Positions 1-64,000 of a stretch of 64,000 bases of DNA are shown in pieces. Under the pieces are notes generated by a model. That model was not told the origin of the DNA, did no database searches, and saw only the letters and a list, made by a program, of their open reading frames with translations. The stretch comes from Ruminococcus sp. (GTDB taxonomy: Bacteria > Bacillota > Clostridia > Oscillospirales > Acutalibacteraceae): the NCBI GenBank assembly GCA_017403985.1, contig JAFRDE010000036.1, positions 36,003-100,002 on the forward strand. The letters run 5' to 3'. A program made the position numbers and the translations under genes. The stretch's first letter is position 1; each line of letters opens with the position of its first letter.

Positions 1-204
1 GAGTTGTTTGCGGGGGCTCAGATCAGGGTCGGTGCAAAGCAGCTGGATCACTACCTTATCCGCGATCTCGCTATCCCCTACCTTCTTCTTGGTCTTTATC
101 TGCATCCTGATGACAAACCGGTCCGCCATGCTGCCGTAATACAGCTCGTCGCCGCAACGAACCAAAGGCTTGCCCTTATAGGTCGAAAATTCCTTTTCAG
201 CCAA
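1..204 (-). CDS. hypothetical protein, 3' end beyond window
   Basis: The visible 68 codons begin LAEKEFSTYKGKPLVRCGD and continue with a lysine-rich stretch, then DKVVIQLLCTDPDLSPRK. I chose the TTG at 204 because a GAAGGGA ribosome-binding site sits about 8 nt upstream and no ATG is available. It lies directly downstream of ireB on the same strand and is probably co-transcribed. I recognise it only as a small conserved clostridial protein that tends to lie near ireB; the function is unknown and the C-terminus is not in the window. Confidence 0.6.
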   Translation of the reverse strand, partial: MAEKEFSTYKGKPLVRCGDELYYGSMADRFVIRMQIKTKKKVGDSEIADKVVIQLLCTDPDLSPRKQL

Positions 205-244
205 TGGAATCAATCCCTTCGTATAAGTTTATGTACCCGTGGAA

Positions 245-493
245 TCAGGTAATATTCAGGTAAGACTTCACCATCGCCTCGAGCAGGTCGTCGCGGTCGA
301 TCTTACTGATGATATTACGCGCGTTGCCGTATGTCGTAATATAAGTGGGATCCTCGCTGAGGATGTAGCCGACGATCTGATTGATGGGGTTATAGCCCTT
401 CTTTTTCAGCGCGTTGTACACGGTGGTCAGCGCATCTTTCATTTCGTCGTCACGGTTGCCATTCAAAGAGAATACCATTGTCTTATCTAACAT
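245..493 (-). CDS. ireB: IreB family regulatory phosphoprotein
   Basis: A complete 82-residue protein of the IreB (DUF965) family. The signature NPINQIVGYILSEDPTYI is intact, followed by the NARNIISKIDRDDLLEAM helix. In Firmicutes IreB is a small cytosolic phosphoprotein; in enterococci it is a substrate of the Ser/Thr kinase IreK and influences cephalosporin tolerance. A GGAGGTG ribosome-binding site precedes the ATG, and a clean sigma-A promoter lies at 526-554. Length matches the family. The kinase itself is not in this window. Confidence 0.93.
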   Translation of the reverse strand: MLDKTMVFSLNGNRDDEMKDALTTVYNALKKKGYNPINQIVGYILSEDPTYITTYGNARNIISKIDRDDLLEAMVKSYLNIT

Positions 494-525
494 ACAAACA
501 CCTCCGTAGATACTTAATCGATAGT

Positions 526-554
526 ATTATACACTATTGTTGGAAATAATGCAA
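526..554 (-). promoter_or_regulatory. sigma-A promoter of ireB
   Basis: On the minus strand the -35 is TTGCAT (554-549), the spacer is exactly 17 bp and the -10 is TATAAT (531-526). This lies about 33 bp upstream of the ireB start codon. Confidence 0.75.
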
Positions 555-564
555 GCACAAAATC

Positions 565-709
565 GGTGAATGGTGAATAGTGAATGGTGAATGGTTGAGG
601 GCGGGACACCCGCACCCGATTATTATATCAGTTTTTAGCAGTTACAAATATAACACAGGAATCCAAAACGCGACGCGTTTCCCGAAACCATTCGCCCTAA
701 CCATTAACC
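565..709. repeat. MITE-like intergenic element with heptamer arms
   Basis: The left arm (565-595) is a run of GGTGAAT/AGTGAAT heptamers and the right arm (686-709) carries its inverted counterpart (AACCATT units). Between them lie a GCGGGACACCCGC hairpin and an AACGCGACGCGTTT hairpin. The layout matches the element at 4191-4356, with different heptamers. No coding potential. It occupies most of the gap between pheT and ireB. Confidence 0.55.
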
Positions 710-714
710 AAACA

Positions 715-736
715 GGCGGAGCCCGAAGGCTCCGCC
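715..736 (-). terminator. terminator after pheT
   Basis: A perfect GGCGGAGCC-TTCG-GGCTCCGCC hairpin just past the pheT stop codon, followed on the minus strand by a short TGTTTGG tract. Confidence 0.7.
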
Positions 737-743
737 CTGTGTC

Positions 744-3104
744 TTACTTTTTCAGCTTGATGCCCTTTTCTTCAAGATCGGCGATGATGCCGTCGGTGAC
801 GGCGGTGACCTCTTCCCTGGTCAGGGTGCGGGTGTTGTCCGAGAAGGTCAGGCGTACCGCGATGGAGGAGTTATCTCCGTCCTCGTAGATGTCGACGACG
901 TCGATCTTTTTGATCAGCTCGCATGCGGCTTTTTTGATCGCCTCCATAATCGGAGCGAACACCGCGGTCACAAAGCTCAGATCGATCTCGATCGCCGGGA
1001 ACTTAGAGGGCTCCTCATAACGGATCGAGTAGTTCTCGATCGCGGCGAACTTGTCCATGTCGATCTCGGCGAACACGACGGTCGCGCGCTTGTCGAGCTT
1101 CTTCATCACGGACGGATGGATCATGCCGATCTTGCCGATGGCGTTACCGTCCACGATGACCGCGTTCAGGTTCACCGGATGCTCAAAGTCAAATTCCGGC
1201 TCGAGCTTCTCGAAGGTGACGGTCTTGTGCTTGAGCTCGTCGACCAGCGTTTCGATGATCGCTTTCATCTTGAAATACTGCTCGCGCACCTGATTTCCCT
1301 TCTGATACAGGGTGATGCCGAGGTGCTTTTCTTCGATGCAGAGGTTGTCTTCCGTCATGCCGGTGACCACTCTGCCGACTTCAAAGATGCCGTAAGCGGG
1401 CGCATAGCCGAGATTCGACCTGATCTGGCACAGCTGGGTGGGGATCATGGTCCTGCGGATGGTCTCGATGTTGGGGTTGGAAGCGTTCGCGAGCTTGATC
1501 ACGCCCTCGTTCGCGATACCCAGCTCCTTGAGCTCGTCCGCGTAGTTCCAGACGTAGGAATGGAGCTCGTGAAGGTTGAAGTGCTTGACGAGGATATCCT
1601 TGACGTTGTCCTCGTCCTTCTTGACGGGCTCGGGACGGGTCGGGAACAGCGGCGCGTTCGCGGTATGGATCTCAAAGTTATCGTAGCCGTAGATACGGGT
1701 GATCTCCTCGATGATGTCCGCCTTGATGGTGACGTCCTTGGTGGCGCGCCACGAGGGGACCAGCACCTCGAATTCATCGTTTTTGCAGCTGACTTCAAAG
1801 CCGAGGCGCTGCAGGGTGCTGACGATGGTATCATTGTCGATCTCGATACCGGTGTATTTGTCGACATAAGCCTTATCGAAGCTCAGGCGCACGGTCGGAT
1901 AATGGTAAGCATATTCATCCGTCAGAGAGGATACGATCTTTACGCCGCTGTCAAATTTCTTGATCAGGAAAACGAAGCGCGCGATCGCCGCCGTGGTCAA
2001 CTCGGGATCGAGCGACTTTTCATAGCGCATGGAGGAATCGGTGCGGTGGCTGAGCCTGACGGTGGACTTGCGGATAGAAGCCGCGTCGAAGGTCGCGGAC
2101 TCCAGCGTGAGGGTACGGGTATCCTCGACGATCTCGCTGTCAAGACCGCCCATGATGCCCGCGATCGCCACTGGGATGTCGCCGTTGCAGATCATCAGGG
2201 TCTCGGGATCGATGTTGCGCTCCACGCCGTCGAGGGTTTGGAAGGTAAAATCGTGATCAAAGCGTTTGATGCGGATATTCTCCACCTTGCGGGAGTCGAA
2301 GGCGTGCATCGGCTGACCCATCTCGAGCATGAGATAGTTGGTCATGTCGGCGAGGAAGTTGATCGCTCGCATGCCGCAGTAGAACAGACGGATGCGCATA
2401 TCGACAGGGCTGACGCTTCTGGTGCAGTTCTCGAACTGCAGGCAGGAGTAACGATAGCACAGCGGATCCTGAATATCCATGTCGACCTTGGGCAGCTCGT
2501 CAAAGAGCGACAGATCGTATAATACAAGTTCCTTCAAGGGGCGCTGAGCGATCGCGGCGAACTCGCGCGCGATGCCGTAGTGGCTCCACAGGTCGGGACG
2601 GTTGGTCAGAGATTTATTATCCACCTCGAAGATGATATCATCGATCGCGTAGATATCTTTCAGGTCGGTACCGAGAGCGACGTCGTCGGTGATCTCCATG
2701 ATACCGCTGTGATCGTCGGAAATGCCGATCTCCTTCTCGGAGCAGCACATACCGCAGCTCATGAAGCCTGCCAGCGGTCTGGGAGCGATCTCGATCTCGC
2801 CGATCTTCGCGCCTACCTTGGCGAAAGCGGTCTTCATGCCGACGCGGACGTTCGGCGCGCCGCAGACGACGTCCACGAGCTCATCCTCGCCGATATCCAC
2901 CTTTAACAGATGGAGCTTTTTGCTTTCGGGATGTTCATCAACAGACTTGATCTCAGCGACGACGATGCCGCTGATATCGGAGCCCTTGAACTGTATGTCG
3001 TTCTCGACCTCCGCGGTGGAGAGCGAGAACTGGTTGATCAGCATTAATTCGTCCAGACCGGAGAGGTCGACGAAATCTTTGATCCAATTCATTGATAAAA
3101 ACAT
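744..3104 (-). CDS. pheT: phenylalanine-tRNA ligase beta subunit
   Basis: A 786-residue protein, the usual length for PheT. The N-terminal tRNA-binding (EMAP-like) domain lies at about residues 40-150, followed by B3/B4 editing and B5 domains, then the core. The C-terminal ferredoxin-fold anticodon-binding domain starts near YEEPSKFPAIEIDLSF. It forms the alpha2-beta2 cytosolic enzyme with PheS that charges tRNA-Phe. It lies 12 nt downstream of pheS in a two-gene operon controlled by the T-box at 4357-4735. A long antisense reading frame across it is a codon-bias shadow. Confidence 0.97.
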   Translation of the reverse strand: MFLSMNWIKDFVDLSGLDELMLINQFSLSTAEVENDIQFKGSDISGIVVAEIKSVDEHPESKKLHLLKVDIGEDELVDVVCGAPNVRVGMKTAFAKVGAKIGEIEIAPRPLAGFMSCGMCCSEKEIGISDDHSGIMEITDDVALGTDLKDIYAIDDIIFEVDNKSLTNRPDLWSHYGIAREFAAIAQRPLKELVLYDLSLFDELPKVDMDIQDPLCYRYSCLQFENCTRSVSPVDMRIRLFYCGMRAINFLADMTNYLMLEMGQPMHAFDSRKVENIRIKRFDHDFTFQTLDGVERNIDPETLMICNGDIPVAIAGIMGGLDSEIVEDTRTLTLESATFDAASIRKSTVRLSHRTDSSMRYEKSLDPELTTAAIARFVFLIKKFDSGVKIVSSLTDEYAYHYPTVRLSFDKAYVDKYTGIEIDNDTIVSTLQRLGFEVSCKNDEFEVLVPSWRATKDVTIKADIIEEITRIYGYDNFEIHTANAPLFPTRPEPVKKDEDNVKDILVKHFNLHELHSYVWNYADELKELGIANEGVIKLANASNPNIETIRRTMIPTQLCQIRSNLGYAPAYGIFEVGRVVTGMTEDNLCIEEKHLGITLYQKGNQVREQYFKMKAIIETLVDELKHKTVTFEKLEPEFDFEHPVNLNAVIVDGNAIGKIGMIHPSVMKKLDKRATVVFAEIDMDKFAAIENYSIRYEEPSKFPAIEIDLSFVTAVFAPIMEAIKKAACELIKKIDVVDIYEDGDNSSIAVRLTFSDNTRTLTREEVTAVTDGIIADLEEKGIKLKK

Positions 3105-3116
3105 ATGGCGCCCTCC

Positions 3117-4172
3117 TTACTTATCGTCCGTGAACTGGGACATCACTTTCAGCGAGCCGGAGTTCAAGTCACGGATATCCTTGATGCCGTACTTCATCAT
3201 CGCGAGTCTGGTCAAGCCGAGACCGAACGCGAAGCCGGTATATTTTTCGGGGTCGATGCCGCCCTCTTTGAGCACCTCGGGGTGGATCATACCGCAGGGG
3301 CACAGTTCCAGCCAGCCGCTGTGGTTGCAGGAGGGACAGCCGGTCTCGCCGCCGCAGATCAGGCAGGAGATGTCCAGCTCAAAGCCGGGTTCGACGAACG
3401 GGAAGAAGCCCGGACGCAGGCGAACTTTGATATCACGCTGAAAGACCTCGGAGAGCATCGTCTTCATAAAATAGATCAGGTTGGAAATGGAGATATCCTT
3501 GTCCACCATCACGCCTTCCATCTGGAAGAAGGTGTTCTCATGAGTCGCGTCGGTCGCTTCGTTTCTGAAGCAGCGACCCGGGAAGATGGCGCGGATCGGC
3601 ATGCCGTCCTCCATGAGCTGCTTGCCGTATTTTTTGAGGATCGCATTCTGCGCGGCAGAGGTCTGAGATTTCAGCAGCTCGCCGTTTGTCAAATAATAGG
3701 TATCCTGCATGTCACGGGCAGGATGGTTCTTCGGCACGTTGACCGCCTCAAAGCACTCGTAGTCGGTGACGACCTCGGGATAATCCTCAACGTTGAAGCC
3801 CATCGTGGTGAAGATGCGCTCACACTCGCGCTGTACGAGAGTGATGGGATGATAAGAGCCTCTGTCCTCCTTGACCGGGATGGTCAGGTCGAACGCGGGC
3901 GTCCTCTCGATCTCCTTTTGAATCTCAAGCTGCTTGAACTCCTCGGCGCGGTCGGCGATATGCTCGGCAGCCTGCTGCTTGAGCGTGTTGACCATCTGAC
4001 CGAATTCTTTCTTTTCCTCGTTGGAAAGGGACTTCATGCCTTTGAGCAGATCGGTGATAGATCCCTTCTTGCCGAAATACCTGACGCGCAGGTTTTCGAG
4101 CGCCTGCGGATCGGCGGCAGCGGCGAGGTCGTCACGCAGCTGCGCTTTTAATTGTTCTAACTTTTCTTTCAT
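3117..4172 (-). CDS. pheS: phenylalanine-tRNA ligase alpha subunit
   Basis: A 351-residue class II synthetase catalytic subunit. It shows the N-terminal coiled coil, the substrate-binding and motif 2 region (FRNEATDATHENTFFQMEG), the RPGFFPFVEPGFE segment, and motif 3 (FGLGLTRLAMMKYGI). A cysteine-rich loop (CLICGG, CPSC, CPCG) precedes motif 3, as in many Firmicutes enzymes. The start has an AGGTCAATATG context. A 165-bp inverted-repeat element separates it from its T-box leader. Confidence 0.97.
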   Translation of the reverse strand: MKEKLEQLKAQLRDDLAAAADPQALENLRVRYFGKKGSITDLLKGMKSLSNEEKKEFGQMVNTLKQQAAEHIADRAEEFKQLEIQKEIERTPAFDLTIPVKEDRGSYHPITLVQRECERIFTTMGFNVEDYPEVVTDYECFEAVNVPKNHPARDMQDTYYLTNGELLKSQTSAAQNAILKKYGKQLMEDGMPIRAIFPGRCFRNEATDATHENTFFQMEGVMVDKDISISNLIYFMKTMLSEVFQRDIKVRLRPGFFPFVEPGFELDISCLICGGETGCPSCNHSGWLELCPCGMIHPEVLKEGGIDPEKYTGFAFGLGLTRLAMMKYGIKDIRDLNSGSLKVMSQFTDDK

Positions 4173-4190
4173 ATTGACCTCCGAAATGAT

Positions 4191-4356
4191 AGTTAGGAGT
4201 TAGGAGCGAGGAGTTAGGAGTTAAGGGAAACGCAGTCGCGTTTCGGAGTTTATAACAACCAATCTCAGATGATAACCCGATACTGTTTATCTCTGACTGA
4301 TTGGATGCGGGCTGCGCCCGCCGTAAACTCCTCACTCCTAACTCCTCACTCCTAAC
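4191..4356. repeat. MITE-like element between T-box and pheS
   Basis: Terminal inverted arms of TTAGGAG-type heptamers (4191-4224 and 4325-4356) flank a GAAACGCAGTCGCGTTTC hairpin and a GGGCTGCGCCC hairpin. It sits in the 5' untranslated region between the T-box terminator and pheS, so it is transcribed on every read-through. The layout parallels 565-709. Confidence 0.55.
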
Positions 4357-4431
4357 AAAAAAACGGTTCCTCTGCCCCACATGGGACGGAAGAACCGCGG
4401 TACCACCCATATTTCCGATATCTTATCAATT

Positions 4432-4468
4432 GTCATTGCGAGGGGATTTATCCCCGTGGCAATCCCAC
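4432..4468. repeat. dispersed CATTGCGAGG..GGCAATC repeat
   Basis: CATTGCGAGGGGATTTATC followed by CCCGTGGCAATCCC: a GGGGAT-TT-ATCCCC hairpin inside short arms. It resembles the common CATTGCGAGG...GTGGCAATC intergenic repeat seen in many bacteria. It lies inside the pheST T-box leader. Confidence 0.5.
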
Positions 4469-4552
4469 AAAGATACACAGCGCGTTTCCTGCTGTCGATA
4501 TCGAACACTCGTCGACCTGTAACGGGGTCAGCCGTCAGAACCTACTCTTTCA

Positions 4553-4613
4553 GTGGTTAGTAATTTGTATATATTAATCGGGTGTGGGCACAGCCCACCG
4601 ATCACTAATCACT
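4553..4613. repeat. hairpin repeat within the T-box leader
   Basis: AGTGGTTAGTAATT and ATCACTAATCACT arms surround a GTGGGCACAGCCCAC hairpin. It is a short relative of the heptamer-armed elements, placed between Stem I and the T-box core. Confidence 0.5.
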
Positions 4614-4742
4614 AAATTTCCGTTCTGCCGCTCGGGAGTGAACTTCGCTCAGGCTCCGTCCGTCCGTACTTCCAGCCGCCGGTACAGGCTCTCTGTGGAT
4701 TTCGCAAGAGTTACTCTCTCCGTCTTCGCGTTATCAAATGCT

Positions 4743-4771
4743 ATGATAACACTAAGATAAGAATTTTGCAA
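4743..4771 (-). promoter_or_regulatory. sigma-A promoter of the pheST leader
   Basis: Minus-strand -35 TTGCAA (4771-4766), 17-bp spacer, -10 TATCAT (4748-4743). The predicted transcript start lies just before Stem I of the T-box. Confidence 0.7.
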
Positions 4772-4857
4772 GACTTTATTGAAAAATATCTGAATATATG
4801 ATAAAGTATATCGTGGATTTGTTTTTACGGTCATTCAACCGGTCACCGGCAAGAAAT

Positions 4858-4938
4858 GGGAGGAGCAAGCCCCTCCCCTACAACAAATACATTAACAACT
4901 ATCAGCTATCAAAACGGGTGCGTACAAAGCCCGCCCAC
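4858..4938. repeat. two short hairpin repeats upstream of the 4989 gene
   Basis: GGGAGGAGCAAGCCCCTCCC (4858-4878) and CGGGTGCGTACAAAGCCCGC (4915-4935) are imperfect hairpins. The first recurs almost exactly at 6437-6462, downstream of the next operon. They fill the gap between the pheST promoter and the plus-strand operon. Confidence 0.5.
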
Positions 4939-4988
4939 AACTAACCGCTAATAACGATTAACTAAAAACTAATAAAGAGGTGTTTATA

Positions 4989-5531
4989 ATGGATAACCTT
5001 ATCGAACAAGTGGTGCCGAAGGCGAAAGGCGCCGGCTACGGCGTCAAGATCGCGCTGATCATCCTGGTCGCGCTGGGTATTCCCGCTACGCTGGTCGTCA
5101 TCGCCAAGCTCACCGGGATCGCATACCTTGCCGTTATCGCGATGTTCGTCCTGCTGTTCACGGCTTACCTCGCATGGTACTTTATCACGTCGCTGAAGGT
5201 CGAATACGAATACGCCTTCCTTTCCGCTACCCTGCGCGTCGACAAGATCATCGCGAAGCGCAAGCGCAGACCCATCGTCAAGGTGGACGTCAGAAAGTTC
5301 GACGACTTCTTCCGCTACGACGATAAAGAGATGACCCGTCACCAGTTCAACAAGGTCTACCGCGCGTCGACAAAGGAATTCTCGGAGGAAAACTACGTCG
5401 CCGCTTATCACGATGAAGCCAAGGGCAAATGCGCGATCCTGTTCACTCCCAACGAGGAACTCATCGAAGCCATGAAGCCCTATTTCAACAACGATCTGCG
5501 TAAAAAGCTCTTTTTCAATAAACAGTTATGA
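4989..5531 (+). CDS. conserved membrane protein, unknown function
   Basis: 180 residues. I start it at ATG 4989 rather than the upstream GTG because AAAGAGGTG lies 7 nt before this ATG. Two adjacent transmembrane helices (about residues 17-65) precede a soluble C-terminal domain rich in charged residues (KVEYEYAFLSATLRVDKIIAKRKRR onward). The layout resembles small clostridial two-helix membrane proteins with a PH-like cytosolic part. I do not assign a family. It overlaps nnrD by 4 nt (ATGA), so the two are translationally coupled. Confidence 0.75.
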   Translation: MDNLIEQVVPKAKGAGYGVKIALIILVALGIPATLVVIAKLTGIAYLAVIAMFVLLFTAYLAWYFITSLKVEYEYAFLSATLRVDKIIAKRKRRPIVKVDVRKFDDFFRYDDKEMTRHQFNKVYRASTKEFSEENYVAAYHDEAKGKCAILFTPNEELIEAMKPYFNNDLRKKLFFNKQL

Positions 5532-6409
5532 TCCGAATCGACTTTGATTATTTAGAACAGCATTTCCCCCGCCGTCCCGCCGACGCGCATAAAGGCACGA
5601 TGGGAACACTGCTGTCGCTGACCGGCAGCTTCGGCTTTGCCGGCGCGGCGATCCTGAGCGCGAAAGCGGCTTTACGCAGCGGCGTCGGGCTGCATTATCA
5701 GGTGCTGCCCGAGCGCATCTATCCCCTGTTCGGCACAGCGGTGCACGAAAGCGTATGCGTGCCCGTCAAAGGCAACGACCTCGGAACATTATGCAAAGCT
5801 GACTTTCCTACCGTCCGGACTCTCCTTGAAAAAGCGACGGCGGTACTGATCGGCTGCGGTATGGGCAACAACGAATCCACCGCGGACAATCTGAAAGCTG
5901 TTCTGGAAAACGCGAAATGCCCTGTCGTCATCGACGCAGACGGCATAAATGTACTGGCGCGGCATATAGATTATTTAGATGGCAGCAAGGCGCCGATCAT
6001 TCTCACGCCGCACGTCAAAGAATTCTCACGGCTCAGCGGACTGAGCGTCGCGGACATTCTGCGAGATCCGGCAAAGGCGGCGGAGGACTTCTCCAAGGAG
6101 CACAAGGATATCACTCTCGTGCTGAAAGGACACCGCACCTATATCGCGAAAAACGGCGAGGTATACGAGAATATCGCCGGCAACAGCGGTATGGCGAAGG
6201 GCGGCTCCGGCGACGTGCTGGCAGGCGTCATCGCTTCGCTCGCGGCGCAGGGTGCAGATCCGTTTGAGGCTGCTGTCATGGGCGTGCACATCCACGCGCT
6301 GGCAGGCGATATCGCAGCGGCAAAATTCAGCCAGACTGCTATGCTCCCGTCCGACGTCATCGACTGTCTGACGGAGGTATATGCCAAGATCGAGGACGCG
6401 ATCAATTAG
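5528..6409 (+). CDS. nnrD: ADP-dependent NAD(P)H-hydrate dehydratase
   Basis: A 293-residue YjeF C-terminal (carbohydrate kinase-like) domain protein that repairs damaged NAD(P)H hydrates using ADP. Visible motifs are HKGTMGTLLSLTGSFGFAGA near the N-terminus, the VIDADGINVLA strand, and the nucleotide-binding GNSGMAKGGSGDVLAGVI segment. The N-terminal epimerase domain found in fused bacterial Nnr is absent, so an epimerase, if present, is encoded elsewhere. It overlaps the upstream gene by 4 nt and is followed by a terminator at 6486-6528. Confidence 0.92.
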   Translation: MIRIDFDYLEQHFPRRPADAHKGTMGTLLSLTGSFGFAGAAILSAKAALRSGVGLHYQVLPERIYPLFGTAVHESVCVPVKGNDLGTLCKADFPTVRTLLEKATAVLIGCGMGNNESTADNLKAVLENAKCPVVIDADGINVLARHIDYLDGSKAPIILTPHVKEFSRLSGLSVADILRDPAKAAEDFSKEHKDITLVLKGHRTYIAKNGEVYENIAGNSGMAKGGSGDVLAGVIASLAAQGADPFEAAVMGVHIHALAGDIAAAKFSQTAMLPSDVIDCLTEVYAKIEDAIN

Positions 6410-6436
6410 CGTATATAACAACTTTTAACAGCATTG

Positions 6437-6462
6437 CGGGAGGAACAAGCCCCTCCCCTGCA
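6437..6462. repeat. hairpin repeat, copy of 4858-4881
   Basis: GCGGGAGGAACAAGCCCCTC-type hairpin, nearly identical to the copy at 4858-4881. The two copies bracket the 4989-6409 operon. Confidence 0.5.
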
Positions 6463-6485
6463 TTCACACTAATAAAGACGTACAA

Positions 6486-6528
6486 AACCGACGGAAGTAA
6501 AACGCTTACTCCGTCGGTTATTCTTTTG
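6486..6528 (+). terminator. terminator after nnrD
   Basis: AACCGACGGA ... TCCGTCGGTT stem with an ATTCTTTT tail. The ribosome-binding site of the next gene (GGAGGTAAT) starts immediately after the T tract. Confidence 0.75.
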
Positions 6529-6536
6529 GAGGTAAT

Positions 6537-7004
6537 ATGAAACGAATTGCTGTTTTCTTACTGTGCATCCCGATGCTTTTCCTCTCATCCTGCGGCGAAC
6601 CGCCGACGGTTCAAAGCGACTTTTCGGCTTCATTCACGGCAAGATATGAAGATATCGACTATGCCGGCGCCGTGACAAAGGAGGACGACTGCCTCGACGT
6701 CATCCTATCTCAGCCTTACACAGTAAGCGGGATGACATTCTGTTGGGAGGGCAGCGCGCTATCTGTACGATATATGGATCACAGCGCCGGCGCAAACGCC
6801 GATTATCTGCCTGCCGACAGCGTTCCCGCAGCGCTCCATAACGCTCTCGCCTATCTCCCGCAGGCAGCCTATACCGGTACCGAAAACGGAGAAGATCGCT
6901 TCACACTGCCGACGCCGTACGGCGACGCGGAGCTCACCGCTCAGGACGGGATCCCGAAGTCGCTCACCGTCCCGAACAGCGGTACCGTATTTGTCTTTGA
7001 ATAA
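6537..7004 (+). CDS. small lipoprotein, unknown function
   Basis: 155 residues with a lipoprotein signal peptide (MKRIAVFLLCIPMLFLSSCG): lipobox LSSC with acylated Cys19. The mature part is acidic and probably beta-rich, similar in style to clostridial extracytoplasmic lipoproteins of unknown role. A strong GGAGG lies 7 nt before the ATG. It stands alone between terminators and is convergent with the gene at 7066. No family recognised. Confidence 0.8.
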   Translation: MKRIAVFLLCIPMLFLSSCGEPPTVQSDFSASFTARYEDIDYAGAVTKEDDCLDVILSQPYTVSGMTFCWEGSALSVRYMDHSAGANADYLPADSVPAALHNALAYLPQAAYTGTENGEDRFTLPTPYGDAELTAQDGIPKSLTVPNSGTVFVFE

Positions 7005-7013
7005 CACAATCCG

Positions 7014-7050
7014 AAAAAATGAAGGGCGTTCCCAAAAAGGAGAACGCCCT
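7014..7050 (-). terminator. terminator after the 7066-8862 gene
   Basis: AGGGCGTTCTCCTTTTTGGG-type stem (7050-7023) followed on the minus strand by ATTTTTTC. It may also slow plus-strand transcription from the convergent lipoprotein gene. Confidence 0.75.
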
Positions 7051-7065
7051 GTAACTCTCTCAGGT

Positions 7066-8862
7066 TTATTCGGCTTTGGCAAACTTATCGGCAAAATCTT
7101 TTTCCAGTGAATCCGCGTGCAGTCGCAGCAGCGGTACGCAGGACCGACCGGTCAGGAATCCGACACAGAACGGCTGTCCGTCGCGAATCTCATAGACCAC
7201 GGGAGATTCCTGTCCGACAAAGCATTCGCCGTCGATCTCATCCGGTAATTTTCCTTCAAAGAAAATATTTCGCAGCTTGGGACAATTGGAGATCGACTTC
7301 TTCTGCATGGAATCAACGCCGGCGGGAATGTACAGATCCTTCATGCTTTCGTTATCCTTGATCGCACCCTCGGCAAGCGTTTTCAGCTCGCCGTCGTTGC
7401 TCGGGATACTGACCTTTTCATCCACTCCGACATACTCTACCAGCGTACTGCCGTCCTCGCCGAAGGTATAGGCGTATTTATACTGCGCCGTCATATTCAC
7501 TGCGCCCTCGGGTGTCATGGCGGTATAGGTATCGCCTGCGCGGAAATGATACAGCTCATGCGCGTCGCCGGGATCCAGCCATTCAGGGCTGTCGCTGCCG
7601 TCGCGGTAGCCGTAGACTCTGCCGTCACACTCGCGCTGCGCCGTATAACCGTCGTGGATATAACCCTCCTGAACATAGTCCAGTTCGGGAACGGTCAACT
7701 CTTCATCATGGTCGGCGCTCAGCCAGAAGGCTTCTCCGACGCCGTCGCCACTGTTATAGTGAACCTCGTATCTGTCGGCGATCCACTCAGCATACAGCTT
7801 GACGTTGCCGTATCTGACGGTCGAGGAAACGGGCTCCTCGTCATCGTACAGTACATAGTTATAAACGTCAGACTCATCCAGCCACTCATAATCGGAGGCG
7901 CCGTTGGCATAGCCGATGTATTTGCCGTCGCTTGTACGCTGTGCGCGCCATCCGGCAAAGAAATATCCGTCGCGAGTGAAGGCGTTCGGCGTCAGCTTGG
8001 TGCTTTCGCCGTAGGTCACCGAGGTACTCTTCATCTCGCCTTCGCCGCCGTTCGCGTCGTAGGATACGCTGTAGGATATTTTTGACGCGTTATTGAATCC
8101 GATGCGATACAGCTTGTTGCCGTAATAGAACAGCGAAGCATAGAACGTGCTGCCGACATGGAAGATGTTCTCAACTTCGTCGGAGCTTGTCATCGGGACG
8201 TCCGCGATATGCTTGCCGCTGTAATCATAGACCACAAGGATATTATTTCCGCCGCTCTGAACGAAATAGATATAGTCGTCGTCACAGTCGCAGCCCTGAC
8301 GGGTATAGCCGGTCTTGACGCCCTCGTACTTCTCTTTCACCTTGAAATCTTCATCCAGAAGCGCAAAATCATATGTACCGGACAAGCCTACCACATAACA
8401 CTTGCGCTTCGCGTTATAGGCGATAGAATAGATATCCTCTTTGATCTGCACATCCTTGATCGGCGCGAGCGTATCGGGATCGATCAGGGTGATGACGTCA
8501 TAATACGGCGCGTTATTGGCGACCACCAGATAGTCCTTGTCGGAGTTATAGGTCATGTCGTTCGAGTGACCCATATTGATGATCTGCTCTTTCGTGACAT
8601 ACTCCCATGAGCTGACGTCGAACTTTGCCAGCGTGCAGACGCCGCCTGATACAAAACCAAAGTAGGCGTACTTGCCGTCGGTACAGGCGCCCTGTACCGC
8701 AGAGCCGCTGCTCACTCCGACATAGCCTTCCATGTGGCTGTCGATAAAGAGCATATCCACCTTGGAGAAAAATCCGGAGGACGCGTCGGCAGCGCCGATA
8801 TTCGCACACAGAAGCGTCACACATAATATGACGCATATCATAAAACGAAATAATCGCTTCAT
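7066..8862 (-). CDS. secreted protein with propeller-like, InlB B-type and leucine-rich repeats
   Basis: 598 residues. A signal peptide (MKRLFRFMICVILCVTLLC, cleavage near AAD) is followed by a region of short beta-strand repeats resembling a propeller (residues 35-270). Two Listeria-Bacteroides (InlB B) type repeats follow (SVSYDANGGEGEMKS with GYFFAGW, and VHYNSGDGVGEAFW). A BspA-like leucine-rich segment (SIPSNDGELKTLAEGAIKDN) lies near the C-terminus. It has no sortase signal or dockerin. It is most likely an extracellular adhesin or binding protein; the ligand is unknown. Confidence 0.78.
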   Translation of the reverse strand: MKRLFRFMICVILCVTLLCANIGAADASSGFFSKVDMLFIDSHMEGYVGVSSGSAVQGACTDGKYAYFGFVSGGVCTLAKFDVSSWEYVTKEQIINMGHSNDMTYNSDKDYLVVANNAPYYDVITLIDPDTLAPIKDVQIKEDIYSIAYNAKRKCYVVGLSGTYDFALLDEDFKVKEKYEGVKTGYTRQGCDCDDDYIYFVQSGGNNILVVYDYSGKHIADVPMTSSDEVENIFHVGSTFYASLFYYGNKLYRIGFNNASKISYSVSYDANGGEGEMKSTSVTYGESTKLTPNAFTRDGYFFAGWRAQRTSDGKYIGYANGASDYEWLDESDVYNYVLYDDEEPVSSTVRYGNVKLYAEWIADRYEVHYNSGDGVGEAFWLSADHDEELTVPELDYVQEGYIHDGYTAQRECDGRVYGYRDGSDSPEWLDPGDAHELYHFRAGDTYTAMTPEGAVNMTAQYKYAYTFGEDGSTLVEYVGVDEKVSIPSNDGELKTLAEGAIKDNESMKDLYIPAGVDSMQKKSISNCPKLRNIFFEGKLPDEIDGECFVGQESPVVYEIRDGQPFCVGFLTGRSCVPLLRLHADSLEKDFADKFAKAE

Positions 8863-9187
8863 AATTTCTCCTATAGAATTATAATTGCATTAAGCAAAAG
8901 CACTTTGGTAACATGCACAAGAAACAGCACCGTTTCTTGTGCGACATTAACAACAAGAGTTGAATCCAACCCTCTTTATTTATTGTATTTTACCATCGTT
9001 TCCCTGCACTTTAATTCTATACAAGAAAATTAATGAATTGTTAACATTTGATCCTTCGAGCGGCACGACATAAACAACGCGTATACATTTACGGTTCATT
9101 TCAGCGCAATCATCCATACCTTTCCGAAAACAGCAGACAGCAAAACCCGCCGGAGTACTCCCCCGGCGGGTTCATTTGACAGCTTAA
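8863..9187. other. intergenic stretch with an inverted repeat; possible left edge of mobile element
   Basis: Holds a perfect GCACAAGAAAC-N6-GTTTCTTGTGC inverted repeat at 8915-8942. Around 9010-9040 there is an AT-rich stretch with a plausible minus-strand promoter for the 8862 gene (TTAACA, 17 bp, TATAGA). The terminator of the recombinase gene is at 9145-9172. The left attachment site of the mobile element should lie here, but I could not fix it. Confidence 0.4.
9145..9172 (-). terminator. terminator after recombinase gene
   Basis: AACCCGCCGGGG-GAGTACT-CCGGCGGGTT hairpin followed on the minus strand by TTTTGC. Confidence 0.75.
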
Positions 9188-10882
9188 TTACTTAAGACCG
9201 TTTTCGTAGGACTCGATCATCTTTTTAGACCGCTGACCTCTATGGATAAGCGTTTTTATCAGGGATTTTTCGAGTGATTTTCCTGTGTTCAATTCGATCT
9301 CAAGCCGCATTTTTACTGGGTTTTCGTGGGCTTCGGGGTTCTCGATATGCACCGTGATGCGTTTGATGAACTGATCGACGAACGAGCGGTCGATATTCTC
9401 TTTCGACAGGCTTTTCTGCGCGAGGAGCAGGATCTTGCGGATTTGCTCCATCTGGTCGTTGACATCCTTTTTCTTCTTGATGGAGTCGGTCAGCCTATCG
9501 ATATCCTCCTGTGCTTTGGCAATTTCGGCGTCGCATTCCGCAGTCATACGGATGAATTCCGAGTCAGGGAATTTACCCTCAATGTTGAGCTGCAGGAGCT
9601 TCTGCTTCTTTTTCTGTTCGGTCGCAACGGTATCGTTGAGCTGTTTGATGACGTCGCTCATATTATCCTTTTGCAACAGCTCGCGCGAGAGGCTTTGGAT
9701 CAGTTCGCTCAGCGAGGCGATGTTGTCCTGGGCGGAGCGGAACACATCATCGAGGATCGGCACGATCTCGCTCTCGTAGATCGAGCAGGACGGACAGGAA
9801 TCCGCGCCGTTTTTGATCCTGTTCGAGCATTTCCAGATCGAGCATCGCGTCCCTTTGGGGCTGACGGAATCCTTGCGGTAATAAGGTTTTCCGCAGTGGG
9901 CGCACCAGAGCTTGCCGGTCAACAGATTCTGATGGACGGTCTTATGCTGTTTGGTTTTGACGTCAATACTCCGCATCTCAAGCACTCTGTTCGCCAGCTC
10001 CCACATCTCTTCGCTGACGATCGCGGGCACGATCTCGCCGCTCTCATCCTTGTACATCACCCATTCGCTCTCGGGCAGAAACGCCTGCTTCTTCGTGAAC
10101 ATGTCCACCACCTTGACCTTGTTTCCGACGTAGTAGCCCTTGTACTTCGGGTTGCGGATCATGTTCGCCATCGTCGTATGCGAGAGCTTGTTGCCCTTGG
10201 TGTTGCGAATACCTTTATCATAGAAGTAGTTTTCCAGACCCTTCATCGTCCATTTGCCCGTCGAATACAGGGTGAAGAGTTCTCTGACGATCTCTGCCTG
10301 TTCCTCGTCGATATAGAGCCTGCGGTCGGCTTTGCGGTAGCCGAAGATGTTGCTGCTGCCGAGCACTACACCGTTCTTGATCGCCTGCTGATGACCCCAC
10401 TTGACGCGGGAGCTGATCTTCCTCGATTCGTCCTGCGCCATCGAAGCCATGATCGTCAGGCGCAGTTCGCTGTCCTCGTCGATAGTGTTGATGTTGTCGT
10501 TCTGGAAGAATACCGCTACGCCGTTTTGGAGCAGCTCTCGGGTGTAACGAATGCTGTCGAGCGTGTTGCGGGCGAATCGGGAGACCTCTTTGGTAACGAT
10601 GAGGTCGAAATTATCGTTGAGGGCGTCCTCGATCATCTCGTTAAAGCGCTCACGCTTCTTGGTGGTAATACCCGAGAGACCCTCGTCGATGTACCCGCCC
10701 GCGAACTCCCAGTTCGGCATATTGCCGATGTAGTCGGTGAAGAATTTCTTTTGGTTTTCAAGGGAATTGAGCTGTTCCATGAACTCGGTGCTGACGCGGG
10801 CGTAGTAGGCGACGCGCAGGGGCAGGTCATAGAAGCTGATCCCCTCAGATTTGATCTGATGACGGACTTTCAATATATTCAT
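9188..10882 (-). CDS. large serine recombinase (site-specific integrase)
   Basis: 564 residues. The N-terminal resolvase domain has catalytic Ser31 in YYARVSTEFM and the EVSRFARNTLDSI helix. A recombinase domain follows (about 165-300: GYRKADRRLYIDEEQAEIV onward). The zinc ribbon (LWCAHCGKPYYRK ... CSNRIKNGADSCPSC) lies near 330-370 and a long coiled coil near 400-480. It should integrate and excise the surrounding element. An inverted repeat upstream (10904-10930) may be its operator. The antisense frame across it is a shadow. Confidence 0.93.
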   Translation of the reverse strand: MNILKVRHQIKSEGISFYDLPLRVAYYARVSTEFMEQLNSLENQKKFFTDYIGNMPNWEFAGGYIDEGLSGITTKKRERFNEMIEDALNDNFDLIVTKEVSRFARNTLDSIRYTRELLQNGVAVFFQNDNINTIDEDSELRLTIMASMAQDESRKISSRVKWGHQQAIKNGVVLGSSNIFGYRKADRRLYIDEEQAEIVRELFTLYSTGKWTMKGLENYFYDKGIRNTKGNKLSHTTMANMIRNPKYKGYYVGNKVKVVDMFTKKQAFLPESEWVMYKDESGEIVPAIVSEEMWELANRVLEMRSIDVKTKQHKTVHQNLLTGKLWCAHCGKPYYRKDSVSPKGTRCSIWKCSNRIKNGADSCPSCSIYESEIVPILDDVFRSAQDNIASLSELIQSLSRELLQKDNMSDVIKQLNDTVATEQKKKQKLLQLNIEGKFPDSEFIRMTAECDAEIAKAQEDIDRLTDSIKKKKDVNDQMEQIRKILLLAQKSLSKENIDRSFVDQFIKRITVHIENPEAHENPVKMRLEIELNTGKSLEKSLIKTLIHRGQRSKKMIESYENGLK

Positions 10883-10903
10883 TCGATCGTCTCCTTTCTT
10901 TCA

Positions 10904-10930
10904 GCAAAACACAATACCACAGTGTTTTGC
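10904..10930. promoter_or_regulatory. palindromic operator-like site upstream of recombinase
   Basis: GCAAAACAC-N9-GTGTTTTGC, a perfect 9-bp inverted repeat about 20 bp from the recombinase start. Part of it (TGGTATTGTGTT, minus strand) recurs at the promoter of the DUF6809 gene (16870-16885), which suggests shared control. Confidence 0.55.
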
Positions 10931-11027
10931 AAATAGCTATCATATTTCGGACAAAAACAGTCATTTTCATTATAAAGGATAACAGCCCCCTTTTCAGCAG
11001 GGGACTGTTCCCAGTAAATAATTACCA

Positions 11028-11201
11028 TTATGCCGCTTTGCGATACATTCGCGATAGCTCGCGCTCGATCATATTCAGCATTTCCTTGTACTGCTTCTCG
11101 TCAAAGTAACCTGCTTCAAAGATGGCTGTGGCGAAATGTCTGAGCCACCAGCGGTCGTATTCGATATTACCCGAACGTACTGTTTGTTTTTTCGTTGCCA
11201 T
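11028..11201 (-). CDS. small SHOCT-like helical protein of the mobile element
   Basis: 57 residues from ATG 11201 (MATKKQTVRSGNIEYDRWW...). An in-frame ATG at 11216 directly abuts the GGAGG and is too close for normal initiation, although the spacing to 11201 is long. The C-terminal half (FATAIFEAGYFDEKQYKEML) looks like the short SHOCT-type helical hairpin often encoded beside serine recombinases in Firmicutes elements. It may be a recombination accessory protein; that is inference from position only. Confidence 0.6.
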   Translation of the reverse strand: MATKKQTVRSGNIEYDRWWLRHFATAIFEAGYFDEKQYKEMLNMIERELSRMYRKAA

Positions 11202-11288
11202 TAAGTGAGATTTCATCCTCCGTTTATGCGATCTGTCAAACTGATTCTTGATAGAAAAATGATTTGGATTTTCGAGGATGATTTTTGT

Positions 11289-11346
11289 GTGACGAGGCGA
11301 AGGTCGCAGGCAGGCTGGCGCCTGTCAAGACCGACAACGAAGTCAC
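11289..11346. repeat. nested inverted repeat downstream of relaxase
   Basis: Outer GTGAC/GTCAC, then GGTC/GACC, then CAGGC/GCCTG pair around a central TGGC, forming a stem-rich 58-bp palindrome between the relaxase stop and the small gene at 11028. Could be a terminator without a T tract, a recombination site or part of a transfer origin; undecided. Confidence 0.45.
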
Positions 11347-11423
11347 GCGGAAATCAGTCCGAAAAGGCTCCCAATTTTCTTATCAAGATTCAGTATTATT
11401 TTTGGTAAAATTTCTGTGAGTAT

Positions 11424-12995
11424 TCACATATTCTGAGCGATTGTGAAGCTTTCATCTTCTGCGGGGTATTCTCCTTCGGCATCCCCTTCGTCGCTCTCTG
11501 CATTATTATTTTTATCAGAATCGCTTGATAGTATTTCCGTGACCAGTCCCGCTGTGAGACCGATCAGCGCGCCGAGGTCGGCGCCGTTTTGCTCTGCCTG
11601 AATACGTTTTCTGCGTTCTTCCTCGTCCTCGCTGTCGTCATCTATGATCCCGGAACGCGGCAGACCAGATAAGATACCAGAACCGAGAGCGCGATCGCCA
11701 TGATTGAGACCGTGATCAGGAGCCGGCGAGTCCGTTTCCTGAGGCTGTCCAGCTGAGCCATCAACTTGTCCCGTTCCGTTTGAAGCGCCTGTGTGCAGTC
11801 CGAAATAAACTTCTCGCGACGCTTCCCATCCTGTTGCAACAGCTCCGAGAGCTCTTTCGTCATCGCCTGAGCATTCTCCGAGAAGCTGTTCGCCGTCTTC
11901 CGCATATACTCTTCTTCCGTCGCTACGGTCTGATTCAAATACCGTTCCATATCCTTCTGCGTTGCCAGCTGTTTGATCAGCATATACAGCGTCGGCAGGA
12001 ACTGCACTGCCGTCCGCAGGAGCTCGATCTCCTCCTGTCTGCGGTCGTAAGGCATCGTCACGATCTTCGGCTCCTGCGCCGTCTCTATCTTTTCCAGATG
12101 TGCCGAATTCTTCGTGATCAAATCTTCGACCGTTTTGTTTGTCTGTCCTGTATTGGAACTCACGCTCCATCATCTCCTTTCGGTGCTTTTCTTCGTGTAA
12201 TTTGATGTCTCTGCATTTCATTCCGTTGGGGCAGGTGTAGGTGATGTATTTTCTCTCGTCCGTCCACCTGACTTGATACCCCAAGCCTTCCATTTCCCTG
12301 ATGAAATCTTCCCTGTTCCCGCTTCTCTCCATAGCGTGATTGATCGAAGCCGCGTCGTCATTCGCCGTACTCGGTAGGCATATCCGGTTGGTATGCCTTG
12401 ACCTCGTGTGGCGATTCCTCCTTTCCCCACGAAGCAGGCTTCGCGGGGACCCCGTCTCCCCTTTCATTGCGGCGCGGTATTCGCGTGCGGAAATATGCAT
12501 ACCGCCTCCGGTGTATGGTTCGAGTATACTCAACCCATGCGCCTGACAGATCTCGTCGTTCAAGGCTCGCAGCTTCTCCAATGTTTTCGGCGATTGTCGG
12601 AGCTTTGAGCCGTCCCGATAAGACACAGAGTTGATCACAAAATGCGTGTGCAGATGGTGGCGATCAACGTGCGTTGTCACCAGTACCTCATGACCCTGCC
12701 ACGCGCGTTCGGCAAGCTCTAACGCGACTGTGTGGGCTGTCTCGGGAGTGATCTTTTCATCGGGCGAAAAGCTCTGTTCATACTGATAGAAAAACACGCC
12801 GCTCGCCTTGCCGAAGCACTTCTTTGTCGCCATAAACTCCGTGTATGAATTCTCTCCGTCGCACCCGATTCCCGATACATAACGCCGTCCCGAATCAGGA
12901 TCGGTCACCTTGTAATCCTGCGTACAGTAGTCGATCACACGCTTCATCACCGAGGCGCTTTGCCTGGTCTCGCGAATGTAATTGAGCGTAGCCAT
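11424..12995 (-). CDS. relaxase/mobilization nuclease (MobA/VirD2 type)
   Basis: 523 residues. The N-terminal relaxase domain (1-165) has the three-histidine metal motif DRHHLHTHFV at residues 111-120. Tyr6 or Tyr23 are candidate nicking tyrosines. It would cut the element's transfer origin and stay bound to the 5' end during mobilization. The start overlaps the mobC stop (TGATG). The C-terminal third is low-complexity (D, G, A, R, Q rich) exactly where a second gene lies in another frame. The extreme C-terminus (DDDSEDEEERRKR, then DLGALIGLTAGLVTE) matches the tails of related relaxases. Confidence 0.9.
   Translation of the reverse strand: MATLNYIRETRQSASVMKRVIDYCTQDYKVTDPDSGRRYVSGIGCDGENSYTEFMATKKCFGKASGVFFYQYEQSFSPDEKITPETAHTVALELAERAWQGHEVLVTTHVDRHHLHTHFVINSVSYRDGSKLRQSPKTLEKLRALNDEICQAHGLSILEPYTGGGMHISAREYRAAMKGETGSPRSLLRGERRNRHTRSRHTNRICLPSTANDDAASINHAMERSGNREDFIREMEGLGYQVRWTDERKYITYTCPNGMKCRDIKLHEEKHRKEMMEREFQYRTDKQNGRRFDHEEFGTSGKDRDGAGAEDRDDALRPQTGGDRAPADGSAVPADAVYADQTAGNAEGYGTVFESDRSDGRRVYAEDGEQLLGECSGDDERALGAVATGWEASREVYFGLHTGASNGTGQVDGSAGQPQETDSPAPDHGLNHGDRALGSGILSGLPRSGIIDDDSEDEEERRKRIQAEQNGADLGALIGLTAGLVTEILSSDSDKNNNAESDEGDAEGEYPAEDESFTIAQNM
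11642..12163 (-). CDS. MobB/MbeB-like membrane coiled-coil protein nested in the relaxase gene
   Basis: 173 residues read in a different frame from the relaxase and entirely inside it. The translation looks like a real protein: an N-terminal charged region, a central helical segment (QEEIELLRTAVQFLPTLYML), a long coiled coil, and one C-terminal transmembrane helix (LLITVSIMAIALSVLVSYLV). The GTG start has AAAGGAG 10 nt upstream. ColE1-type plasmids encode MbeB and MbeD inside mbeA, and RSF1010 mobB overlaps mobA; by analogy this would aid the relaxosome at the membrane. The role is inferred. Confidence 0.72.
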   Translation of the reverse strand: MSSNTGQTNKTVEDLITKNSAHLEKIETAQEPKIVTMPYDRRQEEIELLRTAVQFLPTLYMLIKQLATQKDMERYLNQTVATEEEYMRKTANSFSENAQAMTKELSELLQQDGKRREKFISDCTQALQTERDKLMAQLDSLRKRTRRLLITVSIMAIALSVLVSYLVCRVPGS

Positions 12996-13300
12996 CAGCG
13001 CATATTCTCCAGGATTAGGTCATAGATTTTGCGCTGACCTTCCATGACTTCGATGAAATCAGGCGGCAGATGACCGCCCGAATTCAGTCGCCGCGCAATC
13101 TGATTGAGGTTGTTGCCGATGCGTTTCAGTTCCGCAATCACGGGAGTGTAATCGGTACAGTCGATCTGTAACCGCTGTGAGCAGGTGATGATAAATTCAT
13201 TTACAGATAAGCCCGCTTCCTTTGCTTTCCCGATAATCATGTTCTTTTCCTTTGGTGTAAGCCTGATAGATAATGTGATATTCCTTTTTCGTTTTGCGAT
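12995..13300 (-). CDS. mobC: MobC-like relaxosome accessory protein with a non-ATG start
   Basis: Family-like sequence begins AKRKRNITLSIRLTPKEKN, upstream of the first ATG (13240). In this frame the codon at the ideal distance from GGAGG (7 nt) is ATC at 13300-13298, where relatives would have ATG. Starting there gives 101 residues; starting at 13240 removes the N-terminal DNA-binding ribbon. The C-terminal part (PVIAELKRIGNNLNQIARRLN) is the typical MobC helix. The stop overlaps the relaxase start by one base. Either a rare ATC/ATT start is used or the gene is recently impaired. Confidence 0.75.
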   Translation of the reverse strand: MAKRKRNITLSIRLTPKEKNMIIGKAKEAGLSVNEFIITCSQRLQIDCTDYTPVIAELKRIGNNLNQIARRLNSGGHLPPDFIEVMEGQRKIYDLILENMR

Positions 13301-13434
13301 AATAACACCTCCATAATGGTTGTATAAGTGGGTGCGGGCTTCTGCCCGCCAGCTGTGTCCGAGCGAACGCCGTAAGGCGGACAGCCGGACGCTCTGCTTG
13401 CCTTCGCTCCCTTATAGATGGATACTATAGGGAT

Positions 13435-13530
13435 GCAGAAAGAAAAGTCACTCGTTGAGAGCAGCCCATAGTAACTGGCTGAAAAACTTCTCGTTGAAAG
13501 AAGCTCATAGTTTTACCGGCAGAAAGAAAA
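13435..13530. repeat. tandem ~40-bp repeats; candidate transfer origin
   Basis: Two imperfect copies (CTCGTTGAGAGCAGCCCATAG at 13451 and CTCGTTGAAAGAAGCTCATAG at 13490) are separated and flanked by GCAGAAAGAAAA-type segments. They lie about 150 bp upstream of mobC, a common place for oriT and MobC/relaxase binding sites. The gap 13301-13889 also has a GGGTGCGGGCTTCTGCCCGC hairpin (13328-13350). No nick site recognised. Confidence 0.5.
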
Positions 13531-13571
13531 AATATCTTTTCACTATCTGTAAGGTATGCTCTACAGAAAAC

Positions 13572-13767
13572 TGTAACTTCTGTTACTCCGAAACAAAAGT
13601 CAAGGCTTCATCAGCTTTTTGAATATCTGTAAAAGTGTAACCAAGCTGTTCCTCAAGTGTTACCGGCTACACTTTTTTCCGCTGAGTTACAGCCGAAGTT
13701 ACAAGCAAAGTTTATTGAGAATCTCAATCGCCATGCGGCTTTTTTAATCTCGGTTACAGAGTTACAC
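13572..13767. repeat. cluster of GTTAC/GTAAC motifs
   Basis: Eight GTTAC or GTAAC pentamers in under 200 bp, some as inverted pairs (TGTAACTTCTGTTAC; GTGTAACC...GTGTTACC; GAGTTACAG...GAAGTTACA). Such density suggests repeated binding sites for an element-encoded protein. It lies between the DUF927 gene and the mob genes. Confidence 0.45.
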
Positions 13768-13813
13768 TTTTTTACTTTATAGGAAACTGCTCGTTTCCGT
13801 AAAGTAAAAAAAG
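13766..13813. repeat. long A/T-flanked hairpin downstream of DUF927 gene
   Basis: CTTTTTTACTTTA(TA)GGAAAC-TGCTC-GTTTCC(G)TAAAGTAAAAAAAG, a near-perfect stem of about 20 bp. It may be a bidirectional terminator for the DUF927 gene or a replication/transfer structure. Confidence 0.5.
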
Positions 13814-13889
13814 ATTTGTATACCCTCCCAGTTTGCCGCTGTGCGGCAACGGGAGATGGCTATGCGAAATGCGCGCAGAGCGCGCTTTC

Positions 13890-15812
13890 TTAAGCTACCT
13901 CCTCAATGTCGCCGTTCACCTCTGCGATCGCGTCGGTTTTGTCCTTACGCAGATACAGCAACCGCATCGAGAAGTTTTGAATCTTCGTGACGCGAGTCGT
14001 CGACTGTCTGCCCGGTTCGGCGATCCCTTCTTCAACCAGCGCCTTCATGATCGAATTCTTGGTATACGGAAACGCTTCACCCGAGTCGTTGCAGAGCTTC
14101 TTGATAAGAGGAAACACGCTGTCGAGATGGATCATGAGATAATCGGAATTGACGATCCCGCTGAAAAAGCTCGGTGTATAATCTCCGTGACTGCCCTTCT
14201 TTTTCAGTACAACATCTCCGCTTTCCATCAGCGCGTAGAGCTTACGAACGAAGATATTTGCGGGCTTTTCGTATTCAATATCCACTGCCTGCCGTGCGGC
14301 AACCCGGAGTAAAAGATCGGAAAAGTTTTTGATTTCTTCGTCCTTTTCGTCTTGAAAAATCACACCGTTTTCTTTCAAAAAGTAGAGAAAGAATCGCATA
14401 CCGATCATCAAACACGCGACGATTTCAGGCAATCTTCCGTGACATTTTACGCCGTGACTGAGGAAATCACTGCGGTAAGAATCGTATAATTCTCTCAGCC
14501 TTTTCACGAATTTTTCCTCGTGATCATCGTCGCAAATAAATCTTCGTTTGAGCCATTCGGTGTATGCGAACATGGTACGGCGATAGACGCCCTGCGCAGC
14601 TTCTTCCTGATACTCCGTGAGGTAAGCGAGATTCACGTCGCCGTCCTTCAGCTCCAAGGGGAAGTATCTTGCGATACCGCTTTCGCCGACATCTGGTCTC
14701 AGCTCGCCTGTGATGATGGCGTTCCCTTGGGGCGGACGGTTTTCCATCAATGTACAATCTGCTCTCATTCTCCCGCGTCCGGTTCGATCGCCGTAAGCGC
14801 GCATAATCTTCTGTGCGGTCGTGTTGAGCTTCTTCATTTCCGCGTTATCCGAGGGATAGAAGTCGTCGATGCAGGTCAGCACATCCTTGAGAGTAAAGGC
14901 GTTCGCCGTGATACTGTTCGCCGTATCCTGGAAGGACATCGGCAGATCGGTTGAGGTAAACGCGCCGAAGAAGCTGAGAATCAGCGCGGCGATCGTGCTC
15001 TTTCTGGTACCTGTCCGACCTGTGAGGAAGAGAGTAAATTTAGGCATACAACCCGCTTGTCTGAGAAATTCATTGAGCGGCGTCAGAAACGCAAACGCCA
15101 CAAGCGGCCGGATGATCTCCTTTCTCGCAGGAGGCATCGTATACAACAGCTTCGCTGTGTGCAGATCGGTTTTGCTCCAATTACGCTCGCCACAGTAATA
15201 TCGGAGCTTGCCTTTCAAGGTTACGTTGGGATAGTCTATTTGGTTTGTCGCGGGACAAGTGTCACCGCTCGATTCCTGCAATCCCTCAGTCAGCTTGAGC
15301 TGACAGCCTCCTCGCCGGAAGCGGCTCCCCCTCTGTCGCTTCGCGACGTCTCCCCAACGGGGAGCACCTTTACCAAAGGGAGCCTCATGCGGCAGAAGAA
15401 AATGCCACTCGCCATCGATTTTCTTCCACCCGGTCACATGATACTCTGTGAGCTGTTCGGCGTTCTCAGAGGTCGTCAGGATGTAGTAGCGCAGATAATC
15501 CTTGCACCGCTGACCGACCTCGATGATGCACTTTGCGCCCCACTTATCGAGAAGCCAGTTGAAGTTACTCAGATCGGCGCCATTCACCTCGACAGGCGGG
15601 AGTGTACTCCCATCGGTATGAATACCGCTGAGCACCAGCGTCTTTTCCGTCACCGCGCCGTCGTCGACCGTTTTCTCGCTGACGATACGCGGGACGAAGT
15701 TGCAGACCTTCGTGGTGCTGCTCCCGCGCTTTGTGACCGTTGTAACGTAGAGACAGTTATCCCTGATTTCATAGGGATAGCTGTCCTGATTTGAATTCTT
15801 TTCTTTGGACAT
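13890..15812 (-). CDS. DUF927-type helicase of the mobile element, with an embedded repeat
   Basis: 640 residues from ATG 15812, chosen because AAAGGGGG lies 6 nt upstream. It is a P-loop ATPase: Walker A GRTGTRKST at residues 265-273, Walker B-like LTCIDDFYP, and an arginine-rich segment (GDRTGRGRMRADCT). DUF927 proteins of phages and plasmids are primase/helicase-type replication proteins, so it may replicate the excised element. Residues 144-179 (APFGKGAPRWGDVAKRQRG...) are encoded by a dispersed palindromic repeat (15279-15385). The frame stays open, so the product is probably made. Confidence 0.82.
   Translation of the reverse strand: MSKEKNSNQDSYPYEIRDNCLYVTTVTKRGSSTTKVCNFVPRIVSEKTVDDGAVTEKTLVLSGIHTDGSTLPPVEVNGADLSNFNWLLDKWGAKCIIEVGQRCKDYLRYYILTTSENAEQLTEYHVTGWKKIDGEWHFLLPHEAPFGKGAPRWGDVAKRQRGSRFRRGGCQLKLTEGLQESSGDTCPATNQIDYPNVTLKGKLRYYCGERNWSKTDLHTAKLLYTMPPARKEIIRPLVAFAFLTPLNEFLRQAGCMPKFTLFLTGRTGTRKSTIAALILSFFGAFTSTDLPMSFQDTANSITANAFTLKDVLTCIDDFYPSDNAEMKKLNTTAQKIMRAYGDRTGRGRMRADCTLMENRPPQGNAIITGELRPDVGESGIARYFPLELKDGDVNLAYLTEYQEEAAQGVYRRTMFAYTEWLKRRFICDDDHEEKFVKRLRELYDSYRSDFLSHGVKCHGRLPEIVACLMIGMRFFLYFLKENGVIFQDEKDEEIKNFSDLLLRVAARQAVDIEYEKPANIFVRKLYALMESGDVVLKKKGSHGDYTPSFFSGIVNSDYLMIHLDSVFPLIKKLCNDSGEAFPYTKNSIMKALVEEGIAEPGRQSTTRVTKIQNFSMRLLYLRKDKTDAIAEVNGDIEEVA
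15279..15385. repeat. dispersed palindromic repeat, in-frame inside the DUF927 gene
   Basis: The ends CAATCCCTCAGTC and CTTTACCAAAGGGAGCCT match the intergenic copies at 43151-43200 and 46261-46311. This copy is 107 bp because its centre carries extra hairpins (GTCAGCTTGAGCTGAC; CTCCCCAACGGGGAG). It is translated without a stop codon. Confidence 0.8.
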
Positions 15813-16582
15813 AGAAGTCCCCCTTTCAAATATAGATTTCACTTATGCAGAAATATCGTAAAAAGTTGCATAAAACTATGCAACCAACACCCGTTACCCG
15901 TGTCTGCTATCTAAGCCCGATCCTGTTCGACCAAAGCTCGTATGTCATCAGCCCTCACCCCGCTCGGCATAAGCGTCATGGCAGGGCGGTACCGAAGTAC
16001 AGCACGGTAGGTTATTCGATTTTCAAGGTGATTCGGTTTTTTAAAAATACCCTTCTACTTGTATAGGAATGAAATATGTTGTTTTGGACCGCTTCTGCTG
16101 CTGTTTCAGCGTTTTGAACAATTTAGAGGTTTGTTGTTTGTATACATTTACTGTTTGATAAATACCCCTCTATTTACTAGCCGTCGAAAACGTCGATTTT
16201 ACTACACTTTTTCTTAATTTGAGTAAAATTCAGCGTTTTGAACAATACAAAGGTTCGCTGGTTGTGCAAGTTGATCATAGAGTTTTCAGAACCTTTCTAT
16301 AGACATTTGCCGATACGAAAAACCCCTCTACTCTCTATATGGCTGTATTTTTCTTCATTTGATTCACAAATAATAAATCATTTTATTTGGATAACCACAA
16401 GGCTTATGTGGAAGTCAGTTTTTCTTTGTTTGTCGACGCATATTTTGACGCCTAAGAAATGCCGAGAAATCCTCTGTACAGAGGGAAAAAGATATCCGAT
16501 CACGGATTCGTATTGTTTTTGAAAACGAAAACAGCGGGTCAGACGCGCCTGTACGCGCCCGATCCGCTGTTCGTTATATGAT
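15813..16582. other. 770-bp non-coding region upstream of DUF927 gene with iteron-like repeats
   Basis: No convincing gene. AT-rich. It contains two copies of TTCAGCGTTTTGAACAAT (near 16105 and 16229) and three copies of an AAATACCCCTCTA-type motif (16046, 16159, 16318), giving a degenerate array of about 120-bp period. Its position immediately upstream of a replication-type helicase fits a replication origin, or else an operator array; neither is proven. Confidence 0.5.
16518..16571 (-). terminator. terminator after DUF6809 gene
   Basis: AACAGCGGATCGGGCGCG / CGCGTCTGACCCGCTGTT stem, followed on the minus strand by TTCGTTTTC. Confidence 0.75.
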
Positions 16583-16849
16583 TCAGTTGTTCTCTGCCAT
16601 GAGTTCAGCTATCAGCTTCGCACCGAGACGGAAGCCTTGTAGGAACCCGTCGCGCTCAGTCAGTGTGATCAGCTTATTGTATCTCTCCGAAAGCTCCGCT
16701 ATTTTTTCTTTCTGCCCCTTGTCCGTAAGGATCTCACCTAAAGCTTCTTCTATTTCTGTAACTTCTGACAAGGCTTTTCTTACCTCAACACTCTGCGGTT
16801 CATCGGTCGGTCTAATGTTTCCATAGTATAATTCCTCAAGTATACTCAT
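16583..16849 (-). CDS. DUF6809-like small protein
   Basis: 88 residues from ATG 16849, preceded by AAGGAGCG. The opening MSILEELYYGNIRPTDEP is typical of DUF6809 proteins found on Firmicutes mobile elements. The rest is helical with a conserved DGFLQGFRLGAKLI segment. Function unknown. It has its own promoter (16876-16903) and terminator, and sits at the edge of the mobilizable element. Confidence 0.82.
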   Translation of the reverse strand: MSILEELYYGNIRPTDEPQSVEVRKALSEVTEIEEALGEILTDKGQKEKIAELSERYNKLITLTERDGFLQGFRLGAKLIAELMAENN

Positions 16850-16875
16850 GTGCTCACGCTCCTTACAAGCACAAC

Positions 16876-16903
16876 ACAATACCATATAAATCGAATAAGT
16901 CAA
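16876..16903 (-). promoter_or_regulatory. promoter of DUF6809 gene
   Basis: -35 TTGACT (16903-16898), 16-bp spacer ending TGG, -10 TATTGT (16881-16876). The TGGTATTGTGTT core is shared with the palindrome upstream of the recombinase. Confidence 0.65.
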
Positions 16904-16993
16904 GCGAAAAGAAATATTCCTCCATAGCTCGACTGCCCTGGTATTATTTGTTAACTAAAAAATGCAACAAACACAATGAATTACTTATATTAA

Positions 16994-17580
16994 TTACAAA
17001 TTGCTTTTAATGTTGAAGAATTCTCTGAATTCTTCAGACATCTGGATATCGGTATCATATTTGCTTCCGACGCCACTCCCCACCTTTATACAAATTATCA
17101 TATCTTCAATTATCTTCCGTTTCTTTTCTCTTGAAACAGAGTTAAAACAAGCGGCATAATCCAAAACAGTTTGATACCTGCTATCAAGCGTTCTCAGATG
17201 CTTAGTATTAACTCTTCTATCTTCGGACATGGATTTAAGTTTCTTTTCCAATACGTCGATCAGCCTTTTCTCTTCACTGATTGCTGCTGCAAGTTCTGAA
17301 TCAGTAAATGGGCATTTCCCAATCAAACACTTTCCAATCAACCGTATGAAATCTTTATGCCGGGTCTTATGAACTTTTAACGCGTCGTTGAGCATCCTTA
17401 ACAATGTTAGCAGATTATATTGTTTTTGATAGTATATATCAAGGAACGCAAAAGATAGTATCCAAGGTCTTAATTCAATCATCATAGTATTAACAAAATG
17501 TCTGTTGCTTAAAGAGCGGGAAACCGGAACCGATAAATGATTTACAGCGTATAATCCTCTTGGATATACGCCGTTCCATA
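16994..17580 (-). pseudogene. serine recombinase C-terminal remnant
   Basis: The frame ends with a segment typical of the C-terminal coiled coil and tail of large serine recombinases (ELAAAISEEKRLIDVLEKKL ... REKKRKIIEDMIICIKV ... FFNIKSNL). No resolvase domain, catalytic serine or zinc ribbon is present, and the apparent start of the open frame falls in the terminator of the neighbouring dockerin gene. It is a 3' fragment of an older integrase. A similar fragment lies at 25324-25662. Confidence 0.65.
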
Positions 17581-17584
17581 CAAC

Positions 17585-17621
17585 CAAAAAGCCCAATTTC
17601 GGCAAAAGCTGAAATTGGGCT
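17585..17621 (-). terminator. terminator after 1638-residue dockerin gene
   Basis: AGCCCAATTTC-AGCTTTTGCC-GAAATTGGGCT hairpin with a TTTTTGG tail on the minus strand. Confidence 0.8.
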
Positions 17622-17680
17622 TTAACATTTTCAATCAGTAATAAACGGGAGAATAATACCGGGACTTGAACCGGAGAAGA

Positions 17681-20600
17681 TTACTCCGGTTTTACCGTGA
17701 TTTGCTCGCCGATAAGGTACGAAGTTTCAATAAACGCCAGATAACGCTGGATCAAGGTCGCATCGATGATTTCCACATCGCCGCTGCCATCAACGTCGGC
17801 GGCTTTTTCATCAAATGCGTTGACCTTCATATCGCTGACTTTGCGCTGGATCAGGGTCGCATCTATGATACTGACTTCACCGTCCATGTTCACATCGCCG
17901 AGCAGATAAGTATAAGCAAATTTTGCCGTAACGGTCACGTCGGAATCGGGCATGACGAAGGTATTATCATCGCTGACTTCCACCTCTTTCCTCTCCGTAT
18001 CGGTAACGGTCAGCGACCATACAACATAATGATCGTCGGGCGTCAGGGTAACGGAGACCTTCTCCCCTGTGTACGCCGATCTGAGGCTCGGAGTCACGCC
18101 GCCGTTTACCGTTTCGCCAATATAGATCTGATGCACCTGCTTGTTGACCGTTTTGACGTCGGTATAGGTTTTGCCCTCGAACTGAACCGTCGCGGTATAG
18201 GTCGTATGATCCTTCTGATCGTCGACCGCTACCGAAGCGTCCGCATCCTCATGATGCCCGCAGCGGTTGTCAGTACAGGTGAACGCCGCCTTCGCGGTGC
18301 TGTAATCATTCGCCCAGGACCATACGGGATCGCCGTAGGGATGGGCGTCGGTGAAGTCGTAGGTCATGCTCTGTTCGGCAAAGAAAGCTGTGCTGAACTT
18401 TGTCGCGTGCCTGAGGTGAGCGGTGACGTTCATATGATTGAAGATGGAGTAGCCTGCCGTGATCGTGCCCGGATAATCAAAGCGGAAATCGATCGCGTAG
18501 TCGTCAGGGCTGTTCGTCCATGAGAAGGCATAGTCTCCGATCTTGTTCAGAGAAGAGGTGTCACCCTTGACCTCGGTCACCCACAACGTATAGAAGCTGT
18601 ATTTGCCGATCTCTTTGATATTCTCGTTCAGCACCAGAGAGAACTGCGTTTTCTGAGCGCCCTCGGGGTACGCGATCAGCGTATCCAGACCGTCGCTGCC
18701 GACCATAGTGATCTTCTTGCCGTGAAAGGTCTTCGGGATAACAAGTTCGGAGAGCTCGTCGGTCGGACCGGTATAGTAATCGATCCGATAGGTATCGTCC
18801 GCCATGAGGACAAAGTCGAAATAGGACAGCTCGATCGAATCGAGTTCTTCGCCGATGCTGCCGTCGTCGTTTACGGCATAATATGCGCCGTCGATCTCAA
18901 AGTGCTCGATTCTGCCGAGGATATAGGCGCCGTTCTCGTCGATGTACGGCTCGACGCGCGGGACGACCGGGATGAATCCTGCAGATACCGTTACGTCGGA
19001 CGCCGGCATTTTGAAAGCGTTTTCATCCGGGGTGATCGCTTCGCCCTGTGAGTCAACAACGCTCACGGATGCGGTCGCGTATCCTTGTGCGGGCGTGAAG
19101 CTCAGACCGACTGTATCGTTGATTTTCGCCTTGGTTTTATCGGTGTTCACAGCGCCGTTCTCACTGTTCTCAACAATGATGCTGAAGACCGTTTGCACGC
19201 GCTTGACGTCGGTATACTCTTGCGCGTTGAAGGTACAGACGGCGGTATAGACCGTATCGTCGCCGTCCTCGGTAACGGTGACGTCAGCCTCAACCTCCTG
19301 CACGTCGCCGCAGCCCTCGTCGGTACAGGTGAAGGTCGCGGACGCGTGGTGATAATTGGACGACCATGTCCATGCGGGCTCGCCGTAATGATGCGCTCCG
19401 AGATACGGACGAAGGGTCTTGCCCTGCATCCAATTGATCTCACTATCTGATAAAGTACCGGAATAGACATAACCGTCTTCATCCTGCAGCGCCTTACCGT
19501 CCTCGACAGAAACTTTATTTGTCGCATAATATGATGTCGATGTGACACTGAGGTTGTTGATCCGGATACTGTCGGTAAGATGCGTCCAGCCCAGCGTCAA
19601 ACTTCCGTTAGCGGAGTAGGTATCTATCTCGATGTTTCCGCCGATTAGATACCCCTGACGCTGCTGAGAAACATAATCCGACCGATACCTGCCGTTCATG
19701 ATCGTTTCGGTCGCGTGATAAGAGTCAAACTTTGAATCAACAACGCCGCCGTACTGCCTGAAGTTACCGACTTTCAGACCTATATCGCTGAACTGTAACG
19801 TACCCGTCTGCGCGGATTGACCGTAAAGGTTCAGGCTGCACTGTATGGAGCTGTAACCGGGACGTACATCGATCGCAGGCCACGGAACGTTGAGTTCCCA
19901 CGTTTTGCCGTCCGCCACGATCAGATTGACGTCACGATACAGATAGACCGTGTTTTCGGAGGTGATATCGCTGTCGATGACATACCATCCCGCCGGAAGC
20001 ATGATAGAAGTATTCAATACATCGGCAGACAGTCTTCTTGCGTTGACGGTTTGCTCAGAACCGTTTTCATCTAAATAATTCGTTTCTACAACAGGAAGAT
20101 AAACCGCGGTGACCGTCAGATTCTCGCTGAATACTCCTGTATTTCCTTCTTCATAAAACTGACTTTCGTCTGTACTGAGTTTCCAGTAAATAAACTCCAT
20201 TCCGTCCGGAGCAACGGTACATTCGGGTAAAGCGAGAAGCGAGTATAACGGGATACTGGTTTCGGTTCTTACCTCGCCGCTGTTGTCGCGCTCAACCACC
20301 GTCATCGTTCCCATCGTCGCAGAAGCGCCGCAAACCGTACACTTGTAGTTCGCATCCCACTCGTGCGTACCCACTTCAAAGGATTTACCGCAAACATTAC
20401 ATAATCTGGTATGGGACATCGCATCCTCTGCGACCCATTTTGAGCTTGTATGATTACATTGGTGGATTTTCACTCTTTTATGATTCCAAACGGCCTGAAA
20501 ACGCTCGTCTCCGGTATAAATCGATCCGTTCTCATCCTCGACAACCAGTTTGCTTCCGAGCGCAGTGTGAATCGTTCCGTATGAAGAGTACCATGGATAA

Positions 20601-22597
20601 TCACCGTGTCCGATCGCCGCGCCCCAGCCTTCGCTGCCGGCTACCGCTTCCACATCACAGCCGTTATCGATACGGATCGTTGCGTTTTCTCCGTCTTCAC
20701 CGCAGCCGATACCCGCGCCGTAGTGATTGCCCTCGGCGTAAACCTCTGAACCATAGATCTCTACGGTACCGCCGCCGCCGTCTTCACCGCCGCCGATACC
20801 GGCGCCGTCTTTACCGCCCCAAGCCTTGACGGTAGACTCTCTGATCGTGATATTGCCGCCGCTTACGTCGTCGCCGCCGCCGATGCCGGCCGCATAATTG
20901 CCGCCGTGAGCCTCGACGTCAGAGCCGGTAATGATGATTTCACCGGTGTTACCGGCTTCGTTGCCGGTGCCGATGCCGGCACAGTCGGTGCCGCCCGTCG
21001 CCTTTACGGTAGAATCGATGATACTGATTTTCGTATTGTCATCGGGACCCGCTTCGTTGCCGCCGCCGATGCCCGAGCCGTATTCGCCGCCGAAAGCATC
21101 CACATAACTGCCTTCAATAGTGATATTTCCGTACTTGCTCTGCTTGCCGCAGCCGATACCGGGACCCTGATCTCCGCCCCGCGCAACAACGACGCTGTCT
21201 TTGATATTGATCGTGCCGGATTTGCCTTTATCACCGCCGCCGATGCCGGCGCCGTATCCTTTTCCGCTGCTGGCGTTAAATAATGCGCCTAAGCCACTGA
21301 AGACGCTCAAAATGGAGCCGTCAAAGGACTCAAGAACAGTATGCAGTGCGTTTTGCGCCGCCGATACCATATTTGAGCTTACCGTTTCGAAAACGTTTCG
21401 GTCGACTTCTCCCGTGGAATACGCCATTACGACCGCGTCTTTGATGTTGATTTCACCACCGTTTTTCTCATAGCCTCCGCCGATACCGGCGCCGCCGCCC
21501 GTGGAACAGGCGAATACCGCTCCGCCAGTAATGTTGACCTTGCCGCCGTTGCGCTGATAGCCCGCGCCGATGCCCGCACCGGTCTGGCTGATCGCTGTAA
21601 CAGCGCCGCCGCTGATGTTGATATCACGGTCGTCTTTCCAATTGAACAGCGGATGGTTCGCGCCGCTGCCGATACCCGCGCCGGTCTGACCATCGTTATT
21701 ATCCGCCTCTGCGACAACTTCACCGCCGTAAATAAAGATCTTTCCGTTGGCGCCCATCAAGCCGCCGCCGATGCCGGCGCCGCCGCCGTTCGATCTTGCG
21801 TTGACGGAACCGCCGTATATAGCGATTGAACCGTAGGAGCTGTCTTCACAGTAGCCGTTGCCGATGCCGGCACCTTTGGAGCTGTCCGCTTCAATTGTAC
21901 CGCCGTAAATACGGATACCTTCGCCGTGGAAGCTGCTCGCGGAGGCTTTGAAGCCGCCGCCGATACCCGCGCCGGAGCCTTGTGTGTAGACATCGATATC
22001 GCCGCCGTAAATCGAAATGATATTCGGCGAGCCTTTGCCGCCGCCGCCGATACCCGCGCCGCGCGGACTGTTATTACTTAACGAAAAAACACCGCCGTAG
22101 ATATTGATATCGCCGGCATTTCCGCCGGAGCCTGTGCCGCCTATCATGGCGTTGTCATCATTGCGGCTATCGCCGGGATCGAAAACCACAACGAGCTTAC
22201 CGGTTCCCTGTGACTGTCCGTAGATGTTCAGCGTCGTGCCCGGTGCAACGCCGATACCGCGGTGAACATTCAACTTCGCGCCGTCCTCCAGGATCAGATT
22301 GACCGTTCCGCTACCGACAGACAAGCGGCTGTCGATGAACAGGTCGCTGCTCACGACATACCAGCCCGCCTCAAGCTCGTCGGATGATCTTTCGCTCAGC
22401 TCTGTGTAGCTGGAACAAGTTTTGGTTTCATCAACCACCTGCTGCGTATCGGCATTCCACGAGCGGTAGATGTATTCCACTCCGCCCGCAGCGTTTGCCG
22501 TGAAAGGAACAATGTTGAACAAACTGACTATCATGATAATTGACAGCAGTATGCTCACGACTTTTTTGAGTTTTCGCATAGCTTTACCTTCTTTCAC
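17681..22597 (-). CDS. very large secreted dockerin protein with GAGIGGG repeats
   Basis: 1638 residues. A signal peptide (MRKLKKVVSILLSIIMIVSL...ANA) is followed by about 20 copies of a G-A-G-I-G-G-G unit (residues ~150-680), which suggests a solenoid or beta-helix. A zinc-knuckle-like CNVCGKSFEVGTHEW...YKCTVCG segment and Ig/InlB-like domains follow. A C-terminal type I dockerin has two Ca-binding repeats (GDVNMDGEVSIIDATLIQR; AADVDGSGDVEIIDATLIQR). The dockerin should attach it to a cohesin scaffoldin outside the cell. No glycosidase domain is visible; an adhesive or structural role is inferred. Confidence 0.85.
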   Translation of the reverse strand: MKEGKAMRKLKKVVSILLSIIMIVSLFNIVPFTANAAGGVEYIYRSWNADTQQVVDETKTCSSYTELSERSSDELEAGWYVVSSDLFIDSRLSVGSGTVNLILEDGAKLNVHRGIGVAPGTTLNIYGQSQGTGKLVVVFDPGDSRNDDNAMIGGTGSGGNAGDINIYGGVFSLSNNSPRGAGIGGGGKGSPNIISIYGGDIDVYTQGSGAGIGGGFKASASSFHGEGIRIYGGTIEADSSKGAGIGNGYCEDSSYGSIAIYGGSVNARSNGGGAGIGGGLMGANGKIFIYGGEVVAEADNNDGQTGAGIGSGANHPLFNWKDDRDINISGGAVTAISQTGAGIGAGYQRNGGKVNITGGAVFACSTGGGAGIGGGYEKNGGEINIKDAVVMAYSTGEVDRNVFETVSSNMVSAAQNALHTVLESFDGSILSVFSGLGALFNASSGKGYGAGIGGGDKGKSGTINIKDSVVVARGGDQGPGIGCGKQSKYGNITIEGSYVDAFGGEYGSGIGGGNEAGPDDNTKISIIDSTVKATGGTDCAGIGTGNEAGNTGEIIITGSDVEAHGGNYAAGIGGGDDVSGGNITIRESTVKAWGGKDGAGIGGGEDGGGGTVEIYGSEVYAEGNHYGAGIGCGEDGENATIRIDNGCDVEAVAGSEGWGAAIGHGDYPWYSSYGTIHTALGSKLVVEDENGSIYTGDERFQAVWNHKRVKIHQCNHTSSKWVAEDAMSHTRLCNVCGKSFEVGTHEWDANYKCTVCGASATMGTMTVVERDNSGEVRTETSIPLYSLLALPECTVAPDGMEFIYWKLSTDESQFYEEGNTGVFSENLTVTAVYLPVVETNYLDENGSEQTVNARRLSADVLNTSIMLPAGWYVIDSDITSENTVYLYRDVNLIVADGKTWELNVPWPAIDVRPGYSSIQCSLNLYGQSAQTGTLQFSDIGLKVGNFRQYGGVVDSKFDSYHATETIMNGRYRSDYVSQQRQGYLIGGNIEIDTYSANGSLTLGWTHLTDSIRINNLSVTSTSYYATNKVSVEDGKALQDEDGYVYSGTLSDSEINWMQGKTLRPYLGAHHYGEPAWTWSSNYHHASATFTCTDEGCGDVQEVEADVTVTEDGDDTVYTAVCTFNAQEYTDVKRVQTVFSIIVENSENGAVNTDKTKAKINDTVGLSFTPAQGYATASVSVVDSQGEAITPDENAFKMPASDVTVSAGFIPVVPRVEPYIDENGAYILGRIEHFEIDGAYYAVNDDGSIGEELDSIELSYFDFVLMADDTYRIDYYTGPTDELSELVIPKTFHGKKITMVGSDGLDTLIAYPEGAQKTQFSLVLNENIKEIGKYSFYTLWVTEVKGDTSSLNKIGDYAFSWTNSPDDYAIDFRFDYPGTITAGYSIFNHMNVTAHLRHATKFSTAFFAEQSMTYDFTDAHPYGDPVWSWANDYSTAKAAFTCTDNRCGHHEDADASVAVDDQKDHTTYTATVQFEGKTYTDVKTVNKQVHQIYIGETVNGGVTPSLRSAYTGEKVSVTLTPDDHYVVWSLTVTDTERKEVEVSDDNTFVMPDSDVTVTAKFAYTYLLGDVNMDGEVSIIDATLIQRKVSDMKVNAFDEKAADVDGSGDVEIIDATLIQRYLAFIETSYLIGEQITVKPE

Positions 22598-22823
22598 AAT
22601 AATGGATTGCTTGATTTGGTAAGGTGCAACCAGCCATTATCTGTATTATTACGTCATACCTGATACAACAAAAGTATGACATATCATTCCGAAATAATAA
22701 TTCCGAAGAAGAATATTAGTCAACCATTTTTGATCTTTGCCCGGTTGAAACGGGAGGCCGATAACAACATTTGATTGATACTAACCGGCTGCCTAGGATG
22801 CCGGCCTGATTATATAACAAAAA

Positions 22824-22949
22824 GTGTATATTCCAGCCGAGCAAATATCAGCTTCGTCAAATCTTCTTGGAGACGCAGACGGCGATAGCACTATAGAAAT
22901 TGTCGATGCAACTTGGATTCAGCGACATATTGCAGCCATCAATTCTTGA
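22824..22949 (+). pseudogene. orphan dockerin repeat remnant
   Basis: This plus-strand frame reads LLGDADGDSTIEIVDATWIQ, then RHIAAINS and a stop: half of a type I dockerin. No start codon, signal peptide or upstream gene belongs to it. It is the 3' end of a lost dockerin gene and does not match the repeats of the neighbour at 17681-22597, which is on the opposite strand. Confidence 0.75.
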
Positions 22950-23062
22950 TCTTCAGTTTCAAAAGCTATATATCTGATTGCGAATTCTAATGTCGTGAAT
23001 CCGCAACATACTTTTTCAGGAATAAAAGGACATTGCTCATACATACACCGTGATCCCTTACT

Positions 23063-23218
23063 ATGGTAGAGGCAATTCTTATTCATAGGGTTAAACTCAA
23101 AACTCATGAGCAAGCTCGCCTTCTCATAGGTGAATATATCAATTACTACAATAACTACCGTATTCAAACTAAAACAAAACTGACACCTCTTGAATTGAGA
23201 TGCCAGTATGTTGCTTAA
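23063..23218 (+). pseudogene. IS3-family transposase C-terminal remnant
   Basis: The last 51 codons of an IS3-type (rve integrase core) transposase: HRVKLKTHEQARLLIGEYIN followed by YYNNYRIQTKTKLTPLELR, then a stop. The catalytic DDE residues are missing. It sits between the orphan dockerin and dinB, and marks an insertion that was later deleted. Confidence 0.7.
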
Positions 23219-23484
23219 TTCAATTTTCTACCTTTGGTAGTCCCTTTTTGTGCTGTCTACACAATCTGGGGCAGTTCGTTTCTGAACGACCTTACCTTTA
23301 TTATATAACAGACAAACAGAAAAACTGATCAATAGTTGCCATAACCGGCATAATGCCGCATTCACGAGCAGAAGACTACTTCAGCAGGATCATCTCTGTT
23401 ATGGTGAGGAGACAATTTGAACTCAGATTTGAGCCGCCATATAGTCTGCCCGGACAAATCTATTTGCCTGGTATATATGTAAAG

Positions 23485-24735
23485 CTATTTAGAGGAATCC
23501 TCTTCCCCTTTGAATTTACGAGCCACATTAAGGCTGTTTTTCATAACTGTTCCTCGTTTTATCGCTTCACTACCAAATCGACCTCTGAGGGAATCGATCG
23601 TCTTATCAAGTTTCTCATCACGTTCATTGTCTATCCTTTGCTCTTCGCCGAATAGAGACAACTGAACGCCCGCGTTATTATCCCTTGTGAGATTTGTAAG
23701 TGATATGCCCATCAATCTGAGAGGGCGTCTATCCTTCCACAACTCTGCTAGCAGCTTTTTCGCAATATCATATACAGCGTTAGTTGTTTCAACCGGCGTA
23801 TTCAACTGTTTCTGATGAGAACGAGTTTTAAAATCTAAGTAGCGAATGGTAACTCCTACATTAAACGCTTTCGAACCGTCGCGACGCATATGTCGTGTAA
23901 CACTGTCTGCCAACGCAAGAAGGATAGCGTTTGCTGCCTCGAAATCGCGTACATCATCTTCAAGTGTAATTGAATTGCTGTATCCTTTCGCTTCTTCAGG
24001 CTCAGCTCGCACAGGTGAATTATCAATACCGTTGGCATAATTGTGAGCCTGTATACTCATTTTATCTCCGATAAGGCTCTTTAATAGTATCGAATCAGTC
24101 TTTGCAAGTTCTCCAATAGTTCGTATTCCTGCGTCATTGAGCTTTTTTGCAGTCGAGCCACCTACAAAGAGTAAATCTCTTACCGGTAAAGGCCACATCT
24201 TATCAGGGATCTCATTCATAAACAACGTATGCACTTTATCAGGCTTTTCAAAATCGCTCGCCATCTTCGCACACAGCTTGTTTTCACCGATACCGACGTT
24301 TACCGTAAACCCCAATTCATCATGAATCTTGTTCTTTATTTCATAAGCCAATGCGATCGGATCGGGATAGATATGCTCTGTATGAGAGAAATCCAAGAAA
24401 CACTCATCAATAGAAAATTCTTCAACTACAGGCGCATATGATCTGCAGATATCTTTAAAAGCTTTAGAGCATTGTGAGTACAACTTAAAATTCGGCGGCG
24501 CGATCAAGAGAGACGGACATTTCCTCAATGCCATAGAAATCGGCTCGCCTGTTTTGATATTATATTGCTTTGCAGGAATAGATTTAGCCAAAACTACTCC
24601 ACGTCTGGATTCAGGCCTGCCTCCAATACAAGAGGGGATCAGACGCAAGTCAGGTAAACCCTGCTTAACTCTTTTCGTTGCCTCCCACGAAAGGAAAGCA
24701 CTATTTACATCAATATGAAATATAAGTCTATCCAT
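23485..24735 (-). CDS. dinB: Y-family DNA polymerase (DinB/UmuC-like)
   Basis: 416 residues from ATG 24735 (GAGGAAAG upstream); the longer open frame adds an implausible leader. The catalytic palm carries FHIDVNSAFLSWEA (first Asp) and EEFSIDECFLDFS (Asp-Glu pair). Thumb helix-hairpin-helix (DLLFVGGSTAKKLNDAGI) and little-finger domain follow, with a beta-clamp-binding motif VQLSLFGEE near the C-terminus. It performs error-prone translesion synthesis. The gene is more AT-rich than the flanking core genes and lies in a degraded region, so it may have arrived with a mobile element. Confidence 0.93.
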   Translation of the reverse strand: MDRLIFHIDVNSAFLSWEATKRVKQGLPDLRLIPSCIGGRPESRRGVVLAKSIPAKQYNIKTGEPISMALRKCPSLLIAPPNFKLYSQCSKAFKDICRSYAPVVEEFSIDECFLDFSHTEHIYPDPIALAYEIKNKIHDELGFTVNVGIGENKLCAKMASDFEKPDKVHTLFMNEIPDKMWPLPVRDLLFVGGSTAKKLNDAGIRTIGELAKTDSILLKSLIGDKMSIQAHNYANGIDNSPVRAEPEEAKGYSNSITLEDDVRDFEAANAILLALADSVTRHMRRDGSKAFNVGVTIRYLDFKTRSHQKQLNTPVETTNAVYDIAKKLLAELWKDRRPLRLMGISLTNLTRDNNAGVQLSLFGEEQRIDNERDEKLDKTIDSLRGRFGSEAIKRGTVMKNSLNVARKFKGEEDSSK

Positions 24736-24944
24736 AATACTTTCCTCACTAATTATGAAACTATTATAGAGGAAAACATGAGATATATCAAGATATTTGA
24801 GGTTAACAATCACTCGGTGTTGCAAACGGAAAGAATAGACAAAAAACTGATTAAATATACCAAAAGCGGTAACTACAAATGGTACCCACAGGTCACCTAA
24901 TGTAATCACCGCTATTTTTACATAAAGAAATACTCACTATCTAA

Positions 24945-25040
24945 TGTTGGCATCTTCCTATTTTCCCGGGCCGTCGCCAGCCAAGTATCTTCGGCACTGC
25001 AGAGCATAACTTCCGTGTTCGGGAAATGTGGTCTCCGAAA
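24945..25040 (-). pseudogene. 5S rRNA pseudogene
   Basis: The minus strand contains the conserved CCCGAACACGGAAGTTATGC, GCCGAAGATACTTGG and GGCCCGGGAAAATAGG segments of 5S rRNA. About 20 nt of helix II/III are missing between the GGAGACC start and CCCGAAC, so the molecule cannot fold normally. It lies next to a decayed tRNA-Asn, as expected for the end of a former rRNA operon. Confidence 0.8.
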
Positions 25041-25179
25041 AGCCCCGCTTTTTGGAGAAAGGACGAGTGACGAAGCGATACGAGAGCGGATAGCAAGATC
25101 TGCTCTCAATGAGCGAAGTCCGCGAGGACGCGGGGTGGACCCCCTGCGTCATCAACAGACTGTTGATAGTGACATCTTT

Positions 25180-25250
25180 TGGCTCCCCCAGTTGGACCTT
25201 TCCTGCGACAACTCGGTTAACAGCCGAGTGCTCTGGAGCTTTCTGTTAAC
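25180..25250 (-). pseudogene. tRNA-Asn (GUU) pseudogene
   Basis: The minus strand keeps a perfect anticodon arm (CTCGG-CTGTTAA-CCGAG, anticodon GUU) preceded by AGAGCA of the D stem, and the 3' end GGGGGAGCCA. The D loop is deleted and the T loop reads AAAGGTC rather than TTCGANT, so it is not functional. It lies upstream of the 5S remnant. Confidence 0.75.
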
Positions 25251-25323
25251 TAAAAATACTGATTTTATCAACAAATAAGCCGTGTTAGAATTGAAGGTTG
25301 CTTTTAGTAACCCGACTTATAAC

Positions 25324-25662
25324 CTAAAGGCTAATCAATTCGGAATACTCCTCATTCAACTGAACCTGAACGTCATAGCTATTGCCTGTTCCCTTTCCTG
25401 CATAAATCTTTTCTATCAGGTCAAGCACTATCATTTTATTGTGGTCCACATCTGCAACATCAAATTGTTCAGCCATAGATTTCAATTTTTCATATTTTTG
25501 TCTTATTGTCTTTTTCTTCCGGGCTTGTATTTTTCTCTGCTCATTCAATTCCTCCAGTTTCTTTGTCTGCTTTTCTATCTTCTTTTTTGCAACGAATAAT
25601 CGTTTGCTGATAACCTCAACAGAATACTTTTCAGGGTGCATTAACGACTTGGGAATGAGCAT
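25324..25662 (-). pseudogene. serine recombinase C-terminal remnant (second copy)
   Basis: The frame encodes a lysine/glutamate-rich coiled coil (KKKIEKQTKKLEELNEQRK) followed by the tail MIVLDLIEKIYAGKGTGNSY and VQVQLNEEYSELISL, the usual C-terminus of large serine recombinases. All catalytic domains are absent. With 16994-17580 it brackets the dockerin/dinB graveyard. Confidence 0.6.
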
Positions 25663-25725
25663 TATCAGATTATCATATCTATATTTGATATAACAAATAA
25701 ATCTATTGAAATAAATCGATTTCTA

Positions 25726-27012
25726 TCAGCTCGGCAGGGTACAAATGATTCTCAATTGATCATCGGGCGTTTTTTGTGCCTTGATGATACCGCCGTGCTT
25801 TTCGGTGATAGCTCTTGCTACCGAAAGCCCAATGCCGAAGCCCTTATTTTCATCCTTGGAACGGGATGTATCACCGCGATAGAATCGATCGAACAAGCGC
25901 GTCAGCGCTTCATCGCTCAGGGGTTCCTTCATGACGTTTTCCGTTTTCAGAACGATATTCTTACTCGATTTACTCAGTGACACATGAATGTCGGTATCTT
26001 CAGGCGCGTACTTGACGGCATTTTCGCAAAGAATACTGACAAGCCTTTTGATTGCTGCTTCATCGCCGCAATATGTCAGATTATTCTCTGCGTTGACAAT
26101 CATGTTCTTCCCATTGAATTCCGCCATACTGACAAATGGCTCCGCAACAGCATTTACGGCATTTGACAGATTGAATTCGTTTCGTTCAAAAGCGGAATCC
26201 GTTTCATCCATGCGTGACAAATACACCAGCTCATTCACCAGCTTACGCATATCGGCAACCTGCTTTTGCGTCCCCTGCACCCACTCGTTCGCTCCGATAT
26301 CCATTGATAACACATCCATGTTGGCGGAAATGACAGTGAGCGGCGTTTTCAGCTCATGCCCTGCGTCGGTAATGAATTGCTTTTGCCGTTCAATATTATC
26401 CATCATCGGGCGTATCGCTTTCTTGCTGAGGAGCGATACCAACAGCCATGATAATAAGATTCCGACAACGCAAGCACCTATTGAAATGATCAGAAGCGAA
26501 AACACTTTTTCTCTTTGTGATTCAAAATTAAGAAAGACAGCTGCCTTAGAACCGTCTGATTTTTCAGTCACCTGATACAGATAGTTCTTGGTATGACCTG
26601 ACAAGGTATCGGACGACAATACGTCATTTGCAATCGTTAAAAGCTCATCGTCGGTGTATTCGGTCTCCTTGGAGTCTGCGCCGAGGAACAGCTCGCCGTC
26701 GGCGCTTTGTATCGCAATAAAGTATCTTGATTCCTCGACCTTTGTATTCATATGATGATTATTGCCTTTTTGCCGTGTTTGCGGAACGCTGTCATCGGAA
26801 GCCGTTTTCCTGTGATGATTTTCACCGTTCTGGCTATTGGTTTTGCCGTACGCTGCATTATAATTTTCGACTATATAATTCATCGTTTCTTTCAACTCGG
26901 CAGAAGTATTGACATAATGGACAGCATTGATGACGCCGGCAACAAGAAGCATTGCCAGCGTCAGCGCCAATAAAGCGATTTTGATAAAGCGCTGTCGGAT
27001 TTGTTTCATCAT
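25726..27012 (-). CDS. sensor histidine kinase
   Basis: 428 residues. An N-terminal transmembrane helix is followed by an extracytoplasmic sensor domain with two His-rich patches (NGENHHRK, KGNNHHMN) and a PAS/Cache-like segment (YFIAIQSADGELFLG). A second helix follows, then a dimerisation domain with the phospho-acceptor in DAGHELKTPLTVI. The ATPase domain carries LCENAVKYAPE (N box), FDRFYRGD and GFGIGLSVA (G box). It overlaps the response regulator by 4 nt and closes the eight-gene operon starting at 33950. The signal is unknown; the His patches suggest metal or redox sensing, which is speculative. Confidence 0.92.
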   Translation of the reverse strand: MMKQIRQRFIKIALLALTLAMLLVAGVINAVHYVNTSAELKETMNYIVENYNAAYGKTNSQNGENHHRKTASDDSVPQTRQKGNNHHMNTKVEESRYFIAIQSADGELFLGADSKETEYTDDELLTIANDVLSSDTLSGHTKNYLYQVTEKSDGSKAAVFLNFESQREKVFSLLIISIGACVVGILLSWLLVSLLSKKAIRPMMDNIERQKQFITDAGHELKTPLTVISANMDVLSMDIGANEWVQGTQKQVADMRKLVNELVYLSRMDETDSAFERNEFNLSNAVNAVAEPFVSMAEFNGKNMIVNAENNLTYCGDEAAIKRLVSILCENAVKYAPEDTDIHVSLSKSSKNIVLKTENVMKEPLSDEALTRLFDRFYRGDTSRSKDENKGFGIGLSVARAITEKHGGIIKAQKTPDDQLRIICTLPS

Positions 27013-27683
27013 AGTGTACTCTCCAGACTGTATCCGACGCCGCGGATCGCTTTGATCTTCAAGTGTGCGCCGATCTCGGTCAGCTTTTTGCGTAAGGTTG
27101 AAATATTCACCCAGACGACGTTGACTTCTGCGTCGCTGTCCCAGCCCCAGATGCGCTCCATGATCTGATCGATACTGAGTACTGCTCCCGGATGCTCAAC
27201 AAGCATTTCTATCAGCTGGAACGCCTTGTTGTTCAAACTGACACTTTTCTTCCCGCAGGTGATCGTCATAGCAGATTTGTCAAGCTCAATGTCAGCGTAC
27301 TTGATGACGTCATGCTGATAATCCACCTTGCGCCGCAGCATGGCGCGAATACGCGCGAGCAGTTCGGAGGCGGCAAAGGGCTTCGGCAGATAATCGTCCG
27401 CTCCGGTATCAAGCCCTTCCACTCTGTCCTCTATCGCGTCGCGGGCAGTGAGCATCAGCACGGGAGTCGAGATACCCTTACCGCGCATCCAGGCGAGCAC
27501 TTCGATGCCTGTCTTCTTCGGCATCATCCAGTCAAGGATCACACCGTCATAGTCGGCTTGCTCGATATAGTCGAGCGCGTCCTGCCCATTATATACCGCG
27601 TCGACGGAATAGCCGGATCGTTCCAAAAGTGTTTGGACAGCTTTGGAAATGTCACGGTCATCTTCGGCGAATAACAAGCGCAT
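27009..27683 (-). CDS. OmpR/PhoB-family response regulator
   Basis: 224 residues from ATG 27683, which has GGAGGTGACC upstream. The receiver domain has acidic residues EDD near the N-terminus, phospho-acceptor Asp in GVILDWMMPKK and Lys in PKPFAASEL. The C-terminal winged helix carries SLNNKAFQLIEMLVEHPGAV and VNVVWVNISTLRKKL. Members bind tandem repeats in about 11-bp phase, and four such repeats lie upstream of the operon at 34016-34053, so autoregulation of the whole operon is likely. Confidence 0.94.
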   Translation of the reverse strand: MRLLFAEDDRDISKAVQTLLERSGYSVDAVYNGQDALDYIEQADYDGVILDWMMPKKTGIEVLAWMRGKGISTPVLMLTARDAIEDRVEGLDTGADDYLPKPFAASELLARIRAMLRRKVDYQHDVIKYADIELDKSAMTITCGKKSVSLNNKAFQLIEMLVEHPGAVLSIDQIMERIWGWDSDAEVNVVWVNISTLRKKLTEIGAHLKIKAIRGVGYSLESTL

Positions 27684-27704
27684 AAAGGTCACCTCCAATA
27701 TATG

Positions 27705-28364
27705 TTAAGTATAGCAGAACAAAGTCACAACTGCAACAATCAAAAACAGAATATACACGCATAGCTGTACCCACGGCATCGCCTTGCCGAGCTGTTTGTT
27801 GATCTTGCCGCTGAGCGCTCCCGATAAGCCGAAAACAACCAGCATGGGCGTCAGGGAGCTTGCCAAAGCGAATGCCGCGCCGAGCAGTACAGCCGCAGGC
27901 AGCGATAACAGCATCGCATATCCCGCGACCATCGTCAGCGGAACACAGGGATAAGCGCCGTAGGCGAGCCCGACAGAGAAGGACGGGATCAGGCGGGCGT
28001 TGTGCTTTGCAGAGCACTTGCCGCCGCATTTTTTGCAGTCGGACTTACGATTGCGAAACCAACGATAGATCAAAAACAGCGCCGACGCGATCATCACCCA
28101 TGATACCAGATGGTGCAGGTTGAAGCCGCCGACCATGCCGTTTTCGTCAATGAATACCTTACCAATCGCCGAGGTCAGCGCACAGATGGCACAGACCGCG
28201 AGGATCTTACCGAGAAAGTAACTGCCGACATGTTTCATCGAGCTTTTGAAGCCGCCGCCCTCGGTAAGTATGTAGACTGCAAGAAAGGATGACGCCGACG
28301 AGCCGCAGCAGGTACCGCAGCCCAAGCCCACCGATACCGACGCCGCCAATGCTTCCATCAACAT
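27705..28364 (-). CDS. DsbD_2/TauE-SafE-like membrane protein
   Basis: 219 residues from ATG 28364 (AAGGGG 8 nt upstream). About six transmembrane helices. It has paired cysteines in the first helix (GLGCGTCCGS), a cytosolic-loop CKKCGGKC motif and AYPCVPLT in the fourth helix. The fold resembles the DsbD/CcdA-like and UreH-like transporters annotated as sulfite exporter TauE/SafE family. The vicinal cysteines suggest thiol-electron transfer or metal handling across the membrane for the reductase system. It starts 4 nt downstream of the activase gene stop. Confidence 0.78.
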   Translation of the reverse strand: MLMEALAASVSVGLGCGTCCGSSASSFLAVYILTEGGGFKSSMKHVGSYFLGKILAVCAICALTSAIGKVFIDENGMVGGFNLHHLVSWVMIASALFLIYRWFRNRKSDCKKCGGKCSAKHNARLIPSFSVGLAYGAYPCVPLTMVAGYAMLLSLPAAVLLGAAFALASSLTPMLVVFGLSGALSGKINKQLGKAMPWVQLCVYILFLIVAVVTLFCYT

Positions 28365-28368
28365 ACGC

Positions 28369-29148
28369 TCAACCCCTTTCGCTTGCGAGCAGCGCCGCGC
28401 CGATCGCTCCGTTGAACTGCGGATGATTCGCGACAAAGATATCGCGCATCAGCTCATCCTCAAACGCCTTGCGCAGTCCGATATTCAAGGCGCCGCCGCC
28501 TGTCATCAGAACATCGCCGTTCTTCTCGCTCTTTTTCATCATCTTGATGATGCGCTTCGCCATCGACAGGTGCATGCCGGAGAGGATGTCGCGGCGGTCG
28601 AATTTGCGCGCGATCAGGGAGATGACCTCCGACTGCGCGAACACCACGCAGGTGCTGTTGATATCGCAGGGCGCGGTACTCTCTAAAGAGAGAGGTCCGA
28701 CCTGATCGATGGTGGTTTCCAAGATCTGCGCGATGACCTCCATAAACTTGCCGGTACCCGCCGCACATTTATCATTCATGCTGAAATTCTTGACGGAATA
28801 GTTGGCGTCCAGATAGATAATCTTGCTGTCCTGACCGCCGATATCAACGATCATGCCGGGACGATAATCGCCCGGAGCCGTCACGCGCACACCGTAGGCG
28901 TGAGCGGTGATCTCGCTGACGTCGTCGTCCGCAACCTCCAGAATCTTGCGGCTGTAACCTGTCGCCATCGTATAGTCGACACGGGATACGCCGACCTCAC
29001 CCATCAGCTGAGCGAGCAGCTTTTTCGCCGCGCCGTTGTTGTCGATACCGGTGTTGGTGACGCGTGTGCGCAGCACCCTGCCGCGTTCATCGATCAATGC
29101 GGCTTTCAGATAGGTGGAGCCGCCGTCCAAGCCTGCGTATACTTTCAT
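28369..29148 (-). CDS. ATP-dependent dehydratase activase (HgdC/BadF-BcrA type)
   Basis: 259 residues of the ASKHA ATPase fold. It has DGGSTYLKAALID (phosphate 1), VDIGGQDSKII (phosphate 2) and MTGGGALN (adenosine). Cys128 (NDKCAAGTGKFMEV) and Cys167 (STCVVFAQSEV) are the ligands that bridge a [4Fe-4S] cluster between two subunits in this family. Such activases use ATP to inject one low-potential electron into 2-hydroxyacyl-CoA dehydratases or double-cubane proteins. Its substrate should be the product of the gene 4 nt upstream. Confidence 0.94.
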   Translation of the reverse strand: MKVYAGLDGGSTYLKAALIDERGRVLRTRVTNTGIDNNGAAKKLLAQLMGEVGVSRVDYTMATGYSRKILEVADDDVSEITAHAYGVRVTAPGDYRPGMIVDIGGQDSKIIYLDANYSVKNFSMNDKCAAGTGKFMEVIAQILETTIDQVGPLSLESTAPCDINSTCVVFAQSEVISLIARKFDRRDILSGMHLSMAKRIIKMMKKSEKNGDVLMTGGGALNIGLRKAFEDELMRDIFVANHPQFNGAIGAALLASERG

Positions 29149-29152
29149 ATTC

Positions 29153-30433
29153 TTACCTCCCGTATTTTATCAGCTCAATAAACGCTTCCACACGGATGCG
29201 GAGCTGCTCGACGTCTTCTTCGTTATAATCGCTCTCGATACGGATGATGGGGATGCCGAGCTTACCCATTTCCTCCTCCATCACCTGATACTCGTAGTCA
29301 TAGACGAGGCATCCGCGCAAAACGTGATAGATCACACCCTGTACCCTGTAGTCCTCCAGCATTTGCATGATCCTGTACAGCCTGCGCTTGTTATCGACAA
29401 AGGTCGGACAGGTGCAGGGTCGGGTACTTTTGTTCGCTAATGCCCGCATGATGCCGTCGGTGCTTTGATCAACGATAGCGGGCGGATCATATGCGCCGCG
29501 CTCGCCCATACAGGTCTCGTCAGCGACCAGCGCGCCGCCCATTTCTTCGATCAGCAGCGGCAGTTTGAAGTTAGGGAAAACGATCGGCGAGCCTGTGATC
29601 AGGATACGCGGACGGTTCTCCTTGGACGCCATCTCGCCGCGCTTTGCTTTTTGCACTATTTCATCGCACAAATCGTGCATATACCGTGTCCAAAGTGAGA
29701 TGTGGGTGTAGCTGATCGCATTCATCGCCGCCATGTAGTGCGTCCCCTTAACGGCAAGCGGGTATCTGCGCCGCAGTTCGATGAAGCGGGACAGCTCATA
29801 CTGCGCCGCAGCGGTCATACCGCACGCCCATGACAGACGCTCATAGCTGAGTTCGATTCCTGTTACTTCTGTCAGCTTTTGGCTGAACAGATACAGCTCT
29901 CTGACGTACTGCTCCATATCCTCGTCGCGGTCGCGTCCGGAGGGGACATGCAGTGTAACGGTCTTGCGGTGTTCGGCAAGGTAGCCGGCGAGCTTCTTTT
30001 TGCAGTCACAGGTGATCGGCACCGCCATCAGCTGACACTCCTGATACACCGGCATCACACCGATGCTCTCAAAGCCCATGATCGCTTTGACCAATGGACA
30101 GGCGTCGCGCGGCGCGATATCGTCACCGACGTTGAACGCCGTATAGCTGCCGCCGCAGAGCTTAACGGGCATGGCTCCCGCCGCGTAAATCAGCTCGGGC
30201 GGAATCATCACGCAATAGGTACCGACGGACGGTACTCCTTCGGGCTTTACCGCGCCCTGCATATCGACAAAAACGCGCTTGAGCACATCCGTGAACGGTT
30301 TCAGCGTATCCGGCTTATGCGGTAAGTCTTCAATTTTTCTGAGATACTTGATTGCGGTTGCTGAAGATTTATTGAGAAAGCGTGCTTTCCTTCGATCCTC
30401 CGGGGTACCCTGTCGGGTGTATATCTCACTCAT
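29153..30433 (-). CDS. double-cubane/2-hydroxyacyl-CoA dehydratase-type reductase subunit
   Basis: 426 residues from ATG 30433 (overlapping the upstream stop). It belongs to the HgdB/DCCP superfamily and keeps all expected cluster cysteines: LCGG (Cys93), DACP (Cys112), TCDC (142, 144), ETCMG, CTCP and RGC. The number and spacing suit the double-cubane cluster proteins better than simple dehydratases. No CoA-specific feature could be identified. It should be the catalytic, cluster-bearing partner of the activase. The true substrate is unknown. Its closest neighbour in the operon (32195-33457) is a cysteine-free paralogue. Confidence 0.88.
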   Translation of the reverse strand: MSEIYTRQGTPEDRRKARFLNKSSATAIKYLRKIEDLPHKPDTLKPFTDVLKRVFVDMQGAVKPEGVPSVGTYCVMIPPELIYAAGAMPVKLCGGSYTAFNVGDDIAPRDACPLVKAIMGFESIGVMPVYQECQLMAVPITCDCKKKLAGYLAEHRKTVTLHVPSGRDRDEDMEQYVRELYLFSQKLTEVTGIELSYERLSWACGMTAAAQYELSRFIELRRRYPLAVKGTHYMAAMNAISYTHISLWTRYMHDLCDEIVQKAKRGEMASKENRPRILITGSPIVFPNFKLPLLIEEMGGALVADETCMGERGAYDPPAIVDQSTDGIMRALANKSTRPCTCPTFVDNKRRLYRIMQMLEDYRVQGVIYHVLRGCLVYDYEYQVMEEEMGKLGIPIIRIESDYNEEDVEQLRIRVEAFIELIKYGR

Positions 30434-32183
30434 TCTTATCACTCTTTTCATGTGCTGTAAACGGTGCGTATTTGTCGGGTTTCGGTGCGTATTGTTTCAT
30501 GAACTTCATGCGGTCTGCGTTGTAGACCTTCTTTCCGCAGAAGGTGATGGATAACGCGTTGTTCTCGGGACAGCGGCGTACACATTCGCCGCACATAATG
30601 CAGTCGGCGGTGGTAACGTCGATCCGGCGAACGTCCTTGCCCTTGCGCTCGGTAAAGATCGACTTGATCCCCATCGGGCAGGCTTCGTAGCACGCGCCGC
30701 ATTCGGTACAGGCGACCGCGTCCTTTTTGAGCTTGAACAGCGACGCCTTATGCGTCAGCCCGAGGATATAGCCCAGCGGACAGATATTGCAGAAGGCTCT
30801 GCGCTTGAAGAAGCCCGCGACGATCACAACGATCATGAAGAAGCCACCGAGACCCAAGCTCAATTTAAAGCCCGCCAGAGCCGGAGAGATCGCCGCCGCG
30901 GGACAGAAGTCGCAGAAGTTGCCGCCGACAAAACCAATCCCGAGGAAGATGATCAGCATGATCCACTTGACCAGTCTGAGGACGGCGTACATCTTCTCGT
31001 TGAGGGAGATCCCCTCGATGTGCAGCGCCTGTCTTGCTTCATGCGCGACGTCCTGCACGAATCCCAACGGACAGATAAAGCCGCAAAGAACGCGTCCGAA
31101 CAGGACGGCACAGATGATGAAGCTGCCGAAGAAGGAGAGGATCTCCTGCCAGCCTTCGCTGAATAACACGTCGAGATGGCTGAAATAGTAGCAACCGGCG
31201 CTTGTCAGCTGATCGAGGTTGTACGGACAGGCGAGCACCGGAAGCTGGACATTGGTGAATACCGTTCCCGTCAGCCTGCTGCCGAATATCAACAGCCCGA
31301 AGCTGAGGATCATGATGATCCATCTGATCGTCTGAAAGCCGAATACAAATCGCTTTTTGCGTGTATCTTTGGAAGTGATCGCTGTTTTGCCGATCGGCAT
31401 CTTTTCCTTTTTGTACAACAGCTTTCTCAGCAACACATCCAGCGCGATACAGATGATTGATATCAGAATGATCATACCGAACGGTAGCATTGCCGACAGC
31501 CATCGCGTTGTGAAGATCGTGTCAGCCTCCACCTGATAGTTCAGCACATAAGTATTGTGCTCATCGGGGATATAGGAAAAGGTCAGTCCACCGCGGACAT
31601 CGTTGAGGTTCAGATCGTGGATCTCGCCGTTTTCGTCGGTCGTGACCTGCTTTGTCGTGCCGTCCGCAAGCGTTACGGTGATGGTTGCGTCAGGTATGGT
31701 TTCTCCTTCGAGATAGACCGTAAAGTGATCTCTGTCAACATACGCGACCTCAAAGGGTATCTCGTTGCTGAGGAACACGTTTGCCGAAGTGGTATAGCCC
31801 TGCGTATATTCCATATCGGTCTTGGCGATATGGTAAAACTTCTCGATGATCACATCACCGTCATCGTTCGACTCATCGACCCGTACAGCCGCGAAGCTGC
31901 CGAGGAAATCAGACGGTAAGGATTCCGTATAAGCTCCCTCAACGGTTTTGACACCCTCGACCGTCAACGCGTAAACGGTCGCATTTTCCGCGCCGTGCAG
32001 GGTGATCGCGTCGTTATCATAGGTGAAAGATAAATTTTTGTCGTCGTTTTCAACGGTCAATGAGGCACGTGCTAAGGGATCGTCATATTGAAAGAACGCC
32101 AGATCTGCCGCAAAGTATGCCGCGACGCACAGCGCGACCGCGAATACGGCAAAGAGGACTCTTTTTATTGTTTTGTTTTTCAT
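30426..32183 (-). CDS. NapH-like polyferredoxin with extracytoplasmic domain
   Basis: 585 residues. An N-terminal helix anchors an external beta-sandwich domain (~residues 30-220; a segment VTVTLADGTTKQVTTDENGE looks carboxypeptidase-regulatory-like). Five to six transmembrane helices with CGFICPLG, CDFCPAAA and CNICPLG motifs follow, as in NapH/RnfH-type proteins. Two cytosolic [4Fe-4S] motifs end it (CTECGACYEACP; CIMCGECVRRCP). It could pass electrons between the membrane or cell exterior and the cytosolic reductase. GGAGG precedes the ATG; spacing to the upstream gene is 11 nt. Confidence 0.88.
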   Translation of the reverse strand: MKNKTIKRVLFAVFAVALCVAAYFAADLAFFQYDDPLARASLTVENDDKNLSFTYDNDAITLHGAENATVYALTVEGVKTVEGAYTESLPSDFLGSFAAVRVDESNDDGDVIIEKFYHIAKTDMEYTQGYTTSANVFLSNEIPFEVAYVDRDHFTVYLEGETIPDATITVTLADGTTKQVTTDENGEIHDLNLNDVRGGLTFSYIPDEHNTYVLNYQVEADTIFTTRWLSAMLPFGMIILISIICIALDVLLRKLLYKKEKMPIGKTAITSKDTRKKRFVFGFQTIRWIIMILSFGLLIFGSRLTGTVFTNVQLPVLACPYNLDQLTSAGCYYFSHLDVLFSEGWQEILSFFGSFIICAVLFGRVLCGFICPLGFVQDVAHEARQALHIEGISLNEKMYAVLRLVKWIMLIIFLGIGFVGGNFCDFCPAAAISPALAGFKLSLGLGGFFMIVVIVAGFFKRRAFCNICPLGYILGLTHKASLFKLKKDAVACTECGACYEACPMGIKSIFTERKGKDVRRIDVTTADCIMCGECVRRCPENNALSITFCGKKVYNADRMKFMKQYAPKPDKYAPFTAHEKSDKNE

Positions 32184-32194
32184 TACATCCTCCT

Positions 32195-33457
32195 TTATGC
32201 GCTTCGTTTTGCCTTTCTTTTGACGATATTTCTTTGATTCAGCATCTCGCCGAACGCCTCCATACGGATTCTGAGCTGCTCCATATCCTGATACTGATAA
32301 TCGGTCTCCAGTCGGAATACCGGTATGTCAAGCTCTTCCGCCGCCTTTTCGATATATGGCAGCTCAAAGTCGTATTCGATCTGACCTTTAAGGATATGAC
32401 ACACGATACCGTCGGGGTGAAGCTGATTGACGAGGTGCAGGAAGTAGGAATATAAGCCCTCGTTGTTTACTCTTGCGCCCGATGACGTCGCCTGCAAATG
32501 ATCCTGCGCGATTTGATCCAGTATGCGGTCGGCTGAGATCATCCTGCCGCCTCTTTTGACCGATAACGCCGCCTCTAAGGACAGGCTGTCGGCGACCGCC
32601 GCGATCCGCATATTTGCCGAAGCGATCAGCTGCGGTACCTTGTAGTTCGGAAACACGACGGGTGAGCCGAGGATCAGGACATTGGGCTGTGATTTTTGAT
32701 TGAGCATGAACCGCTTGTTCAATGCCTCCAGTTCCTCTGTCAAAGCGGCAGTATGAAGCATCCATTCGTCCGGACTGTCTGCAAAGTACAAACACTGTGT
32801 GACCAACAGTATCGCTTCATCGGTGATAAAGCCCTTTGCCGCATACGCTGTCGATGTAAATCTCTGCCACTGACGATGCGCCCGCGTGACCTTTCTGACA
32901 GCGCGTCGCAGATTGCCGCCGGTCAGATGCTTGTGCATATGCTTCCCGATCTTCTCCGCAAGCATCACCATTTGATCTTTATAGTAGTGAATCGCGTTGC
33001 TCGTGTTGTTCATCGGAGGGACATCCATTGCGGCGACCTGACGCCCCGTGCTTTGCAGGACGGAGATCAGCTTGCGCCTGCTGTCCGAGGATGTTGCCGT
33101 GACAATCAGAGCATTTTTGGTGATATCAAAATCGGGATTGATCAGCCAGCCCAGTGTCGACCGGCTGAACGGATCGGTATCGCGCGGGGTCAGTTCATCC
33201 GCCCAGTGTGCCGTACCGAGGCTGCCGCCGAGGATATAAAAGGGATGATCGCATACCGCGTACAGCAGTTCGGCGGGGATATCGTTGCCGAGGACGATCA
33301 CCTGCGGCTGCGTTTTCTTCAGATAACTTTCATCAAATCTTAACAGCGCTGTTTCCATAAACCATTTCAATTCAAAGAGATTGCTGTTTTCTGTTTCGAT
33401 CCTGCCGATCGTTTCCATGGCTTCATTTTTGAAGCTGTTATGCTCCGTAGATTTCAT
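32195..33457 (-). CDS. cysteine-less paralogue of the dehydratase/reductase subunit
   Basis: 420 residues, alignable by eye along its whole length with the 29153 protein: AELLYAVCDHPFYILGGS, then LTPRDTDPF; VLILGSPVVFPNYKVPQLI; CHILKGQIEYDFELPYI; DYQYQDMEQLRIRMEAFGEM. At every cluster-ligand position the cysteine is replaced: LCGG to ILGG, DACP to DTDP, TCDC to TATS, ETCMG to DSLSL, CTCP to TSSG, RGC to KGQ. The fold is kept and there is no stop or frameshift. It is likely a non-catalytic partner or docking subunit. It overlaps the upstream gene by 20 nt. Confidence 0.85.
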   Translation of the reverse strand: MKSTEHNSFKNEAMETIGRIETENSNLFELKWFMETALLRFDESYLKKTQPQVIVLGNDIPAELLYAVCDHPFYILGGSLGTAHWADELTPRDTDPFSRSTLGWLINPDFDITKNALIVTATSSDSRRKLISVLQSTGRQVAAMDVPPMNNTSNAIHYYKDQMVMLAEKIGKHMHKHLTGGNLRRAVRKVTRAHRQWQRFTSTAYAAKGFITDEAILLVTQCLYFADSPDEWMLHTAALTEELEALNKRFMLNQKSQPNVLILGSPVVFPNYKVPQLIASANMRIAAVADSLSLEAALSVKRGGRMISADRILDQIAQDHLQATSSGARVNNEGLYSYFLHLVNQLHPDGIVCHILKGQIEYDFELPYIEKAAEELDIPVFRLETDYQYQDMEQLRIRMEAFGEMLNQRNIVKRKAKRSA

Positions 33458-33950
33458 AGTATTCCACCGTTGCGCTCTCTGCCTTGGAGCGTCCTTTCAT
33501 ACATCTGGGGCTGACGAGTGAGCAGTTGTGTCTGCACCCGCCGCAGATCAAGGTCGAGAGAAACTCCGTGAGGGACGGTACGTCGCCGCCGGACTGCTGT
33601 TCCGGTTCCGGCTGCCATTCTTCATCGTTGCCGTTCTGTGAGTTGTTATCTTCGTAATACACTTCTTCGGGGGCTTCTGTCACCGCTTCTGTCGGAGGCT
33701 CGGTCGGTATCTCGGTAGGAGCGTACATTTCCTCCTGATACTGCAAAAACAGTTCCGTCGGCGATACCGTAGGAGCGGTCGTAGAGGGCTGAGTCGGCTG
33801 TATCACGGCTGTCGGTTCTGTCTTTTTCCAGTCCGCCGCAATCAGCGCGCTCGGATCGCTCATTACCGCGAACGGCTGTTTGATCAGCGCGTAAGCAAAG
33901 AATACGCCGACTGTCCCCGCCGCGAATCGCTTCAATATCTTATCTCTCAT
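33438..33950 (-). CDS. membrane-anchored Thr/Pro-rich protein with four-cysteine tail
   Basis: 170 residues from ATG 33950 (GGAGG 8 nt upstream). One N-terminal transmembrane helix (GTVGVFFAYALIKQPFAVM) is followed by an extracytoplasmic linker rich in P, T and E (TQPSTTAPTVSPTEL; PTEIPTEPPTEAVTEAPEE). It ends with ICGGCRHNCSLVSPRCMKG: a CxxCxxxCx6C motif that could bind an iron-sulfur cluster. It is the first gene of the reductase operon. Family not recognised; an extracellular redox or assembly role is inference. Confidence 0.72.
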   Translation of the reverse strand: MRDKILKRFAAGTVGVFFAYALIKQPFAVMSDPSALIAADWKKTEPTAVIQPTQPSTTAPTVSPTELFLQYQEEMYAPTEIPTEPPTEAVTEAPEEVYYEDNNSQNGNDEEWQPEPEQQSGGDVPSLTEFLSTLICGGCRHNCSLVSPRCMKGRSKAESATVEYYEIYGA

Positions 33951-33976
33951 ATGCGCCACCTCCTGTGGTTTGGCTC

Positions 33977-34053
33977 TATCTTACCAGCCGAACCTAATAC
34001 GAACCTTAAATCACAGTGAACCAAAGCTGAACGTTATGTGAAGATATTGTGAA
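33977..34053 (-). promoter_or_regulatory. promoter with four 11-bp-phased boxes for the reductase operon
   Basis: On the plus strand GTGAA, CTGAA, GTGAA and GTGAA start at 34016, 34027, 34038 and 34049, exactly 11 bp apart. Read on the minus strand they are TTCAC direct repeats upstream of a TAAGAT -10 (33982-33977). The matching -35 (34005-34000) is poor, as expected for an activated promoter. The geometry is that of PhoB/OmpR-type sites, and the operon encodes such a regulator. Confidence 0.65.
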
Positions 34054-34194
34054 TATTATTTTTCGGGCTCAATCAAAACATCCCGAACAATGGCAATATC
34101 ATAAATTTATTGAACAAGACACTCACAAATAGTGGGTGCCCTGTTTTATGACCTGTTTTATGAAAAGGCTTGACAAATCAGTAGAAATATGCGA

Positions 34195-34225
34195 CTGAAC
34201 CTGTTCGCATAGCGAACAAGTTCAG
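34195..34225. repeat. 31-bp palindrome
   Basis: CTGAAC-C-TGTTCGC-T/A-GCGAACA-A-GTTCAG: near-perfect inverted repeat, followed by looser GAACAAG copies (34243-34262). It lies in the gap between the divergent reductase operon and the XRE-HipA module. May be an operator, recombination site or terminator without a T tract. Confidence 0.45.
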
Positions 34226-34341
34226 CCCTTGTAGTCTATCCGAACAAGTCCTGCTGCCGAACGAGCTATGGAGGAATGTGAAAAATAATTCTATTCTTCA
34301 TCAAATATCCTTAAATATTTTAGCTTTCGCTAAATTTATTA

Positions 34342-34399
34342 TTGTAATCTTCGTGCCGTTTCGGTATAATGAATTTGATATACGGCAAAGCTCTGCCGT
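34342..34399 (+). promoter_or_regulatory. promoter and operator-like palindrome of XRE-HipA module
   Basis: -35 TTGTAA (34342-34347), 17 bp, -10 TATAAT (34365-34370). ACGGCA-N6-TGCCGT (34382-34399) covers the expected start of transcription, a typical place for autorepression by the XRE protein. Confidence 0.65.
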
Positions 34400-34423
34400 T
34401 CACTACAACACAGAGGTGAGATT

Positions 34424-34645
34424 ATGGCTGTTTCATACAAAAAGCTGTGGAAGCTGTTGATCGACAAGGATATGAAAAAGAAGGATCTGGCTGCCGCTGC
34501 GGGCATCAGCACCTATACGATCAGCAAAATGGGCAAGGGTGAAAATATCACCACCGAAGTCCTTGGCAAGATCTGCGGAGCACTTGACTGCTCCCTTGAC
34601 GATATCATGGAGTTCATCCCCGATGAGCCTAAGGAGGCGAAGTGA
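34424..34645 (+). CDS. XRE-family HTH regulator (antitoxin-like)
   Basis: 73 residues, nearly all one Cro/CI helix-turn-helix (KKDLAAAAGISTYTISKMGKG) plus the typical LGKICGALDCSLDDIMEF tail. GAGGTGAG precedes the ATG. It is followed after one base by the HipA-like kinase gene. In HipBA-type modules the HTH protein represses the operon and neutralises the kinase; the palindrome at 34382-34399 would be its operator. Confidence 0.9.
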   Translation: MAVSYKKLWKLLIDKDMKKKDLAAAAGISTYTISKMGKGENITTEVLGKICGALDCSLDDIMEFIPDEPKEAK

Positions 34646-34646
34646 G

Positions 34647-35723
34647 ATGACCATGCAGAATTACTACATCATGTCCGGCGATACCACTGCGGCGAAGTGG
34701 GAAAACGGCGAGTTGACCGTGCTGAACGATACCCTTCTTCCGCTGTTTCTCAAGCGTGTTCATAACGCCGAGCTATGGCTGGAGACCCGCGCGATCGACT
34801 CTCACCGTGCCAACTCCCGCCTGTTGAAGAAGGCGCTTCGTCTCAAGGAGAAGGATGACGTCTCCACCGTGATCCATGTCAACGGCGCGACCATCACCGA
34901 TAACTACTGGATCAAGCCGATCGACAGTGATCTGACCTATGCGGACGTGAAGTTCAGCGACGATTACTTTGCGCGTCTCGCCCTCAAGGGCACCTATGAC
35001 AGCTTCAACCGCGCCGCGAATTCCAAGCACAGCCGTACCCCTGAGCTGACCAATATCGGTAGCTTTGAGAAGTGCTGGAGGCTGATCGACGGAAAGTGGT
35101 GGATGTATAAGGCGGCAAATCACGACGAGATGTTCTCCGAGCTGTTCATCGCGCGTTTCGGCGCGGCGCTCGGCATGGATATGGCGGTCTATGAGCGCGG
35201 CGATCACTATGTCAAAACATTGGATTTCACCAACGCGGCTGAGGTCAACTTCGAACCTGCCTCGACCTTCATGGACGACAACGACGACTATGAGGATGTG
35301 ATTGCCATGCTGCAGGAGATCTGCCCGCAGGCGATCCCCGATTATGTCCGCATGATCTTCCTCGACACCATCGTCGCCAATCCCGACCGACACACGGCGA
35401 ACTTCGGTCTGCTTCGCAATATCAAGACAGGCGAGCTGATCGGACTGTCTCCCCTCTTTGACCACAACATGGCGCTGATCGCGCGCGGCTATCCGAAAGC
35501 GCCGAAGAAGTCCGACCTCCTGATCCGCCTGTTCAACGACCTGACGGACAACCATCCGCAGTATAAAGAATACCTCCCCGAAGTGAACGAGGAGGTCATC
35601 AGAAAGGTTATCGCCGATCTGCATATGCGCGTCAGGACGAATGATATTGTCGGGCTGATCATGGGCAGGAATGGGATGGTAAACAAGGATGGAGATAATA
35701 TTGAATTCAAAAACAAATTATGA
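34647..35723 (+). CDS. HipA-like Ser/Thr kinase (toxin-like), module 1
   Basis: 358 residues from ATG 34647, immediately after the XRE stop; the longer open frame overlaps XRE and is not used. The C-terminal lobe carries the HipA-type catalytic loop DTIVANPDRHTANFGLL and metal-binding LSPLFDHNMALIA. A nucleotide-lobe segment GKWWMYKAANHDEMFSELF is also present. HipA kinases phosphorylate a cytosolic target and arrest growth; the target here is unknown. The N-terminal part is shorter and different from E. coli HipA. Confidence 0.85.
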   Translation: MTMQNYYIMSGDTTAAKWENGELTVLNDTLLPLFLKRVHNAELWLETRAIDSHRANSRLLKKALRLKEKDDVSTVIHVNGATITDNYWIKPIDSDLTYADVKFSDDYFARLALKGTYDSFNRAANSKHSRTPELTNIGSFEKCWRLIDGKWWMYKAANHDEMFSELFIARFGAALGMDMAVYERGDHYVKTLDFTNAAEVNFEPASTFMDDNDDYEDVIAMLQEICPQAIPDYVRMIFLDTIVANPDRHTANFGLLRNIKTGELIGLSPLFDHNMALIARGYPKAPKKSDLLIRLFNDLTDNHPQYKEYLPEVNEEVIRKVIADLHMRVRTNDIVGLIMGRNGMVNKDGDNIEFKNKL

Positions 35724-35982
35724 TAGAGCATCCATGCTCAAAGATATTTCAGAGAGAAAACAACTAATTGACGAGTATCGATCAACCGGTTATCTCAACA
35801 GAGAGAATTCGATCAGGAAGATCCAGGAATTGCGGCTCACTGATTCAGATGTTAGTGCTGCAACAAGTATAAGACTTGCTACAAGTAGAACGCCTTTTGC
35901 CCAAGCAACAGACGAAGCAATCGCAGCTGAACTTCAAATGCAGATAGATATTCTTTCCGCAAAAGTGGGAAAGCTGCTTTGA
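35701..35982 (+). CDS. small protein following the XRE-HipA pair
   Basis: About 93 residues if translation starts at TTG 35701 (GGAG 7 nt upstream); ATG 35689 or 35734 are alternatives. It overlaps the end of the kinase gene. The sequence is helical and charged (MLKDISERKQLIDEYRSTGY ... AAELQMQIDILSAKVGKLL) with a coiled-coil C-terminus. No family recognised. Its overlap suggests it belongs to the module, but base use is more AT-rich than the kinase. Confidence 0.5.
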   Translation: MNSKTNYDRASMLKDISERKQLIDEYRSTGYLNRENSIRKIQELRLTDSDVSAATSIRLATSRTPFAQATDEAIAAELQMQIDILSAKVGKLL

Positions 35983-36068
35983 TTATGCTTGGTAATAGCC
36001 AATAGAAAGAAGGTATACACATGGCATTTTCAAAAAGATTAGGATTAGTGCCTGAAAGGCGTAATTAA

Positions 36069-37043
36069 TTATGACCGAAAAGGAATGTCGGATACTCTGA
36101 CTTTATCCGTCAGATAATCATAACCCTGGCTTTTCAGGAAATACTTAACACTTTTCATCGTGAATTCACTATTAGGATTAGGACACAAAACAATATCAGT
36201 AACCGGAAACACCTTATGCGGACGGCAGTTTAGATCCAGTATTTTATTCTTGATATACGGTAGGATGGCATCTTTGCGCGTTCTGTAAGATACTTCTGCA
36301 TCGGATGGTTTTATGATAATGATCCTTGCTTCCTGTTCATGAGAAAAACAGGAATTCTTCATCATGATGCAGGAATAATAAATTGAATTGATGATTTGAC
36401 TCTGAAAGATCTCAATAGCATCCGAAGCCTTTCTTGCTTCTTGTATCACATAATCAAACAGCACATGAAAATATCTTCGCTTTTCATCATCGTTATAGAT
36501 AACGTTTTTCAAATTGAAATGGAGTTCATGTTTCGGTTTCATTTCATCGGGAGAATCGTATTTTTCCAACTCTTTCAGATAGAGATTAACAGGTACAAGA
36601 GAAATATCATTCTCGATAATTCCTGTGTTGTTCCTGAATCCTATTGACACACCGTTTGTCCCGTAACAATTCCACTGAGTAAGTAGGTCGCCTTCATGAC
36701 AAAAACTCAACGAAAATACGTTCTCTGCGTCGATTCCCATCAACTCAGGAATACCTTTCTTATTGATAAAATTAAGAATCTCGGTAAACTCGTTTTTGAA
36801 TTCAAAGCTGTCATCGGATAGGTACTCTTCAAGAACTTCTTTACAAAACGATAAACCATTCGAGAATTCCTCTGCATCATTCATATAATTAATATTTGAA
36901 ATCCACAGCTCCCGATTAGTGAAAATGTTGATAAAAGCATTCAGATCAGTATAATGATATACAGTATCATTTTGGCAAAAGTTGTTCATAGATTCAGATA
37001 GCTTTCCAAGTATTTCCATAAGACTTAGTTTCGGTATGCTCAT
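36069..37043 (-). CDS. DUF2971 protein
   Basis: 324 residues from ATG 37043 (AGGGAGAAAAGA upstream). Conserved DUF2971 features are an early YHYTDLNAFINIFTNRELWISN segment, NYMNDAEEFSNG, FSLSFCHEGDLLTQWNCYG and an EQEARIII strand. These proteins are scattered in defence and mobile islands; their activity is unknown. The gene is AT-rich compared with its neighbours, as expected for acquired DNA. It is oriented with the HTH-HipA module upstream of it and may be its cargo. Confidence 0.85.
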   Translation of the reverse strand: MSIPKLSLMEILGKLSESMNNFCQNDTVYHYTDLNAFINIFTNRELWISNINYMNDAEEFSNGLSFCKEVLEEYLSDDSFEFKNEFTEILNFINKKGIPELMGIDAENVFSLSFCHEGDLLTQWNCYGTNGVSIGFRNNTGIIENDISLVPVNLYLKELEKYDSPDEMKPKHELHFNLKNVIYNDDEKRRYFHVLFDYVIQEARKASDAIEIFQSQIINSIYYSCIMMKNSCFSHEQEARIIIIKPSDAEVSYRTRKDAILPYIKNKILDLNCRPHKVFPVTDIVLCPNPNSEFTMKSVKYFLKSQGYDYLTDKVRVSDIPFRS

Positions 37044-37165
37044 TCTTTTCTCCCTTTCTTGACTTATTGTATTATAGGATGCTGACTGCTTTGAAGTAAT
37101 GCTTTTTCGCCGACTTTCAAAGCAGCATATATGGAGTGTTTTTTTGAATATTTGTTTCAGTGTTT

Positions 37166-38002
37166 TCATTTTTTCGCTCCTGTAAATACAAACAGATACT
37201 GATACTTCTTCCTCTGAGCATACAGGATATCCCTCGCGCGCTCGATGATATCCGCCGGATAGTACGCGGCGACCTCGTTCAGCGCGGCGTCGATATCGGC
37301 GCGGGTGAAGCTGAGCTTGACCTGTGTGCCGAAGAGCTCTTCCGCTGCGTCGAGCTGGGTATCGAAATCACGGTCAAAGGGCTTGGCGCAGATCTTGCCG
37401 ATCAGCTGATATACGTCCTCTCCGATCGGATAGTCCTCGGCTGTATCGGCAAGGAGCGATAAGCCGAAATCGAAGTACGGGCAGTAGCGGTATTCTCCCG
37501 TGTCATCATTGAGGATGAACGCGATGTTGTTCGTGTGCCTGTCCTCGTTGAGGAAGAAGGCGTCCAGCTCCAGCATAGCGGTCAGATACGCGCCGACATT
37601 TTCGAGCTTCGTGACCTTTTCGATGAATTCAGCCGTGTGTCTGATTTTATCCTTCGGCTCCTCGTATTGCAGGAGTTCTTTGGCAAAGGAGTTCGCCAGC
37701 CATTGCTTAGACAGGTGTTCGAGGGTAACGATGCTCTCGTTCTTCGCCCTGAAATTATCCGAGTAACAGCCCGTGTATTCCTTTGAGTCAAACACAATCA
37801 TAACGGGCTGATAGCGCACAAAGTCCTTCACGTTCGACTTTTCCAGTAGCCGTGAGATCACGACCTCACACAGCCCCTCATAGCCCATATGGTCAGCCTT
37901 GTACCACTTCCCGCCGACCAGCCATTTAAGCTGATTGCCCTTCGACGACGTCGCTTTGGTGTCGATCAGGGATTCATTTGATACATCAATGCGGTTGATC
38001 AC
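37166..38002 (-). CDS. HipA-like kinase, module 2
   Basis: 278 residues, unrelated in detail to the 34647 kinase but with the same core: KWYKADHMGYEGLCEVVISRL (N-lobe), catalytic LDAFFLNEDRHTNNIAFIL and CPYFDFGLSLLAD. It overlaps the upstream HTH gene by 4 nt (ATGA), so the two are translationally coupled. A growth-arrest kinase neutralised by the HTH partner is the likely role; the target is unknown. Confidence 0.83.
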   Translation of the reverse strand: MINRIDVSNESLIDTKATSSKGNQLKWLVGGKWYKADHMGYEGLCEVVISRLLEKSNVKDFVRYQPVMIVFDSKEYTGCYSDNFRAKNESIVTLEHLSKQWLANSFAKELLQYEEPKDKIRHTAEFIEKVTKLENVGAYLTAMLELDAFFLNEDRHTNNIAFILNDDTGEYRYCPYFDFGLSLLADTAEDYPIGEDVYQLIGKICAKPFDRDFDTQLDAAEELFGTQVKLSFTRADIDAALNEVAAYYPADIIERARDILYAQRKKYQYLFVFTGAKK

Positions 38003-38562
38003 AGCGCTATCCTCGCTTTCCTTGTGATATTGAGGTACTGATTGTCCTCTGCCATTCTGCCCTTGGTTTTCTCGACGATCTGCAAGGGGTCGAAGCTATC
38101 GACGCCGATCCCCTTGAGAAGCGCCTTGCGGTGCGCTCTTGTACGCGGGAAGCACCGCTCCTCGAGAAAGCTCTCGAAGTCCTCCCATGTCGGGTTTTCA
38201 TTGATGCCGAAAGCGCGCTTCATGACGTCGTCGGTGCGGTTGACGATGCGGATTTGCTTGTGCTCAAAATCCACATAGATCTCGGTGCAGACCTTCTGCC
38301 GGAACATGAAGTCGATCCGCATGACGTAGGCATCATCCAGCGGTCGGTTGAGGTATTTCGAGATCGTCTGACGGCTGACGCCGAAGCGCTCGGCGATCTC
38401 CTTTGTCGTTTTGCCGTCCTTCTGCAGTTGAATGATCGTCGCGATATCCTGCTCGGACAGCGCCTTTCTCCGACCTCCCCGCAGTCGTCCCGCGATCTTC
38501 CTCAGTTCCGTTTCATCATCCGTTCCGAAAAGCTCGATACACAGCTCACGATAGTCTTTCAT
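37999..38562 (-). CDS. HTH protein paired with HipA-like kinase
   Basis: 187 residues. A recombinase/Hin-type HTH (ALSEQDIATIIQLQKDGKTT, then IAERFGVSRQTISKYL) at about residues 33-75. A C-terminal domain follows (NPTWEDFESFLEERCFPRTR ... DSFDPLQIVEKTKGRMAEDN) that is conserved in similar HTH-kinase pairs but unnamed to me. It likely represses its own promoter through the inverted repeat at 38578-38600 and counteracts the kinase. Confidence 0.82.
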   Translation of the reverse strand: MKDYRELCIELFGTDDETELRKIAGRLRGGRRKALSEQDIATIIQLQKDGKTTKEIAERFGVSRQTISKYLNRPLDDAYVMRIDFMFRQKVCTEIYVDFEHKQIRIVNRTDDVMKRAFGINENPTWEDFESFLEERCFPRTRAHRKALLKGIGVDSFDPLQIVEKTKGRMAEDNQYLNITRKARIAL

Positions 38563-38577
38563 ATTATCACCTTATAA

Positions 38578-38630
38578 GTGTAAATTAACATTCTTTACAC
38601 TATTATATATTGTGAATTATCTTTTGTCAA
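38578..38630 (-). promoter_or_regulatory. consensus promoter and operator of HTH-HipA module
   Basis: Minus strand: -35 TTGACA (38630-38625), 17 bp, -10 TATAAT (38607-38602), a full sigma-A consensus. The inverted repeat GTGTAAA-N9-TTTACAC (38578-38600) directly follows the -10 and covers the start site. A further GTGTAA half-site pair lies at 38694-38709. Confidence 0.8.
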
Positions 38631-38719
38631 CTATGCAAAACGCTCGGAAATACAAAAGTCGTTGTATTTTTTGTAACGAAGAAGCAAAATCTCGGTGTAA
38701 AAAGTGTAATAATACAAAC

Positions 38720-38750
38720 CTCTCTGCTTGTAATACCTTGAAGCAGAGAG
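38720..38750 (+). terminator. hairpin of uncertain role
   Basis: CTCTCTGCTT-GTAATACCTTG-AAGCAGAGAG followed by TTTAG. No plus-strand gene precedes it. Confidence 0.4.
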
Positions 38751-38871
38751 TTTAGTAATGCTTGACCAGTTTTATAAACTGCGTATTATTAGTTATTTGG
38801 AGGCAACTGAAACTGCGTATTATTGGAATTATGGATTTCTACGGCTATTATTTCTGCATTAACAACAGAGA

Positions 38872-38901
38872 AAGGAGAGCTTTTGAAGGCTCTCCTTTTT
38901 G
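38872..38901 (+). terminator. intrinsic terminator with no gene upstream
   Basis: AAGGAGAGC-TTTTGAAG-GCTCTCCTT followed by TTTTG. It is well formed on the plus strand although the nearest plus-strand gene ends at 35982. It may end a small RNA from 38630-38870, where AAACTGCGTATTATT occurs twice (38777 and 38811). Confidence 0.6.
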
Positions 38902-38992
38902 TTCTTCATAGCGTGTAAACGTGTGACAGATAGGCTATTCTGTCACAATCAAAATACTTTGACCTGCTTCCAATGAGGGGTGATTTTGACCG

Positions 38993-39247
38993 TTAAACCG
39001 CCAATAAGTATTCGTATGTAATCCGTTCAATTTGCCCTTTGTTATGCCAATTTGCTCGAGTGAATTCAATGTGCCGTACAGGGCACATTACGTTAACCAT
39101 CTGACCGCCGATGGAGCCTGCCTGCTTAGAGGTCAGGTCACCGTTATAGCCCTGCTTGAGGTTGACGCCTACCTCAGAAGCTGCTTCCATCTTGAAGCGC
39201 TCCAGAGCGTCCTTCGCCTCGGGAACAACGATATTGCTCTTAGACAT
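38993..39247 (-). CDS. alpha/beta-type small acid-soluble spore protein with replaced C-terminus
   Basis: 84 residues. The first 54 fit alpha/beta SASPs (VVPEAKDALERFKMEAASEV, then GDLTSKQAGSIGGQMVNVM), which coat DNA in the spore. In the family the remaining helix is about 10 residues (KxMIxxAEQ-like). Here it is replaced by 30 unrelated residues (CPVRHIEFTRANWHNKGQIE onward), so the 3' end was exchanged near 39085. AAAGGAG precedes the start. DNA binding may persist, but function is uncertain. Confidence 0.75.
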   Translation of the reverse strand: MSKSNIVVPEAKDALERFKMEAASEVGVNLKQGYNGDLTSKQAGSIGGQMVNVMCPVRHIEFTRANWHNKGQIERITYEYLLAV

Positions 39248-39704
39248 GATTCTTCTCCTTTTCAGATTCGGACTGCCGGCGCGCTGTTTTCGTTCATCTT
39301 TCCGCGCGCCGGGTATGCTGAATCTCTTTGAAGAACAGTATCCATTGCGGGATTAATAAAGAAAGCAAGCGCGCTTACAGCCGTTTTTGCAGCGTCTCTG
39401 CCCTGCTTTCCGATCAATTGATCGGCGGCTTTCGCGCCGCAATAGTATTGTTCACGGTTATCACAAAAATATTGATAGCAATTATTGTCATTATTCTATG
39501 GTGACAGCAGTAATCAATTCTCTTCTGCATATATTCATAATGTTTTTATACATTACTGATTACGATAACTATAAAACGGACTGACTTGACGCAATTGATC
39601 GTATCAAGTCAGTCCGTTATTCGTATATTTTAATACCGAGTCGTTCAGGGGACGCAGTTTTTTTGCATAACACGGTTTTTTTAACATAAAACAATGAATA
39701 ACAG
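39248..39704. other. intergenic region without recognised gene
   Basis: Contains a CCGATCAATTGATCGG palindrome near 39410, a GGCGGCTTTCGCGCCGC hairpin just after it, and a strong AACGGACTGACTTGA...TCAAGTCAGTCCGTT inverted repeat at 39575-39618 with an ATTCG tail that could terminate in either direction. No coding sequence seen. Confidence 0.5.
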
Positions 39705-39733
39705 TTGCTAAAACGAAATATTCAGTGTATACT
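39705..39733 (+). promoter_or_regulatory. promoter of SpoIIE-type phosphatase operon
   Basis: -35 TTGCTA (39705-39710), 17 bp, -10 TATACT (39728-39733). This leaves a 5' untranslated region of about 55 nt before ATG 39795. Confidence 0.7.
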
Positions 39734-39794
39734 GAGAAACATAAACACGTATTCTTACCGACACTATGACGATCGAATAAACGGAGGGCCGACT

Positions 39795-41552
39795 ATGCCG
39801 AAAAAATCAATCAGAGAGATGAGTAATCTCGAAAAGAAGCATTACTCTCTGGAAGCAAAAACCTTCAGAAGCACGATCATGGGCGCGCTCATTCTGGGAC
39901 TCGCCGCACTGATCATCGGACTGGGGATCTACACCTACACGCTGGTCCATCAGTACATCACCGAAGCGTTCAACCTTTCCAAAAGCGCCGCCGCGATCCT
40001 GCAGGAAGTCGTCGACGTCGAGCCGCTGGCTGACGGCGTGATGACGGACTATCACGCGATGTCCGACAGCGAGCGCGAACAGACGGGAACGGACGCGTAT
40101 CGCGCGCGGTTTTCCGACTATACGAAGCGCGAGGATTATCAAAAGATCCGCGATGTATTTGACAAATTTGCCAATGCCGTTGACGTGGACGACGTGTATC
40201 TCGCGATGTACGACCGCAACACCGACGCTCTGGTCTATATGGCGGATCATGACGACGATCCGGAGACCTGCGTATATCCGTTAGACTGGGATGCGGTAAG
40301 CGAAAAAGAGATCGCCAAATTCCTTAACTGGGACGGTGAAGGCGAGGTTTATCATATTGAAAAAACCGAAAACTACGGCTGGCTGTGTACCAGCGGCGTC
40401 CCAATCAAAAATGACATGGGTCAGACGGTGGCGTTCGTCCTGTCGGATATCTCGCTCGCCAACGTCGCGAACGGCATGAAAGGCTTCTTTGGGTCGTATT
40501 TCCTATGCATGGTGATCCTCGTGATCATCGTCGCGATTCTGATGGCAAAGCATATGAAGAAAACACTGGCAACGCCCATCAACAGGGTAGCGCAGACAGC
40601 GGAGGAATATGTCAGGGACCGCCGCAGCGGCGATAAGAATACCGAGCATTTCGCGAAGCTGAATATCCGCACCGGCGACGAGATCGAAAATCTGAGCCTG
40701 ATCATGGCGGATATGGAGCGCGATCTGAAGGAGCATGAAGAGAACCTGACAAAGGTCACGGCAGAAAAAGAACGCATCAGCACGGAGCTCTCCCTCGCGA
40801 CAAGGATCCAGTCAGCCATGCTGCCGAGCATCTATCCCGCCTTCCCCGAGCGGAGCGAATTCGACATCTACGCCTCGATGGATCCCGCGAAGGAGGTCGG
40901 CGGCGACTTCTATGACTTCTTCCTCGTTGACGACGATCATCTGTGCACGGTCATCGCGGACGTTTCCGGCAAGGGTATCCCTGCCGCGCTGTTCATGATG
41001 GCTTCGAGGATCATCATCGCCAACAACGCGAAGATGGGCAAAAGTCCCGCACAGATCCTGACGGACACCAACGCCGCGATCTGTGCCAACAATAAAGAGG
41101 AAATGTTCGTCACGGTGTGGGTCGGTATTCTGGAGCTCTCGACAGGAAAGCTCACCGCCGCCAACGCCGGTCATGAGTTCCCCACACTGAAACCGGCAAA
41201 CGGTAAATTCATGCTGTATAAGGATAAGCACGGGTTCGTCATCGGCGGCATGGACGGCATCAGATACAAAGAATATGAAATCCAACTGCAGCCCGGCGCT
41301 AAAGTATTCCTGTACACCGACGGCGTACCCGAAGCGACCGACGCCGAGGGCGAGTTGTTCGGCACGGAACGTATGCTTGACGCGCTGAACGGCGATCCGA
41401 ACGCCAAGCCCGAACTGATCCTGAAAAACGTGCGCGGAGCTGTCGACGCTTTTGTCAAGGACGCAGAGCAGTTCGACGACCTGACGATGCTGTGCGTGGA
41501 ATACAGAGGTAATGCGGACCCTGACGCCGATCAGACAGGAGCTGAGACATGA
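39795..41552 (+). CDS. membrane PP2C-type (SpoIIE family) phosphatase
   Basis: 585 residues from ATG 39795 (GGAGG 9 nt upstream). A transmembrane helix (IMGALILGLAALIIGLGIYTY), an extracytoplasmic sensor region (~60-220) and a second helix (FLCMVILVIIVAILMA) are followed by HAMP (THINRVAQTAEEY-like), a coiled coil and the SpoIIE phosphatase domain (EVGGDFYDFFLVDDDHL; VIADVSGKGIPAALFMM; YTDGVPEATDAEGELFG; EQFDDLTMLCVE). It should dephosphorylate an anti-sigma-factor antagonist (STAS) in response to an external signal. It is translationally coupled to a RsbW-like kinase gene. Confidence 0.92.
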   Translation: MPKKSIREMSNLEKKHYSLEAKTFRSTIMGALILGLAALIIGLGIYTYTLVHQYITEAFNLSKSAAAILQEVVDVEPLADGVMTDYHAMSDSEREQTGTDAYRARFSDYTKREDYQKIRDVFDKFANAVDVDDVYLAMYDRNTDALVYMADHDDDPETCVYPLDWDAVSEKEIAKFLNWDGEGEVYHIEKTENYGWLCTSGVPIKNDMGQTVAFVLSDISLANVANGMKGFFGSYFLCMVILVIIVAILMAKHMKKTLATPINRVAQTAEEYVRDRRSGDKNTEHFAKLNIRTGDEIENLSLIMADMERDLKEHEENLTKVTAEKERISTELSLATRIQSAMLPSIYPAFPERSEFDIYASMDPAKEVGGDFYDFFLVDDDHLCTVIADVSGKGIPAALFMMASRIIIANNAKMGKSPAQILTDTNAAICANNKEEMFVTVWVGILELSTGKLTAANAGHEFPTLKPANGKFMLYKDKHGFVIGGMDGIRYKEYEIQLQPGAKVFLYTDGVPEATDAEGELFGTERMLDALNGDPNAKPELILKNVRGAVDAFVKDAEQFDDLTMLCVEYRGNADPDADQTGAET

Positions 41553-41968
41553 TGACAAACAATAAACTCCGCGAGCTGGTACTGCCGGCTGAAAAAGAAA
41601 ACCTGTCTCAGGCGATGGGCTTTATCGCGTCCTGCCTCGAAGACACGGGATGCTCCGTCAAGGCGCAGATGCAGATCGATCTGGCGGTCGAGGAAATCTT
41701 CGTCAACGTCGCAAGCTACGCTTATACCGCGAACCGCGGCGAAGTAACGGTAAGAGTCGAAGCCTCTCCGCACAGCGTGACGATCACCTTTATCGACAGT
41801 GGTATCCCCTATGATCCTTTGGCGAAGCCCGATCCGGATATCACCCTTTCCGCACGGAACAGACAGATCGGCGGGCTGGGGATCTTTCTGACGAAAAAGT
41901 TCATGGACGATGTGTCGTATGAATACAGGGACGGCAGAAATATTCTGAAATTAACAAAAAGCTATTAA
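41549..41968 (+). CDS. RsbW/SpoIIAB-like ATP-binding anti-sigma kinase
   Basis: 139 residues of the HATPase_c_2 family. N box: QIDLAVEEIFVNVASYAY; G1-like IDSGIPYDP; G2: NRQIGGLGIFLTKKFMDDV. Such proteins phosphorylate STAS antagonists or bind a sigma factor. The start overlaps the phosphatase stop (ATGATGA). No STAS partner gene is adjacent, so the switch must act on a protein encoded elsewhere. Confidence 0.9.
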   Translation: MMTNNKLRELVLPAEKENLSQAMGFIASCLEDTGCSVKAQMQIDLAVEEIFVNVASYAYTANRGEVTVRVEASPHSVTITFIDSGIPYDPLAKPDPDITLSARNRQIGGLGIFLTKKFMDDVSYEYRDGRNILKLTKSY

Positions 41969-41982
41969 TCCAATTGCAAAGA

Positions 41983-42026
41983 AAGACTGAGAGATACGAA
42001 CGCTGTTCGACCTCTCAGTCTTTTTT
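41983..42026 (+). terminator. terminator of the phosphatase/kinase operon
   Basis: AAGACTGAGAG ... CTCTCAGTCTT stem followed by TTTT. Confidence 0.85.
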
Positions 42027-42055
42027 ATACTATTTGATTTGATACATAGTAACTA

Positions 42056-43075
42056 TTATTCTCGGTCAAGAAAAGCGATCAGTTTATTCTGAAACTCATG
42101 ATAATACGGCTTTTCGTACATGATGACATGCGCGCCTCCGTCGATCACCTCAAGCCGTGATCCTTCAGGCAGCTCGTCAAGGGATGAGTTGACGGAATCG
42201 TAATTGAGATATGGATCGCTGCCGCCGCAGATCACTAACGTCGGGACGGTGATCTTTGTCAGGTCGATCAGCTTTTCGCTTTGATCCACACAGATATCGC
42301 GTCTGCCGCCGTTGGGACTATGCTCTCCGTCATAGTGCCAGCAGCTCGAGCAAAACATCTCAATCATCTCGGGTTCGGTGATCGAGTAATCGAAGCTGCC
42401 GTCGGCGCCGCGCTGAAAGTCGTCGGCTGCGTGCTCCCACGTATTATGGTGGAAATCCTCGTTGACTTCATATTTGCCGATGCCGGTGAGGATCGGCGCG
42501 TACAGCACCAGACGATCCAGATGATCCGTATACTTCGCGGCATAGCGGGACGCTGTCACGGTCCCCCAGCTCCAGCCGAGCATATCGATCTTATCCTGAC
42601 CGCTTTTTGCTACGATCAGCTCCACCGCCGCGGCGATATCCTCGGCGGCGTAGTCGGAATCCGGCATAAAGCCGTCCTCTACCTCACCCGACAGTCCGAA
42701 GCCGGCGATATCGAGCTTCCATACTGCGTAGCCTTCCTGCGCCAGCTTTCTGACAAGGCTGTAATCCTTGTAATCGATATCGAATTCATGCGATGAGTAG
42801 GTCACGCCGTGGGTCAGCAGGATATTCTTTTCAGGCGTTTCACCATCTAACGTTGTGCAGTCGAGATGCAGGTCGATATCGTTCCGCGCCAGCGGGTATT
42901 CGGTAACCGTAAAGGCGCGTTCCGCTTCGTCCGTGACCGCCTGTGTCGGCTGTAAGGCTTCGTTCGTCGGCTTCAAGTCCCCCGCACTGTTACAGCCGCT
43001 TACCGCAACCGCGGCGCATACCGTCAAAGCGACCGTCAGGATCACCGCGATCATCCGTTTCAGTATCAGTTTCAT
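42056..43075 (-). CDS. lipoprotein alpha/beta hydrolase
   Basis: 339 residues. Lipoprotein signal peptide with lipobox VSGC. Alpha/beta hydrolase fold: oxyanion region LTHGVTYSSHEFD, nucleophile elbow MLGWSWGTV (Ser), acid in LVICGGSDPYLN and catalytic His in VIDGGAHVIMYEKP. It is probably an extracytoplasmic esterase or lipase-like enzyme; the substrate cannot be told. Convergent with the phosphatase operon. Confidence 0.87.
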   Translation of the reverse strand: MKLILKRMIAVILTVALTVCAAVAVSGCNSAGDLKPTNEALQPTQAVTDEAERAFTVTEYPLARNDIDLHLDCTTLDGETPEKNILLTHGVTYSSHEFDIDYKDYSLVRKLAQEGYAVWKLDIAGFGLSGEVEDGFMPDSDYAAEDIAAAVELIVAKSGQDKIDMLGWSWGTVTASRYAAKYTDHLDRLVLYAPILTGIGKYEVNEDFHHNTWEHAADDFQRGADGSFDYSITEPEMIEMFCSSCWHYDGEHSPNGGRRDICVDQSEKLIDLTKITVPTLVICGGSDPYLNYDSVNSSLDELPEGSRLEVIDGGAHVIMYEKPYYHEFQNKLIAFLDRE

Positions 43076-43150
43076 GTTTTCATCCCGTTTCTAAAAATTC
43101 TTCATATTATTTATATTTATTAGTATCTCGTTAACACTCGATCAATCATA

Positions 43151-43200
43151 CAATTCCTCAGTCACCGTTCGGTGACAGCTCCCTTTACCAAAGGGAGCCT
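43151..43200. repeat. dispersed palindromic repeat
   Basis: CAATTCCTCAGTCACC-GTTC-GGTGACAGCTCCCTTTACCA with AAGGGAGCCT: two adjacent hairpins. It shares both ends with 46261-46311 and with the coding copy at 15279-15385. Confidence 0.75.
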
Positions 43201-43405
43201 GAATGATTATAACACATTCACACCCGTTCAGTAAAGAGTTTTATCAACCGAACGGAAAAGACGCCGCTGTTTCGACTGATTCTTTTCAATTAACACCTGC
43301 GGTCATTGACAAAGAACAACCTTTGTTTTATAAATTTTGGGAAGGTTTTTCACAAGGAGGAAGAATCAAAATGATACGAAAGCATAAACAGGAGGTAACA
43401 GGAAT

Positions 43406-43954
43406 ATGTTAGCTGTACTCCGCAAAATCAAAATCAGCCCCAAGCAGTTCTTTAAGCTCGGTATGATGGGACCTCTGATGGCGATCGCAGGCGTTATCAT
43501 GTGTACTGTGTACTCCGGCAGAGTGGCAGTCGTACCGGCGATCGCCGTACCGGTCATGCTCGCTATCATGATAGCGCTGCTGGTTCTCGCAAGCCGTTAT
43601 TCGACCAAGCTGCGCACCTACATCGATAAGATCAACGAGCTCTTCCTCGAGGCGATCGAGGGCGTGCGCGTTATCCGCGCGTTCAACAAGCAGCAGCATG
43701 AGATCGACCGCTTTGACGTGACCAACTCCGAGAGCTCCGTCGCGTCGCGCAGATCCATCGCCTTATCCTGCGCAATGTATCCCGTCGCTACTACGGTCGC
43801 GGGTATCTCATCCATCGCCGCGGCGGCAGTCGGTACGCCCCTTGTCATTTTCGGTCAAATGGAGAACGGCGACATCAAGGAGGTCGGCGACCACGATACG
43901 CTGATGGCGAAGGGCGGCAAATACGCCGAGCTGTACAACAGCCAGTTCGCCTGA
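43406..43954 (+). pseudogene. ABC exporter remnant with internal deletion
   Basis: 182 codons. Residues ~1-150 are part of an ABC exporter membrane domain (TKLRTYIDKINELFLEAIEG, then VRVIRAFNKQQHEIDRF). They run directly into the last 30 residues of an exporter ATPase domain (NGDIKEVGDHDTLMAKGGKY, then AELYNSQFA). Walker A, signature and Walker B are all missing, so about 300 codons were deleted in frame. The 5' portion of the membrane domain is also absent. Not a working transporter. Confidence 0.85.
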
Positions 43955-43988
43955 TACAATATCATCAACGCGTTATCACAGACGCAGA

Positions 43989-44025
43989 AAAGCCCTCAGC
44001 CGGTCAGGCTGAGGGCTTCATTTTT
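43989..44025 (+). terminator. terminator after the ABC remnant
   Basis: AAGCCCTCAGCC-GGTCA-GGCTGAGGGCTT stem with CATTTTTATT tail; retained from the original transporter gene. Confidence 0.8.
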
Positions 44026-44079
44026 ATTATTGAGCTATGGTGGCAATCCCAAATAAAATCTGCAAATATCAATTAGGAA

Positions 44080-44889
44080 TCAGTCTAAATATTTTTCTTT
44101 TAGAGAATTAATTTCTTCTTGTGTGATCTTCAGCCCGTCGCGGATATATCCGTCGACAGAGCCGTACTCATTTTTGAGAAAGGTAATGGCGTTGCGCAGA
44201 TAATTCTCATTCACCGCGGCATAAACGATGACCGCCTGATCGATAAAGCCGTCGTCGTAACCCTTTTCAGACAAAAAGCGTCTTGTCGCCGCGATCTTCT
44301 CCGCGTGGTATTCATTTGTCAGCAGATAATCGCCGATAATGGTTTCTTCATCAACGCCGCACGCCGTCAGCAGCAGCATCGCCGCCAGTCCGGTCCTATC
44401 TTTGCCGCTGGTACAGTGCCACAGCACCGCGCGGTCGGGATCGGCTTCAAGAAGGATATGAAAGAATTCGGAATACGCCCTCTTCCCCATTTTGCCCGCC
44501 AAAAAGCCGATATACATCCGATCGTTCTGGATTCCGGAATTGATCGTCATTTCCGCGATCTGAAGATCGTCCAGCGCGCCGATATCGACGCCGGGCGCAC
44601 CCTCGGAGAAAAACGCCTCTGTATCGATCACATCCAAATGGTGATACTCCGTCCCTTCGATCACGGGATCCGGCGCTTTCGGCAGTTCCATCGACATGCG
44701 GAAATCGATAATATACCCTAAACGATAAGCTTCGGTGAGTGTACGGATATCCTTTTTTGAAATATCATTCAGCTTACCGGCGCGAAGCAGCAGTCCGCTT
44801 TTGACCGTTCTGCCGTCCGTTGTCCGATATCCTCCCAGCTCGCGGGCGTTCTTTACGCTGTCAAGAGAAATAGCCTGCTGTAGTCTCAT
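44080..44889 (-). CDS. tyrosine-protein phosphatase (Y_phosphatase3 type)
   Basis: 269 residues. The P-loop is HCTSGKDRTGLAA (Cx5R with Cys and Arg), with an upstream general-acid region and the N-terminal NARELGGYRTTDGRTVKSG typical of bacterial atypical dual-specificity/lipid phosphatases. No signal peptide, so cytosolic. Possible substrates include phosphotyrosine or phosphoinositide-like molecules; not determinable. It stands as a single gene. Confidence 0.9.
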   Translation of the reverse strand: MRLQQAISLDSVKNARELGGYRTTDGRTVKSGLLLRAGKLNDISKKDIRTLTEAYRLGYIIDFRMSMELPKAPDPVIEGTEYHHLDVIDTEAFFSEGAPGVDIGALDDLQIAEMTINSGIQNDRMYIGFLAGKMGKRAYSEFFHILLEADPDRAVLWHCTSGKDRTGLAAMLLLTACGVDEETIIGDYLLTNEYHAEKIAATRRFLSEKGYDDGFIDQAVIVYAAVNENYLRNAITFLKNEYGSVDGYIRDGLKITQEEINSLKEKYLD

Positions 44890-44959
44890 GATTCACCATC
44901 CTGTCAAAAGCTGTTATAGATCAAGAATATTTCGCGTCGCCGCATGGCGTCAGGAAGCC

Positions 44960-46201
44960 TTAATCGTCGCGGTGATCGAAAACTCTCTTCGTCTTTTTCT
45001 CTGAACGCGGCAGGGTTCCTACCGATACCACCACGACCTTAGGCGTTACGCTCATTCTGGATTTGAAGAGGTATTTGATCTCTTCGGCGGTCTTTTCAAA
45101 GCTGACGCGGCCCTCCGCCTCGACGGTCAGCATGATGATATCGCGGTTTTTCTCATCATCGTGCGCGATATCGATCTTGTATTCACTGGATACGCCGTCG
45201 ACCGTGCCGAGCAGCTCCTCGACCTGACTGGGGAACATATTCACGCCGTGCACCTTGAACATATCGTCCGATCTTCCCTTAATGACGTCCAGTCTCGGAT
45301 AGCTTCTGCCGCACGGGCACTCGCCGGGGATGATACGCGACAGGTCGTGGGTACGGAATCTGAGCAGCGGCGCGCCCTCCTTTACGAGCGTGGTGATGAC
45401 GATCTCGCCATCTTCCCCATCCTCGACGTTCTCGCCGGTCTCGGGGTCGATGATCTCGATGTAGAGATAGTCGTCCCAGTAATGCATACCGGTCTGGTCG
45501 GAACAGTTCACGCCGATACCGGGACCGTAGATCTCGGTCAGTCCGTAGATGTCGTACAGCTCGATGCCCAGCTCGTTCGCGATATACTCGCGCTTTTTAT
45601 CGCTCCAGCGCTCGGAGCCGATCACGCCCTTTTTCAGACAGATCTTATCCTTCAGACCGCGCTTATTGATCTCCTCTGCAAGCAGCAGCGCGTAGCTGGA
45701 CGTCGCGCAGATAACGGTGGATTTCAGATCCTGCATCATCTGCAGCTGTTTTTCGGTGTTGCCGGGACCCATCGGGATCGCCATCGCGCCGAGCTTTTCA
45801 CAACCCGCCTGAAAACCGATGCCAGCCGTCCACAAGCCGTAGCCGGGCGTGATCTGGATGCGATCCTTTTTGGTGATGCCCGCTGTCTCGTAGCAGCGCG
45901 CGAACATGGTCGCCCAGTCGTCGACGTCCTTTTCGGTGTAAGGGATGATGACCGGCTTGCCCGTGGTGCCCGAGGAGGAATGGATGCGGACGATCTCCTC
46001 ATCCGGAGCCGTCTGAATCCCTAAGGGATACGCGTTGCGGAGCTCCGCTTTATCGATAAAGGGGAGCTTTTTGAAATCCTCGACGGTCTTGATCTCGGTG
46101 ATCCCCTGCTCCTTGTACATCTTTGCAAAAAAATTATCGGATTTTAAGATCGCCTGCAGGCGATCGTTGACAAGCGTTAATTGCTTTTCACTGATTTGCA
46201 T
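44960..46201 (-). CDS. paaK: phenylacetate-CoA ligase
   Basis: 413 residues, adenylate-forming enzyme. The P-loop-like HSSSGTTGKPVIIPY is intact, followed by YGLTEIYGPGIGVNC (adenine binding), a C-terminal PRLDVIKGRSDDMFKVHGVN hinge and the ACT-like tail. In anaerobes PaaK next to IorAB activates or interconverts aryl acetates and CoA thioesters formed from aromatic amino acids. It is separated from iorB by 121 bp containing a dispersed repeat, but is in the same orientation. Confidence 0.93.
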   Translation of the reverse strand: MQISEKQLTLVNDRLQAILKSDNFFAKMYKEQGITEIKTVEDFKKLPFIDKAELRNAYPLGIQTAPDEEIVRIHSSSGTTGKPVIIPYTEKDVDDWATMFARCYETAGITKKDRIQITPGYGLWTAGIGFQAGCEKLGAMAIPMGPGNTEKQLQMMQDLKSTVICATSSYALLLAEEINKRGLKDKICLKKGVIGSERWSDKKREYIANELGIELYDIYGLTEIYGPGIGVNCSDQTGMHYWDDYLYIEIIDPETGENVEDGEDGEIVITTLVKEGAPLLRFRTHDLSRIIPGECPCGRSYPRLDVIKGRSDDMFKVHGVNMFPSQVEELLGTVDGVSSEYKIDIAHDDEKNRDIIMLTVEAEGRVSFEKTAEEIKYLFKSRMSVTPKVVVVSVGTLPRSEKKTKRVFDHRDD

Positions 46202-46260
46202 GACTGTTTTCTCCTATCATATTGGTTACTCGCGTGAACAATCACGCTCAAACATTAATA

Positions 46261-46311
46261 CAATTCCTCAGTCGCCGCAAGGGCGACAGCTCCCTTTCCC
46301 AAAGGGAGCCT
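46261..46311. repeat. dispersed palindromic repeat
   Basis: CAATTCCTCAGTCGCCGCAA, then GGGCGACAGCTCCCTTTCCC and AAAGGGAGCCT. It sits between iorB and paaK and is thus part of the operon transcript. Confidence 0.75.
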
Positions 46312-46322
46312 TTACATGACGA

Positions 46323-46904
46323 TTATTTTTTTCCTATCTTGATGCCTGCCGTCAGGGCAGCCAGATTCTTTTCCTGAAAACGTTCGGGAACGATGTTGAC
46401 GATCGTCTTACGGACGGTCTCTTCTTTCAAGCCGAGCTCGCCTGTTCCCAGCGCCGCGCCCAACACCGCCACGTTGAAAAACTTGGACGATCCGAAGGGT
46501 GCGCACAGCGCGTCGGAATCGACGACCAGAGTGCGGCATTTTGACTGCAAAAAAGCGATCTCCTCTTTTCCGTCATAATCGGCGCCGCCGCCTAACGACG
46601 TCGGCTTGACCGGTACGGAATTGACGATCACAAAGCCGTCCTTTTTGAGATATTTCAGATTACGCACCGCCTCGCTCGGCTCGAACGCGATCAGCAGGTC
46701 CACGCCGCCGATAGGGATCAGCGGAGAATACGCGTCTTCGCCGATACGCACATGACTGGTGACGGGACCGCCGCGCTGCGCCATGCCGATGGTCTCAGCG
46801 GAATGAGCGGTATAGCCCTCTCCCATTGCGGACGCGGCGATGATTCTAGAAGCGAGGACGGTTCCCTGACCGCCGACGCCGCAGATCATAATATCCTTTT
46901 TCAT
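46323..46904 (-). CDS. iorB: indolepyruvate:ferredoxin oxidoreductase beta subunit
   Basis: 193 residues of the pyruvate/ketoisovalerate oxidoreductase gamma-type fold: MICGVGGQGTVLASRIIAAS at the N-terminus and GMAQRGGPVTSHVRIG. It forms the Ior complex with IorA and shares one base with the iorA stop codon (TGATG), indicating translational coupling. Confidence 0.94.
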   Translation of the reverse strand: MKKDIMICGVGGQGTVLASRIIAASAMGEGYTAHSAETIGMAQRGGPVTSHVRIGEDAYSPLIPIGGVDLLIAFEPSEAVRNLKYLKKDGFVIVNSVPVKPTSLGGGADYDGKEEIAFLQSKCRTLVVDSDALCAPFGSSKFFNVAVLGAALGTGELGLKEETVRKTIVNIVPERFQEKNLAALTAGIKIGKK

Positions 46905-48697
46905 CAGCAGTCACCCCCTATCGCTTTGACGGGACACAACTGACTGCACAGTCCGCAGCCGGTGCACAGGTTCCCGTCGATGACGACCTTTCCTTCGCTG
47001 ACCGAGAGAGCCGGACATCCGATCTCTTTGATACAGCGAAGGCAGCCGATACATATTTCGTCGTCGACTTTCAGCTTTTTATTCGGTTTGGTGATGGCGA
47101 CGCAGGGCGATTTGAAGATGATCGCCTTCACGCCTTTGACTGCGGCGCATTCGTTCACTGCCGCGACCGCCGCATCTAAATCGAGCGGATCGACCGTCAG
47201 CACCTTTTTCACGCCGACGGCAAGGAGGATCTTTTCGATGCTGATCTTGTCCACAGGGGCTTGCATCAGATTCCTGCCGGTACCGGGATGCGGCTGATGA
47301 CCGGTCATCGCGGTGGTGGAATTGTCCAGCACACAGACAATCATGTCGGCGGCGTTGTAGACTGCGTTGACCACGCCGGTGATACCGGACGCAAAGAAGG
47401 TGGAGTCGCCCGTAAAGGAAAACGCCGTCGCGTCGGGATCTATGTGGTTGAAGCCCTGCGCCATCGTGATACCCGCGCCCATGCACAGGCAGGTGTCGAC
47501 CATATCGAGCGGCATGGCGTTGCCCAGCGTGTAACAGCCGATATCGCCGCAGAAATAGGATTTTTTGCCCTTCATCGCCTTCTTCACCGCGTAGAACGAC
47601 GCGCGGTGCGGACAGCCGGCGCACAGCACGGGCGGTCTCATCGGCGGCTGAGGCGCGCCGCTTAAGTCTACGCTGTCCTCAGCGATATCGAGTCCTAAGA
47701 AAGCGCCGATAACGCGCCTTGCGCTATCGGTATCGTTCTCGCCGGACGCGGGAACGTCGCCGGTCAGCTTACCGCGCACAGTGATATCCAAATGATGTCT
47801 GCCGATCAGTTTGAGTAAGGTTTCTTCGATATACGGACTGAGTTCTTCAAAGCAGAGCACCTCGCTCACGCCCTCAAGTGCTTTCAGCAGAAAGCTCTCG
47901 GGAGTCGGATAGGGCGTACCGACCTTGATCAGTCTCACGTCGGGATACTCCTTCAAAAATTCGCTCGCGTAGGCATAACTCACGCCCGTCGCGATAACTG
48001 CCTTTTCGGAGCTGCCGGACACCGTATTGAAGCGATAAGAGGAGAAGTCCTCCCCTATCCCGATATTACGTTTTTCGATCATCGCGTGGTTTTGGAAGGA
48101 CAGCCGCGGGAAAATGACCCACTTTTTTGAGTCCTTGACAAAGCCCTCATATTCCTTTGCAGTGAAGGTATCAGGCGCGTCGATAGACGCGTAGGCGTGA
48201 TCCACCCTTGTCGTCGGGCGCAGGATCACGGGAGTCTTATATTTTTCGGAATACGCGAACGCGTCCTGTACCATCTCGAACGCCTCCTCGGGCGAGGCGG
48301 GATCAAAAACAGGGATGCGCGCGAATTCGGCAAAACGTCTGGTATCCTGTTCCGTCTGTGACGAGATGGGACCCGGATCATCCGCCGATACCACGACCAT
48401 GCCGCCTTTTACGCCGACATAGGCGAGGCTCATCAGGGGATCGGACGCGACGTTCAAGCCGACCTGCTTCATCGTCACCATCGCTCTCGCGCCGCTGTAC
48501 GCGGCGGCTGAGGCGACCTCCATCGCCGCCTTCTCATTCACGGACCATTCCACATAGGTGCCCTCATGCGGGAATTTCGCGACCGTTTCGATGATCTCGG
48601 AAGAGGGCGTTCCCGGATAACCGGAAACCAGATTCACCCCTGCCGACAGCGCGCCCAAGGCGATCGCGCCGTTGCCCATTACATATTGTTTACTCAT
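46904..48697 (-). CDS. iorA: indolepyruvate:ferredoxin oxidoreductase alpha subunit
   Basis: 597 residues. N-terminal pyrimidine-binding domain (GNGAIALGALSAGVNLVSGY), central domain, then a TPP-binding domain (GDIGCYTLG; FTGDSTFFASGITGVVNA; VLDNSTTAMTGHQPHPG). Two C-terminal [4Fe-4S] motifs follow (CIGCLRCIKEIGCPA and CTGCGLCSQLCPVKA). It oxidatively decarboxylates aryl pyruvates from Trp, Phe and Tyr to acyl-CoA and reduces ferredoxin. First gene of the iorA-iorB-(paaK) set. Confidence 0.96.
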   Translation of the reverse strand: MSKQYVMGNGAIALGALSAGVNLVSGYPGTPSSEIIETVAKFPHEGTYVEWSVNEKAAMEVASAAAYSGARAMVTMKQVGLNVASDPLMSLAYVGVKGGMVVVSADDPGPISSQTEQDTRRFAEFARIPVFDPASPEEAFEMVQDAFAYSEKYKTPVILRPTTRVDHAYASIDAPDTFTAKEYEGFVKDSKKWVIFPRLSFQNHAMIEKRNIGIGEDFSSYRFNTVSGSSEKAVIATGVSYAYASEFLKEYPDVRLIKVGTPYPTPESFLLKALEGVSEVLCFEELSPYIEETLLKLIGRHHLDITVRGKLTGDVPASGENDTDSARRVIGAFLGLDIAEDSVDLSGAPQPPMRPPVLCAGCPHRASFYAVKKAMKGKKSYFCGDIGCYTLGNAMPLDMVDTCLCMGAGITMAQGFNHIDPDATAFSFTGDSTFFASGITGVVNAVYNAADMIVCVLDNSTTAMTGHQPHPGTGRNLMQAPVDKISIEKILLAVGVKKVLTVDPLDLDAAVAAVNECAAVKGVKAIIFKSPCVAITKPNKKLKVDDEICIGCLRCIKEIGCPALSVSEGKVVIDGNLCTGCGLCSQLCPVKAIGGDC

Positions 48698-48870
48698 TTC
48701 ATCATCCTCTTGCGCGGGTAATCCGCGCGTAGTATTTGCCTGTCTATCATATCATAAATCGATGCGGATATCTACCCCTATCATAAAAAAGACAAACTTT
48801 CTTATCACCGGATCAATCCCGACGCTTTGATCGCACCGATCCCTTTTGTCGGATCGTTCACCAATTATGA

Positions 48871-48907
48871 CAACATAACAGGGCTGCCGCATCAAATGCG
48901 ACAGCCC
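48871..48907 (-). terminator. terminator after 48917-52135
   Basis: GGGCTGTCGCATTTGATGCG / GCAGCCC hairpin followed on the minus strand by TGTTATGTTG. Confidence 0.6.
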
Positions 48908-48916
48908 GTTCGTCTT

Positions 48917-51900
48917 TTATTTATTCTCACTTTCGTCGGAATCGCCTTTATATTCCAGACAAAGCATCGTCAGATCGTCAAACTGCTCGGCGTCCTTCAC
49001 GAACCTGTCGACCGCCTCTCGAACCGCCTTCAGGATCTCCTTCGGCGATTTGTCGGCGCATTCATTCAGCGCCGCGAGCATCCGATCGGTACCGAAGAGC
49101 TCCTCGCTGATGTCGGACGCTTCCGGAACGCCGTCGGTATAGAGGAAGAGCTTGTCACCCGGCTTGAGCTGTATCTCACACTGTCTGTACCTGATCCCTT
49201 CCATACCGCCGAGTACGAACCCGTGCTTATCCTTATAGAGGCCGAAACTGCCGTCCTCCTGCGTCAGCACCGGGTATTCATGTCCCGCGTTGGCAGCCGT
49301 CAGCTTACCGGTCGATATCTCCAGGATTCCGAGCCATGCCGTGATAAACATTTCCGCCCTGTTGTTGGCGCAGATCTGTTCATTTGCCGTCGACAGGATC
49401 TCGGCGGGACTTTTACCCATTTTTGCGTTGTTCCTGATGATGATCATGGTCGCCATCATAAACAGCGCCGCGGGTATGCCCTTGCCGGAGACATCGGCGA
49501 TCACCAGACAGAGACGGTCGTCGTCGATCGGGAAATAGTCATAGAAATCTCCTCCGACGTCCTTCGCGGGAGTCATCGAAGCGTAGAGGTCATACTCTGC
49601 CCGATCCGGGAAATCTGACGGCAGCATACCCTGCTGAATATTTCTGGCGGTATTCAGCTCTGTCGTGATACGTTCTTTTTCAACCTCTTCCCTATGCTTC
49701 TGCTGCATCCTGTTGATCTTACTCAGATAGATTCCGCGCAGGATAGCCGCCAAGAGCAGTATCAATGCGATACCGGATACAACGATAAACCATATCTGCT
49801 CATAAAAGGCTTTTTCCTTCACGATCTTCACGGTCACCGTTTTTTCTTTCTTGGTGCGGGAATCCGTGACCTTCATCACAAAGTGATACTCGCCGCCGTG
49901 CAGATTCGTATAATCGATCGGCACGAGTTCTTCGCGGCTGACGGTCGTATAGCGGTCAGTAAAGCCCTCCAGACAGTAGGAGACCTGTTGCGTCATCAGC
50001 GAATAATTGAACACAAAAGCATAGATCGTCAGCGTTTCGGTATCGGAGGGGATCGTAAAATTGCCGTCCTCATCCGGGAACTGCAGTTTATCATCGACCT
50101 CGATATACGGAACTGACACCTTGTAATCCATTTCAACGTCATATCCCGATTCGATGTTCATCTGTACCACACCGGTGTTGCCGGAAAGATAAAAGTTTCC
50201 GTTATCGGACAAGCCGCTGTAAGAGTTCGCCGTCGCGGTACAAGCCAGTCCGTTCGCAATAGAATAGTGCGCCGGATCGATCTCTCCGTTTTCCAGCATC
50301 GCATCCGTCTGAGTCACATAGATACCGTTGCTGCTGAGGATCCACATCTCGTCCGCGCTGTTCTGGACAAAATCGAAATTGTTGGTATAGGGAAAACTAT
50401 TGATCGTCGTGATCTGATGATCGGGCGTCATATAGCCGATAGAGTTGCTGGAAACGATCCATACGATATCTCTCTTATGATCGCGCTTGAGGCGCAGGAT
50501 CGTATCCGATGACAGCCCGTCCTTCAAACGGAGCGTATCGACGCCGTTTTCGCTGATAGCATAGATACCGCCGCCGTTCGAGCCGGCAAGGATCTCGCCG
50601 TCCTTGCCCTCGGCAACCGTCAGAATAACGGTATTATCGAGACCGTCGTCCTTGCCGTAACTGTGCTCGACCTTATCGTCCTTCACGATACTGACGCCGT
50701 CGTTCGTCGCGACCGCGACAGAACCGTCCTTCATTTCACATACAGTCCTGATTTTATTGGAGATCAGACCGTTTTCCGTACCGTATGCTTTCACAATACC
50801 GTGATCGTAGCAAAGCAGACCGAAATAATTGAAAGTGGAGATCCAAAGCCTGTCTTTACTGTCTTTGATCAGCGATCGGATACGTTCGGCTTTCAGCATA
50901 TCGATCAGATCGGTATATTCTTCACCGTCAAAAGAGAAGGGCTCTTTCAGCGCGAGAGAATCCAGCGCGTCGTTTTCATCGACCACGGTCAGTCCCGTGT
51001 CCGTACCGATAAACAGCTTTTCGTCATAGATACAGGTCGAATTGACCACGGCGGAGGGCAGCTGATAATCCAGATAGAGATCGGTAAACATATTAGGGGT
51101 GATCTTCAACACGCCCTGGCGGGTCGAGCTGAGCCACAGATTTCCCTCATAATCCTGAATGATACTATTGACCTTGTTGTTCATCGGAATGCCTTCGAGC
51201 ACTCTGACGTCGTTTCCGAAAAGGGAAACGACATTGTCGGACGCGCAAGCCCATACTCTGCCGTTGATATAGGTGAGGCTCTCTATCAGGGTCAGCGCAT
51301 CATCCGTGATGGTTTTGACAACGCTTGGCGTATCGTTCATATTGCAGTAGTATATGCCCTCATCCGAACCGAAATAGATATACCCGGGACGATTCTTATC
51401 GGGGAGCATACAGCGGATAACGGGAGTCGGGATCGTATCGCCGGGATAATACTGCACGATCTCCCTATTCTTGAGGGTGAACAGGTCATTTTCGTCGGAA
51501 AGGCAATACACCAAGCCGTCGGAACCCAGCTTCATATCGATGATATTGCTGTCTATGATGCGCTCATCCGTCAACAGGTTCGTCTTCATGTCATCTTCGA
51601 TCGAAAACAGACCGTCCTTGGTACCGATGTAAATCGTACCTTTCGGATCCTCGATGATACTGTTAACCGCAAGGGACTTCAAACCTTCTTCCGTTCCCCA
51701 ATGTAAAATGTCGGTGCGGTGAAGCATGGTCAGACCGCTGTCGTTCGAGCCGAGCCACAGCCTGTCCTTTTTATCGGCGAAAAGACTGACTACGCCCGAA
51801 ACGCCCAACGAAGAATCCATGCGGTCGAAGCGGTTGCCGTCATAGCGCACAAGCCCGCCGTAGCTGCCGATCCAGATGAAGCCTTCGCTCGTCTGTGTGA

Positions 51901-52135
51901 TCGCGTTCGCCTCAGACGTCGGCAAGCCGTTCGTATTATTATACAGCATAAACGAGTAGCTCGCGCCTTCCGCAAACGGATCGAAAACGCTGTCTTTACC
52001 ATCCAACTGCGCGGCGTTCATTACCGGTAAAGCCGCAAAAACAATAATGATCGCAATCAGCACTGCCGGTATTGCCAAAAGCCGTTTACGGCAATATCTC
52101 TTGATCATTCTTTTCATCTGTCCGGATTTCTTCAC
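48917..52135 (-). CDS. two-component-propeller / SpoIIE phosphatase receptor
   Basis: 1072 residues. The N-terminal signal anchor (LLAIPAVLIAIIIVFAALPV) precedes about 12-14 regulator-propeller repeats (DSSLGVSGVVSLFADKKDRL, WLGSN style) forming two external beta-propellers. A Y_Y_Y domain (FNYSLMTQQVSYCLEGF), a transmembrane helix (~residue 770-795), a short coiled coil and a SpoIIE-type PP2C domain follow (VGGDFYDYFPIDDDRL; DVSGKGIPAALFMM; YTDGVPEASDISEELFG). It looks like an outside-in receptor whose output is dephosphorylation of a STAS protein. The GTG at 52135 is the likely start; ATG 52117 is an alternative. Confidence 0.88.
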   Translation of the reverse strand: MKKSGQMKRMIKRYCRKRLLAIPAVLIAIIIVFAALPVMNAAQLDGKDSVFDPFAEGASYSFMLYNNTNGLPTSEANAITQTSEGFIWIGSYGGLVRYDGNRFDRMDSSLGVSGVVSLFADKKDRLWLGSNDSGLTMLHRTDILHWGTEEGLKSLAVNSIIEDPKGTIYIGTKDGLFSIEDDMKTNLLTDERIIDSNIIDMKLGSDGLVYCLSDENDLFTLKNREIVQYYPGDTIPTPVIRCMLPDKNRPGYIYFGSDEGIYYCNMNDTPSVVKTITDDALTLIESLTYINGRVWACASDNVVSLFGNDVRVLEGIPMNNKVNSIIQDYEGNLWLSSTRQGVLKITPNMFTDLYLDYQLPSAVVNSTCIYDEKLFIGTDTGLTVVDENDALDSLALKEPFSFDGEEYTDLIDMLKAERIRSLIKDSKDRLWISTFNYFGLLCYDHGIVKAYGTENGLISNKIRTVCEMKDGSVAVATNDGVSIVKDDKVEHSYGKDDGLDNTVILTVAEGKDGEILAGSNGGGIYAISENGVDTLRLKDGLSSDTILRLKRDHKRDIVWIVSSNSIGYMTPDHQITTINSFPYTNNFDFVQNSADEMWILSSNGIYVTQTDAMLENGEIDPAHYSIANGLACTATANSYSGLSDNGNFYLSGNTGVVQMNIESGYDVEMDYKVSVPYIEVDDKLQFPDEDGNFTIPSDTETLTIYAFVFNYSLMTQQVSYCLEGFTDRYTTVSREELVPIDYTNLHGGEYHFVMKVTDSRTKKEKTVTVKIVKEKAFYEQIWFIVVSGIALILLLAAILRGIYLSKINRMQQKHREEVEKERITTELNTARNIQQGMLPSDFPDRAEYDLYASMTPAKDVGGDFYDYFPIDDDRLCLVIADVSGKGIPAALFMMATMIIIRNNAKMGKSPAEILSTANEQICANNRAEMFITAWLGILEISTGKLTAANAGHEYPVLTQEDGSFGLYKDKHGFVLGGMEGIRYRQCEIQLKPGDKLFLYTDGVPEASDISEELFGTDRMLAALNECADKSPKEILKAVREAVDRFVKDAEQFDDLTMLCLEYKGDSDESENK

Positions 52136-52290
52136 TGTATCACCCGCCTTTTATCCTGTCGTTCGTCAATGCAAGATCACGGATCGCCTGTATACGACCC
52201 GGATCGATCAGATTATTGATTATTTTACAAGTTGGATTATAACATATCGCGGATCAAAAATGCAAGATACATCCATATCTTTTATAAACA

Positions 52291-52335
52291 TAAAAACAGT
52301 CTCCTGCGTCAAAAGCTCTGACGCAAGAGACTGTT
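52291..52335 (-). terminator. terminator after CBM26-dockerin gene
   Basis: AACAGTCTC(T/C)TGCGTCA arms around a short loop, with a TTTTTATG tail on the minus strand. Confidence 0.75.
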
Positions 52336-52398
52336 ATCGATTTGTGTGATCCGGTTCTACGATGAATCATCAATCAAACCGGTTTGCAAAAGGGTCAG

Positions 52399-54276
52399 TT
52401 AAGACTGCGCGGGGAATGTACTGATGATACCCGCGACAAAGCGCTGGATCAGGGTCGCGTCGATGATCGTGACATCTCCGTCGCCGTCGACGTCGGCATT
52501 CAGCTGATTCAGCGGCGTCGGCAGGGCGATGCCTGCTTCAAAGCGCTGGATGTAGGTGACGTCAAGAATACTGATATCGCCGTCCTCATCCGCGTCGCCC
52601 AGATCAATAATAACAGGGGGCTCGGTGGGTACGGGAGGATCGGTCGGAGCCTCTGTGGGAACGGGAGCCTCAGTCGGTACGGGAGGATCGGTGGGCGTTA
52701 CGGCGCCGGGAGTGAACGCCTTGCCGACACGCGCCATCGGGACGGTGAGATGATCGGCGTCCTCTTTCTCCATCGAGGTGGAGGAGTCCGCGGAATAGGG
52801 CTTTGCGGCGTTGTCGGACATCGAAAGGTCATAGGGCAGACAGTCCATACCGGAGGTGCCGAAGGTGGAGATCTTCAGCAGACCGATGCCGTTGTTCTCG
52901 ATGTCAGCGGCGGTGATATCCAGATTCGCGAGCGGGATGGACATCTCATAGAACATATCCATCGAGGCTTTATGATTCTTGCCGTAGAAGTCGGTGAGCT
53001 GACCGTCAACACAGTCGCCCGGTGTACGGTTGCTCTTACCCGCCTTGGGGATACCCATCAGCTTACCGGACAAGGTCTTGCCGTTGCCCCATTTGATGTT
53101 GATGCCGGTATCGGCTCTGGCGATTGTCAGATCGGGGTTGTCGGCGTCCAGCAATCCTTCATCGTCAGCGGTGAAGATGAACGGACCGTTGGAGGCGTTG
53201 GTGGAATAGGCGACGACATGGTCGGCATGAGCGTCAAGTGTGTTGCCGCTGTTCCAGAGAGTGCCGGTCGCGGTCTCACCGTGGGTGATGTTACCGTTGC
53301 CGGTATAGACATACAGGAAAACAGGGATGTTGTTGATCCACAGGTTGCCCTGCGTCATCGGGTAGTCTTCACCGGGCGCAACAACGTCCTGCACGTTTGC
53401 CATCTCATACATGACGTAGAGATTGGTATCATCCCAGGCGGCGTACATAGCATAATCGTCAAAAGCGATCTCATGCATCGACCAGCCGGCGTAGACACGG
53501 GGATCGTCGTTCGCGACGCCCTGCGCGATCAGCATTGACTGTTCCCAGTCGGACTTGTCGCCGTCGATGGTGATGGTCTTGCGTTTGCCGTATCCGTTGT
53601 TCGGGTTGGTCGCGTAGTTGCCGCCGACCGGATCGGAAGTACTACCATCGGTAGCAGGTCCGGTGGAGGAGCGCTTTTTGAAGGTGCTGCTCTTGGTAGT
53701 GGTGCCGTAGCTGTTGGTGGCGCTGATATCCAGCTTGATGGACGTGCCCTCGGGGGAATTCGCGCCGATGGTCACGGTCGCGGAGCCGTTGATCACGACA
53801 TGGGAACCGTTATCAATGGTATAGTAAGCGGAATCCGCATCTTCGACAGTGATGGTCACGTCGATAGAACCCTTGAAGCTGCCGCCGTCCTTGGAGACGG
53901 TGATGACGGGTACGGGATCGGGGTTGTAATCCTCCCACTTGTTGGTGGCAAAATCATAGAGCTTGTTGCCGCCGGGATATGCAATATCCGGGGTTTGACC
54001 GCTGCCGTTGAAGATGATCATATCAAACTTGTCGTCGGGAACGGTATAGACATAGACGTCCGTTTCACCGGAAACCTTGGTCATCGCGACGCCCGGCCAA
54101 GCGTGGTTGTTCTCTTCCGTGTTCTTCTTCCACATATAGCAGTACGGGACGAAGCTTGCGCGGCAATAGACCTTATCGCCCGCGGCGGCGGTAACGTTGA
54201 CCGCGGCGACGGAGATGGTCAAAACGACCAGTACGACCGCTAAGATGATTGCGAGTAATTTCTTTGAGATTGTCAA
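52399..54276 (-). CDS. secreted dockerin protein with CBM26-like and CBM9-like domains
   Basis: About 625 residues. I start at TTG 54276, which has GGAGGG 6 nt upstream. After a signal peptide come: a starch-binding CBM26-like module (ASFVPYCYMWKKNTEENNHA, WPGVAM; residues ~35-115); a chitobiase-C/Fn-like domain (VITVSKDGGSFKGSIDVTIT); a CBM9/DOMON-like domain (KTITIDGDKSDWEQSM ... YAAWDDTNLYVMYEM); a TEAP-rich linker; and a type I dockerin (GDADEDGDISILDVTYIQR; NADVDGDGDVTIIDATLIQR). No catalytic domain is visible. It may anchor a starch-binding function in a cellulosome/amylosome-like complex. Confidence 0.87.
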   Translation of the reverse strand: MTISKKLLAIILAVVLVVLTISVAAVNVTAAAGDKVYCRASFVPYCYMWKKNTEENNHAWPGVAMTKVSGETDVYVYTVPDDKFDMIIFNGSGQTPDIAYPGGNKLYDFATNKWEDYNPDPVPVITVSKDGGSFKGSIDVTITVEDADSAYYTIDNGSHVVINGSATVTIGANSPEGTSIKLDISATNSYGTTTKSSTFKKRSSTGPATDGSTSDPVGGNYATNPNNGYGKRKTITIDGDKSDWEQSMLIAQGVANDDPRVYAGWSMHEIAFDDYAMYAAWDDTNLYVMYEMANVQDVVAPGEDYPMTQGNLWINNIPVFLYVYTGNGNITHGETATGTLWNSGNTLDAHADHVVAYSTNASNGPFIFTADDEGLLDADNPDLTIARADTGINIKWGNGKTLSGKLMGIPKAGKSNRTPGDCVDGQLTDFYGKNHKASMDMFYEMSIPLANLDITAADIENNGIGLLKISTFGTSGMDCLPYDLSMSDNAAKPYSADSSTSMEKEDADHLTVPMARVGKAFTPGAVTPTDPPVPTEAPVPTEAPTDPPVPTEPPVIIDLGDADEDGDISILDVTYIQRFEAGIALPTPLNQLNADVDGDGDVTIIDATLIQRFVAGIISTFPAQS

Positions 54277-54372
54277 AACAATCCCTCCTTTTTTCAATGT
54301 TAATTACCTAAACAGGGCTGCTTCAAATCAAGCGGGTGACGCCCGTATCTGACGCCCTTATCTATTAATTTA

Positions 54373-54401
54373 AGTATAATTGATGAAGGGTCAAAAGTCA
54401 A
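54373..54401 (-). promoter_or_regulatory. promoter of CBM26-dockerin gene
   Basis: -35 TTGACT (54401-54396), 17 bp, -10 TATACT (54378-54373); leader of about 90 nt. Confidence 0.75.
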
Positions 54402-54493
54402 TTGAGCAAAGGGACGGAACACGCCGCCCGATCCACCGCTTATTTGGTAGTATTGTGTAGATAAGGCGATTTATCGGGAATCGGCACCGACAT

Positions 54494-54533
54494 CAAAAAG
54501 CGCACCGAAACCGAAACGCGGTCTCGATGCGCT
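54494..54533 (-). terminator. terminator after CotH-dockerin gene
   Basis: AGCGCATCGAGACCG-CGTTT-CGGTTTCGGTGCGCT followed by TTTTGATG on the minus strand. Confidence 0.8.
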
Positions 54534-54546
54534 GTGATCAATGATG

Positions 54547-56544
54547 CTATTCGATGGGTTTTCCGATACCCTGCGCAGCGGTCGGTAAATTCGCTAAATA
54601 TCGCTGGATACAGGTCGCGTCGATGATGGTGACGTTCCCGTCCTTATCGACGTCGGCGCGCGTGATCGCTTCCTCGGCGAGAGGTACGATATTGGCTTCA
54701 TGGCGCTGGACGGCGGTCACGTCGATGACGTCGACCGCACCGCTCATATCCGCGTCGCCGAGCAGCGGCGAGGGCACATAATTCGGTGCGAACTGCTCAG
54801 AAAGCCACGCCGCTCGGCTGAGCATCCAGTCGGATGCGTAGTTGTACATATCCTCGAAATTCTCGTCGTAATGCGTTGCCGCCGTGTCAACGACCATCTT
54901 CTGCGTCGCGCTGTCATACTGCGCTTTGTACAGGGTCGAATGATCCGCGATCCAGCTGCCGGTATTGATCAGCCAGCCGCTCTCGTAGTTCATCGCGGCG
55001 GAGTCGTTGATCAGATCAAAATACGCGTCCTTGGTATAGAGATCCGTATTAATCTCCCGATCGATCTTAGCGCCGGAGAAGTGATGTAAAGCAGGCATGA
55101 ACTTCTCGAACCAGATCTGCGGCAGCGCGTTTTTGACTGTCGCGTTCTGAGAGATCCTCGCGATGATATTGTTGGAGCGTTTCGCGGTAGCGCTGGATTT
55201 GCCCTTATGCTGACACCACCAGCCGGTATATTCCTCATAGTCGGTCACGCCGATGTTTCTCAGCTCGTTCCTGACGCCGGTCGCGTTGCCCAGAGAATTA
55301 TCGTAGTCCCATACGGGCGAGCCGTAGAATTTATAGTCGCCGTTCTCGTCCTGACGGTAGGTAAAGAAGGTGCTGGACACGCCGCTGTCCCAGTTTTTGC
55401 CCAGCTCGTTGATCAGATAGAGCTTCGCGACAGACGGGATATCGGCAACAGCGGAGAGATTGCCGGTCGGAGAGGTCGCGCTGTAAAAGGCGCTGAACTT
55501 GGTCTTGACATACGCTTTGACCTCGTCGTAACCGGGCTCGCCGGGATCGATCTCGGGAGCCTTGATGGTAATCTTCATGTTGTTGGTGGTGACATAGTAA
55601 TCGCCGTCGGTCGCGCTCGCGTCGACCTCCGCGATAAAGGCAAAGTCTTCTTTGATACTGCCGTCTTCATTCAGATAACCGTCATCGGTGACCTCGGGCA
55701 CCAGGCTGCCCGGCTCGACCTTTTCGCACATCAGATAGGAGCCCCAGTAGAAGCCGTTGACATAGAAATCCACATAGCGCGAATCGGACGCGTAAGGCAG
55801 ACCCACCGCGTCGGAAAGGTCATACAGGATGCGGTTGCGCGAGAGGGAATCATCCTGATAGTTCGGCAGGATGGAATACTTCTTGTTCTTCTCCATACCC
55901 GCGATGCTGACCTTCTTGTCATAGGTGATATTATAACCCTTCTTGGGCTTTGCCCACGAGGTATTGCCTCTGCCCTTGATCTTTTTGACAGCGGTGTTGT
56001 CGATCTTGCCGTCGGGGGTGACGATCGCGCCGGTCGCTTGCGCGCTGTTGCTCTTATCCGCATTGAGATAAGACATCAGATCGGTACCTGCGCCGTCCGC
56101 GTCGGGATTGTTGATATAGATCGCGCCCTCGGCGTTCGAGTTCATGATCTTCAGCGTATAATTCTCGCCCGCGGCAGTCACCGTATAAGCCGTATCGGCG
56201 GCATAAGGTACGCTTTCGGTAGTCTGAGCGGCGATACTGACGCCGTTGAGAGTGACCGCCTCGTTATATCCGTTGTAGACGTCGACGGTGTTTTCAGCGG
56301 CGGAAGAAGGCAGGAAGAAATATTTTTCATTTGACTTCGAGACGAAGAAGTCCTCGTCGTGCACGCTCTGCCATGCCTGCCATGCCTGTGAGTCGGCGGA
56401 ATCGCTGACCGCGTGGACATACAGCGCGGGCTCCGCGGCAAAGTCCGACGGCGTTCCCTTGTCCTCGGCGGCAGCCGCTCCCGTGATCGGAATCATCGCC
56501 GCGATGAGGAGTAAAGTGAGTAATAACAGCAGTGATCTTTTCAT
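54547..56544 (-). CDS. CotH-kinase-domain dockerin protein
   Basis: 665 residues. Signal peptide (MKRSLLLLLTLLLIAAMIPI), an N-terminal Ig-like part, then a CotH kinase domain from about residue 190 (KIKGRGNTSWAKPKKGYNI; FYVNGFYWGSYLMCEKVEPG; SPVWDYDNSLGNATG). It ends in a type I dockerin (GDADMSGAVDVIDVTAVQR; ADVDKDGNVTIIDATCIQR). CotH domains are atypical protein kinases first known from spore coats and recur on cellulosomal proteins. An extracellular modification or structural role on the dockerin complex is likely but unproven. Confidence 0.9.
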   Translation of the reverse strand: MKRSLLLLLTLLLIAAMIPITGAAAAEDKGTPSDFAAEPALYVHAVSDSADSQAWQAWQSVHDEDFFVSKSNEKYFFLPSSAAENTVDVYNGYNEAVTLNGVSIAAQTTESVPYAADTAYTVTAAGENYTLKIMNSNAEGAIYINNPDADGAGTDLMSYLNADKSNSAQATGAIVTPDGKIDNTAVKKIKGRGNTSWAKPKKGYNITYDKKVSIAGMEKNKKYSILPNYQDDSLSRNRILYDLSDAVGLPYASDSRYVDFYVNGFYWGSYLMCEKVEPGSLVPEVTDDGYLNEDGSIKEDFAFIAEVDASATDGDYYVTTNNMKITIKAPEIDPGEPGYDEVKAYVKTKFSAFYSATSPTGNLSAVADIPSVAKLYLINELGKNWDSGVSSTFFTYRQDENGDYKFYGSPVWDYDNSLGNATGVRNELRNIGVTDYEEYTGWWCQHKGKSSATAKRSNNIIARISQNATVKNALPQIWFEKFMPALHHFSGAKIDREINTDLYTKDAYFDLINDSAAMNYESGWLINTGSWIADHSTLYKAQYDSATQKMVVDTAATHYDENFEDMYNYASDWMLSRAAWLSEQFAPNYVPSPLLGDADMSGAVDVIDVTAVQRHEANIVPLAEEAITRADVDKDGNVTIIDATCIQRYLANLPTAAQGIGKPIE

Positions 56545-56735
56545 AACAGGGTCCTCCTAAAAACTTTATATTATACCCCATACTCTGTACATCTCTTTTG
56601 TACGGAGTATTTATTCCGAATTTTCATTTTTATTATATCTTTTTATCTCTGATTTTACAATACTTTCAGAGAAAATTATTCGGTTATTTGGCGGCGGGTT
56701 ATGCAAAACCGTTATCCCGCGTTATCGATGTACCG

Positions 56736-57551
56736 TCACGGATCATTCAGGCGGCGCACCGCTTTATCGCGAAAGGCGGTATACTTCTTTTCGGGGATCG
56801 GCAGCTCGGTACCGTCGGTCAGAGTGACCTTGAATCGTCGGATATTGCGGATATAATCCGGGTTGACCATATAGCTCTGGTGACAGCGGAGAAACAAATG
56901 ACCGTACCGCTTTTCAAGCGCGGTGATAGATGAAAGCACCTCGACAGTACCGTCGGTCGTGTACAATACGCTGTGTTTGCCGCCGTGCGCCGCTTCGATA
57001 TGAATGATCGTATCGGACAGGAAGAAGTAATCCGAGCGGTCGAGGCCGTGAAAATGAACGCGCTCGCCGTGCGACTCCTGTACATTGTTCCGGTGGTACA
57101 CCTCATGGAAATTGGTGGGATAGATCACGTCGTCGTCGTGCTTTGCATGCGGGTTGGAGATATGACACACCAGTATCCTCGGGACCTTCTCCTTTTCCCC
57201 GTCCTGTGTGTCGATCACGCGCTCGCACCACGTCATCTGGAGGCGTTGATACAGGGTGATGTCCTCGCGGTCGGGATAATGGGTCGTGACCGGATAGCTG
57301 AGCATCACGTCGCAGAAGGACGGATTCGCACTGATATGCATGACCTCCATATTTCCCAAAGAGAATAATAGAGAATGTTCCTCCGCTTGCCAGATGCGGA
57401 TCATCTCTTCCCTTCCGTGGATGAACTGCCCCTCGGCAGGACCGTACCACAGCGCGTCGTCGTCCATGTGGAGCAGGAAAGGCATATAGTCATTATCGTA
57501 GTATTTCATGATCAGCTCGGCGGAGAGATCGGCGATCTGTTGCTGGTTCAT
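56736..57551 (-). CDS. LytTR transcriptional regulator with SnoaL-like N-terminal domain
   Basis: 271 residues. Residues 1-120 resemble a SnoaL/NTF2-like fold (SAELIMKYYDNDYMPFLLHM; MIRIWQAEEHSLLFS), in place of the usual receiver domain. Residues ~170-268 form a LytTR DNA-binding domain (SDTIIHIEAAHGGKHSVLYT; LSSITALEKRYGHLFLRCHQ; YMVNPDYIRNIRRF). A ligand or peptide sensor is implied rather than phosphorylation. It is divergent from the dockerin gene at 57734, and a 21-bp-period direct repeat lies between them. Confidence 0.88.
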   Translation of the reverse strand: MNQQQIADLSAELIMKYYDNDYMPFLLHMDDDALWYGPAEGQFIHGREEMIRIWQAEEHSLLFSLGNMEVMHISANPSFCDVMLSYPVTTHYPDREDITLYQRLQMTWCERVIDTQDGEKEKVPRILVCHISNPHAKHDDDVIYPTNFHEVYHRNNVQESHGERVHFHGLDRSDYFFLSDTIIHIEAAHGGKHSVLYTTDGTVEVLSSITALEKRYGHLFLRCHQSYMVNPDYIRNIRRFKVTLTDGTELPIPEKKYTAFRDKAVRRLNDP

Positions 57552-57610
57552 AACGAGCTCCTTTATCTTCTATTGAATCACCCCTATTATAACGTAGTCA
57601 AGACAATTTT

Positions 57611-57640
57611 ACAAGTTATTTTTGTTGTTTTACAAGTCAT
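57611..57640. promoter_or_regulatory. LytTR-type direct-repeat binding site
   Basis: ACAAGTTAT (57611-57619) and ACAAGTCAT (57632-57640), two 9-bp direct repeats with a 12-bp gap (21-bp period), each flanked by TTTT. This is the geometry used by AgrA/ComE-class LytTR domains. It ends 13 bp before the -35 of the dockerin gene. Confidence 0.68.
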
Positions 57641-57653
57641 TTTAGAAATACTA

Positions 57654-57683
57654 TTGACACAAAAACGCTCGATATTGTACAAT
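57654..57683 (+). promoter_or_regulatory. promoter of the 57734 dockerin gene
   Basis: -35 TTGACA (57654-57659), 18-bp spacer, -10 TACAAT (57678-57683). Confidence 0.72.
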
Positions 57684-57733
57684 ATGATCATAGAAAAAAC
57701 GCCCCCGTTTTATATAAAAAAGGAGGACTGACC

Positions 57734-60487
57734 ATGAAAAAGATGATGAAGATTTTAACCGTTATGCTCGCTGTATGCGTGCTGTTCGCGGCGCTGCCGC
57801 TGACCGTTCACGCGGAACCGACCGCGTATGACCTGTGGATCGGCAACACGCAGGTCACCGCCGCAAACTGCGGCGACATCCCCTCGGTCACAGAGGGTCA
57901 CGCGAGCTTCGACCCCGTGACCAACACCCTGACTCTGAACGAGGTGGGTAAGGTCTTCGGTCAGACCAACAGTTCGGTCATCTACTCTATGCTCGACCGC
58001 CTCAACATCAGGCTGATCGGCAAGAACGTCCTTGATTATTATTATTTGGATGGCGTCTGGTACGCTGCAGGCAGCACCTGGTACGAACGCAATAATGGTA
58101 TCCGATCCACCGGCAGCCTGACCTTCACCGACGGCGGCAGGGGCAGCCTCATGCTGTACGGCTTTGAGTGCCCGATTGACGCTTACGGCAAGTCCGTTAC
58201 CGTAGAGAGCGGTGTTTATTTGTATATCGATATGTACGGACAGGAAATGTATTTTCCTGTTGCTGTCGACTGCGGCTGCCTGACCGTCAGCGGAGGCGAG
58301 CTCGAGATCGACGGTCGATACAGAGATACGACCGGTGATTCCTCCTATTCCGATTTTGGCGGAGACGTCTACAGTTATGCCGAGGGCGTTAATGCCGACA
58401 GCTTCACGATGACCGACGGCAGCGTCAGAATCGTGAACGCAGAAAAAGGTATCTCCGCCGGACAGTCGATCACGATCAGCGGCGGCAAGCTGGATATCAG
58501 CTCAGGCGGCAGCTGTGTCAGCAGCGACAACGATATCGACATCAGCGGCAGGCATACCCGCCTCGAGCTCTGTTCAGGAACCGTTGCGATGTACGGCCGC
58601 GGCAGCCTCAATATATCCGGCGAGCTTTCCATCCTCTCTCCCGTGGGCGGCAGCATCGGCACATGGTACGGCTTTCCCGCAATCGTCAACGCCGACGGCA
58701 GCGGCGCGAAGAACGTCCTGATCGAGACAGCTCAGAGCAGCGTCGTAGATAATATATGGCTCACGATGACGATGCCCGAGGCAGGCGACAGCAGGAGCGA
58801 TATTGAAGCGTCCGTCAAGGTCGTCCCCGAGGACGAAAGCCTCTACCGCGTCAGCAGTCTGTCGTTCGGCGAGGTTCTCGAGAACGGCGTCGATTGGGGC
58901 GTCACATCCTTTGAGGGCGGCAAGACCTACGTCCTCGACGTGTGCGTCAACACCTATGACGGTATCACCCTGCTCGGCGGCGGAACGGATTCTTCTCCCG
59001 ACCACTTCCACGCCTATGTCAACGATATGGAGATCGCACCCGAGATCTATCAGACCACCGTATGCCGGCTGTACTATTACTTCACCTTAGCGCAGGTGTA
59101 TCATATCACCGTCAACGGCGGCAGGGCGTATGACGACTTCGATTCCATCACCGGCGAGCCTGTGACCGCCGTCAAGGAGAAGGGTGTAGTGATCGTCATG
59201 CCCGACGCTGTACCCGGCAAGTATGTCACAGGCTGGACAGCCGAGCCCGAGGTCGATTTTGTTATCAATGACGGCTATCTCGCGGCGTTCCTCATGCCCG
59301 ACAGCGACGTCGCTCTTACTCCGGTATACGCAGACCAAATGCCTGTCGTGCATGATCTCAGAAACGGCGGAACGGATATTGACGGTACCCTGATGGGTAT
59401 TCTGACGCTGATGTACCGCCCCGACAAGATAGATTATTCCAGCGGCGAAGAGATCACCGTCGACCTTGACGGTGACAGCTTCGACGATATCGGCATGGTA
59501 TGGACATGGAACAGTGAGACGCAGGAAGACAGCTGCAAAGTCTATCCCTTGGAAAGCACTAAACTCTCCGGCATTTACACCGTCAGCGAGCCGAATATCT
59601 CGCCCTGTTATCCCGTCCGCTTCATCTTCCCGAGCAACAGTAATAACGTGACCCTCCTGATCGATACGGGCACACACGGCGAAGATATCTCCTTAGAGGT
59701 GCCGCGCGGTACACGCATCTCCGACGCGCTGTTTGAAAGCGGCATATACGAAGAGCTCGAAGCGATGGATAGCGAAAACTATTTCTGCCGCGGAGACGTT
59801 ACGACAAAGCCGTTTTCTGAGTTTACAGACGAGGACGAGTTCTACGAGGACACCAACGCAATCTGGCTGGGTACTGCTAACGAGGATATGGTGCTGTACG
59901 CCTGCTTCCTTGAGAGGATCAAAACCGTCGAGCTGACCTTGAAGCGTCCTGTTGCCGGAACAACCGTCACCGTGGATGAAAACTATGTTCAGGACCCCTC
60001 GCCCGAGATCACCCTCGCTCCCGATCAATACTGCTATCTCCACGAAGAGGATACGTACATCGTTTGGACAGCAGGTGTGGAAGATTATGAACCCTTTGCA
60101 GGTACGTTCATCGAGGGCGAGAGCTACTATACCACTTTCTATATCTGGTCCGACTTCAGATATTATATCGGCAATGATGCGACCGTGATCGCGCACGGCG
60201 CGACGGTAGAGGAAGCCTACGGAGAGATGGGGCTCATGGTTACCCTGTCGGCTAAGGCAATATCTCCGGCAATCCTCGGCGATGCGGACGGCGACGGAAA
60301 TGTGACTGTAATGGACGTGACATGGATTCAGCGTAAGCTGGCAAATTCATCAGTTCCGGATACCTTTGATGAAACAGCCGCCGATGTTGACGGCGACGGA
60401 AAAGTGACCGTTATGGATGTAACCTACATCCAGCGCTATAACGCCAATATGACCGTCCCCTACCCGATCGGCGAACCGATAGCTTAA
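57734..60487 (+). CDS. large secreted dockerin protein
   Basis: 917 residues with AAAGGAGG 7 nt before the ATG. A signal peptide (MKKMMKILTVMLAVCVLFAA...HA) precedes a beta-helix-like region of short motifs (TVEAG/SGG style, residues ~90-330). Ig/InlB-like beta domains follow (YHITVNGGRAYDDFDSITGE; GKYVTGWTAEPEVDFVIND), then a type I dockerin (GDADGDGNVTVMDVTWIQR; AADVDGDGKVTVMDVTYIQR). No enzyme motif recognised. It is probably a surface or carbohydrate-associated component controlled by the adjacent LytTR regulator. Confidence 0.85.
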   Translation: MKKMMKILTVMLAVCVLFAALPLTVHAEPTAYDLWIGNTQVTAANCGDIPSVTEGHASFDPVTNTLTLNEVGKVFGQTNSSVIYSMLDRLNIRLIGKNVLDYYYLDGVWYAAGSTWYERNNGIRSTGSLTFTDGGRGSLMLYGFECPIDAYGKSVTVESGVYLYIDMYGQEMYFPVAVDCGCLTVSGGELEIDGRYRDTTGDSSYSDFGGDVYSYAEGVNADSFTMTDGSVRIVNAEKGISAGQSITISGGKLDISSGGSCVSSDNDIDISGRHTRLELCSGTVAMYGRGSLNISGELSILSPVGGSIGTWYGFPAIVNADGSGAKNVLIETAQSSVVDNIWLTMTMPEAGDSRSDIEASVKVVPEDESLYRVSSLSFGEVLENGVDWGVTSFEGGKTYVLDVCVNTYDGITLLGGGTDSSPDHFHAYVNDMEIAPEIYQTTVCRLYYYFTLAQVYHITVNGGRAYDDFDSITGEPVTAVKEKGVVIVMPDAVPGKYVTGWTAEPEVDFVINDGYLAAFLMPDSDVALTPVYADQMPVVHDLRNGGTDIDGTLMGILTLMYRPDKIDYSSGEEITVDLDGDSFDDIGMVWTWNSETQEDSCKVYPLESTKLSGIYTVSEPNISPCYPVRFIFPSNSNNVTLLIDTGTHGEDISLEVPRGTRISDALFESGIYEELEAMDSENYFCRGDVTTKPFSEFTDEDEFYEDTNAIWLGTANEDMVLYACFLERIKTVELTLKRPVAGTTVTVDENYVQDPSPEITLAPDQYCYLHEEDTYIVWTAGVEDYEPFAGTFIEGESYYTTFYIWSDFRYYIGNDATVIAHGATVEEAYGEMGLMVTLSAKAISPAILGDADGDGNVTVMDVTWIQRKLANSSVPDTFDETAADVDGDGKVTVMDVTYIQRYNANMTVPYPIGEPIA

Positions 60488-60501
60488 TAGCCAAATTAAA
60501 G

Positions 60502-60539
60502 AAACCGCGTACGGATCAGCTCCTGTACGCGGTCTTTTC
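60502..60539 (+). terminator. terminator after 57734-60487
   Basis: ACCGCGTAC-GGATCAGCTCCT-GTACGCGGT stem with CTTTTCT tail. Confidence 0.85.
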
Positions 60540-60574
60540 TGATTCAATATTATGATTGGATGATCCATCAGGGA

Positions 60575-61831
60575 TCATTCTTCAGCAGTTTTGATATCCG
60601 ATTCTGCGGATTCCTGTGATGCAGCGAATTCTCCGGGAGCAGCGGCAGCAGCTTCTTCCTCCGCCAGTTCGGCGGCTCTTCGCGCTCTCGCTTCGCTCTT
60701 TCTCTGCAGCCACGGAATAAACTTCTCATCGTAGATAAAGGACAGGATCGCCGCGACGGGGATCGCCAACAGCACACCGACAATACCGAACAGGTTGCCG
60801 CCGACGGTGATGGAGATCAGCGTCCATACCGGCGCCATGCCGAAGGAGCTGGAGAAGAGTCTGGGCTTGATGACATACGCGTCGAGGATTTGGATGCCGA
60901 TGGTGAAGATCAGGAACCACAGCGCAAATGCCGGCTTGACCAGCACCAGCACCAGCGCACCGATGACCGCGCCGATGATGGGACCGAAGGTCGGTATCAG
61001 GTTGCATACGCCGACGACGAACGATACCAAAGGCACATACGGCATGCCGAGGATCAGCATGAATATCGCGTTGGAGATACCGATGATCAGCGCGTCGATG
61101 ACGTTGCAGCCGATATACTGGGTAAAGATATCGTCGCAGCGCTTCCAAAACTTTGTGCTGCTCTCGTACTTTTTCGGGGTATAGAGCGCCTTGCGAAGTC
61201 TGCGCAGTCCCTTCACCATATACTCCTTGCTGAAAAGGATGTAGATCGCGAGGATGACGCCGATGACGATGGTGATCACTGAGGCGCCGATATCCTTGGT
61301 AGCAGTGAGTACCGACGAGAGATCCTTGGAAAGACTGTTGACCAGATTACCCAGCCAGTTTCTGATAGATGTTTCGATGGCAAGCAGATCGATACGAACA
61401 CCGAAGCCGAGAGAGTTGATCTTTTCGACCACGGTTTCCACGGTCGCGTAATAAGTGTCTGCGTTCGCGATCAGCATGGAGATACTGCTGATTAAGGAAG
61501 GAATCAGCATTCCGATAAAAACAGCCAGCAGAGCAAACACAAGAACCAGCGCGACGACCGAAGAGATCGTTCTCCTCAGCTTTTCCTTCTTCATCTTCAC
61601 AAATACTTTGTTTTCAAAGAATTTCGCGACCGGATCGATGATATACGCCAGCACCAGACCGATGATAAGCGGCGCCAGCACCTTCGCGATAGTCGAGAAC
61701 AACCCGGCGAAGGAACCCAGATTGGCAAGGATCAGATAACAGACGAGCGCGGCACAGAGGATGCCCCCTGCCATCGCCGCCAGCGTATAAACGATCTTAC
61801 GGTTTTCAACAAGCTTGCTAAATCTCTTCAT
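60575..61831 (-). CDS. AI-2E family transporter
   Basis: 418 residues, about eight transmembrane helices in the usual pattern. An N-terminal pair (TLAAMAGGILCAALVCYLIL and LAPLIIGLVLAYIIDPVAKF) is followed by a long soluble segment and family motifs YIGCNVIDALIIGISNAIFM, VPLVSFVVGVCNLIPTFGPI (the conserved IPxxGP) and FGIVGVLLAIPVAAIL. The C-terminus is an alanine/glutamate-rich tail. Members export autoinducer-like or ionic substrates; the name is historical. Single gene. Confidence 0.92.
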   Translation of the reverse strand: MKRFSKLVENRKIVYTLAAMAGGILCAALVCYLILANLGSFAGLFSTIAKVLAPLIIGLVLAYIIDPVAKFFENKVFVKMKKEKLRRTISSVVALVLVFALLAVFIGMLIPSLISSISMLIANADTYYATVETVVEKINSLGFGVRIDLLAIETSIRNWLGNLVNSLSKDLSSVLTATKDIGASVITIVIGVILAIYILFSKEYMVKGLRRLRKALYTPKKYESSTKFWKRCDDIFTQYIGCNVIDALIIGISNAIFMLILGMPYVPLVSFVVGVCNLIPTFGPIIGAVIGALVLVLVKPAFALWFLIFTIGIQILDAYVIKPRLFSSSFGMAPVWTLISITVGGNLFGIVGVLLAIPVAAILSFIYDEKFIPWLQRKSEARARRAAELAEEEAAAAAPGEFAASQESAESDIKTAEE

Positions 61832-62105
61832 TTCTACGTCTCCTTGTTATATAAGATAACGTACTCTATCAATTAACGTATCACAAATGCACCGAAAAAT
61901 CAATACCTGTTATCGTTTGATCAATAACTTTTTTCAACATTAAATATTATAAGCTATATCGCACGATATCACGCGAATCGGAATCAGGGATAATAATCCT
62001 GTCACGTCGAAGAAAATCACATTACGTTATTGATTAACCAATCGAGATGTGATACACTTATGCTGAAAAAACATCAATGATAAACGGAACAGAAGGTGAG
62101 TTACA

Positions 62106-63779
62106 GTGGATAACATTTACGGGTATGTCAAATGGATCGGCGACTTTACCTTTGACGAAAAGGAATTCAACGATATCGACGCTGTGGTGCTATGCACACT
62201 GTCGTATTATGAGCTCAAGCTGACAAAAGATCACCCAAGCGCTCCTCTGACTCTGCGTGAAACCTTTCGCAGGATCATGGCGCAGACAGGAGAACCGCCC
62301 TTTTACACGGCGACCAAGAATAAGTGGAGCACGGATTTCTGTGAGATCTGCGCGAAGTCTGCCCGGTTCGGCGGTATGCTGGTAAAAAACTATACGGAAT
62401 CGCTCGATCACGAAAAAGCCGTTCAGTTCTCGGCGGTCACATTTGAGTTGCCGCGTCATTTCAATTTTATCGCTTTTCGCGGTACCGACGATACGCTTGC
62501 CGGATGGAAAGAAGACTTTATGATCTCCTTCACCCGCACGCGTGCACAGGAACTGGCGCTGCAGTATGCGCAGGAAAACATCCTCCCCGACACCGTCAAT
62601 ATGATCGGCGGTCATTCCAAAGGAGCGAATCTGGCGCTGTATGCCTCCGCTTATCTGAAATTCGATCTGTGGGATCTGGTCAGCAGCGTCTGGCTGCTGG
62701 ACGGTCCCGGCTTTTGCCCGGAGGTCTTGGACGTCTCGGATATTGAAAAGGTGAACCGCCGCGCCGTGCGGATCATTCCCGAATTCTGCGTGATCGGCAA
62801 GCTGTTTGAGCCAAGCATCGACAACACCCTGATCATCAAATCCTCCGGTAACGGACTGCTGCAGCACGATCTCTTCACATGGGGAATAGAGTACGGAGAG
62901 CTGGTGCCCGCGGACGGGATCGCGGAACAGGCGGAGAAGATGAACGATCTGATCGTCCGGTGGATCGAAAATATCGATCAAAGCGAGCGCGAGACCTTTA
63001 TCAACGAACTGTTTGACGCACTGTCTTCCGAAGGCGCCCTGACCGTCAGTGATATCATGGAAAAGGGATTGGATTCGATCGAAAGCATCGCGATGACGCT
63101 GCTGTCAGGCAGTCACACGACCCGCAAAGCGGTCGCCTCGCTCCCCGAACAGGCGCTGTTCGGCAATGCGTTTTCAAAGGTCAAAAAGATCGGCTTCATC
63201 CAATGGCTCAAAGAATGTCATATCGCGAAGGACATACTGCTGATAATCGTCGGCTTATTCTTCGTGCTTGCGTCCGACAAGGCGCTGGATATTACCGCGA
63301 TGATCTTCTTCCTCGCGTTGACGGCGGTCGAGCTCGTGCTCACCATACGCAGGCTGGCGCAGGCGGGCTGGAGCATCGGCAAAGTCAAAGAACGCCTCTA
63401 TATCCTCGCGGCGCTGGTCGCGATCTGTATCGTGATCGTCGTCAAGGATCAGGCGCTGTTCATGTTCGGCAGTCTTCTCTACGGCGTCGCTTCGCTGATC
63501 TTTGCGTTCCGTCAGCTGTCCGGTGCATTGAACAAAGACAACGATATCGTGATGCGCGTCATCCACGGCGCTGAAACCGCGGTGCTGTTCTACTTCGGCG
63601 TCACGTTCCTGACCATCAGTTCCGATCAGATCTACGGTTACGCCCTCTTTGTCGGTATTCTGCTGATGGTCGACGGCGCTTCGCGAATCGCGGGCCGCAT
63701 CTACCGCAAATCGCATCCGGAAAAGCCGAAAAAAGCCAAAAGAAACAGAAGCAGAGACAGGAGAAAAACCGAACGATAA
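62106..63779 (+). CDS. DUF2974 (Mbeg1-like) alpha/beta hydrolase with membrane domain
   Basis: 557 residues from GTG 62106 (AAGGTGAG upstream). Residues 1-290 form a Mbeg1/DUF2974 alpha/beta hydrolase: early DAVVLCTLSYYELK, FIAFRGTDDTLAGWKEDFMI, and nucleophile elbow MIGGHSKGANLALYAS (Ser). After a linker there are five or more transmembrane helices (~380-525; LIIVGLFFVLASD, MIFFLALTAVELVLTI and others), and a very basic tail (KKAKRNRSRDRRK). It may be a membrane-tethered cytosolic lipase; the substrate is unknown. Confidence 0.85.
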   Translation: MDNIYGYVKWIGDFTFDEKEFNDIDAVVLCTLSYYELKLTKDHPSAPLTLRETFRRIMAQTGEPPFYTATKNKWSTDFCEICAKSARFGGMLVKNYTESLDHEKAVQFSAVTFELPRHFNFIAFRGTDDTLAGWKEDFMISFTRTRAQELALQYAQENILPDTVNMIGGHSKGANLALYASAYLKFDLWDLVSSVWLLDGPGFCPEVLDVSDIEKVNRRAVRIIPEFCVIGKLFEPSIDNTLIIKSSGNGLLQHDLFTWGIEYGELVPADGIAEQAEKMNDLIVRWIENIDQSERETFINELFDALSSEGALTVSDIMEKGLDSIESIAMTLLSGSHTTRKAVASLPEQALFGNAFSKVKKIGFIQWLKECHIAKDILLIIVGLFFVLASDKALDITAMIFFLALTAVELVLTIRRLAQAGWSIGKVKERLYILAALVAICIVIVVKDQALFMFGSLLYGVASLIFAFRQLSGALNKDNDIVMRVIHGAETAVLFYFGVTFLTISSDQIYGYALFVGILLMVDGASRIAGRIYRKSHPEKPKKAKRNRSRDRRKTER

Positions 63780-63795
63780 TCATCACGACGTTAAA

Positions 63796-63823
63796 AAGGA
63801 GCAGCTCGCCGAGCTGCTCCTTT
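63796..63823 (+). terminator. terminator after DUF2974 gene
   Basis: AAGGAGCAGCTCG-CCGAGCTGCTCCTT, perfect stem, followed by TCTGTTTC. Confidence 0.85.
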
Positions 63824-64000
63824 CTGTTTCGATATTACATATCTGCCTCACCGGCGCATTTAAGGTAACGGGAGTCGAACCACAACCGCCGATAATGAGT
63901 TGTTTTCAGCCTTTATCGGCTTATCGTCGATCGCAACCCGTCAGGGTTACTCCTCCTCTGCACCGATAAATCCAAGAAAACAATCTCATTCTCGGTGCGA
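63824..64000. other. unassigned structured stretch at window end
   Basis: On the minus strand it carries several small hairpins (GCACCGA...TCGGTGC at the very end; AACCC-TGAC-GGGTT; AGCC-GATAAA-GGCT) and a T-loop-like GGTTCGACTCC near 63870-63880. No cloverleaf can be drawn, and no gene is visible. It may be the 3' part of a structured RNA that begins beyond the window. Confidence 0.3.

Follow-up and report, generated by a model that had tools for sequence, protein, structure and literature searches.

A cysteine-less relative of double-cubane reductase subunits, conserved beside a cysteine-bearing partner in a membrane-linked operon of Ruminococcus sp.

The window, a stretch of 64,000 nucleotides of Ruminococcus sp. 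contig JAFRDE010000036.1, carries on its minus strand eight successive frames that are separated by short gaps or overlap one another (open reading frame list and Pfam). In the direction of reading they encode (i) a small protein of 173 aa, which matches no Pfam family (33438..33959), (ii) an HGD-D subunit of 420 aa with an ATG start (32195..33457; PF06050), referred to below as the Cys-less subunit, (iii) a NapH-like membrane ferredoxin of 585 aa with Fer4_5 and Fer4 motifs (30426..32183), (iv) a Cys-bearing HGD-D partner of 432 aa (29153..30451; PF06050), (v) an ATP-dependent activase of 259 aa (28369..29148; BcrAD_BadFG, CoA_E_activ), (vi) a DsbD_2 membrane protein of 243 aa (27705..28436), (vii) a response regulator (27009..27698) and (viii) a sensor histidine kinase (25726..27012), the last three assigned by Pfam. 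The 32195 and 29153 genes are the only two HGD-D matches in a search of the window genome, and four further genomes also have two matches each.

The Cys-less protein is a full HGD-D homologue with a predicted fold like that of the double-cubane cluster protein (DCCP). With 166 bits it passes the gathering cut-off of PF06050, 28.4, over positions 4-342 of 342, and it is 27% identical to the 29153 product (98 of 362 columns, BLASTP E 2e-36), in agreement with a preliminary description of this DNA, which had taken it for a paralogue of a double-cubane subunit. The same description had aligned the two subunits end to end; this holds over the HGD-D domain, but not for residues 1-59 of the Cys-less protein, which lie outside the BLASTP alignment. 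The nearest PDB sequence is DCCP for both the partner (E 9.8e-63) and the Cys-less protein (E 4.1e-20). AlphaFold gave models with a mean pLDDT of 89.2 (pTM 0.90) for the Cys-less protein and 88.8 for the partner, and DCCP 6eno is the best structural match of both; for the Cys-less protein (E 5.8e-21, TM 0.84) the model is classed as a DCCP fold. Both proteins score below the equivalog cut-off of the DCCP model NF040772 (150 bits for the Cys-less protein and 310.7 for the partner, against 350). The Cys-less protein, whose ligand columns are without Cys, also remains below the cut-off of the 2-hydroxyacyl-CoA dehydratase HadC, NF052456 (46.2 bits against 700) and matches no bzdN, bzdO or BcrC model at E 0.001, while the partner reaches 53.2 bits against the bzdN cut-off of 453.8.

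None of the seven canonical ligand columns holds Cys in the Cys-less protein of the window. All of the motif replacements listed in the preliminary description are real (from partner to Cys-less protein: LCGG to ILGG, DACP to DTDP, TCDC to SSDS, ETCMG to DSLSL, CTCP to TSSG and RGC to KGQ), except that the third had been read a few residues off, as TATS. To these can be added the change of TYCV, which contains C80 of the partner, to VLGN. The partner has its canonical Cys at 80, 99, 118, 148, 314, 348 and 381, and the former ligand columns of the Cys-less protein are occupied by G57, L76, D95, S124, S291 (where the alignment is uncertain), S326 and Q359. Its remaining Cys (69, 222 and 353) are all off the ligand positions.

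Searches of progressively wider genome sets revealed that the Cys-less proteins form a conserved subfamily. Among 59 genomes, matches were obtained in six (the window genome included): three other genomes of the genus have clear orthologues (93, 92 and 69% identity) and G043, from another family of the order, has a divergent one, whereas all matches in G042 were weak and fell on other HGD-D proteins. When 394 genomes of the order were searched with a profile, 10 matched at E 1e-30 and five of these have the Cys-less form (the window genome, G043, G203, G410 and G345). The same search matched 64 of 398 genomes of the phylum; among the best 29 of these 64, none besides the window genome scored above 138.4 bits, compared with scores of 395-804 for Cys-less members of full length and of 182 for the G345 copy, which is shorter. 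Finally, a scan of 84,980 species genomes by pattern gave 143 confirmed stretches, the best 80 of which were kept. By their titles, these loci come from Ruminococcus, other Clostridia, Lachnospiraceae, Sarcina, Acetobacterium, Anaeromicropila, Coriobacteriaceae and Atopobiaceae; they are not all independent, as L063, L064, L070 and L087 are contigs of G017, G012, G021 and G410, and two genomes occur twice (L097/L112 and L116/L121). Of 33 stretches in viral contigs that fitted a pattern, none was confirmed. Fifteen plasmid records matched the Cys-less protein; among the five listed, the best is a Cys-bearing subunit of Sulfurovum and three are yjiM, which in E. coli is annotated as DCCP.

The cluster Cys are absent throughout this subfamily. 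In an alignment of 83 Cys-less proteins (from the 80 loci, G043, G345 and the window) with 76 partners (from 74 loci, G043 and the window), 72-74 of the 76 partners have Cys at each of the seven canonical columns, the remainder being gaps, while Cys occurs in 0/83 Cys-less proteins at six of these columns and in 10/83 at C148. A second alignment, comprising 55 Cys-less proteins, 47 partners and 34 other homologues, gave the same picture, apart from the poorly aligned C314 column, where the counts differ between the two. All 34 other homologues (5 from the order search and 29 from the phylum search) have kept the seven canonical Cys. The eight rows that retain C148 in the 55-sequence set belong, by title, to Acetobacterium (four), Anaeromicropila, Robinsoniella, Parasporobacterium and Eubacteriaceae, and look like an incomplete stage of the loss. 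The check proposed in the preliminary description, a collection of homologues that consistently lack the cluster Cys beside a Cys-bearing partner, has thus yielded a subfamily. The contrary finding that it had named, homologues in the same operon position with Cys retained, did not turn up in any of the relatives identified, the patterns of the large scan having come from Cys-less proteins. These patterns (KGQ[IL].. and ETDY..) biased the set toward Q359, and therefore both the constancy of this residue and the absence of Cys-retaining orthologues are partly due to selection of the sequences; nevertheless, the six Cys-less proteins found before, and not from, the pattern scan all have Q at this column.

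The Cys-less frame is under purifying selection. As had been claimed, it is intact: the 420 codons from 33457 to 32195 on the minus strand are not interrupted by a stop, and five pairs gave an omega (dN/dS) of 0.11-0.16, one further pair being saturated, compared with 0.04-0.07 in six pairs of the partner gene. Mean distances among Cys-less proteins exceed those among partners 2.3-fold in the tree and 1.8-fold by simple distances. The 55 Cys-less sequences nevertheless share 31 invariant columns, and new residues have become fixed or nearly so at old ligand columns (G57 in 54/55, D95 in 55/55, S326 in 51/55 and Q359 in 55/55), with the C99, C148 and C314 columns variable. A refilled polar pocket would fit the fixed residues better than drift. 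The gene and its Cys losses recur in relatives of between 93% and 24% identity, which, together with the low omega, speaks for the earlier proposal that the loss of the cluster was selected.

The partners have three further near-invariant Cys, namely C139 (47/47), C150 (46/47) and C346 (47/47), which occur in 9, 0 and 0 of the 34 other homologues, respectively. C150 and C346, though not C139, lie two residues from a canonical Cys. The additional Cys may possibly serve a larger or an additional cluster.

In a FastTree phylogeny of 137 tips, the Cys-less proteins (55) and the partners (47) formed separate clades with support of 0.997-0.999 each, joined at 0.86. We also included the subunit of a plasmid module of Sulfurovum mangrovi (NZ_CP087125; L145, 4986-11064), a single subunit that has the seven canonical Cys and C346. 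In the resulting tree of 138 tips it was placed outside the pair (0.831 for all three and 0.906 for the pair), and IQ-TREE analysis of a 41-tip subset gave 94 and 100, respectively. The Cys-less and partner subunits thus appear as sister duplicates with Sulfurovum outside. The evidence for this order is moderate, since there is a single outgroup with a long branch and Sulfurovum contributes one sequence. A membrane-linked single-subunit reductase may have come first, giving rise to the pair by duplication and loss of one cluster.

The five core genes are found in the order Cys-less subunit, ferredoxin, partner, activase and DsbD-like protein. All five are in place in 62 of the 80 loci retrieved, a set in which many are truncated by the end of a contig. 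Full-order loci come from distantly related anaerobes, namely Ruminococcus, Lachnospiraceae, Acetobacterium and Coriobacteriaceae. When only loci that reach far enough are considered, the ferredoxin is present in 75/76, the partner in 63/65, the activase in 55/58, the DsbD-like protein in 52/55 and the small protein in 33/39, the latter gene being placed upstream on the same strand, upstream in divergent orientation, or downstream. Relatives of the sensor kinase and of the response regulator lie near the operon in 15 and 13 of 30 loci, respectively, and no other gene family is common to more than three of them. Around the 34 other homologues the surroundings differ: in up to 1.5 kb on each side, no DsbD-like or small-protein match was detected (0/34), 20 are accompanied by an activase, and two by a ferredoxin match that is weak in both cases (31 and 44 bits).

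Core genes are missing from L063, L070, L109 (activase) and L115 (DsbD-like protein). In L063 (genome G017), the partner and activase genes lie on the contig of the Cys-less gene, at a distance of some 20 kb. In L070, from G021 (91% complete), the Cys-less gene is followed by a partial response regulator and then by a sensor kinase 61% identical to that of the window, as if the middle of the operon had been deleted or lost in assembly; the partner was not found in this genome. It was not found in the G345 genome either, where a 158-aa frame resembling the N-terminus of the ferredoxin (E 1e-6) adjoins the Cys-less gene. In this region (L142, 4832-15270), the Cys-less gene lies near frames that look recombinase-like and TraG-like by eye, possibly a mobile element. 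G043 and G203 contain the genes of the Cys-less subunit, ferredoxin, partner and activase, but the 17 kb covered in each yielded neither a DsbD-like nor a small-protein match.

We also considered the correlation of evolutionary distances as evidence of pairing and rejected it: the value for the Cys-less subunit and the partner (r 0.919) does not exceed that for the Cys-less subunit and the DsbD-like protein (0.932), and control pairs correlate as well. Since the partner is not singled out among the operon genes, this correlation reflects shared inheritance only.

The proteins encoded beside the two subunits have conserved Cys of their own. All 76 NapH-like ferredoxins of at least 380 aa share 16 invariant Cys, eight of them within two ferredoxin motifs and eight arranged in four further pairs. 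NapH proteins share some of these eight further Cys. The ferredoxin of the window resembles NapH/MauN in its Fer4_5 and Fer4 motifs and in matching TIGR02163, but it remains below the cut-off of this model (84.6 bits against 213.05) and differs by the eight invariant Cys outside the ferredoxin motifs; it also has a long N-terminal part that is absent from many relatives. The G043 ferredoxin, of only 237 aa, retains just two of these four additional pairs. In the DsbD-like proteins, Cys 40, 44, 141 and 164 are present in 61/61 aligned sequences of at least 200 aa. The small protein ends in C-x2-C-x3-C-x6-C (CGGCRHNCSLVSPRC), its four Cys being present in 59/59 matched copies of at least 140 aa. 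It has a conserved N-terminus, hydrophobic as judged by eye, followed by a low-complexity acidic and Thr/Pro-rich linker. A 16-row profile of this protein gave no match among PDB sequences up to E 10, and of two orthologues compared with Pfam up to E 1, one had weak matches below the cut-offs and the other none. A hydropathy threshold over 19 residues detected TM-like stretches in the ferredoxin and the DsbD-like protein, and none in the two HGD-D proteins, the activase or the small protein; we would guess that the last of these is anchored in the membrane by its conserved hydrophobic N-terminus.

PMC11971306 describes DCCP as homodimeric, each monomer containing a double cubane, and class I benzoyl-CoA reductase BzdNO and (R)-2-hydroxyisocaproyl-CoA dehydratase HadBC as heterodimers with clusters in both subunits. 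BzdN holds an [8Fe-9S] and BzdO a [4Fe-4S] cluster, and the alpha/beta domains contribute most of the BzdNO interface. The system studied here resembles DCCP (6eno, 7yyl, 7yzm; NF040772) in predicted fold, HGD-D homology and the activase within the operon, and differs from it in having a second subunit without cluster Cys and an operon with membrane electron-transfer proteins. It would share with BzdNO, a member of the same superfamily, the heterodimer of two related subunits with unequal clusters, but there both subunits bear a cluster; likewise, it resembles HadBC (3o3m) in fold and in the putative heterodimer, and differs in that both HadBC subunits are cluster-bearing. The Sulfurovum mangrovi module is also similar, comprising DsbD_2, a NapH-like protein with similar Cys pairs, a DCCP-like subunit and an activase. 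However, it has one Cys-bearing subunit only, and TonB receptors and an RND permease adjoin it; these neighbours may hint at metal handling.

Judging from the sequences, the Cys-less protein probably makes up half of a DCCP-type reductase whose subunit was duplicated, the likeliest arrangement being a heterodimer with one cluster-free subunit that is tied to a transmembrane electron path. After duplication, the 32195 copy would have given up the double-cubane cluster while keeping the fold, and the 29153 copy would have kept its seven canonical Cys, three more being nearly fixed in it. As the preliminary description had proposed, the two products would pair as a heterodimer; the 28369 activase would dock on this dimer, and ATP-driven steps would load electrons onto the cluster-bearing side only. 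The cluster-free side would act as a scaffold, with an altered surface or pocket that may bind the 30426 ferredoxin or a small ligand; the preliminary description had thought of docking of the polyferredoxin or gating of electron entry, either of which may apply. This ferredoxin, the 27705 DsbD-like protein and the four-Cys 33438 protein would constitute the electron path across the membrane. The observed basis consists of the conservation of the gene, the Cys pattern, synteny, purifying selection, the predicted fold and the sister relation, from which we infer the heterodimer, the docking role, and the electron path with its direction. As in the rest of the family, electrons would pass from the activase to the cluster of the partner; they may also be exchanged with the membrane ferredoxin, in one direction or the other, and may be directed outward. 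By analogy with the described relatives, the simplest reading would be a DCCP heterodimer of which just one side carries a cluster.

Taken further, the operon could be viewed as an ATP-driven transmembrane electron pump, in which the asymmetric heterodimer, with the cluster-free half as a docking platform, pushes electrons of very low potential via the 16-Cys ferredoxin and the DsbD-like protein to the anchored extracytoplasmic four-Cys protein, which reduces something outside the cell, and in which the extra Cys of the partner build a larger or additional cluster. We regard this elaborated scheme as doubtful. It became slightly less probable in the course of the analysis because neither the DsbD-like nor the small protein had a match in the 17 kb covered in G043 and G203, a result that left the probability of the heterodimer as it was; for the same reason, and because the G043 ferredoxin lacks two of the Cys pairs, the membrane path is not uniform throughout the subfamily.

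It is unlikely that the Cys-less protein acts apart from its neighbour, as a homodimer or monomer with the function of a chaperone or regulator (it might hold a ligand needed when the cluster is inserted into the partner, or one for the two-component system), with the partner being an ordinary DCCP homodimer. The fixed polar residues at the old ligand columns, which suggest a ligand pocket, the position of the ferredoxin gene between the two subunit genes, the faster evolution of the Cys-less protein and its occurrence without the partner in two genomes all argue for such a role. However, the sister relation and the constant co-occurrence better fit the split of an old homodimer, and what the two genomes without a partner show resembles a deletion or a remnant. 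A less probable alternative still is that the cluster-free pocket binds another cofactor or a substrate and forms a different active site, fed by the cluster of the partner, as the double cubane of BzdN is proposed to serve the active site of BzdO. The fixation of D95, Q359 (in part a consequence of how the set was selected), S326 and G57 would be in accordance with this, and the double cubane of class I benzoyl-CoA reductase is interpreted in PMC11971306 as storing electrons for the other subunit; on the other hand, the C99, C148 and C314 columns vary, and no substrate-specific gene is common around the operon in 30 loci. The possibility that the Cys-less protein is a decaying pseudo-subunit without function, with which its faster evolution would agree, is scarcely credible and was set aside in view of the intact frames in divergent lineages, the omega of 0.11-0.16 and the 31 invariant columns among 55 sequences.

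A conserved cluster-free subunit, as part of the heterodimer favoured here, would amount to a natural experiment on the purpose of the second cluster, and on whether one cluster suffices for ATP-driven electron transfer. PMC11971306 calls the physiological relevance of DCCP reactions unclear; the association with genes for membrane proteins suggests a possible role for such a reductase in a process at the membrane. We found no mention of a cluster-free subunit in the literature covered by our search, outside of which most subscription papers lie, so that a report may already be in print.

As regards the flanks of the operon, a frame directly downstream (23485-24909) was named by eye as a DinB-like DNA polymerase, similar frames being present in 3 of 30 other loci, and two upstream frames (34539-35723 and 37166-38002) look HipA-like by eye.
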